A stretch of DNA of 64,000 nucleotides from Branchiostoma floridae. Lineage: Eukaryota; Chordata; Leptocardii; Amphioxiformes; Branchiostomatidae. Below, in pieces: positions 1-64,000 of the stretch (position 1 is its first letter; the number at the start of each line of letters is the position of its first letter). The DNA lies in NCBI RefSeq assembly GCF_000003815.2, contig NC_049979.1:7792217-7856216 (forward strand), read 5' to 3'. Made by a program: the position numbers and the translations under genes. A model generated the notes under the pieces. That model was given only the letters and a program-made list of their open reading frames with translations, did no database searches and was not told where the DNA came from.

Positions 1-395
1 CGGGATCTAGTCTACGTTACAAGCCAGTCTTCATGCTTACGACTGCTTTTCAGGACAAGGTGACCCTTGAAAGGCGATGCCATGACACCTGGGGGGACCG
101 GGCTCCCTGGGGGGACAGCAACCAGCAGACATGGTGAAATTGGCACAGTTAGCACAACAACATGTCAGCACACAACATGTCAGCACGCAACAACAAGCCA
201 ATCTAGATATTGGAAAATGTTGTCAACAATCACAACTGACTGAATTCACTTCAAAAGTCTTTCTGTACATCACCCTGGTACTGCAAACCAAATTATATTT
301 TGCATTCTGTGAAAGAAAATTGATGTTACATATTCTATGTTCAAACTCACTTCATAGCAAGCAAGCAAACGTTCCCGGGTAGCCCAATACCTTAG
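1..395. other. Flanking sequence, no gene recognised
   Basis: No coding region is supported here; the short open frame at 131-382 has a repetitive glutamine/valine start and no recognisable domain. The stretch ends at the target-site copy that borders the hairpin-array transposon. Confidence 0.4.
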
Positions 396-437
396 CGCAA
401 TAACGCAAAACTACCGAAGTCACGGGTTCCTCTCTCA

Positions 438-690
438 GCACTCGGTGTCTAGTGCGGAAGGGGCCTTCCGCACTAGAAGTCTAGTGCCGACGTTACGTCC
501 GCACTAGGTGTCCAGTGGTGAGTCGACTTCAGCACTGAAAACCCCGAATCATCACTAGAAACCGAGTGCTGAGACTACCTTCCGCACTAGAAAACGAGTG
601 ACGACAAATATTCCGCACTAGAAAACGAGTGACGACAAATATTCCGCACAGGAAAACCAGTGACGACAAATATTCCGCACTTGAAACTGA
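438..690. repeat. Left hairpin array of the TIR transposon
   Basis: The units have the form GCACT-N8-AGTGC, for example gcactcggtgtctagtgc at 438-455 and gcactagaagtctagtgc at 470-487. Further right the array becomes a regular ~31-bp tandem (three units around 585-690) with the constant linker cgacaaatattcc. The right arm there has decayed to gagtga or cagtga. Each intact unit could form a 5-bp stem in single-stranded DNA or RNA. Confidence 0.8.
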
Positions 691-1268
691 GTGCTGACAG
701 CCAGCCCCCGTTACGTTATTTACAGTTCCGGGCAGTTAAAGGCACACATATACAAATGTAATACATAAAAGAAGTGTAACAAATCGTTCACCTTGAGCCT
801 GAGAAAGCTGCGTATGGGAGGAAATATCCGTGTCGGGTTTTCAAAGAACAGTACATATCAATTATTCTTTCTTATTTAGACACTTTTTTTTCGTGACCAA
901 AGTAGAACTGTCTAAACTGTCTGTAGCCGCCACGAATCAACAAATGATGCATGCGAACGATTGATTGAAAGTAGTCTGCAACTCAAACACGACAAAGGGA
1001 GCTGCAATTTATTGGTATTTTATCTTCGTGAAATTTAGAAAAAGGGAACGAAGCTGACACACTGCTGACATGAGGTCATCATATACATAACACCATATAC
1101 ATGTAGGATGTAGCGTATGATACACACATGCTGTAAGTGTTTCGAGTTCCGACAGAGACAAGACTAGTGAGGGCAAAATTGATTTAAAATACTGAGTAAG
1201 TGACCGTCCGAAGGTGAGTAGGCGCTGCTGCATGTCAACTATGTTTTTGAGTAACAATTTGGACGCGA

Positions 1269-1757
1269 GCACTGGAAACCCAGTGCTGACGGTCTTAAGA
1301 TGATAGTAGCACTCGGCTTCTAGTGCCGAAGTGGTCTTAGCACTCGGCCTCTAGTGCCGAAAAGTCACCGAGCACTAGAAATCCCAGTGCGGAACCCGTG
1401 ACTTAGGTAGATCGGCACTCGGTTATCCAGTGCTCAAAGACCTCCGCACTGGGTGACCAGTGCTGAACGACCTTTGAACCACCCTTCCGCACTAGAAACC
1501 GAGTGCTGAGCGGAGATCAGCACTAGAAACCGAGTGCTGGGCGGAGTTCGGCACTAGAAACCGAGTGCTGGGCGGAGTTCGGCACTGGAAAACGAGTGCC
1601 GAGACAAGGTGTAGCTCTGGAATTCCAGTGCTGACGGGTCTTCAGCACTCGAACAAAGCCGTTCCGCACTGGAATTCCTGTGCGGAAGTTTCTTCCGTAC
1701 TGGGCCCCGAGTGCCGACGCCAGTTTCCCCACGAATTCCGCACTGGGCGCCCAGTGC
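1269..1757. repeat. Right hairpin array of the TIR transposon
   Basis: More than ten units of the same GCACT-N8/9-AGTGC form occur, including three copies of gcactagaaaccgagtgc spaced by the linker tgggcggagttcg or close variants. A near-copy of the terminal repeat (18 of 19 bases) lies internally at 1391-1409, so this side may contain two nested right ends. Confidence 0.8.
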
Positions 1758-1792
1758 GGAACCCGTGACTTCGGTATACTTGCCGCAATAAC

Positions 1793-4236
1793 ATAATTAA
1801 ACTTGTTAAAAAGACATTCACTTGATCAATTGAGATTATCAATAACGTCGGAATTAAAACCGAGGACATTAGCCAAGCATCAGACCTCACCCCCAAAAGG
1901 CCTTGCTGTTCAAGGAAGCTGCCAATGGTACAGTAGATTTGTCTAAAACGAAAACTGGCAAACCTAATGGATAGACTTTAAAGATTACACTTCAAATTTC
2001 TGAAAGCTCCTTGGTTTCTGTAAATTCAATATCATAATTTTGAACGTCAACCCTGGGCTGCAGAAAGAATGCGGATATATAATTTGACATAACCATATCG
2101 GCTATGCAACTCACCTCGGCTCTTGGGCCTTCCCGCCATGTTTCTACCGTGTACTCAGTTCTTGGGAGCATAAAATATTTACCTACATGAAGTGATATTT
2201 TTACATTCTACAGCAAAATTTATAATAGACCACTGAATCTGAACCTGCTTTTACGAATCTGACAAGCCGCCATTTTGGCCTGAATCTTCTGAATGGTGAG
2301 CGATTCCATTAGTTCTTGGGGGTGACACATTCTGAAGTAAGCAGAAAAGGTTGGGAAAAACTTATTCTGTGACTAATTGGAGAACTTCGACGTAAACAAA
2401 TCTAGCACAGTAATTTTTGAAAGTACAAGATGACAGCCTTTCCTGAAACATTACGCCAAACACTGAAATTAATGTTGGGGGCAAGAAAATGGTACATTCC
2501 AAAAATGTTGTTTTCATCATGTGACGGTAATGCTGTGCTGTGATTGGTGTTGCTACCCAAGCCTGGGATCACTTACCTGGCACGGCCACGCCCACGCCCC
2601 ATGGCGACGTGGGGACACCTGAGCCGGGGTAGCTGACCGCAAGGCCAAGTTGTCAATGCATTGGGACAAGTCACCGAAGCGCTACAACTTTTGGGTGTGC
2701 AGCTATTCCAACGAGATAAAAGTTTCTAGACTGAACCACTAATCTACCGAGAGGTGAGTTTATATCGTAGGCTAACGGTTTACCGTTATGTATAGTTTTA
2801 TCATGTGTGACACCTGTGTGATTAAGGGGTAACGTTAATAACTGTTAGACAAAGCGAAGCGGATCGATGACACATGGCGGCCTTACAACATACCGGTATG
2901 TTAGACACGGTGTTTTGTTTTCCCCAATACATGATCTATTACAACTTATACATAACAGTAACGTTAGCTCCATTTGATGTTACCTTCATGAATTTATCAT
3001 GAACATATGGACGATATTGAATCGGGAATTTCATACTCCAATGCATAAATAAAACAAATCAGACCCAATAACATCCGTTTTAGACTAACGTTAGAAGTAG
3101 CGCTAGTTGACGACTTTGATGTCATTTTATGTTCATTTCATTATGACACATACTGTCATTGTATTTCCAATTTTCCATGTATACCTGAAATTAGCCTGTG
3201 TAACACAATCTCGTAAAGCTTTGTTGACTGAATGGCAGCATTTAGCGGCCGCCGTCCATACTGTTAGAGCTAGACCATTCATATAGTGACGCATGGAAGA
3301 TTACCCTACTTCGGAAGTTTCTAGGTCGTGGTTTGGTGTTTCTGTTTCTTCCTTTAAGCCTGGATAATGGTCAACGTCCCCTTGTCAGATTCAACGTTGA
3401 CGTGGCTGTTTTTTGTTGAAGGAAAACCTTAAGAATGTCTGCGTGGGTGAGCTATGCCTTATCTCCAATCATTGACTGCCGAAGGGACTTCATCTTTTTG
3501 ACCTTTTGCCGCATTGTGATTTTTGGTGTGTCTTTGTTTGGTCTCTAACAGGCTGCCACTCCTGGACAAACACGCTGTCATACAGGCTATAGGGGTGGGA
3601 ACAATAGGACCAGCCATGCACAACACTTCACTTTTATCCAGCTCTAGTTCACATTCATGGTAGATATTTGCCAGTGTCAGGTAACAGAGCAAGTAAACAC
3701 ACCCATGGCGGCAAAGAAGAACTTGAATAGCTACAGTCGTTTCTGATGAAACATATTGCATGTGACATGTTATGTTACCGTATTATGCCTGTGAATGATT
3801 GAGTGATGTATCATGTAGATAACAGTTACTTAGGCCAAACCAATTTTATTTGTTGCTTCTCAGATATTATTAGAAAAAAATTTGGACCGATAAAGTCTAC
3901 AACTTGAACAAATGCAACAACTGTTATCTTCTCAATTTTCTGTCCACATTCTCTGCAAGTAGTGATCCCTAATCCCGAGTACCTCTTACTAGAAATAATC
4001 TTCCGGCACTCGCCCATCCCACATGTGAGCCTGTGATGCATGGGAGTGCATCAGGAATGAGAGATGTACAAGGGGTGTGAAGGTAGAAGTGAGCCCTAAA
4101 CACCTCTCATTGGCATGAACAAAGTTAGGCCCCGTTTAATGCTTAACAATTTGAAGTAACTGGAGATCTGTCAAGTTTTTATCTCAACAATTTCTCTTTC
4201 AACCTTTGTTCTGTAGGTTGAGACCTGTTCTTAAAA
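1793..4236 (+). other. Region upstream of the K+ channel gene; possible non-coding first exon
   Basis: No coding gene is supported. A possible 5'-untranslated exon ends at 2753 with a good donor (gag|gtgagt). It could join the acceptor just before 4217 (tctgtag), which lies about 20 bases before the channel start codon. The sequence at about 2268-2275 (gccgccat, reverse complement atggcggc) resembles a YY1 core. The short minus-strand frames at 3459-3761 and 3826-4041 have no recognisable domain. Confidence 0.3.
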
Positions 4237-6097
4237 ATGAAGGGAAAGGTTGTAGCGCTCCTGGGCATCTTGAACCTGTGCTGGCTGCTGATTGGTGGCG
4301 GTGTGTTCAGCGCCCTGGAGTGGCAGAATGAGTCTGTGCAGAGGGTGAGCTACGAGGGCTACCGCAGCCGCCTGCTGCAGAACTACTCCTGCCTGACTGA
4401 GGAGGAGGTCACTAACTTCATCACGGTGGGTGAGAAATGCTACAGCGGGGCTCGAAATTCATGTACTGGATAAGGCGGACTGGTGCAAACCTAGAATATT
4501 GGGTGCACTGAAAAATATTTAAGTGCATCACATGAAATAAAGTAGAAGTTACTAGAATGTCAGAAAAATCTAATTTTGATGAACTCAAATTCCAACTTCA
4601 AATTCCAATTTCAAACAGTCATAGGATACAAATGTAGTTGATACTCAATAAGCTATCTGTGCTCATCAGAGGAATCTAATGCAGTTCATCTTATTTCTGC
4701 TTAGGAATGGTAAAAATGTTTCTTATCAGGCTCTTCTTATTTGTCATTTTCAGGCAATAGTGACAGCAGTCAATGCAGGTCTGACTCTGGACAACTCCAC
4801 TGCTTCAGACACCAGTAACTGGGACTTTGGGAACTCCATTTTCTTCTCTTCTACAGTGATCACAACTATAGGTAATGTATTCATTTAATGGTTGCACCTA
4901 TTCACTACTTGAATAGCTGAAGTCTATTGTGAAATTTTTTTGTAAAAATATCTTTGATATTTGTTATCCTACAGGTTATGGCCACATCTCCCCCTCTACC
5001 TATGGAGGACAGGCCTTTCTGGTCCCGTATGCCTTAATCGGGATCCCTTTGTGTGGCCTGATGTTGAACGGTATTGGAGAAAACATAGGGGGCTACGTGA
5101 CAAAAAAGAAAGAACAATATAAGGTAGGCTATTGCTATCATTGGTTTTAACAGTGATGATCATCATGATCTGTAAACTATTTCTTATACATGTAATATAA
5201 TATGAACAAGGGAACAACAGCCTTTGGAAAGACAACAAAAACACCAGGACAAATTGATAACTGTCACTTTAGTAACCATCCGCATTAACTCGCTTTCTGT
5301 TATGTTCAGAAACGCTGGTCCAAGAAAGTAAGTGAGAAAACAGCTGGAGTGCTGGTGATGCTGATCCTCTTCCTCCTGTTCCTGGTGTTCATGGTTCTCA
5401 TCCCTTCTGCCATTTTCCTGGCACTGGAGGGCTGGTCGTACCACATCAGCATCTACTACTCATTTGTCACCCTCACCACCATCGGCTTCGGTGACTATGT
5501 ACCAGGTGAGGGATTCATATCCTGCATACTCAGCACTCCATGGAAAAATCATGCAGAGATATAAACTGCAATTTGAGTAAAAGTTTTTTGGTGAATCATT
5601 TTTTTTTGTAACTCTTGTGATCTGGACTTCTTCTTCTTCAGTTTGTTGCATTTCGAAGAAACTTCACTTAAAAAATCTATCAACCAACAGACCAACAAAA
5701 CAAGTCACCTTCAGCCAGAGATTCCTTTCTGATTAAGTTAAAGTCCTTTGAATTATTGTATGACAATGTCTACTTTTCACAAATTCGTCATACATATACA
5801 ATGTATATTACAGGTCAAGATTCAGCACAGCGTGTGGTGTATCGCCTGGCCATCCTGTGCTGGTTCATGATTGGCCTATCCTGGATGGCCGTGGTCCTGA
5901 ACCAAGTCTCTACATTCCTAACCGACATCGGTGTGAAGGCTCAGACTGCTCGAGAGGAGAGGAGGAAGAAGAAGGATGGAGACGTGGGGGAGGGAGAGGA
6001 CAACAAGGCTGCTGACGACGAGGAAAACACAGGATCAACCAAATCAGTAAAACAGTCAAATGTTGAACTAAGGAGTATGACCCCAATCGAATCATGA
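4237..6097 (+). CDS. Two-pore-domain potassium channel (TALK/TASK-2-like K2P)
   Basis: This is a K2P leak channel of the plasma membrane, complete in five exons: 4237-4425, 4754-4871, 4975-5123, 5310-5505 and 5814-6097. All junctions are GT-AG and in phase, giving about 311 residues. In order it has TM1 with the start at 4237, a long extracellular loop with N-glycosylation sequons (NES, NYS, NST) and a cysteine, pore 1 with filter TIGYG split by intron 2, TM2, TM3, pore 2 with filter TIGFG, and TM4. The short cytoplasmic tail is basic (REERRKKK) then acidic. The TIGFGDYVPG second pore and the PST after the first filter resemble the KCNK5/16/17 group; exact orthology is not claimed. It runs convergently towards WDR74, with about 580 bases between the two stop codons. 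Confidence 0.93.
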
Positions 6098-6648
6098 AAT
6101 GCCAACATGGCACAGATGTTGTAAATAAGGGACGCAACATGATCATGTTAGAAACAGTCAAAAGAATACACTTTTGCAAACATATTGATTTAAGATTTGA
6201 TATCAACTTTAGAGTGTAGCACGTAAAAAATGTACTGTCTAGACAGGCTAGCAATATTGTTGTTTAAGGTTGAGGATATTGCTGAATCAAAGAATATAAA
6301 GAAGTACAGACTATATCATAAGCATCTTATTATTTTATTGTTAGAACAATGTTTTCTAATCACTGAGAAAGGGCGTTTGTAATGATATAAGAATCATGAT
6401 TGATTTTTATAATGAAATTAATTGATAGATGATATGGGTAACATGTCATTGTGATGAACATCAGATGGTATGTCACAGAATGTAGCTCACCTGAACATAT
6501 TAGCAACTTTTTGCTAATGTATTCTGCAGGCTGTACAGACATTTATGATGTGTATATAGCAATAGTTCTGGTTTTAAAAAAAATTGAACACTGGTCTTAG
6601 ATTAAGACCACAATGGCATGGTGATATTTTGTTGTATCAAAATTAAAG

Positions 6649-6654
6649 AATAAA
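6649..6654 (+). terminator. Polyadenylation signal of the K2P gene
   Basis: An AATAAA lies about 550 bases after the channel stop codon. It sits only 26 bases from the WDR74 stop on the opposite strand, so the two 3' untranslated regions probably overlap. Confidence 0.5.
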
Positions 6655-6679
6655 ATGTCTTGCATTGTCTTTGCTCTTG

Positions 6680-9600
6680 TTACTTGAGTTTCTTAAGTTT
6701 CTTGCTTTTAGATTTTCTCTTGGTCTTGTCTGCTTTCTTGCTATCCTGAACCACTGACATGCTCCCCCACAATTCGTCCTCATCCTCTTCTGTGATGTTG
6801 CTTGATTCCAGCTTTCTCTTTTGTTTCTTTGTAGTCTCTGTCTGTTCCTGTGTTGAAGGCGAAAATATTTACACAATATGTAGAAAATCACACTGCCCAT
6901 TTGACATCTGAACTTTATTTCAATCCTTTAAAGACACCTGATCCAAGAGCCACATTTCTATAATCACTTTAAAAATGAATATTGTTAAAGAAATGAAGAT
7001 TAATAAATAATCTGTACAGAACAGTTACTTTGATATATCTCATCTAGTTTGTCAAAGAGAGAAGACATTTAAATATCTACAAACAACTCCAGTATGCCCT
7101 ACCTGTGTGAAGTCTGCACTGCTGAAGAGAAGGCAGTTCAACTTAGACTTCAGGTAAACCTGGGATAAGAAACAATGCTTTTTAAAAAAAAAGTCTTGGA
7201 CGACCATTTAAGAGATTACAGTAATAAGACCCATAACTGATAGAAATGATTGGGAAAGTCGGACAAAAAAGGTGTTAGTAGTGTTTATATTTAACTTCTA
7301 AAGCCCTGAAGCATTGCCATGAGATTGGTGACTAGTTTGTGTGGACTAACTCTCACCTTATGTAGCATCTCCTTGGTGTTGATGTCATGTATCCTCAGGA
7401 AGCGGTCTAGCCCACAGGAGGCTACCAGGGGGAGGCTGGGGTGGCACTGCAGGCTGCGGATGCCTCCTGCAAACCCCTTGAATGCTTTCTGTACTTTACC
7501 TATGATTATGACATACAGTGTCAGTTGAAATTCTATCATGCTACTAAACTTCATTATTCAAATACAGTACCTAGAGCATTCACAGGTTAGCCTTTGTTCC
7601 ACTACTTTGTCTCATTGCTCAAAGCCCCAAACTTCAAACAAAACTTATCAAACCTCCAAAAACACATCATTAAAAAGATGAGATGCATGAGGTATTGTAC
7701 AACTACTACATTTGTATGACAGAAAGTCTAAGAAAAAATAAATAGTAGGTTGTTAGGCTTTAAATCCTTCCTAACACACTCACTCACTCCGGCGAGCTCG
7801 CTCGGAATCTCCACATAACTAGTTCGTTCCTAAAATATTCCAACCATATGGTATTACACAACAAGTGTATAGTAAACAAAAGCTGTCCTTGTCAACTAGA
7901 CGGATGGACAACAGATAGTAAACATACCCATTCTCAGGTCCACCATGACCATACTGCCCTGGCTGTCTCCCACAATAACTGAACTGTAAGAAAAGAATAA
8001 CACATCTCATGACTATCCATATTCAACACCAGAGCAGAATTCGGCAACAAATGAATTTCAAACTTTTTAACATAGCGTCGCATGTTATCAAGAAGTGTGA
8101 CAGGAAAATTTTCATCTGTAATCATTCCGCACTTACTGGCAGTCTGGTGTGACAGACAGGGCGGTGAGGGCATACTCCCCTAGCTCCACATTCAGTGCAG
8201 GCCTGCGCTGGGGCGTGGCAGGGTCATACACTCGCACCTTAAGTTAGGAAATAAAAGCCAGCAACTGTTTGAGGCACATGTATATGTAACTTCTCATTAT
8301 CGAGAAACTGTCAGGATTTGTGTCAATTAATTGCAGCATCGGTAGTCATAAACATAATGAAACATTTATTACAATACTTAAATGCACAGTGACACTGACC
8401 TGCCTATGTCCTGTGCATGTGACAAGTTTCTGTTCTGATAAAAACTGGAGGTCAGTGACCCAGACAGGAACTCTCAAGTCCAGGAAGTCATTCCGCACCT
8501 TCAGGAGAAAGATGAAAGTCAACATCATTAAGAAAATCTTTTCAAATTTGAAATACTACTTTTTAAATAAGATTCACCACTAAATGTAATATTTTTTACT
8601 TCTAATTGGAACTTATGATTTGCTAATTGCCTCTCTACTTCCACTTGTCTACTTCTACTTTATTTCTGAGATGATACTCTTTATTACTAATTTGTCTAGT
8701 TTGCTACTTCATCTACTTGTAATCAGGAATAATCAAGGCTTTACAAAAGCAGTGCCATCTTACCACAATAATCAAAGTCAAGAAAGATTGTTTCTATTCA
8801 TTCCATGCAGTAAATGTGTAGAAATGACAATGTTTCTCTTAACACACATACATTTTTGGCCTTGAAGATGGGTTTTTCTGGCTCCTGGATGTCCCAGAGC
8901 TTAAGCTCATTCTCCTTCCCTCCCGTGGCCACCTGGTGAGGCAGGGCGTGGTTCTGTCTCATCCGACACACGTCCTTCCCTACCTCTATATCAACCTGGG
9001 GGCAAAGCACAATGTTTGCAACAGTTTATATTTGGCACACATTCTACTATAAACATTTTAAAGATGAAATTCCATTTTCTGTTTCAAATGGGGACATGCA
9101 AAAGATAAAAATCTTCAAGGTAGGTTTATGACAGTTTTTCTTAAGACAGACTGAGAAAATCAAATGCTATCACACTAATTCAATACATGTTAAAGTTATT
9201 GACCATAGGATAGATTTGATATTACCTTATAAATATTCCATTTGAGTAACAATAATAATGCATTTACAATGATGTGTTATACATTTTGTTTTGTACAAAC
9301 TACTGACCTTGTCTTCATCCTTCCACACTCTGAGTAACCCTGACTCCACACATGTAACAAGAGACCTGCAAGAAAAATTGTTTTAAAAGGCTAAACTTCA
9401 CGGTGTATATACTTCATTAGAAAACACTTCTTTGTACGAATCCCAATGGTGTTGCAACTTATAAACTTGTATTTGACTGGACATTTGGGTGCCTATAGAA
9501 AAGATTAAAAACAACAACATGGTTTTCAATGACCTACAACATTGTCCAACTTACTCCTGGTATTTCGCCAGTCCTGTGAACTTGCCCTCCCCTCCTGCAC

Positions 9601-11747
9601 AATTGGCACAGTCCGTGAATTCCCCCTGCTCTGCATCAAAGGTTTTGACAAGTCCATTCTTCAAGCCTATACAGACCTGCAAGAGAGGCAAAGTAGAAAA
9701 TCAAACATACATGTGACATGTGACATACAAAAACAAGTCATAGAAATATGATCTCTAATATTTCACTACAGAGATAGTCAGCATTAGTAAATAGTGTTAC
9801 ATCCCACATACAGTGAGCACTACCAATACCATTAACTTCTCTCTAGTCAATCCTACTACATATTATTAGTATGTAACATGAAGCTCATTACACTTCCACA
9901 TCCTACGATTTCCAAATGTTTTATCATTGGCTCATCCAATGCAAACATACAATAAAACTACATGGCCCTCTTGTTCCAAAAGATGCCGTAATGTACATCC
10001 TTCCTCTATCGGTTTACGGCCTTGCATAAGTACATGAAGTTTAATCATACAAGTATTAGTAGTGGTGTTCAATTTTGTTTAACTTTAAGCTCAATCTTTG
10101 TGTCTTGACAAGCAATGCGGACTGTTGGCAGTGTTGCAGGGCTTCTCTTGCTTGTATACATAGTCTTGTAATATAGGCTACTAGTATGTTAAAATAAAAG
10201 ACTGCAAGCAAGAGAATCCCTACAACAGTCACCACGTCTATGTCTCATCCTACCTGGCTCTCCTGTTGATTTCCCCAGCACATGGCACAGATCTCCTCCT
10301 CCCTGGACAGGCTGGCAACATTCTGGAAATTTGTTGCTGTTTTCTTGGCAAGGTTTACACCTAACATACATACAAATAAGAGAAGCCACTTAATGTAGAC
10401 AGTTTTTGGCCGGCTACACCCCTTATGGCGCCCTTACGCCACCGTATGATTTGCTTGGAGTTGGAGATTAGGAAGGGTGTATTTGCTTGTAACGTTATAA
10501 GTTATAACTAACGTTGTAAATCATCTGATGGGGGCTACGACATACAGCTTTGCTCTCTCAGAGTCATTATAGCTATTGTGTAGTAGTGCCGCCATTAAAA
10601 GTAGCAGTTTATCTTTGGTTCTAGCTGTGATGCATATGATCCGCGTATATATTTTACCAACAGAGATCATGATGCAAGTGCAAGCGAACAAGGCGAACAG
10701 AGTTCTTGGTCTGATCAAGCACACCTTTGCACATATTGAAAGAGAATCCTTTTTACTTCTGTACAAGAGCCTAGTGCGACCGCACCTAGAATATGCAACA
10801 ACAATATGGTCCCCCAAGACCAAGAGAGACAGAGACACAGTGGAAAGAGTGCAGCGACGAGCCACAAAACTGGTGAAAAGTATATCCCATCTCACGTATC
10901 CAGAAAGGCTAAAAGAGCTGGAGTTACCCACGTTACACTTCAGAAGACAGAGATCTGACATAATCCAGCTGTTTAAGATTACACACGGGCTTGACACAGT
11001 TAGAGTGAATAACCACTGCAACCTATGCGGGAGAGCCATGTTTACACCAAGCTTGGCATCAAACACACGAGGGCACCAGTATAAGTATCAAATCCAAAAA
11101 GCTACGGGCCCGAGGGCACACTTCTTTCCCACACGAGTTACCCCAGCATGGAATAAACTCTCACAGAGGACAGTCAATAGCAAGTCAGTGAAAGAGTTCA
11201 AGACAAGACTGGGGCAGGAATGGGGACTGCACCCAGACAGACATGAGTACCACTTCTCTTACTGATGCTACCACCGCCACAACTAGGACAGCCTTATTAC
11301 CCGCAAGGGTATCGACTGGCTGTGGTTCAAGGTAAAGATTCAAGGTAAAGATGATAGTATTTGTCCGCTCACGCATACACGGTTGATGAATCTAATAGTA
11401 CTCAATGTAATCTGTATCTGTATTATATTTTATATGACCCTGACCTCCCTCATGACCTCAATGAAAAGCGGCCTGCTGGCCGATTTGAGCTTCTCATGAA
11501 TAAATAAAGGTTCAAACAAACAAACAAACGCACTAACACTAACAGGTCCCCTTGCCCCCCTCCCACTTGGCAGTCTATTGACGTTACTACATACTAACGA
11601 AGATCAACTTTCACATCGATACATCTATACAAACTGAGTAGCCGTGCAAGTACGTGACACTATTCGTTGTTTCCCCAGGTTGTCGTACAAACCTTTAAAA
11701 ACGCCCGTCGCGGCACCAACGTACACATGTTGCATGGAGGCAGCCAT
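6680..11747 (-). CDS. WDR74: WD repeat-containing protein 74, ribosome biogenesis factor
   Basis: WDR74 (yeast Nsa1) is a nucleolar seven-bladed beta-propeller needed for 60S pre-ribosome maturation. Eleven exons can be placed from the start: 11693-11747, 10254-10360, 9555-9676, 9308-9365, 8852-8995, 8400-8498, 8137-8237, 7928-7983, 7357-7499, 7103-7159 and 6680-6847. They sum to 1110 nt (369 residues; human is about 385) with every phase consistent. Family hallmarks are VATGGKENELKLWD, DLRVPVW, VTCTGHRQ, VRVYDPATPQRRP, SCGLDRFLRIHD and VYLKSKLNCLL. The tail has the acidic DELW motif, then a lysine-rich nucleolar-type end. The first exon (start at 11747, MAASMQHVYVGAATGVFKG) is recovered by its phase-1 join. 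Intron 1 contains a LINE fragment on the opposite strand. Confidence 0.95.
10576..11528 (+). mobile_element. Truncated LINE, reverse-transcriptase C-terminal part and 3' tail
   Basis: The frame 10576-11265 (229 codons) matches the thumb and C-terminal region of CR1/Jockey-type reverse transcriptases: LYKSLVRPHLEYA, then WSPKTKRDRDTVERVQRRATKL, ending in the usual WNKLSQRTVNSKSVKEFK. The catalytic palm (YADD) and the endonuclease are absent, so the copy is 5'-truncated and dead. The 3' end has a small hairpin (gcggcctgctggccg), then aataaataaaggttc and a caaa repeat. It lies in WDR74 intron 1, opposite in sense to the gene. Confidence 0.85.
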
Positions 11748-12765
11748 TTTTCTTGCCGGTGGATTCTGGGAAGGTTTCGGGATGTATTGGATTTTTCACC
11801 AGAACCAACAGAGAAAATACCTCAGGATGTAAAAGATACCGGATCTTTATTAAGCGTTACATGTACCGGAAAGTGTATAAATTGAACCAAGGAGGTTTAA
11901 TATAGAGAGAATAACCTCCTTTTGAACTGAATTAAAGACACCTGTAAATTACGCCTCCTTGCAGGATTATACTGAATTGCATACACATTAGAAGTATTGT
12001 TGGCAACATTGGTATTAAACAGGATATTGTAAAGTCCATTCCTATTACTACTGCAAAAATTGCTTCAATTAATTTTTCAACTAAAAGTAAATGAGTATTG
12101 CAAAAATTTCAACTTGAACCAGTTTACTGCATTTATGCAGTACATATGTTTTATTATATGATTTCAACTTGAACCAGTTTACTGCTTTTATGCAGTACAT
12201 ATGTTTTATTATTTTTTTCGACTGAAGGCCAGTCGAAAAAAAAAATATGAAAGGAAAAGGTCACGATTTTCCCCACTAACCTCTGCTTGGAGAGTAATGT
12301 TTTATAACAACTTGAATCATCTTAGGCAAAGAAGCTTACTATTTTGGTGGTAGTAGATATTACACATCTAACACTTCTAACAATTTAGAAGCTCCTTGAT
12401 TGCAGAAAAATAACTTCTGCACTATTGCAGTCTTCAGTATCTTTCATGCTCCTAAAATTCACATTGCCACTATACTGAGTTAATTCAGTATACCTATTGA
12501 CCATGGTAAAATTCTAATCCACATCAACGTAACCTATAGTGATGTCCCTACAACAATATCTATGCCACTTTATACATGTATCTCAAACTACATATAACAC
12601 AATGCAACTACACAGAAATGGGAGGAAATCATGATACAGGCTATGTTTTGTTTTGGCGCAGTGTGTTTTGCTTTGCTGGTATTTTACGCCAAAGGGCGGT
12701 TACACTGGCTATATAGATACAGATACAGATACACTGCTAAGCATGTCACCGAGGATCACTAAGTA
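11748..12765. other. Intergenic region between WDR74 start and MGME1 stop
   Basis: No gene is seen. It contains the WDR74 promoter side, a local duplication with a hairpin (12100-12245) and a short (gataca)n run near 12716-12735. Confidence 0.5.
12100..12245. repeat. Tandem duplication followed by an AT-rich hairpin
   Basis: A unit of about 50 bases beginning ttcaacttgaaccagtttac occurs twice in a row (around 12107 and 12162). It is followed by tttttttcgactg-aaggc-cagtcgaaaaaaa, a perfect stem with a five-base loop. The hairpin resembles a fold-back or transcription-stop structure, but no gene ends here. Confidence 0.7.
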
Positions 12766-15700
12766 CTACGTATGTCTGAATCTCCGGTTGAACTGGTGCA
12801 AGCGTTTGAGCCACTGTCTCCAGTAATGCTCTGACAGTGCAGGAGGTAGCAGGTGGGCGTGACCTTTGTCCCCGTTGCCATAGGCGATCACCAGCAGGGC
12901 CTTCTCCACCTGAGAGAGGGAGGCAGAAATTAACCTTTGACATGATACAGATGACATAATACATGTAGCTTGGAGGTGGCATTACAAAATAGAACAAGAA
13001 GAATATCTCATTAAACTCAATTATAAGTATACACAAAATGTAGCTGCTTTGGCAAACACATATCCAGCCTAACAATCTAAAATATTTTCAACTTGTCACT
13101 CTATCCTTGTCATTATCTTTCCACAGCTTCTTAGAATTTTTCAGTTTGGACCCTCAATTGATGTTCTGCATCTTTTCTTGTTTATTTCTAGAGACCAGCA
13201 CTTTTACCTTTCCAATTTCGAGTGGACCCACCTACCTGAAAACCATAATTGTCATCATAGTTCAGAGCACCCATGTAGGCTGCCACCTGCAGAGGGATGT
13301 CGTAGCACTGCTTCAGGGTCGGCTTCAGCCGCTTGGAGGTTTTCCAGTCAACTAGGCACCACTGGCCCCTATACAGAACAGACAAATACTTTAAAAACTA
13401 GAAAGGCCGACATTTGCTTGAGAGCAAATACAGCATATTTCAGCCATCTCCCTCATGCAACAATAGGCCTTGAGGTCGTTGACCCCTTTGGCCATTCAAA
13501 AATGACCAAAAAACCCACAAATATATCATTTTAAAGTGGTCCATGCCAAAAAATATACATGGGTCATTTGAATAAATATCTAGAGCACCCCTTTACCAAT
13601 TTACGGGTCATTAGGTTGTAAATCGAGGGAACAGGAGCCAAAAATGTCAAAATTTTGTCAAAAAATGGCCATAAAATCGCAAAATTAAGCATTTGTTGTA
13701 CCGTATGGGAAAACTTTTATTGAATTTATGTGCACATAATTGAAGGGCACTTTTATACCAAATTTCAGATCATTTGGTTGTAAAACGAGGCTACAGGAGC
13801 CAAAAATGTCCTTTTTTGGTCAAAAAATGGCCAAAAATCGCAAAATTAAGTATTTTGTTGTACCGTATGGGAAAACTTTTATTGAATTTATGTGCACATA
13901 ATTGAAGGGCACTTTTATACCAAATTTCAGATCATTTGGTTGTAAAACGAGGCTGCAGGAGCCAAAAATGTCCTTTTTTGGTCAAAAAATCGCAAAATTA
14001 AGCATTTTGTTGTACCGTATGGGAAAACTTTTATTGAATTTATGTGCACATAATTGAAGAGCACTTTTATACCAAATTTCAGATCATTTGGTTGTAAAAC
14101 GAGGCTACAGGGGCCAAAAATGTCCTTTTTTGGTCAAAAAATGGCCAAAAATCGCAAAATTAAGCATTTTGTTGTACCGTATGCCAAAACTGTTATTGAA
14201 TCTAGGTGAGCATATGATCAAGGCACCTCTTATCAAATTTCATGTCATTCGGCTGTAATACCAGGGTACAGGAGCCCGAAATATACATAAAAATTGACAA
14301 TAACCTCAATAAAATCATTTTAAAGGCAGATATGAAAAAAATGAAAAAAACACCTGAGGGTATTGGCTTACTCTACCCTTGTGCCAAATTTCAAGTCAAT
14401 CGGTTAAAAAATGGCGGAGTTGATTCGATTTGAAGATTTGACAGGAGAAAGAAAGAAAGAAAGAAACATTACGAATACAATATATTTCACCATACCTATG
14501 GTATGGCTGAAATATAATTAACAACAAATGAGTAAATACAGTCTAGGTTTCAAAACATTTAGGCTATTGAAGCAAATATCCAATGATCTTTACAAAATTA
14601 AGTTTTTTCATTTTCTCTTAGCATTCTGAATTGCTTGCGTGTCAGAGCAACTTTGGATCGGATGAGGTGCATGTCACAATAAAGTTTTCTGCAAGACAAT
14701 TGTTGAAAAGTTTACAATAATTTTCAGTAGCCTTATAGTATTGGTTGTTACATTACAGATTCAGATCATATTTTCACCTGTATTTGGCTACACAGTCCAG
14801 AATGCCCCCATACTGCAGCTCTGGGTGTTTCACAACACTCTCTACAACACTGACATCTGAGATGTCAGCTAAGATGTGCTGGATGCTGGCCCAGTGGCCC
14901 TGGTTCTCTTCAGGGATAGTCAGGTCTCTCTCAGGAGTTCCTGTCAGAAGGGCATCGATGGCTGTGTGGATGGTCTCGCCCTCCTTAAAGGTGTCTGCGG
15001 GGCAGTGAACAAATTTCAATGTTAAAAAAAATGATGATTGACAAGATTTCAAAGNNNNNNNNNNNNNNNNNNNNNNNNNNNNNNNNNNNNNNNNNNNNNN
15101 NNNNNNNNNNNNNNNNNNNNNNNNNNNNNNNNNNNNNNNNNNNNNNNNNNNNNNNNNNNGACGACAAGCCGCGCCCCGATTGTAGCTTTCATCATTATGC
15201 AACGAAAAACGAAGTTTCATTACAGTGGTATGTACCAAAGTGCTGTATTTTGTCATAGAAAAAATAATATCAGAGCCAATAAAAATGATGACGTCATCAA
15301 TTTGGCCCCCAAAAAATCAGATTTAGAATTCTTTAATGCCCATCTATCAACATTCGTTACGGCTCCATTCTGTCTTAATTCATTAATAAGAAAACAGTTG
15401 AAGGTCAAAATGCCAATTTAGCCAACCGAGATACCTTAATACTTATAAGCTCTCTCAAAGTGACTCACTTGTCACCTATCAGGAAAACTATACCTTACCT
15501 TCCTGCAGCTTTTTGAAGCCTTCTTCTCCCAGCTCACTAATCATTCGTGCCTTCCATCTCTCCAGGACAAGCACGCTCTCAGGTGGCATGGTCTTCCTTA
15601 ATATGGACCCCACACTGGGCATGCCCAGATCAGGGACACTGTCTCCAGTCTCCACGTCGATCCTTCTCTCTGGTTTGACTGTCATGGGAGTTTCCTGGAC

Positions 15701-16315
15701 AGGAGGCTCCTGTTGGGCTAGAACACTAGTCATTGGGAACTGAGGAAAGGATGCATTGTCTCGTACAGACCATTTAGGGTTAGAAGGCATCTTTGCTGGC
15801 CCTACATGTTCTGATGGGCTATCGTCCTGTTCATCATGGCTGGTCACTTCTGCAGAAGTTGTTGATGCGCTACCAACTTCCCCGGCCTTTTTGTGCTTTC
15901 TCTTCACCCTTTGTGACTTGTTTGTCTTTTGCTTCATAGTGAGCATATACTGTAAGTCAGGAGGCAGGCCCAGTTTAGCAGGTGGTACTTCTGAGTCCTG
16001 CAACAGGTCTATACCTTCTTCTGTATCATTTTTGTCTTTCCTCTGCTGGGTTTTGTTTTGCTTCTTTTTCTTAGATATTACTGGACCAAACACAGCATCT
16101 AAGATAATCTTTTCTCGCTGTCCATCTGTGATTGTTCCATTGTGATCACCAGGAAATGTTTTATCATTCAGAGATTGATGTTGTGTGTGGAATAGAGTTC
16201 TGTGAGACTTTTCAATGATGTTGCAAACAGGAAGCACCAATGCACACCTAGCAGGTCTTTGGAGACACTGCAGTACTGTCTTGGAGGTCCAGGTGAACAT
16301 GGTTAATACCAGCAT
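12766..16315 (-). CDS. MGME1: Mitochondrial genome maintenance exonuclease 1
   Basis: MGME1 is a RecB-type PD-(D/E)XK single-strand DNase that trims flaps and linear mtDNA in the mitochondrial matrix. Four coding exons are placed: 15499-16315, 14778-14994, 13236-13368 and 12766-12909. They give 1311 nt (436 residues) with consistent phases. Catalytic residues expected from the human enzyme are visible: D339 in LDCVAKY, and D352 and K354 in VDWKTS. The core also has DIPLQVAAYMGALNYDDNYGFQ and VLVLERWKARMISELGEEGF. The N-terminus is arginine-rich and hydrophobic, as for a matrix presequence. The protein is about 90 residues longer than human because of a lysine- and serine-rich stretch between presequence and nuclease. 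A possible 5'-untranslated exon joins at about 16340. One intron holds an N gap and another a satellite-like element. Confidence 0.95.
13435..14515. repeat. Tandem ~160-bp repeat bounded by a 13-bp inverted repeat, in an MGME1 intron
   Basis: The phrase taccgtatgg recurs at about 13699, 13861 and 14013, with a variant at 14176. It marks at least four units of 150-163 bp that share accaaatttcagatcatttg and aaaacgaggct. The whole block is bounded by atatttcagccat (13435-13447) and its exact reverse complement (14503-14515). A short (agaa)n run precedes the right end. This fits a small TIR element that has captured or generated an internal satellite. Confidence 0.75.
15055..15159. other. Assembly gap
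   Basis: A run of N lies inside the first coding intron of MGME1. No coding exon seems to be lost, because the flanking exons join in frame and match the family without a break. Confidence 0.98.
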
Positions 16316-16752
16316 GTGCCGTCAGCGGCAGGTATTCAACCTATAAAAGAAATCAGTAGTTGATGAAAGGTAGCAGTATCAAACGATATGTGGTTCTGGT
16401 GGAATGATGGTCTGATCTATTTATCAGATTTACGGCAAACTACATGTCGGAATAATCATCAGCATGATTCTGGGCATTATAGGGAAGAAAAGAAGAAAGA
16501 AACATGTAAGTTGACAGCGAGTTATCAGAACAATAAACATATCAACTCACACAGCTGAAAAGTGGTAGATCGACTTCTTCCCGCCACTGGAGGTCAAAGT
16601 ACATCAGGTCAGGTCAATGTTCCCATCATGCCTGCGGGGTCATGGGGTCATCGATCAGAAAAGTGAAACACAAACCTGCCGTACACGGAGTCACGAGCTC
16701 GGTTTCTGACGTTTTGTGGGTTAGATTGAAGGGCTTTCTTAGCTCAGAGGCG
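16316..16752. promoter_or_regulatory. Shared divergent promoter of MGME1 and SYNJ2BP
   Basis: The start codons of MGME1 (16315, minus) and SYNJ2BP (16753, plus) are 437 bases apart and point away from each other. Untranslated first-exon sequence and transcription starts for both genes must lie here or overlap. No TATA box is evident. The exact start sites cannot be read from sequence. Confidence 0.55.
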
Positions 16753-19700
16753 ATGGAAATGGCAGAGGCAGAGGCTAATGGAGTTGAAGTGATCGAACTG
16801 AACCGAGGGGAGGCAGGTAAGAGTAAGTGAGACTTCCGTCTGAACTCATGACTAGCCATGTCATCAGATAGTATCGCCACTTAGGATCCCTAGGGACGTC
16901 TGCACGAGATCGCACTTTCTTCATCATAATTCAGCCAATGTACATCCATTTTTTGATGGCACACTTTTCCCCGGGTTGTCTTGGTCGCTAACACTGTGAG
17001 CTAAATATCAGTAACTTTATGTATAAATTTGTGGACATCCCTCAGGCCTCAGCTCAATCTCCTTCGTTATGATATAAACGTCCTTGGTTAATTGCTTGGT
17101 GGAAGATATATTTTTGATGATGCTAGTGCTTTGTTTGTTTGTTTTATTGGGATCTCCATTAGCGATACCACCGAAGTGGTACCGCTATTCTTCCTGGAGT
17201 CCGACACTTATAGATATATACAATAAAAACGGACTTAGTTAACTAAACTTATACAATTGATAAACAGAAAGGTAACAAAATTAACTGAGGTAACTTAAAG
17301 TAAACGTGAGAGGTCAGAGGTCAAATTAGAACGTAAGAAATATCGTTTGGGATTTGTATGTAGAAAATAAATATGAATAAAGATTAACAAACCATAATTG
17401 ACTTGAATGAACTAAATGAGCAACAGGAAGTAAGTACAGAATAAAGTAGTCGTGATGGTAAGAAAAATATAACGTGATAAACTGTCCGTAACTGAAAATA
17501 ATATTAATAATAACAACATAAACCATGACTAATGTATTTACGAAAGGAACAGAATAAATACTACTGAAAAAAATACATGAATAGAAAAGCACCAGGTTGT
17601 CTTTTCTTGTACCCTAAACATAATTAACAACATAAACTGTCTTGTCACCTTGCTACCACCATGTGCTCAGTGGTCCTGTATAGCTTTGTATACCCCAATT
17701 TTTTATCCTGTTTTTGAACTCTGCATAGTTTGTAGATGTGATGTTTCTCGGTAGTGTGTTATATGTCTTAGTGCATCTGTACTGGAAGGTCCTGGTGAGT
17801 GCTTTTGTTCTGGGTTTAGGTAAGGTGAACCCCCCTTTATGTGATAGTCTTGTGTTGTGGTTATGAGAGATGATGGTTGTTCTGACCTTGTCATATATTC
17901 CTTGCGGTTCCTTAACTGACAGCATTTTATGAAAAGCACAGATAGTACTGGTGAATAATCTCTCTTTAACTGTTTGCCATCCTAGCCTGGAAAGTAGGTC
18001 GTCAGAGCTGGTAAAAAGTGTAGAGTTGGTAGCAAGTCTGGCTGCACGGTTTTGCATGGTTTGCAGTTTATCTAATTGTGTCTGTGTTGTCGAAGAAAGG
18101 ATAGGAGCACAATAATCTAGATGTGACAAAACCAGCGACTGTATCACAGCTTTTAATATGTCACCTGGAAAGAAGTTTTTGTATTTCCTTAACGATGCTA
18201 GAGTGCCAGCCATTTTAGTCCTGGTTTTGTGTACATGTTGGGCCCAGGAGAGATGCTGGTCAACTGTGAAGCCAAGCAGGTCAGCTTGTCTTACTTGTGT
18301 GATGTTCCTACCACCCACACTTAGCCTTAATTCTGGGTTGTGCTTAAGTTTTTGGTGACTACCTATAAGCATAGATTTGGTTTTCCCCACATTAAGAACC
18401 AGTCTGTTGATTTCCACCCATCTCCAAATACGTGTGAGTACAGGTTGAATGATATTTTCTACTTCAGCAACACTAGGCGCTGCAGCAAATGGGGTGGTGT
18501 CGTCAGCATATAGAACCATGTCAGTATTAGTATTCGTTGTTATGGTAGGGAGGTCGTTGGTGTAAAGGCAAAATAGTAAGGGCCCAAGACAGCTCCCTTG
18601 TGGCACTCCACACCTGATTTCTCTATATGGCGAGAAGTCCCCATTTATAAACACAGCCTGTTCCCTTCCTCTGAGGTAACTCTCTACCCAGCTGACTGCT
18701 AGCTCATTGAAACCATAGCATTTCAACTTAGCCAGCAGGATATCGTGATTGACTATATCGAAGGCTGCACTAAAGTCTAGCAGTACAGCTCCAACTATGT
18801 TTCCTTTATCAATTTCAGTCAGCCACTGGTCAGTCATTTGTATTAGAGCACTTGAGGTGGAATGATGCTTCCTGTAAGCATGTTGGCATTCTGAAATGAT
18901 GTCATTTTGGAGGAGATAGTTTTGAAACTGCTTCTGAACTATTTTCTCCACTAGCTTACTGATAGCTGGGAGGAGACTTATTGGTCTACTGTTAGGCCCA
19001 TTTAATGGTGCTGACTTGTCTTTGATCAACGGAATTATTTTAGCCATTTTCCACTGTGAAGGAAATAGTCCCTGTGTTAGGGAACAGTTTATTATGTGGC
19101 AAAGAGGACTGGCTATGTGATCTGCACAGAGTTTGAGAAGTGTGTTGTCTATATTGTCATAACCAGTGGTTTTGGTTTGTGGAAGGGACTTAAGTAGCAC
19201 CTTTACCTGCTCTTCAGTGACAGATTGAAAAGAGAAGGAGCAATTCTTTGAGGCCATTATGTTCCTCTTAATTGGTGTTAGTGCTTCCTCCATGTCTAGT
19301 TGTCCTTCATGTGTGAGATTGTTTACCTTATTAATGAAGTAATCATTGAAATATGTGGCAATATCACTGGGTTTGGTCCATATCTGTCCATCTGNNNNNN
19401 NNNNNNNNNNNNNNNNNNNNNNNNNNNNNNNNNNNNNNNNNNNNNNNNNNNNNNNNNNNNNNNNNNNNNNNNNNNNNNNNNNNNNNNNNNNNNNNNNNNN
19501 NNNNNNNNNNNNNNNNNNNNNNNNNNNNNNNNNNNNNNNNNNNNNNNNNNNNNNNNNNNNGTACCGCTGGAAGTCAGAAGATAGGCCTGATGCTTGAGCT
19601 TCACGTTTAGCCTGGTCACGCAGGTCCATAAGAAGTCGCAGATCATCGTCGACCCACTGGGCTGGCGATGCTCTGACAGTTGTCTTGCGGACTGGAGCGT

Positions 19701-22700
19701 GTTGGTTGGCTAAGTTAGTGAAAAGTCCCATAAAGGTGTTCAAGGCTTCTTCTACATCATAGCTATTGTGCACAGTGTGCCAGGGAGATTGAGCAATATC
19801 TTGAAGGAAGTGTTCTTGATTAAATCTCCTATATGACCGTTTTAGTGTGATAGAGGTCTGTATCTTAGGTAATTTTGTTTTCCTTGTGGTGTGTACTAGA
19901 TTGTGGTCAGTGCACCCAAATGTGATGGATTGTGTGTGAGTGAATTTGTCTGCTCTGTTTGTAAATATTAGATCTATGCAAGAAGCAGTAGCAGAACCAT
20001 TTGCGGATCTCCCAATCCTGGTTGGACTTACAACCAACTGTTCTAGGTTCAGTGAAGACAGATCTGACTCTAGTCTTTCTTTTAATGGGCAAGTGTCATT
20101 TAACCAGTCAATGTTAAAATCTCCAGTTATGATGACCTCTTGGTCACCTAGAGTGACTTTGTCTAGTGTTTGTGCAATTTTGTGGAGATATTCAATCTTA
20201 GCTGAGGGAGCTCTATACAGGCATCCGACCAGGATTGGTTTTACATAAGGTAGGTGAATTTCAGCCCAAACTATTTCCAAGTCACTAGTTTCAAGGTCAG
20301 ATCTTCTTTTATGAGGAACGTTGTTACTTATATACAAGGCGACTCCACCGCCTCTACTGTTGCGGTCATGTCTTAATATGGAATAGTCACCAACATTTAG
20401 GGCTCCATCATATACACTGCTATCCAGATGTGTTTCAGATATAGCTACAATATGCAAGTTGTTGGTACTCAGCAGCTGAGATATCTCTTGAACTTTATAA
20501 CGCAAACTGTTAATATTAACATGAGCTATGTGCAATCCTTTACTTGGTAGGCTGAGATCTGGACCGGGATTCATCTGGACGTCCCCGGCCAGTAACAGGG
20601 TGATTGTAGCTAAGAGTGCATAAACTTCAGTGGTACCGGTACCTCTCGAAGCGGGTCTTCTGGACTCAGACTCGGGTGACAGCTGGAAGTGGCTCACAGC
20701 GTATGCCCCACTCATCCCCAGGGACGATGGCTGGTCGGCTGCAATCTGCCATGTTGTCATACGATCCGTAGTTTGCTGGGATGGTTGAGTGTAGCTAACA
20801 TTTGGTAGTAAAGCCACTATAATTGTTGCTAAAAGCAGCATTTGGTCTCGTACTGTTCTTAATATCTTACCTCTAGGCTCCATAACATTAGTAATGACGC
20901 AGAGTATCTAGGTTCACAAATTGCTAAAATACTATATACACGCAGAGAATATACACAATAAGATGGTGGCTCAGTTCGTGTTTGTTACTCTACACTGACA
21001 AAAGTATATGCTACTGATGGTTAACCGTGCAACTTCATATCACACAATGGATGGACGGTNNNNNNNNNNNNNNNNNNNNNNNNNNNNNNNNNNNNNNNNN
21101 NNNNNNNNNNNNNNNNNNNNNNNNNNNNNNNNNNNNNNNNNNNNNNNNNNNNNNNNNNNCTGAAAAGGATGATATGCAAATTTGAAAAGATCAAGGTTAC
21201 TTTGTACTAGATCCTTGGACACGTTACATAAGATCTTCTCACAAAGCCTGTTGTCACCATAATATTTCTCACTCCTCACTGATACAGATTAGTTTGCAAT
21301 GGTGTGAGCTTAGCAATTGATCCCTGTAGTGAATACATCTGTTCTGTTCTTGTTATGACAGTGTCCATCTTCAGAGAAATCGGCTGATACGAGAAGGGGG
21401 TTTGACGGGCCTCCATCCGGGTGATTTGTAGTGATCACCAACTCCAGACAGAACGATATGCACGATCGCACACGCCTACACCATTGCATACCCCTACTCT
21501 TTTTCAAAAGGTGTGGTGGGTTCTTTAACATATGTTGGGTGTGGCTCTCCCCAAACATGGATCTCCATCTAATGTCCTATCCGAGGGATGGCCCTAGTCG
21601 AAGCAAGGTACCTGAGTGAAGTGGGAAAATCTGTGCAAAGTGCCTTTCCCAAGGGCACAAGATCGGTGACAGAGTGGAACTAGATCTTGAGACGTCTCAG
21701 TCCTGAGCCAAACGCGCTGCTGCTGCGCTATGCGATCTCATGTGTAGTGCCATCAACATATCACATTGCCATTGTCTCCTGTTCTAACCCCTCCGTATGT
21801 TTCCTGACTGTAGGTTTGGGGTTCAACATCAGGGGAGGTGTGGACATGCCCCATGTGGAGGGGGACCCCGGAATCTTCATCACCAAAATACGGGAAGGCG
21901 GAGCCGCTGCCCTCGACGGGAGGTTACAGGAGGGGGATAAAGTATTAGAGGTTAGATCAGAAAAAAAGACCTGTCGTTTCACTGTGTTCGTCTATCCTGT
22001 ATCAATGTTCTCTTTTTAAGTTGCAGCCTTTTGTCATCATTCTGTCTCCTTTCCTCTTCCAGCTCTTTGCCTTCTTATGTAGCCTCCATTCCTGACCTGC
22101 CTTAGTCAAGGTGTGCCTCCAACATTATTCACTTTTGACAAAATGTCTAGTTGCTCATCATCCACAGAGATTTGTGTCTTGTATTTGTTGTTGTCCTCTT
22201 TTGCCACTTCATATGTAAGCAGCTCAGTTTCAGTTGCACTGTATGATTACTATTCACTTCACAATTGATATTTTTGTAGACAACCATATGTTTGTTAATT
22301 ACATTATGACTCTGTCTTTTGATACATAACAAGTAATAATTCCATCATATTAATGACATTATATGATGGAATTATTACTTGTTATGTATCAATTGACGGA
22401 AGATTGCATGATAGTCATTGTAAGTGAGAGTAGGTACTTCACTCCTCATTGCTTGATAATGTTTTAAAAAGAAGTAGTGTCTCGTAAACTACAAACTCTG
22501 AATAGCTCTGAAAACTGATCTAAACGTAACTCATCATTGTTTGACAGATTAATGGGACATGCATAGAGTCTGTGAACCACCAGGAAGCGGTGCGCTTGTT
22601 CTTAGAGTCAGGAGACATCGTCAGGTTAAAGGTGCTGCCTGGAGCAGAGAGAGCAATACTGGTGAGTCAGCAATATTTTCTTAAACAAGATACCTAGGGA

Positions 22701-24128
22701 TGTAGAGTTCCTCTCTTCTCACTGCAATCTTTTGTATGTCTGTTGTCTCATTTATGTCTTTCTCCATCTCACAATTTGATGATAATGGAATTAACTACAG
22801 TCAAACCTGTCTATAGCGGCCACTCAATGGACTGGTCAAAATTGGCCACTATGGAGAGGTGGCCACTATAGAGAATATGCTAATTAATTGACCACAAGCA
22901 ATAAGTTACACATAGTTTTAGTACCCACTGATCTCTATTCACATAATACAGTACTGTACATGTACTGCAATGATTTTTACACTATATGTATTAAGAAAAC
23001 AAAAGCTATAAAAAGTTTTAAATGTTCTACAGTTGATATTGTCTGTATTTCTTTGATCTTTCGTCTTGTATCTTTTGATATTTCGCCGTACGTGTGTTCC
23101 CGCTCGCGTTCACACGTCAGATTCACCCATTGTGCTCAGATGATGTGGTACTCACAAGAAAAGTCTCGTCATTTTAGACTTATCTCTTAATAAATGTAAG
23201 AATACAATCCACCATAGTCTGAAGATCATCTCATTTTGTCTTTGTAACAATTATTCAGAATTTTTTGTGATGTAAATTAACCTAAGCGATAGTGTATTAG
23301 AACGTAACTTAAACACAATTTACCTCCGTAATATTGGTGTCGTCTATTGACCTTATATGACTTCGTTTGTCAGCAGGTATGGGTAGCGCCAGTTTACGAA
23401 GTTTTGTTTTGAAAATAAGTCAAAGAGGTTTTAAATCCGGCGTAGGGTGACGATACGGCCGCTGTATATGGCCGAACGCGTGCCGAAACATAGATCAGCG
23501 GTCCGCGTGGCCGTAATCGGCAGTGTTTTTGTACCTACGGGACCGGAAATCATGTGGCCGTGGCCGCGTTGGACAGGTGGCCGCTAAGCCTATTTCTTAA
23601 TCATTACGAATCCAAGGGACCGACAAAAAGTGGCCACTATGGGCAGGTGGCCGTTATGCAAAGGTGGCCGCTAATACAGGTTTGACTGTATTCTTGAAGT
23701 AAATGATATTTCTTTCTTCTTTTCTATGTCTTTGTAGTCTCCAAGGCTATTGTTTTGCTAAAGGTCAAGGTAGTACATGCTTGTACCCATACTAAGAGGA
23801 ATCAAGCTTGCACATAATGCTTGACTGTGCAAAGCCCCATTTTATTCTTTGTACAATTGATACAAAACTTAACATGTCTCCTTGCGTCTCTCTCATCCTC
23901 TGTTACAAATGGCAAAAGAGAGTAAAAGAGGTTTGGATACAAATATCAAGTGAACAGCAGCTGACCATTGGCTCATGTGTGCTGTACCCTCTACAGGAAC
24001 GAGACGGCAGCATCATCAGGACAGGAAAGAGTTCCGGCCAGTCCCAGGTGCTGTGGTGGTTAGGAGGAGCAGCTGCTGTAACTGTTATAGCCGTGTATAC
24101 ATTCTATAGGTTTAGATACAGACACTGA
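16753..24128 (+). CDS. SYNJ2BP: Synaptojanin-2-binding protein (OMP25), PDZ outer-membrane anchor protein
   Basis: This is a mitochondrial outer-membrane protein with one cytosolic PDZ domain and a C-terminal tail anchor. Four exons are placed: 16753-16816, 21814-21950, 22548-22661 and 23997-24128. They sum to 447 nt, or 148 residues (human 145). Exon 1 encodes [21 protein letters not shown] and joins at phase 1 to give the carboxylate-binding loop GLGFNI. The PDZ continues with [22 protein letters not shown] and [19 protein letters not shown]. The tail is a hydrophobic helix, [20 protein letters not shown], followed by RFRYRH, the usual mitochondrial tail-anchor signature. Exon 2 ends at a weak donor (gttaga). 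An in-frame upstream ATG at 16642 would add 37 residues and is judged unlikely. Intron 1 is about 5 kb and houses a LINE. Confidence 0.94.
17653..20883 (-). CDS. LINE polyprotein with 2A-like motif, endonuclease and reverse transcriptase
   Basis: The frame has 1076 codons. Residues 15-31 form a signal-like hydrophobic segment. Residues 87-100 are hydrophobic and run straight into DVQMNPGP (101-108), a 2A-type ribosome-skipping motif, so the first 107 residues may be released separately. An APE-type endonuclease follows: [36 protein letters not shown] and TDHNLV. The reverse transcriptase has [44 protein letters not shown] and the catalytic MVLYADDT. The C-terminus ends [20 protein letters not shown]. 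The frame is uninterrupted on both sides of the N gap (19395-19560), so the copy may be young. CR1/L2 placement is from motif style only. Confidence 0.9.
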   Translation of the reverse strand: MEPRGKILRTVRDQMLLLATIIVALLPNVSYTQPSQQTTDRMTTWQIAADQPSSLGMSGAYAVSHFQLSPESESRRPASRGTGTTEVYALLATITLLLAGDVQMNPGPDLSLPSKGLHIAHVNINSLRYKVQEISQLLSTNNLHIVAISETHLDSSVYDGALNVGDYSILRHDRNSRGGGVALYISNNVPHKRRSDLETSDLEIVWAEIHLPYVKPILVGCLYRAPSAKIEYLHKIAQTLDKVTLGDQEVIITGDFNIDWLNDTCPLKERLESDLSSLNLEQLVVSPTRIGRSANGSATASCIDLIFTNRADKFTHTQSITFGCTDHNLVHTTRKTKLPKIQTSITLKRSYRRFNQEHFLQDIAQSPWHTVHNSYDVEEALNTFMGLFTNLANQHAPVRKTTVRASPAQWVDDDLRLLMDLRDQAKREAQASGLSSDFQRYXXXXXXXXXXXXXXXXXXXXXXXXXXXXXXXXXXXXXXXXXXXXXXXXXXXXXXXXDGQIWTKPSDIATYFNDYFINKVNNLTHEGQLDMEEALTPIKRNIMASKNCSFSFQSVTEEQVKVLLKSLPQTKTTGYDNIDNTLLKLCADHIASPLCHIINCSLTQGLFPSQWKMAKIIPLIKDKSAPLNGPNSRPISLLPAISKLVEKIVQKQFQNYLLQNDIISECQHAYRKHHSTSSALIQMTDQWLTEIDKGNIVGAVLLDFSAAFDIVNHDILLAKLKCYGFNELAVSWVESYLRGREQAVFINGDFSPYREIRCGVPQGSCLGPLLFCLYTNDLPTITTNTNTDMVLYADDTTPFAAAPSVAEVENIIQPVLTRIWRWVEINRLVLNVGKTKSMLIGSHQKLKHNPELRLSVGGRNITQVRQADLLGFTVDQHLSWAQHVHKTRTKMAGTLASLRKYKNFFPGDILKAVIQSLVLSHLDYCAPILSSTTQTQLDKLQTMQNRAARLATNSTLFTSSDDLLSRLGWQTVKERLFTSTICAFHKMLSVKEPQGIYDKVRTTIISHNHNTRLSHKGGFTLPKPRTKALTRTFQYRCTKTYNTLPRNITSTNYAEFKNRIKNWGIQSYTGPLSTWW
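19395..19560. other. Assembly gap inside the LINE frame
   Basis: A run of N falls between the endonuclease and reverse-transcriptase parts of the LINE. The frame resumes on the far side, so the gap length is close to a multiple that keeps phase or was sized correctly. Confidence 0.98.
21060..21159. other. Assembly gap (100 N)
   Basis: A run of N lies in SYNJ2BP intron 1, just upstream of the LINE 5' end. It may hide the true start of the element. Confidence 0.98.
21300..21800. repeat. Probable dispersed repeat in SYNJ2BP intron 1
   Basis: The segment gtgcctttcccaagggcac (about 21640) followed by aagatcggtgacag resembles a motif common to dispersed repeats in deuterostome genomes. No ends or target duplications could be found. 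The call rests on familiarity of that motif only. Confidence 0.25.
22319..22392. repeat. Perfect 32-bp-arm palindrome in SYNJ2BP intron 2
   Basis: The left arm (22319-22350) and right arm (22361-22392) are exact reverse complements over 32 bases, with a 10-base loop taatgacatt. The arms are AT-rich. No target duplication is obvious outside the arms. Confidence 0.9.
22798..23688. mobile_element. TA-flanked MITE (pogo/Tc1-like) in SYNJ2BP intron 3
   Basis: The left end reads cagtcaaacctgt and the right end is its reverse complement acaggtttgactg; both are flanked by TA (22796-22797 and 23689-23690). Sub-terminal repeats of ggtggccgctat or close forms follow on both sides. No transposase frame is present. 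A diverged partial copy lies at about 29500-29661. Confidence 0.85.
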
Positions 24129-25307
24129 CTTGGGAACTAGTAACCTTGTAGATCTGATGGGGTTTAAGATTGTCTTGGTACTCACACTAAACTATCCAGG
24201 ATATACAACAGCGAGCCAATTTTTACTTGTCTGGTATATTCTGTAGCACAGAATGCTGATTTTTCAGTTTACTGCGCATGAAAAATGTGGTTGAGTAGTT
24301 TGAATGGACAGATCATTTCTGGATGTTCCAATCAGATCCATTGTGATTGCATTTAGTACAAGAGTACCATCTCAAGGCCAATTATTTCCATGTTTACCAG
24401 TGATGATTACTAGTATACATATAGATGTGAGTTGACTGTTGATGCAAGTTTGTATAGTGGGACCAAGATTTCACGTAAATGTGGATGTATTGAATATTTT
24501 TATATCCAAGTGTAAGACTAAGATCAACAGATATGTCAGCATTGCATATTTATGCCAAGTTTGTCACTTTTGCTACATCCGTGGTGCTCTTAATATGAAA
24601 GCTAATGTTGATTGACAACTCCTCTTCCTTCCTAAATGAACTCAAACTCTAAACTACCCCCATAGGTTATTTTTATTTATATACGAATCACTGCAGCAAA
24701 TTTAGGACTTTTAGAAATTTCTGATAGATGCAGAATGAGGTATATGACTTGGTTGCTTAGAGCATCTCTTATGTTAAACATGTATCCAGTGAAGTCCTTA
24801 TTGATTGCCAGGATTTGATGCATTTGATGTGTTATGTTTATAGTTGGTCATGTGATTTGAAGTAATGTTGTTCTCTGTTTGATATAATGTGTCTCCTTGA
24901 TATAATGTTATTCAAAAATCATGATTCAATGTACATGTGTATTCAAGAACAGCCAACTTGTTCTGGATTTTCAGATTTTGCGACAATTTTTGAGTATGGT
25001 TGAACTTTGCTAATCTTGATGTGATTACATGTACCTCTTGGTGACTTTAACACATCCATCCATTGATTGTCAATAATGCAGATGTTTCCAATGCTGCCTA
25101 GCTTTTTTGAGAATGATGATCCTGCAATTGCTCAATTACAGAACACAACATTAAAACACAACTGTGTAACATTATATAAAACAGCATTACTGCTCTTGCA
25201 TCTATACCCATCATATGTAATATACTCTGACACAGCCTTGGCAATTGGCTGTATACTGTATTAACTCTGTGCCATATTTTTAAACTTTGTGTGAAATTTG
25301 CTTATGC

Positions 25308-25313
25308 AATAAA
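25308..25313 (+). terminator. Polyadenylation signal of SYNJ2BP
   Basis: An AATAAA occurs about 1.2 kb after the SYNJ2BP stop codon. The stretch 24129-25320 holds no coding gene and is read as the 3' untranslated region. Confidence 0.5.
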
Positions 25314-25329
25314 AGCACCCGAGTTTCTT

Positions 25330-26211
25330 GAATTTTTCCTTGCACTTAGTCTTTTCAATTGCTATGTGACATGTCTCTGTTTTTATATTATGCTCTGGTT
25401 ATATTTTGTCCTGAATGATTTTGACATCATGACAAGATTAACACATGTAATGTGACCAATGTTGGTAGAAAGTGAATATTTTTTTAAGATTCAAGTGTTT
25501 TCCGTCCTGTTCTAAAAACACTCCAGCTGTCCCAGTGAAATTTTCAAATAGCTGAAGAAAATTGAATTCATCACTGCTGGAGCTGGCCCAGACTAATAAA
25601 GGGTAGTTGAAAACCATTAAGTTCCAGGTTTAGCTGCCTAGGATACAGAATTAATTATGCCTGCACATGCATCATCAGGACCACATGCCATTTTCTCTTC
25701 TAAGTTGTAATGAAAAATCAGAGGACAAAAAGATCAAAGGACAATGTTTGTTAGATTCAACCAAGCCTCTGGATGTATCAGATTGGTCAAAAAAGGAAGG
25801 CTTCTTGAAATTATATTTCTTGTAATGCTGCAAAACACCTCTATGCTATCTGCTTTTATTGGCATAAAAATCACGAAGAAAAAAATCAGAAAAATGTAAC
25901 ATTAGTTTCTGAAGAGTACATTTTCATGAAAAAAAGCAATTCACCTTTCATGATTTCGAAACTGAAAGCAAGGACACAATACATATGTATTACATTTTCT
26001 ATGCATGTCATTTGTGGTCTACGAGGAATCGTCACACCTGTGTTTATGAAAGATGTCGCTAAGCGGCGTTTTTGAGCAGCAACTTGCACGCTGCATTGTG
26101 GGACACATCTAACATGGCGGCGTGTATCTTCAATTTTGTGAATTTCTGAAGAATCGGTACTAAAACATCTCATTTCTAAGAACTGACTGAAATTAGAAGA
26201 ATTTATTCACA
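25330..26211. promoter_or_regulatory. Intergenic region and SYMPK promoter
   Basis: No gene is seen between the SYNJ2BP polyadenylation signal and the symplekin start. At about 26111-26121 the sequence aacatggcggc matches the YY1-type core common at TATA-less housekeeping promoters. It lies about 100 bases before the symplekin ATG. Confidence 0.4.
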
Positions 26212-46900
<20,689 letters not shown>

Positions 46901-48999
46901 TAAGAATCCCAAGATATTCCTATTACTGCACAATGTTTGGCAGAATTCCAAGCCAGGCACTGCACAGAAATATATAGACAATATGTAAAATAGGTCAGTT
47001 AACATAATTTTACGCTGAAACTTAAAATCAGACTGAGATTTTTTTGTCAGAACTCTACTTGTTCTTTGGAGCACTATGCCATTTGTCTAGCATTTAAGTA
47101 TATACAAAAATGGCTTTAAGTATATACAAAAATTGTCCTAACGTTTGTCATTTTAAGTGGTTATATGACATGTATATCATTAAAATGTAACTGAGCATTG
47201 ACGTGTGAAAGCTTTTTTCCTTTGGTTATGGGCAAGTCTTTATGTCTGATCCCACCATCCTACTGCAGTATAGAACGTGTAGCAGTAGTATGTATAAATC
47301 ATAGGTATGACAAAAACTGATGGAAACCCAGGAGCCCCATTTGTGCTATGACATTACTGTGTAAAAAAGCAGACCCTGTCTGACCAGAAAACATATCTTG
47401 AGACAAGTTCAACACAAAACACTACATGTTAAAAGAAGAAGAAAACCTATATTGTGGGTTGTGCAAGAGTAAGTGAATGTACTTTAAAAAGGCATGTTGT
47501 GACTCTGGAATTCTCTTGGGCAGCAAAACTTTTCAAACTACTGGTAAGGATGAATGGTGCAGCATGTATGTACTCCAAAACAGAAAGGGCACATTATATA
47601 TGCTGCAAAAACCTTTATCTTGTTATGTCAATAAAGGTTAGACATCCAGGTAATAAGATATGCCAAACAGCAGTTGCTCAAGCAACTTGATATGATTTTG
47701 GAAACTTTATCTTGTTAAATGCCTGATAATGTCCTCACTGAACAGATCTTATTGATGAAGTCAGGCAGTCAAATTTCTGATTTATGCTTTGACATTGCAA
47801 TCTATAACTTGATATTGAAGACATTGACAAGAAGCATCCATATGGAAGCCTGTGTTTTTTTAATTATTTTGAACCAAATGTTTCTACAACATTAAACATA
47901 AAAATATGATTCACACTGGCAAGATATTTCAGGTGGACATTGAATGGTTTGTGCTGCAAAAATTGATACTATCTGTAAGACTATTTTTGACAGAATGACC
48001 CTATGAAAGAACATGACATTCTACCAGTTTAGTTTTTGCATACCTTTACTTGGCAGTGGTAACAAAGTACGAGTAATATTACATCAAAAATGACAACTTC
48101 AACAAAGACCATCAACCGACAAATGAACAAATAGTGAATGAAAGGATTCAGTAAGTATGGAGCACATGCACTCTCAACAAAAATACCAAAAGGTAACAAA
48201 GTCAAAGTGTATATTTATGTGTTTTCTGTCAACACTCTCTTTTCCAACCTAAACGGAAGCTTTAGAGATAAGTGTACATGTGTATCTATTTTCAGTAAAA
48301 GTTGTTTCAGAATAATGTAGCAAATGGTATTGTACTATGAAACATGACCAGACCCAGTATATTCCAAATGCAGAAATGACACAAGTTAGAGTACTTCATA
48401 CTAGTATAATGGTATCCTTACTATTAAGTTACTAAACGTTTCAGGTCTTGAACATCCTGTCATCTCGTGACAGCACATGAAGTTTGGGGCAAGAAACCAG
48501 TACCAAATTGAAGCAGAATAACAAAGATCTTTGCAATGTTGGGGACTAATATCTGTTGTTAACTGGAAGACTGGGATGAAAAGTTTCTTTGAAAAAAGAG
48601 TGAAGAAAAGGCCACATTACATGTCTAAAGCCCTTACCAGCTGTGGGTTGATATCCTTTGCAGCCAGTGACCACACATAAAACCTACTAACAAGCTCTAA
48701 AAAAAATACAAATTAAAATTAAACAACATGTTTCTGCACACAATTTTGTGGTCATCAAATCCTGTACACCAAGTTTTCTCATGAGCTCACAACTAAGCTT
48801 ACATTCAAACATGGATGTCAGTCAATCATTCTGATGATTCCTATATGATAAGCTCTCCAGTACCAAAGTCTTGTACAAGCATATACACACATACATACAG
48901 GGTAAGAATTTGATATGTACATAAAACCTCCAAACTAAAACTGATCTTGCTACACAGCCAGGATGTACAGAGCAATCTTGTAGACTTGTCCTGAAGTGC
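46901..48999. other. Convergent 3' regions of SYMPK and C19orf47
   Basis: No gene is supported. Polyadenylation sites for both genes must fall here. Canonical AATAAA on the plus strand is at about 47629-47634, some 730 bases after the SYMPK stop. The rest is AT-rich with no structure noticed. Confidence 0.4.
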
Positions 49000-51900
49000 T
49001 TAGATCTTCCCCAATCTTGCAAACACACTCCCACCCCCAACAGCCTTCTTCCCAGTATCTTCTCCAGAGTCTTCATAACTAAATATCCCTGAGCTGCTGA
49101 CTTTTGCTACAGAGACTGACCCCTTCCCTTTCTTCCCAGCAGTTGTCACAGCCTTCTTAATGCCTGAGATTTTCCTCACAGCCGACAGTTTTGCAGAAAC
49201 ATCATCAGATACAGAGTCACTAGACGATGCCTCCATTTTCTTCACATTTGTTGCTGTTGTTTTCTCAGTTCTCTTCTGCCCAAGACGTGCCAACACGCTG
49301 GGTTTCGCAGTGCCTGTCGTGGAGTCCACTTTTTCAGGACCAAGTCTTTTCCTGATTCCCTTCTCGGCAGCCTGTGGTCCGAGCCTGTCATGGACACTTT
49401 TCTTGCCAGGTGCAGCAGCAGTAGGAGCAGCGGCTAGAGCCTTTACAGCACTGGGGCTCTGCTTCAGTACACCATGGTACTCTAGTGGCGGTTCTGCTTC
49501 CGACTGGTCGCCCAGACGACTGAACACTCCTGTGGCCTGGGGAGGGAGTACACAAACATTTCCATAAAAGTTATATATTGAGTGCATGTACCTCTCAAGC
49601 TTGGTTTTACATACCTAAAGGGCCGATCTGGCTGGAACCAGTGGGATTAGTGGCAATAGTTGATAAATGTAAACAGATAATTTTGGCAGGAGTGTGTCAG
49701 GAAAGTGTGCAGCCTGACCAGGGCAAACCCCTCTGACAGCCGCTTGGAAGCATGGTGTGAAGACTAGCTGACTGCTACCTACCACTGTGTCAGGGAACCC
49801 AGCAGCAGTATAATCATAATGCATACTAGCAGACTGGCAAACCAGAATATACAGTATAACAGAATGTGATCTCTTGAAAAAAAAAAAGCTCGCAGAAACA
49901 TCGTTAGATACAGAGTCACTAGATGATGCCTCCATTTTCTTCACTGGACAGCCACTTGGAAGCATAATATGAAGACTACCAGCTGACTGCTACCTTGCAC
50001 TGTGTCAGGGCGCCCAGCAGCAGTATAATCTGAGTATAATCAAATAATGAATTCTACTAGATAGGCAAACCTGTATATAGGATATGGTCTCTTGGAAATA
50101 AAATCTGACTCTGAGATGTTATGGTCCTTTTATCTTACCTTTGGCTTTGTAGAGTCTGCTGGAGTGTCCCCTCCCAGTCTGTCAAACACAGATGATGCCT
50201 TTTTGCCAGGACCCATATCTGATGAACATAGGAGAAAACCAAACCATGAACCTGATGGAAAGTAACTCACGTCTTTATAGTTTTCCTCAATAATATTCTA
50301 ATCACAGGTTGAAAAGGTTTGATATAGAAATTGACACCCACGACCCGCCTGGTCTTAAACCTAAAGTCTATGTGACCTTCTGAACATTCATTAGCCTTAA
50401 AGGATCTGGAGTGAGCATGACTTGTTGTTACAGCCCAACTATTCCATGCAGTGTTCAGCACTTACTAGCTGGCATCTTGTCTGGCATGCGGACGATGATG
50501 GTCTGTGAGCCCTCCTCTGGCATGGCTACTTTGCGGGCCTTCTTCATCCCCCCTACCACCTCCTCCTCCAGGTCTGATACAATAGTTCTCTTCACACCTG
50601 CAGTCGGAAACAAGAAAGCCGGGTCACAATCATGGTTCAGTTAGCCATCATATCATACACTGGACAATATTTTAACAGAGTATTTGTCATTCCATGTAGG
50701 CAGGCTGCCAGTAAATTCTGGTTAGCACACAACTAACCCAATGATTCAAGGGGATGACACACGGGCAACCTAACTTGCACGACAACATGTCTTCTCAGAT
50801 CTGATCGTTCACACATAAATCTACAGGGCATGATTCCACAGCACAGCAAATTTGTATTCTATAAGACATAAAATACACACATTTTTATGTGAAAGATGAT
50901 AGAAATGCCTTCTACACAGTCAGGCTATTTAGGGATGTAGTCTACAGGGCATGGATTTAGTGAAGCACACTGCAAAGGCACACTAATATCTTCTTTATTG
51001 GTGATAACTGGTACAAATCGGGCAGCTTCTGAGCTTACTTGTGATACCACCATCTAGGGACATCCTATAGGGGGAGCTGCTGGGAGAATCCCTGAGGTAG
51101 TGGCCAACCATCCTGCTTGCCGCTGTAAGAACGTGACAGTACATTGACATCTGGCTAGGACGCTGTGACACTCAAGAAGAACAGTGACAACCACATCACA
51201 GGACATAGCCCAGTGCAAGAGAGACAAGTGAAAACCTTTTCCTACGCTTTCAGTTTGGGCTGACTAGCTCTAAGTTAACTAGCGGAGACATCTCTACATT
51301 TAATTCATTCATCTGTACTGACATGTGTTACCAACAGCTTCAGTTGATTAGATTACACAAGAAAGCAGAGTGAAATGGAGACCCTACGTGTCCCAGCAGG
51401 TTTCCTTCGTGGGGGGTCCTGTGGTCCTACAGACACCTGCAGCACCTTGTCTCTCTGTTCCTGAGGAAACAAACATGGCTGAGCCTGGAGCAAACAAGCA
51501 AACAAAGAAGTCAGTGTCTTACTTCAACTTGGTCAGTGACTCAGTACCTTTTCCAGTACCGGTGGCTGATGAATATCAACACAAGGCAAGATAATCTGGG
51601 CACACTAACTCATAATTGTATCCATACAACATACACGTGTAGAATAGATTATCAGCATACATTTGTACTTCAATTACATTGGACTTTTTGGAGAAGCACT
51701 ACCTAGATAGATAGACATACCAATGTCATACGAAAGTGCTGCTTGAAGCTATACACATACATCCTCTAGCATGAAGGACTGAGGGAGAGGACAAACAAAG
51801 CCCTACAACATACCTGCTGTGCTACAGTTTTGGCATGTTTGAGGATGGCTATGACATCGCCCACCACCATGATCCCCATGTCGTTCAGGATCTCCTTGCT

Positions 51901-53057
51901 GAGATCCAGCAGCATGGTCTTCTGGATCCTGTTGTCTGCAAAGGTGACGGCGTAGCTCGCAGCCGGTCCGGCCGGGATCCCGGCCTCCATGAAGAACTTG
52001 ATCCATGTCGAGGTTTCTAATCAGGTAGGTAAGTAGCTATGGTCAACGTTGATGATGACAATAACATTTGGGTTAAATTCTGTGGATCTGATGACCCCAG
52101 ACTGCCAGAGTTTGTGGCGACATGAATTCTAGGTAATAGGTCAAAGGTAAAGGAACAGAATAAGAAAGAAAACCCGTCTGGATGGTATTATGCAAATTGA
52201 ACAATGGTCAAGACAAGGACTGTTTTCAATTTCGGGGCCTTTACCTTTGACACATTACCTTAGTACTAATAGTAGAAATATTCATGTCACTGCATCTGCG
52301 TTCTGAACTTCAGTTCTGATCTCTGTTAGAGGGCTTATGAAATACATGACTGCATCATAACCACAAATTTTACATTTATTTAGCTTTAAAAATTGTTTAC
52401 TAAACATGACTTTGTACATGGTCATTGGGATAACATGGTCCGATTGATAACAATTATATCTCGTGTATAAAACACCTAAATTTATTCAACTTAAACAGTT
52501 TAACTGGCAAAATGAAAATCTAAAAACAGCCTAAAAACACGAGAATGTTTGACAGCAAATTAAACTGAGCTAAAAATGTCCCTTGTGCCGCAGTTGTGCG
52601 CCATGTGTAACATCTCATATTCATGATCGAAGTGTCATCCCGTTTATGGTTCCCAAGTCCAAGGCCTCCAACAAGGTTCTTCAAACAATCTAAGCAAGAT
52701 CAACACTCTTGAAAATCGTACGAAGATTTGAACTCGACTATTTCTAACATAACTCGCTCGTTCTCCTGAGGTCGGTCCCGTACAGACAAGTCTATCGTCT
52801 AGACAGTTTTTCGCATGGCCTACAGCTGTGTAACGAAGGTATGCAGAAACGCGATCCATGCACAACGCAAACATCGCTACATCCCAGGCCTTTATCAAAC
52901 CCTGCGCTGTCGCCTCTAATCAGAAAACGATATCAAACTGATCCCTGATAACTGCAGTAGCGGTTGTCGTTTGTCTGCACTGCCTAAACAAGGCGACGGT
53001 GGAATAAAAGAAACCAAACTGAGAATTGGTCACAAACTTACCAGACTGCGACGCCAT
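49000..53057 (-). CDS. C19orf47: C19orf47 orthologue, nuclear SAM-like protein with RLG motifs
   Basis: Seven exons are placed from the start: 53042-53057, 51814-52016, 51388-51460, 51039-51122, 50466-50597, 50139-50218 and 49000-49536. They sum to 1125 nt (374 residues) in full phase agreement. Residues 8-70 match the SAM-like domain of human C19orf47 (WIKFFMEAGIPAGPAASYAV, DNRIQKTMLLDLSKEI, MGIMVVGDVIAILKHAKTV). A middle segment has ASRMVGHYLRDSP and QTIIVRMPDKMP. The C-terminal half repeats a short motif of the form [S/G]-V/I-x-x-RLG six times (SVFDRLGG, GVFSRLGD, SVHDRLGP, GIRKRLGP, SVLARLGQ, SVFARLGK). The molecular role of the family is not established. Intron 6 contains a copied piece of exon 7. 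Confidence 0.93.
49735..50035. repeat. Local duplication with a copied exon-7 fragment in C19orf47 intron 6
   Basis: Segments around 49737-49815 and 49951-50030 are about 90% alike (ttggaagcat, agctgactgctacct, cagcagcagtataatc). Between them, 49888-49940 repeats about 50 bases of exon 7, the part encoding KKMEASSSDSVSDDVSA, with a few changes. The copy has no full exon context and is read as a pseudo-exon. Confidence 0.75.
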
Positions 53058-53338
53058 CTTCTTTGCCCAAACCAGGATACGTCCGCTCTCGCCCAACCTC
53101 GCGAGAGTTAAAATGTGGATTATTCCAAAGTTAAAAGAGGCAGGGGAAACTTTTAGTCTGACACTCACTAATAAAGTCTCACATAGTCCGATAAAAACGC
53201 TCAAAAAGATACTGTGGCTTTGTGTCATATCCTGGACCCATGTAATTAACGTTAACACCGTTAGATAAATCAATATTGGGTGTTATGTAACTTTACAAAA
53301 TTTAGAATATTCTGTTGGTTGTGGGCCTAAGCGCCAGC

Positions 53339-53497
53339 TGTAACAGTGGAGTTTTAGGACTACTTAACTGACCATGCCAAATGGCTGTCAGCCTTTTGGC
53401 ATAGTGGTTTAGCGTCTAGATTTGTGATCTGGTGGCCCAGGTTCAAATCCTGGGAGTTCAGGATTAGTTTCTTTCTGTTTCTTACTCCTCTCTTACA
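53339..53497 (+). mobile_element. Solo LTR carrying a tRNA-like region, upstream of C19orf47
   Basis: The unit starts TGTAACAGTGG and ends in TTACA, with the 4-bp direct repeat CAGC on both sides (53335-53338 and 53498-53501). Its ends match the LTRs of the element at 61755-62480. Inside is a tRNA-like body: A-box tggcatagtgg, anticodon arm ctaga-tttgtga-tctgg, and T arm ccagg-ttcaaat-cctgg with the B-box. The acceptor stem does not pair. It lies about 280 bases upstream of the C19orf47 start codon. Confidence 0.82.
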
Positions 53498-53574
53498 CAG
53501 CCTCCGTAGTGACCGCTGGCTCAATCAACAGTTGGCAAGCGAAAGGATTGAGCCAACGGTCACTACAGAGGCTG
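53498..53574. repeat. 29-bp-arm hairpin directly beside the solo LTR
   Basis: The left arm 53498-53526 and right arm 53546-53574 are inverted copies matching at 27 of 29 positions, with a 19-base loop. It begins exactly at the target duplication of the solo LTR. It could be a small fold-back element or a hairpin RNA precursor. Confidence 0.75.
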
Positions 53575-54834
53575 GCACTCAGACTAGTGAAGATACATTG
53601 TATAGCATATCAAATTATGAAGGACAAGCGCATTTAAAAAAAATTAGAAACTGACAGCCAATTTCATTCAGTTTTATTGTCATTTTCAATCATATGCCAT
53701 GGTGACACATGTGAGAGGCAGATAAAATTAAAGTAATATTACCTGTAGTTCTCAGGATGGTGACAATAATACAACAGATTTTAAGTGCAATTGTTAAAGT
53801 TTTAAAGTCATATAATTTCAGAACAAGCTGAGTGTGTGCACCTGATTTCATTCTACTTTGTGAACTCTAGCAGCAATTGAATTAAAGTTTTCTTATTGAG
53901 ACAGAATCAATGTCATACTCTGTCAAATGTAAACATTCCAAAACCAGGATCTAATGATAGCAGCAATCATGTCAGTTTAATTATATATTTTTCTGATTTC
54001 AATTAATTATTATCAAAATAATTCATCATCATACTTTGATCACAGAAACAAGTTATTTCTCTACTAGCAACCAAGAAGACATAATCTATTGAACCTATGA
54101 TAAATACGTTACTGTATAATTTGGCACATAGAATGGTGAAGACTGAGTGGACTTCAATCACTTACATAAATGATGAGTAGTAATGGTGCATCACAACATA
54201 CCAAGTGTAGAAAATAGAATCTCAAATGTGTAATGTTAAATGTCATTCCTCACACTTACAACATTGGTTATACTGTACTTACTTTTATATCATACAAGAT
54301 CAAAATGTCTCCAGTAATCACTTTCCTAAAGTGAATGGTGGAACTTCTAAATCGACAAACTGTTTTTTTCAACATCTTGACAATGTTTGTTTTAGAAAAT
54401 CTCATCTTAGGTATTTAGTATCAAAGGTTAATGTGGCAAGTACATGAACTAAATCTTTAGGTACAATAGTAATATTGCACACACAATCTATGATCTGCCT
54501 AGCACACTTGTGTACTCCTCTGGTGCAAATCTTAAACAATTACACTGTTTGAAAATAAAAAGATCTTGTTCATCTCAAACACAATGCCTTACAAAAACAG
54601 CAGCAGTATTGAGTTAGCTACCTTTGTCATGTTTAGTATTTATTTCCATGCTTCAATGGTTGGCAAGTATTAAACTTCAGTCTAGCATATCTTCATTACA
54701 TGGTATCATTCACTGAGGCATAGCTTGGTCACGTGGCCTCTTTCAGACTGCACTCAATGTGTTGACTTCACCTCAATGGTTGACTTCACTTTATGAATAA
54801 CAGCCAGCTATCTGGTGTTTAATTACCACACACA
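53575..54834. other. Intergenic region downstream of the NHL gene
   Basis: This AT-rich stretch has no recognised gene. It probably holds the 3' untranslated region of the NHL-repeat gene, which is transcribed leftwards. Confidence 0.4.
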
Positions 54835-56902
54835 TCATTCTCGTATTGCAGAAATACCCATGGATATCATGGCTGCGGGGGCACTCTTCGCAGGCTGAAA
54901 GCCAGCCGACTTTCGCTTCACCGACCCCGGGCGGGACTTGTGACAGTCACAGGAGAAGCCGCGGAAGATTTTGACACAGTGGCTGCCGTTGACACTGCAC
55001 TCTGACACCACCAGGTGCTTCTCTGGAGTCAGGGCCACGGCCTGCGGAGTGCCCAGCTCGTGAGCAGACGTCAGCATCTGCTCCAGGTGCCAGCCGTTAT
55101 CACTGTAGTAGTTCACGGTGTGGTTAAGTCCATCCACCAGGAAGATGTTATCAACTCGGTCACAGAAAATCCCACGAGGGACAACTCTTACGCCGACCCC
55201 TTGCCGAACCGTAGGCCTGAACTCAGACTGCAGGTCTCCGTCATAGTCGTAGAACTTGACCAGCTGGGTGACTGGATCAGAAACGACAATTTCATTTCTT
55301 GTGTTCTGGCTGACAAATAAAGGCCACTGATAGCTCCTGTACGGTAGCCCCTCTTTTACCTTAAAAGTTGTGTACAGTTCACCATCGGGGAAGTAGACCT
55401 CTATCTCGTTGTTGCTGTTTGCCACAATGATGTTTTTGTCAGGGTCACACACGATGCTATGGGGTTCCCATTGGGTTTGAAACGTGCACTTGCAGCGACC
55501 GTTTTCAGACAGGACTTGCACACGTTTATTCTTCATATCTGCCACAGCAATGTCGTGGTCCCCACACATGGCTACTGCACTAGGCTGGTCAAACTGACCC
55601 GTTCCTGTCCCAAAGGACCCAAAGCTAGCCTTGTGGATGGCACAGGGAGTGTAGACCTGGATGCGATGGTTGGCAGTGTCGGCCACGAAGATGTCTCCCG
55701 TCTGGCTGACGGTGAGGCCACGAGGCCAGTACACTTTCCCAGCCTCACTTGTTGTAGTGGCATCAGACTCGTACAGCAGCTTGGAAGGTGTTCTGTCCAG
55801 AATAAAAGCCTTCGTCATCATCATGAGAAAAATATTACATTGATCACTTTCTTTTATCATTTACTACATCGATTAATTGAACATCTTCAATACAGAGATT
55901 AAGTGTGACTCATACAGAGAGTACAAAAGTATTACTCGCTGAGAATAATAACAGATAAAGTAAATATATGATGCAACATTAATTTTGCTCCTATTGTGTT
56001 TGTTTGCCTTTCTCTTTTTCCTTTCTAAATTCTAGGTATCAAAGACTTAGAAAAAATTGACTCACTTTGGTTTCATGACACTACTTGATGACATTTTTGA
56101 TAATCTGGAGAGCCTGCGCCCCCCTGCGTTGGCTCTGGTGGGGGGTGGTCCACCAAACGTGCTGGAGGGGGGTCTGGTAAGGGACATGCTGGACCAAATA
56201 TAGGACAGCTCCGTGGTCCGCACGGCGGTACGATCCTGTGCCCAGGGGGCTCGACAACTATGGGCTGCAATAGGAAAGACATGAAACTTTTGTGAAAACC
56301 TGTCTACTGCCTAGGTAGGAGCTGGCCGCTTTTTCCACTCAATTAGGTTCCTCCATATATAACTATAACGTTAACACAAATGCAGAATACTGACATTGTG
56401 TTAAGTGCATGTGACATTGTGTTAAGTGGTCTTAGGAAGTGGAAACTTTATTTATGTAACTCAATGTAACTTTTTTTTGTTAATTACTGTTGGAAATAAA
56501 CAATATTCTCCTCTATACAGATCGAACTCTTAAATAAAATACAACAATCCGAGATATATTTATTTGGTACATGATTACACAGGATGGCTGACAAGATAGA
56601 ACACGTGATTGTTATTGAGTGGGTGCCACCTGTTAACCTGTTTGTATTTAAGCACCATCATACCATGGCGACGTTAGTAAACGGTTGCTTGCAACATATG
56701 ATAAGAAATACTCAATAAGGCCAAGATTCACAAAGGGATGACTTGGATATTCGGCTAGCATATCATTCTATGTTGTCTCACCTCGTGCGGCTCTGTCAAA
56801 CAACATTGACGGCGGTCCCGGCTCTCCCCAGTCCCGCCTACCCACGGCCACCGTCCGGGGCCGCTGCCGCAGGTCCTCCATGAACTCCGGAAGGCTCTCC
56901 AT
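54835..56902 (-). CDS. NHL-repeat beta-propeller protein with short disordered N-terminus
   Basis: The main exon (54835 to about 55846 or 55860) encodes an NHL-type propeller like that of TRIM2/3/32 proteins: WPRGLTVSQTGDIFVADTANHRIQVY, FDQPSAVAMCGDHDIAVADMKNKRVQV, VPRGIFCDRVDNIFLVDGLNH and PQAVALTPEKHLVVSE. No RING, B-box or coiled coil is seen. Two upstream exons fit: 56782-56902 (start MESLPEFMEDLRQRPRTVAV) and 56066-56264 (proline- and serine-rich, FGGPPPTRANAG). Exon 2 ends with a strong donor at phase 2. The only in-frame acceptor before the propeller is the poor aaag at about 55846, so the last join is uncertain. Otherwise the propeller exon could start at its own ATG (55860). Function is not assigned. 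Confidence 0.7.
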
Positions 56903-57249
56903 GGTAGAAACCTAACACAGCATTCACTGTTAAGTCCCAATCGCCGTCCTTAGCGGCTCAACAGCTTTCTGTCACTCAGACATAGCGGTAATCGCCATTG
57001 TCCAGGCGTAACCACTCGGCGAATTGAGCGGTCCTGCAATACAGCCAATAGTTTACCCAAGACTGCTGCCCTAGAGACGGACTGATGCTAAGGTGTGACG
57101 TCATGAGTCTGTAGTTTCAAAACAAACGGATAGGTGGCGCGCTTGCACGGCACTGGATGAAACCACTTTAAACTTTCAATTGCTTTTCAGAATGCAAGAA
57201 TACTATTAAATAAATACCTTTTCATTGATGAAAAACACATTTTTGTAGT

Positions 57250-58085
57250 GATCTGCATTTACACCTTACAAAAGTGTACTTACAGAACAGGTCTCAGAGG
57301 TAAAACTACTTGGTTCGACAGTAGATGAGTGCCTTACCTGGAATACTCACACAAAATTAACATCTAAGAAAATGGCTAGATCACTGGGGATGATCAAAAG
57401 ATGCGCATACATTATGGATCAAACATTGTTAAAAATTGTAATAGAATGCCTTGTACTATCTCACATAGATTATTGTAGCCCAGTTTGGTCATGCACAACT
57501 AAAACTAACATAAACCTTCTGCAACGAATGCAGAACAAGGCAACTCGTCTGTTTCAGTCGAAGCCACAGTGGAAACCTGTGCACACGAGACTGTTAATAA
57601 ACACCATGACAACATTTAAAAGGATAACACTCACAAACGAACCTATTTGTATCAGTAGGCAACTGCGTTCGGTCAACAACTTGCATGGTTACAGAACCCG
57701 TTTTGCTGCTAAACAATCTTTTCTGTTAGAGAAACCTAGAACTAACGCACTGATGAAGTGTTTCATGTACAGGGCTGTCAGTGTGTGGAATAACCTTCCA
57801 ATTGTCATGCAATCCACACAATCCCTGAGAGTGTTTAAGGATGGTTTGCACAAATACCTCCACCAGTAGTTACAAGCACTGTGCGACAGGATTGTCAATT
57901 TTTAAATTAAGTATATTGTAAATATGTTATTAATTTAGATGTGTTTGTGACTTGTCTAGTTGCCAACCATGTTTGTATAATGTATTGTCTCTGTGAATGA
58001 ATACCAGGAAGACTAGCGGTGGACCCTAGGGTCCACCGCTAATGGTTATTCTAATAAAGTTTCAAAGTTTCAAAGTTTCAAAGTT
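57250..58085 (+). mobile_element. 5'-truncated LINE with octamer tail
   Basis: A frame from about 57250 (57372-57869 open from its first Met) encodes the end of an L2/CR1-like reverse transcriptase: LVLSHIDYCSPVWS, LLQRMQNKATRL and AVSVWNNLPIVMQSTQSLRVFK. The 3' end has the palindrome ggtggaccctagggtccacc, then aataaagtttcaaag with the octamer tttcaaag repeated about three times. The palm and endonuclease are missing. The tail differs from the (caaa)n family elsewhere in the window, so it is a second LINE lineage. Confidence 0.85.
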
Positions 58086-58825
58086 TCTTACTTTCTGTTC
58101 AAAAGAGTTTCCTCACTTCCAATAATCTCATACTCAGACACAAAGAAACCGGAATATAGACTTTTTGGCAAAAGTTAACCAAACCTGAAGACACTTCTAT
58201 AAAACTCTTAATTTTATAACAAACTTCTCTGCTCATTTGCATTTTACATTGGTATCATTGATACTTTCCCACTGTTTCCAACATATACTGACAAATGTAT
58301 CTTGTAGCCTGAGTGTCATCCTAGTCAGCTTACCTGGGGTATGGGAGCCCCGGTATCTACAGCCTACATGGCTTTTGTATGGCTCAAAACTTAATTTATG
58401 GGAGCAAAAATGATAAGATCTTTACAGATATACAGTACTTCCCTGGCCCAGAATACTAGGCTATGAAATACAAAACAGGTTACCATTTCAAGATCATTTA
58501 TTGCATGCAATTACAACTTGAGTGTGCTTATAGAACATATGACATATATACTTAAGTGAGTCAACTATTGTACTTCCAGCTCATTAGGCAACTGCATAAA
58601 ACACTGACATATACATGTATCTGCTTATGTACACAGATACAAGTTTTGAGCTCTATTTGGAAGACAAAACTTGCGACATTTCATTGTGACATTGGGTCTT
58701 CAAGCTTTCATTTCTACTCTAGATATAAAAATAGCACCTGAAACAATTGATACCCTAAGGCTTTGGCCTTTGCAATTAAATTACAAGTACAAATTCATAC
58801 AGGTGTGGTCTTATTGAATCAGGTA
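58086..58825. other. Intergenic sequence
   Basis: Nothing recognisable was found between the LINE tail and the nested fold-back element. Confidence 0.5.
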
Positions 58826-59707
58826 CGAGGGGTGATCAATAAGTTATCGGCCTCACCAAGAAATAATAAGCACAACTCAGATTTTGAGGCACAACTTTAT
58901 AGTATTAAGCCTTTTATCAATATCCTCCAAATTTCAAATCATTGGAGTCATTACTTTTCAGGCATTCGTTTTTTCTAAATTAGAAGGTAAGTGGCGAGAA
59001 AAAGAAGGGTGAAGTGTGATGAGACAATTTGACCCGCAAATCTCAGGTTGCAGATGAATTGTCCACTTTTTTTTTTCGTTTTCCCTTACCTAACGTTACT
59101 GGGTGTCACCTGCAACGTAATGATCACAATAATTTGAATTTTGGTACACATTTATATAAGACTTTATACATGTACGTGGGGTTTTCAATAAGTCCTCGGC
59201 TTTACCGAGGAATAATAAGTACAGCTCAGATTTTGAAGCATAAATGTCAAGTATAAAGTCTTATATAAATATGTACCAAAATTCAAATTATTGTGCTCAT
59301 TACTTTGCAGGCGACACCCAGTAATGTTAGGTAAGGGAGAACGAAAAAAATGGGACAATTGACCTGACCTGAGGTGTGCGATTGAACTTGCGCTGCTGGA
59401 AGTCAGACACCCAATTCTTTTTGCTTCAAATAACAAGAGAATCATTATCAAACATTTTGACAATGTCTTTTGTTAATTTACGGCACGGGGAACTCGACCC
59501 ACACATGTCTGATTACAACTCACGCCACTTTTTCCTCGCCACTTACCTTCTGATTTGCAAAAAACGAATGCCTGTAAAGTAATGACTGCATTGATTTGAA
59601 ATTTGAAGGATATTGATAAAAGGCTCTATACTATGAAGTTGTGCCATAAAATTTGAGTTGTGCTTATTATTTCTTGGTGAGGCCGAAAACTTATTGATCA
59701 CCCCTCG
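58826..59707. mobile_element. Mariner-like fold-back element with a related element nested inside
   Basis: The ends cgaggggtgatcaataagtt and its reverse complement are flanked by TA (58824-58825 and 59708-59709). The outer inverted repeats run for roughly 150 bases with changes. In the middle, about 59060-59345 forms a second, inner inverted repeat containing cttacctaacgttactgggt on one side and its diverged complement on the other. The segment starting cgtggggttttcaataag (59175) is a diverged relative of the outer end. No transposase remains. Confidence 0.8.
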
Positions 59708-59823
59708 TATATGTTTAGCATTTAGCCTTCACCCCATACTTATGTGTTTAGTATCAGTCCACTCATCATAATCCTGTGAATAGTTTACAGTCAAATAGCA
59801 TACAAGATGAAAGCAGATGATCC

Positions 59824-61651
59824 TTACTGCACCCCCTCCATTTCCATTGTAGCTTCCTGTAGAAACATACATCACCAGCTTATTATTCAACTGTACATAA
59901 ATCACCTGATATCACACAAACATCAAGAACAGTCTACAAAAAAAAGTACAAGCACAATGATCAAATTTGTGTAAAAATTATGTATAAACCAACCATCATT
60001 AAGTCTTGTCATGGAAAACTTAACTAATTTGCAGGCAATTGACAGTTGTGTAAATATCAAATTGCAAAAGTTCTTTTGCATATTCTAAAGTTCAATATAA
60101 CACAAAAAGCAGATCAACAAAAAAGAACATTGGTCTACCTGCTCCATCTCCTCTGCAGGTTGTTGTGCTTCAGGAGCAGGCTGTTCCCGGTGGTTCTGCT
60201 TCTGTGTTGGCTTTTTGGCTCCCTGTTTCTTTGGTGGCTTTTTATATCTAGTGTGCTCAAATCCCCGTGGAGCCCCTCTGCCAAAACATATATGTCTGGG
60301 CAATCTACAGGGAAGCAACAATGATAGGATTTAGATAAGGTATCAAGAGATACCATGACTGAGAGTTCCTGCATCTTGGGGCAGCTATGACTCTTGGAAC
60401 ACTTAAAGTTATGGAAAGAAAGTTGAAAGTTATTTTTACCTTTACCTGGATCTCTCCAATACAACAGAATTATTATGATAGATAAAAATGCTTGAGAGTG
60501 CAAGCGAACAGATACAGAAGTAACTGCTCCCTTTACACAAGTCTCCTAGATTCTGAGGTGCATTGTAACAATCTAATCTTTTTTTCCAGAATCTCCCAAT
60601 ATTGAAGATATCTTAGTCACCAATGCCAAAGGTTCCAGAACATGTATATATGCTCACCTGTACTGTCTGTGAGTGGTATCAGCTGACTGTGTGGTTCCTG
60701 CGGACACTGCAGGTGCTGATTCCATGACAGCTGCAGCTTCAGCAGGTGCTGCTATGTCCATGGCATCATCTGCCCTGGTATCCTCAGACTTGGCATGGGA
60801 AGATGGGTTTTTCTTTGCACCGGCCTTATCATCATGGGCATTTCTGTATGAAAAAGAATTTTTTTTAATAATGCTGACAGAAACTTAATAGTGTATACAG
60901 ACTTCAATAAAAATCCAGTAATTTTATCAAATGTCTGCAGCTGTGTTATCTTACCTGTCCTTTTTCCTAGGTTTATCAAACTTGAAACTGGGTGGATACT
61001 TGTGTACTTGCACCATATGTCTTCTCCTGTCGTGAGCATTGCGGAAGGTGTCAGGACAGATTTCCAGCAGGCACTGGTACTGCAACACAAACATGGTAAA
61101 TCTAAATAAATAAATAAACACATATTTAGCAATAAAAGTTTCCTTGGTTTTAACAAGGAGCTTTTTAGATAAAATTTTTCTTTGCAAATAATGGAATATA
61201 TCAGTCATTAATTCACAATATCTTTGATCCTTACCATATTTTGTCTCTCACTCATCAATTCAAACAGGGAGTCATGCCACTCCAACAGGTGTATGTCCAG
61301 TAGGTAGGCTGATGGCAGCGACCTCTTGCAGACTGCACACACATTACGGTGCACAGCATTGTAGTGTGTTTCAAAGGCTGTGATGCTGTTGAAATATTTC
61401 CTACATCCAAGTATCTGGCATTGAAACTCATCAATTGTTGCCGGAATCTCTCCAGCTTTTTCTGGAGGCATCTGCTTCACCACAATATTGCACACAACTT
61501 CGTCCTGGGGACTGGTGTCACCAGTACAGAGTTTCTTGGTTTCCGGCTGGAAGCTCCAGGAGAGGTCATCGTCCTCCATAACAAGACCAATCCGTCTCTT
61601 GCGAGGACGTGAGGTAGTCTCCATACTTGCTGCCATCCTTTCTTCTAGCAT
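59824..61651 (-). CDS. ZNF511: Zinc finger protein 511
   Basis: Five exons are placed: 61235-61651, 60955-61079, 60658-60843, 60139-60304 and 59824-59856. They sum to 927 nt (308 residues; human about 250-260), all in phase. The C2H2 fingers match human ZNF511: CQILGCRKYFNSITAFETH, CAVCKRSLPSAYLLDIHLLEWH and CLLEICPDTFRNAHDRRRHM, separated by DSLFELMSERQNMYQ. Then come YPPSFKFDKPRKKDR and the conserved LPRHICFGRGAPRGF near the end. A basic PRKRR near the N-terminus could act in nuclear import. The last exon encodes only EATMEMEGVQ. The family is probably nuclear and nucleic-acid binding; its exact role is not established. Upstream, 103 bases away, lies a tRNA-bearing mini-LTR element. Confidence 0.94.
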
Positions 61652-61754
61652 TTAGGTTCACTGGCAATTACTAATTTAAAGAAATTTCTTGGCTGCTACC
61701 CATCCTACAAAAACAACAAAAGTGAAGGATGCCATGTACACATGCCATTAGTAC

Positions 61755-61930
61755 TGTAACAGTGGTGTTCAAGGACTGCTAAACCGAAGACGCCTAACGG
61801 CTTAAGCCTTTTGGCCGAACGGTTTGTACGTTCGATTTGTGATCCGGCTGCCCGGGTTCGGCGCGGGTTCGAATCCCGGGAGTCGGGGCGTTGTTTCTTT
61901 CTGTTCTTACTCGCCCCTCGTATTTCTACA
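61755..61930 (+). repeat. LTR 1 with tRNA-like region
   Basis: It is 176 bases and nearly identical to LTR 3. It contains A-box-like tggccgaacgg, the loop sequence tttgtga, an extra gcccgggttcggc insert, and B-box gggttcgaatccc in a T-arm-like stem. Confidence 0.85.
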
Positions 61931-62032
61931 ATGGTTCCCATGCCGGCCCTGTGAGTAACAGGCTAGTATGTGCCACACAGGGATGTCGATCTCGGAGATT
62001 CGAGGACGAATCTTGAAGAAAAGGGGGAGTAG

Positions 62033-62200
62033 TGTAACAGTGGTGTTTAAGTACTGCCTACCGTCCTTGCCCAAACGCACTAGTGCTTTTGTGGCGACGG
62101 TGATAGCGTTCGTGATTTGTGATCTGCCGACCCCGGTTCGATTCCGGGTAGGGGGCATGTTGTTTCTTTCTGTTCTTACTCGCCCCTCTGAATTTCTACA
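62033..62200 (+). repeat. LTR 2 with a different tRNA-like region
   Basis: It is 168 bases. The first and last ~15-40 bases match LTRs 1 and 3, but the middle differs: A-box-like tggcgacggtg, loop tttgtga, and T arm ccgg-ttcgatt-ccgg. The outer LTRs are a pair and this one is from another lineage. Confidence 0.85.
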
Positions 62201-62304
62201 ATGGTTCCCACGCCGGCCCTGTGAGTAACAGGCTAGTATGTGCCACACAGGGATGTCGATCTCGGAGATTCGAGGACGAATCTTGAAAAGAAAAGGGGGA
62301 GTAG

Positions 62305-62480
62305 TGTAACAGTGGTGTTCAAGGACTGCTAAACCGAAGACGCCTAACGGCTTAAGCCTTTTGGCCGAACGGTTTGCACGTTCGATTTGTGATCCGGCTG
62401 CCCGGGTTCGGCGCGGGTTCGAATCCCGGGAGTCGGGGTGTTGTTTCTTTCTGTTCTTACTCGCCCCTCGTATTTCTACA
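62305..62480 (+). repeat. LTR 3 with tRNA-like region
   Basis: It is 176 bases and differs from LTR 1 at only about two positions (gtacg/gcacg and ggcg/ggtg). This implies recent insertion or recombination. Confidence 0.85.
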
Positions 62481-62484
62481 GTAC

Positions 62485-63236
62485 TTTAAAAGTAAAAGAC
62501 TCAAATATTTGCGACACTTAAAAAAAAGAACTAAAGAAAATAAATTCTATAACATGTAGCTTAATTTATAAATCATTATACAGGTATCAAGCCTAGGTAC
62601 TGCATGAAGGAAACTTCTAGTGGCATGCATAATAATGCTTTTTTTTTGGTAAAAGGCCTGGGGAGGGGGGCATGGTTTCGAACACACGCAGTAACGACTA
62701 CAGCAACAACTCTATAAGTTCACGACAAAGTCTCCTTACCACGCTTTTCACAAAGTTTTCATATTCCTCTCCACTCAACAGACTTCAATAATGACCATCA
62801 AGGAAAGAAAAACAATGTCAAAATCCATTTTCTCTGGCGATATTTACAACTCTTTGAACTGTAGCCGCCATTTTGAAGAGGGTGCAGTAGGATAGCCAAT
62901 CAAAAGCCAGCTGTAGAAAGATAGACCAATCAGCACTCGGTTTAAAGGTTAACCTTTGACCAATCACGATGCCAAGAACATTTCGCGCGCCAAGATTCAC
63001 AAACATTTTTTCGCGGTTTTCCCAGAGCACTGCACGGGTGACGCCCGGGGTCCCAAATTATTTTTCTGTTTTCTGCATTTTTTCGCGTCAGAATCAATTT
63101 TCGTCCCATAGATTTTGTACTCGGTGTACTCATTGGTCAGAAGTTGTTGTATTATCGGAAAATTTAGTTAAAAACGCCCCGTTTTCTGAGAGACCGAAGT
63201 CCGACTTGTAGCAACTTGTCTGCGAAATTCTGCAAA
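62485..63236. promoter_or_regulatory. Upstream region of the last gene
   Basis: No gene is supported. The motif gccgccattttg (62865-62876, reverse complement caaaatggcggc) matches the YY1-type core. Together with GC-rich sequence near the next start codon, this suggests a TATA-less promoter. Confidence 0.4.
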
Positions 63237-63360
63237 ATGGCGACAATTTCTTTCGGTGTAGGGAGCAGAGCTGTGAGTCCGGTAGTCGGGAACAGGCGGC
63301 CGCTTGGGGAACTAGACGCGCCCGTACGCGAGATGAGACACCACTCACTGCAAAATATTG
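63237..63360 (+). CDS. First coding exon of an unidentified gene (continues beyond the window)
   Basis: The start lies in atggcgac, a context shared by other genes here. The exon encodes 41 residues plus one base (MATISFGVGSRAVSPVVGNR, then RPLGELDAPVREMRHHSLQNI) and ends at a strong donor (ttg|gtaagt). The same donor-like string recurs 20 bases later. No domain is recognisable in so short a piece and I do not recognise the family. The rest of the window (63361-64000) would be its first intron. Confidence 0.55.
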
Positions 63361-64000
63361 GTAAGTTATGTATCAGCATTGGTAAGTTGGAAAATAAGCG
63401 TCAGGCGTTGTTGTTTGCTTGTTGTTAGTCTCGGACGCTCCTTGTTCGAGGGTTGCTACATACTGTCTTTGAATGCTTGTTGATATGTGTAAGTAAGGTT
63501 CGTCTACCAATTTTATTTTAGTGTATGAATTATGGTGCACGTACCAAAACTTTCTCAAATGCCCCAGAATGGAACCTTCTTGGTGTAATTTTAAACCTGT
63601 GGCATCTTTTTTTTCTCAGCTACTTGTAGCAGCTTGATTGATATGCAAATCCATTGATTAAAAACCCGCGAAAGAGGGTTTCGCCCTGTTGTGTTTTTTA
63701 ATCCTCACCAGTGTGTAACGTATCACCTCCCTGCCCCCTCGCCGTGGGTCCAATCTGTGTGTTTCTTTTACCATTGTCTCGTACCTTTATAATTGCTTTC
63801 ACACGTCTTAGTTGAGTAGAGTAGAGTTCTTCTGGTGCAGTTTTAGCTGATTTGCCTTTCATGTAAACAAATTGTTTTCTGATTATAAAGTTGGTTCTTT
63901 ATACAATGAGGCAAGGAGGTTAAAGTCATGATTATACATTTTGTGGATTGTTGTTTCTTTGCTGAGATTTTCTGAGAAAGAATGGCTCTCGTCTTGGATC

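Follow-up and report, generated by a model that had tools for sequence, protein, structure and literature searches.

How could an element without genes, made of three long terminal repeats (LTRs) around two short spacers, have multiplied in the lancelet genome, and does a tRNA-type promoter within its LTRs take part? The element occupies positions 61755-62480 of the window, the whole 64,000-nucleotide stretch of Branchiostoma floridae DNA analysed here. Its outline agrees with the original prediction in coordinates, in the three LTRs with TG...CA ends, in the two short spacers with candidate primer sites and purine tracts, and in the flanking GTAC. The order is LTR-A, spacer, LTR-B, spacer, and LTR-A, measuring 176, 102, 168, 104, and 176 bp, respectively, with the following features.

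61751..61754, unstranded: target-site duplication GTAC, left copy, identical to 62481-62484
61755..61930, plus strand: LTR 1, type A, 176 bp, TG...CA
61809..61812, plus strand: T4 run, the sole one of LTR 1 (positions 55-58), touching the A box; candidate Pol III terminator
61812..61822, plus strand: A box TGGCCGAACGG of LTR 1, strict consensus match
61866..61876, plus strand: B box GGTTCGAATCC of LTR 1, inside a T-arm-like hairpin
61931..62032, plus strand: spacer 1
61932..61946, plus strand: primer-binding site of spacer 1, near-complement of the tRNA-Glu 3' end
62016..62032, plus strand: polypurine tract AAGAAAAGGGGGAGTAG of spacer 1
62033..62200, plus strand: LTR 2 (middle), type B, 168 bp, without a strict A box
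62087..62090, plus strand: T4 run of LTR 2 (positions 55-58)
62135..62145, plus strand: B box GGTTCGATTCC of LTR 2
62201..62304, plus strand: spacer 2, with its primer site at 62202-62216 and a purine tract at its 3' end
62305..62480, plus strand: LTR 3, type A, 174/176 identical to LTR 1
62362..62372, plus strand: A box of LTR 3
62416..62426, plus strand: B box of LTR 3
62481..62484, unstranded: target-site duplication GTAC, right copy

All three LTRs are opened by TGTAACAG and closed by TTTCTACA. Each spacer begins with one base followed by the primer site TGGTTCCCA(T/C)GCCGG, and ends in a purine run that precedes the next TGTAACAG. While the outer LTRs agree at 174 of 176 positions, the middle one belongs to another subtype, with 139 identical bases among 149 aligned and 46 gap columns, a point absent from the original prediction. 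Being short and non-coding, and having LTRs with a primer site and a purine tract, the window copy is a gene-less LTR retrotransposon of the TRIM type; the longest ATG ORF overlapping it encodes 86 aa and spans spacer and LTR. Its primer sites are one or two bases off the common tRNA-Glu(CTC), and a rarer tRNA-Glu gene variant (C12:7330639) would fit the site of spacer 2 over 15 nt if the last base is A. As to its surroundings, the element lies ~100 bp upstream of the opening ATG of an opposite-strand C2H2 zinc-finger-like ORF (window 61211-61651, minus strand; zf-met 25.1 bits, cut-off 21.2), in the gap between this ORF and a plus-strand ORF at 63237-63428 that has no Pfam match; the gap is perhaps a shared promoter region. 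Elsewhere in the window, nested inverted repeats at 58817-59716 (187 nt, 90%; 103 nt, 93%) are probably a DNA-transposon relic, and a unit of ~160 bp stands in four tandem copies at 13530-14214.

A search of the genome (513 Mb, 431 contigs) with a pattern for the LTR 3' end returned 628 places at up to two mismatches, against none for the reversed-pattern control. Ninety loci were parsed by script, comprising the 30 best element matches, the first 30 of the 628 LTR-end places (29 on contig C1 and one on C2), and the 30 best spacer matches; because it was taken largely from best matches, this sample leans to young copies. It gave 74 copies with both outer ends, or 34 distinct insertions once copies sharing flanks were counted as one. 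Using an LTR-end pattern that includes the GTATTTCTACA tail, we found an exact 4-bp target duplication, of the kind left by an integrase, in 28 of the 34, whereas 2000 reshuffled flank pairings averaged 1.06 and never exceeded 5. The duplication is absent from the remaining six (L013, L032, L033, L055, L066, and L071). Broken down by LTR number, it flanks 19 of 23 two-LTR copies, all eight three-LTR copies, and the single four-LTR copy, but neither of two solo LTRs. Copies that end in TG...CA and duplications at most insertions are what was found on the two points where the original prediction was most exposed. The family, with several hundred LTRs and some copies whose LTRs are identical, has been recently active.

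Of 28 copies whose outer LTRs were compared, 11 have identical ones; L065, L069, and L084 among the 28 represent one insertion, and L005 was omitted, its LTRs being unparsable. In L003, L006, and L008, LTR 1 equals LTR 3 exactly and LTR 2 is different. Identical outer LTRs around a differing middle one indicate reverse transcription of a three-LTR RNA, which also explains the A-B-A order in the window; nested insertion was rejected as its cause since the outer LTRs match each other, as they do in these three copies. Other copies have unlike outer LTRs. The 5' LTR of L002 and of L004/L082 carries another tail, and a C-spacer-A insertion with a TTCC duplication and unlike LTRs recurs in L012, L014-L023, L025-L027, and L029. 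These pairs (the L014 group, L002, and L004/L082) are not the product of simple LTR replication and speak against it as their origin; they likely stem from recombination between co-copied RNAs. The C-spacer-A insertion rides inside a larger repeat, with ~0.9 kb of common flank on each side in most copies, and was rejected as proof of non-LTR copying because with ~900 bp of flank in common it is one insertion carried along. The spacers vary as well. At about 290-1290 of L057 the spacer has grown into a minisatellite of ~31-bp units from spacer positions 19-48, in more than 20 copies. Inserts unlike each other, of about 0.85 and 1.17 kb, lie at almost one position in the spacers of L044 and L060, each starting at spacer base ~26 and followed by spacer that resumes at ~19-20; as a coding parent they were rejected, with frames only up to 110 aa seen.

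Does the LTR contain a promoter of the tRNA type? Subtypes A, B, and C and older ones share their first ~15 bp and, apart from a variable tail, their last ~45 bp, and differ in the middle. The original prediction placed an A box and a B box with T-arm-like stems in every LTR. The B box is indeed present in all three window LTRs, and in types A, A2, B, and C, beyond chance: of 2000 dinucleotide shuffles per type, its pattern turns up in 14 for A, 5 for B, and 9 for C. The strict A box (TRGYNNANNNG), however, occurs in the window only in LTRs 1 and 3 (type A), and in the family only in types A and A2; types B and C and the old types lack it, the type B middle LTR has none even at one mismatch, and the LTR B fold is no better than that of shuffles (z 0.45). 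Together, a B box and an A box with up to one mismatch, 25-75 nt apart, arise in 3, 0, and 1 of 2000 shuffles of A, B, and C. In the window LTRs the Rfam tRNA model gives no match at E<=10, and ARAGORN at default settings calls no tRNA in the window or on the LTRs tested. A tRNA gene array was rejected, as the window has no tRNA at standard thresholds.

Among relatives, the tRNA model RF00005 (cut-off 29) scores 35.6 bits on the LTR of L085, 29.0 on L050, 28.2 on L051, and 20.2 on L057 over positions 8-63, which comprise the D, anticodon, and T arms without the acceptor stem, and 21.7 bits on L044 over positions 1-71. Also among the nine sources scored, no RF00005 match was found on the LTRs of L032, L033, and L063, and L072 gave just a sub-threshold tRNA-Sec. 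With ARAGORN set to 90%, a tRNA is called in types A, B, and C and in 6, 1, and 0 of 500 of their shuffles; a second C copy was counted on shuffles only (2 of 500 called), and the laxer 80% setting called 18-59 of 500 shuffles. Applied to 64 short bodies, in which most of the acceptor region is absent, it called ten, seven as Thr(TGT) and three as Asn. Minimum-energy folds show three arms in L051 and L057, not in the window LTRs. A covariation count on the tRNA-like body was dropped because T-loop length varies among subtypes. The RF00005, ARAGORN, and fold results together argue that the family is tRNA-derived and that the window subtypes are worn versions retaining the B box.

We also looked at where a Pol III transcript might stop and start. 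The sole T4 run of the LTR in types A, B, and C lies at positions 55-58 and in type A touches the A box (58); the older LTRs of L033 and L057 have T5 at 54, and the spacers read have no T4 run. In type A2, TTTAT replaces T4, with no T4 elsewhere. The LTR instances in the loci, duplicates included, comprise 138 with TTTT, 38 with TTTAT, 7 with TTT, and 3 with TTTTT. Two-LTR copies of type A2 with identical LTRs (L066, L078, and L090) indicate that the T4 stop is not essential. A TTTAT middle LTR, found in four of eight triples (L002, L003, L004/L082, and L006; L005 unparsed) in what is a small and biased count, would fit read-through. On the start, L050 and L051 begin at LTR position 42 by BLAST. 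L114, of another subtype and at another place, begins at 40-42 when compared by eye with the LTR of L009, and at 45 by BLAST against window type B. L051 and L114 continue into the complement of a tRNA, described below, of which L050 retains only the start. Starts near 42 are found in two of five truncated junction copies; L112, L115, and L127 begin elsewhere. With the A-box position at 58, the L051 and L114 starts lie 16-18 nt upstream, as is expected of tRNA-type Pol III genes. The junction starts at LTR 40-42 may thus mark a possible RNA 5' end. A pattern search for further LTR-42 starts (type C) returned only the L050/L051 cluster with a third tandem copy. This locus has LTR copies starting at 42 at C1:26024616, 26033409, and 26042579, ~9 kb apart; the whole tRNA is seen only in L051, and the third copy is known by pattern only.

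The strongest alternative, which we nonetheless consider unlikely, is an ordinary TRIM transcribed by Pol II, its tRNA-like stretch being a chance or relic likeness without promoter function. It would suit the failure of the window LTRs with the Rfam tRNA model, the middle LTR without a strict A box, and the shuffle-like folding of LTR B. Yet the B box persists across four LTR types, L085 exceeds the tRNA-model cut-off, and none of six LTRs checked contains a TATA (TATA[AT]A) or poly(A) (A[AT]TAAA) motif. The two truncated copies that begin 16-18 nt before the A-box position likewise speak against it. We infer that the LTRs are transcribed by Pol III.

What primes reverse transcription emerged while old LTRs were being scored, when Rfam found an opposite-strand tRNA (53.3 bits) beside the LTR of L051. 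It is tRNA-Glu-like, carries CCA, and adjoins the LTR at the expected primer-site position. A pattern made of the LTR end, 6-14 bases, and TGGTTCCCANNCCGGGA, which requires the CCA complement and ~17 nt, matched 25 genome places (control 0) where the LTR end runs into the reverse complement of tRNA-Glu(CTC). We examined 24 of the 25 junctions, leaving out C18:2671691, and took tRNA extents ungapped, as fuzzy matching overstates them. The copy of the 75-nt tRNA complement extends over at least 65 nt in 17 of the 24 and over the full 75/75 without mismatch in five (L112, L116, L119, L122, and L125). All junctions but one pass tRNA nucleotide 18 (23/24), L123 stopping at 17. Past the tRNA, the sequence enters other DNA or rejoins spacer or LTR, the latter found by script in L008, L009, L011, L113, L121, L122, L125, L126, and L130. 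In L008, L009, L011, L119, L126, L128, and L129 a pair of 4-bp duplications encloses the chimera, which was therefore made before integration.

As the pattern contains the CCA complement, CCA is present in the 25 junctions by design; the independent test is the tRNA 71-mer without CCA. It has 21 exact genome places, five of which are known junctions. Twelve of the other 16 were fetched: ten lack CCA and have no LTR sequence in their 15-bp flanks, and two have CCA (L137 and L135). The CCA copy of L137 stands beside clear LTR pieces; next to that of L135, the 15 bp read include only a few LTR-like bases. In L137, an inverted junction, 15 bp of LTR 5' end lead straight into tRNA-Glu-CCA in the sense orientation, which is followed by an LTR end in reverse. 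A search with the primer complement TGGTTCCCACACCGGG gave 53 genome places (control 0), namely 24 known junctions, L135, L137, and 27 more. Ten of these 27 were fetched, and all but L148 and L149 were assigned by eye: L144, L145, L146, and L150 have long tRNA copies and L147 and L151 short ones, and L143/L152 belong to another LTR element. The junctions identify tRNA-Glu as the primer and show that reverse transcription ran on through it.

Could the junctions instead have arisen by insertion next to tRNA genes, or as tRNA retropseudogenes of independent origin? Some LTR elements do target tRNA genes. For one laboratory HIV case, moreover, the authors favour a self-primed tRNA copy, according to the available part of PMC12220202. 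Here, however, the tRNA begins at the start of the spacer's primer site (position and orientation being set by the junction pattern, control 0), and it lies within the pair of 4-bp duplications in the seven copies named above. In addition, the exact 71-mers divide into ten with neither CCA nor LTR sequence in the 15-bp flanks and six, five junctions and L137, with both. We regard this alternative as very improbable. Still less credible is a SINE-like or tandem-repeat family in which a LINE-dependent tRNA-like body is mobile and the 'LTRs' are tandem SINE copies: the tRNA-like core, small size, and tandem arrangement would suit it, but the common boundaries are TG...CA rather than a tRNA body without LTR, which with the 4-bp duplications (28/34 distinct insertions) led us to reject SINE dimers, and it leaves aside the primer site and purine tract, the primer-tRNA copies located at the primer site, and the rebuilt outer LTRs.

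In the part of the review PMC13191261 available to us, plus-strand strong-stop synthesis ends before m1A58, whereas on a tRNA without the modification it continues as far as the tRNA 5' end; the long tRNA-Glu copies match the latter case, and the tRNA-Glu of the host would then lack the m1A58 mark. According to a title in the reference list of PMC5371799, Ty1 does not inherit its primer tRNA.

L143/L152 combine an LTR end ...TCAAATTCTACA with a 20-nt tRNA-Glu primer site. The pattern of this LTR end has 27 matches at up to two mismatches, 12 of them exact (reversed control 5), and two exact matches 4,923 bp apart on C17 delimit a 4.9-kb LTR element (C17:1384640-1389581) whose interior is partly N. 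TATA-like motifs are present in the LTR piece read (L153), a B box is not. The family would be mobilised by a putative autonomous partner, perhaps of the Gypsy type; the 4.9-kb element is known here by its LTR ends and primer site.

The reading we favour, with considerable confidence, is that the window holds a three-LTR copy of a gene-less TRIM family with a tRNA-derived Pol III promoter in its LTRs, a new family of the Helenus kind. To the LTR structure, duplications, rebuilt outer LTRs, tRNA-Glu primer, and whole-tRNA copying seen in the genome, it would add the following course. Pol III would start at LTR ~42, some 16 nt ahead of the A-box position, read U5, the spacer, and the next LTR, and stop at the T4 run (positions 55-58) or beyond. 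Mature tRNA-Glu would anneal to the primer site, and the reverse transcriptase and integrase of a presumed autonomous LTR element would synthesise the cDNA and integrate it, duplicating 4 bp of target. Transcripts passing a middle LTR would yield three-LTR copies, in which reverse transcription would rebuild the outer LTRs from one template and copy the middle one passively, giving A-B-A. The enzyme would sometimes copy the entire tRNA primer rather than halt after 18 nt, perhaps for want of a stop in the tRNA, and the over-long plus strand could join at short homologies, producing LTR-tRNA chimeras still able to integrate.

More tentatively, these elements may be linked further. Pol III itself may define R, starting at LTR ~42 and stopping at the T4 of positions 55-58, with the A box at 58; a 17-nt R would then contain a terminator that is passed over in the 5' LTR but acted on in the 3' LTR. 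In the same proposal, tRNA-Glu(CTC) would offer no effective stop, being, e.g., poorly m1A58-modified, would often be copied whole, and would in this way have seeded the genome with LTR-tRNA chimeras. If true, the combination would be natural proof of a route joining tRNA sequences to retroelements, one that has long been suspected.

The genome keeps reverse-transcription intermediates as fossils, which preserve the identity of the primer, the copying of the whole primer, the rebuilt outer LTRs, the passive middle LTR, and possibly the RNA 5' end. LTR ends with the full cellular primer tRNA attached are a natural record of how such parasites multiply. They also provide a natural series for failed plus-strand transfer, otherwise known, to our knowledge, from single laboratory cases. 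Two questions become testable: can Pol III supply an LTR retrotransposon with its RNA, and by what means does a short Pol III transcript acquire terminal repeats?

How does the family compare with known systems? Laboratory tRNA-provirus chimeras, such as the Colicelli and Goff case as told in PMC12220202, also join a reverse-transcribed mature tRNA with CCA to an LTR end (Gurgo and Franchini 2025). In the available part of that paper each is an isolated case and involves tRNA-Gly, which those viruses do not normally use as primer, whereas here 23 of 24 natural junctions have more than 18 nt of a tRNA-Glu that fits the primer site. Cassandra, in the accessible text of PMC7215508, is likewise a TRIM with a small-RNA-gene promoter in its LTR and arrays of about three LTRs, but it has 5S rRNA instead of tRNA and lives in plants. 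Ajax, in the part of PMC10886601 at hand, is a TRIM whose LTR also holds a Pol III-type promoter stretch, but it has a 5S rRNA fragment, 5-bp duplications, and nemertean hosts.

The closest match is Helenus, described in 2024 from sequence alone (Kojima 2024, PMC10886601) as a TRIM with a tRNA-derived A/B-box stretch in its LTRs and, in animals, 4-bp duplications and 3'-tRNA primers. As presented in the accessible portion of that paper, Helenus resembles the lancelet family in tRNA-derived LTR sequence, primer site, purine tract, and the 4-bp duplications of animal members, in a length range (311-1263 bp) that takes in 458 and 726 bp, in the tandem arrays reported for LTR-11_DR, and in the tRNA-Glu primer of bivalve members. 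The 4-bp duplication and 3'-tRNA primer are both present here; tRNA-derived LTR sequence is recognised in relatives (L085 over the cut-off, L050 at it), the window copy alone giving no match. Differences also exist: lancelets and other cephalochordates are not among the hosts in Table 1 of PMC10886601, three-LTR units have duplications of their own with subtypes mixed within copies, and whole-primer copies are not mentioned for Helenus in the portion available. Among the titles and abstracts listed in our literature searches, none names a tRNA-bearing lancelet TRIM family. The original prediction was thus partly confirmed in its observations and partly supported in its interpretation, and its placement as a TRIM of the Helenus kind agrees with the LTR structure, the duplications, and the tRNA-derived core of relatives. 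Given the match to Helenus, and with no lancelet entry in Table 1 of PMC10886601 or in the titles and abstracts listed, we file the family as a new Helenus member, to which the primer fossils are a surprising addition.
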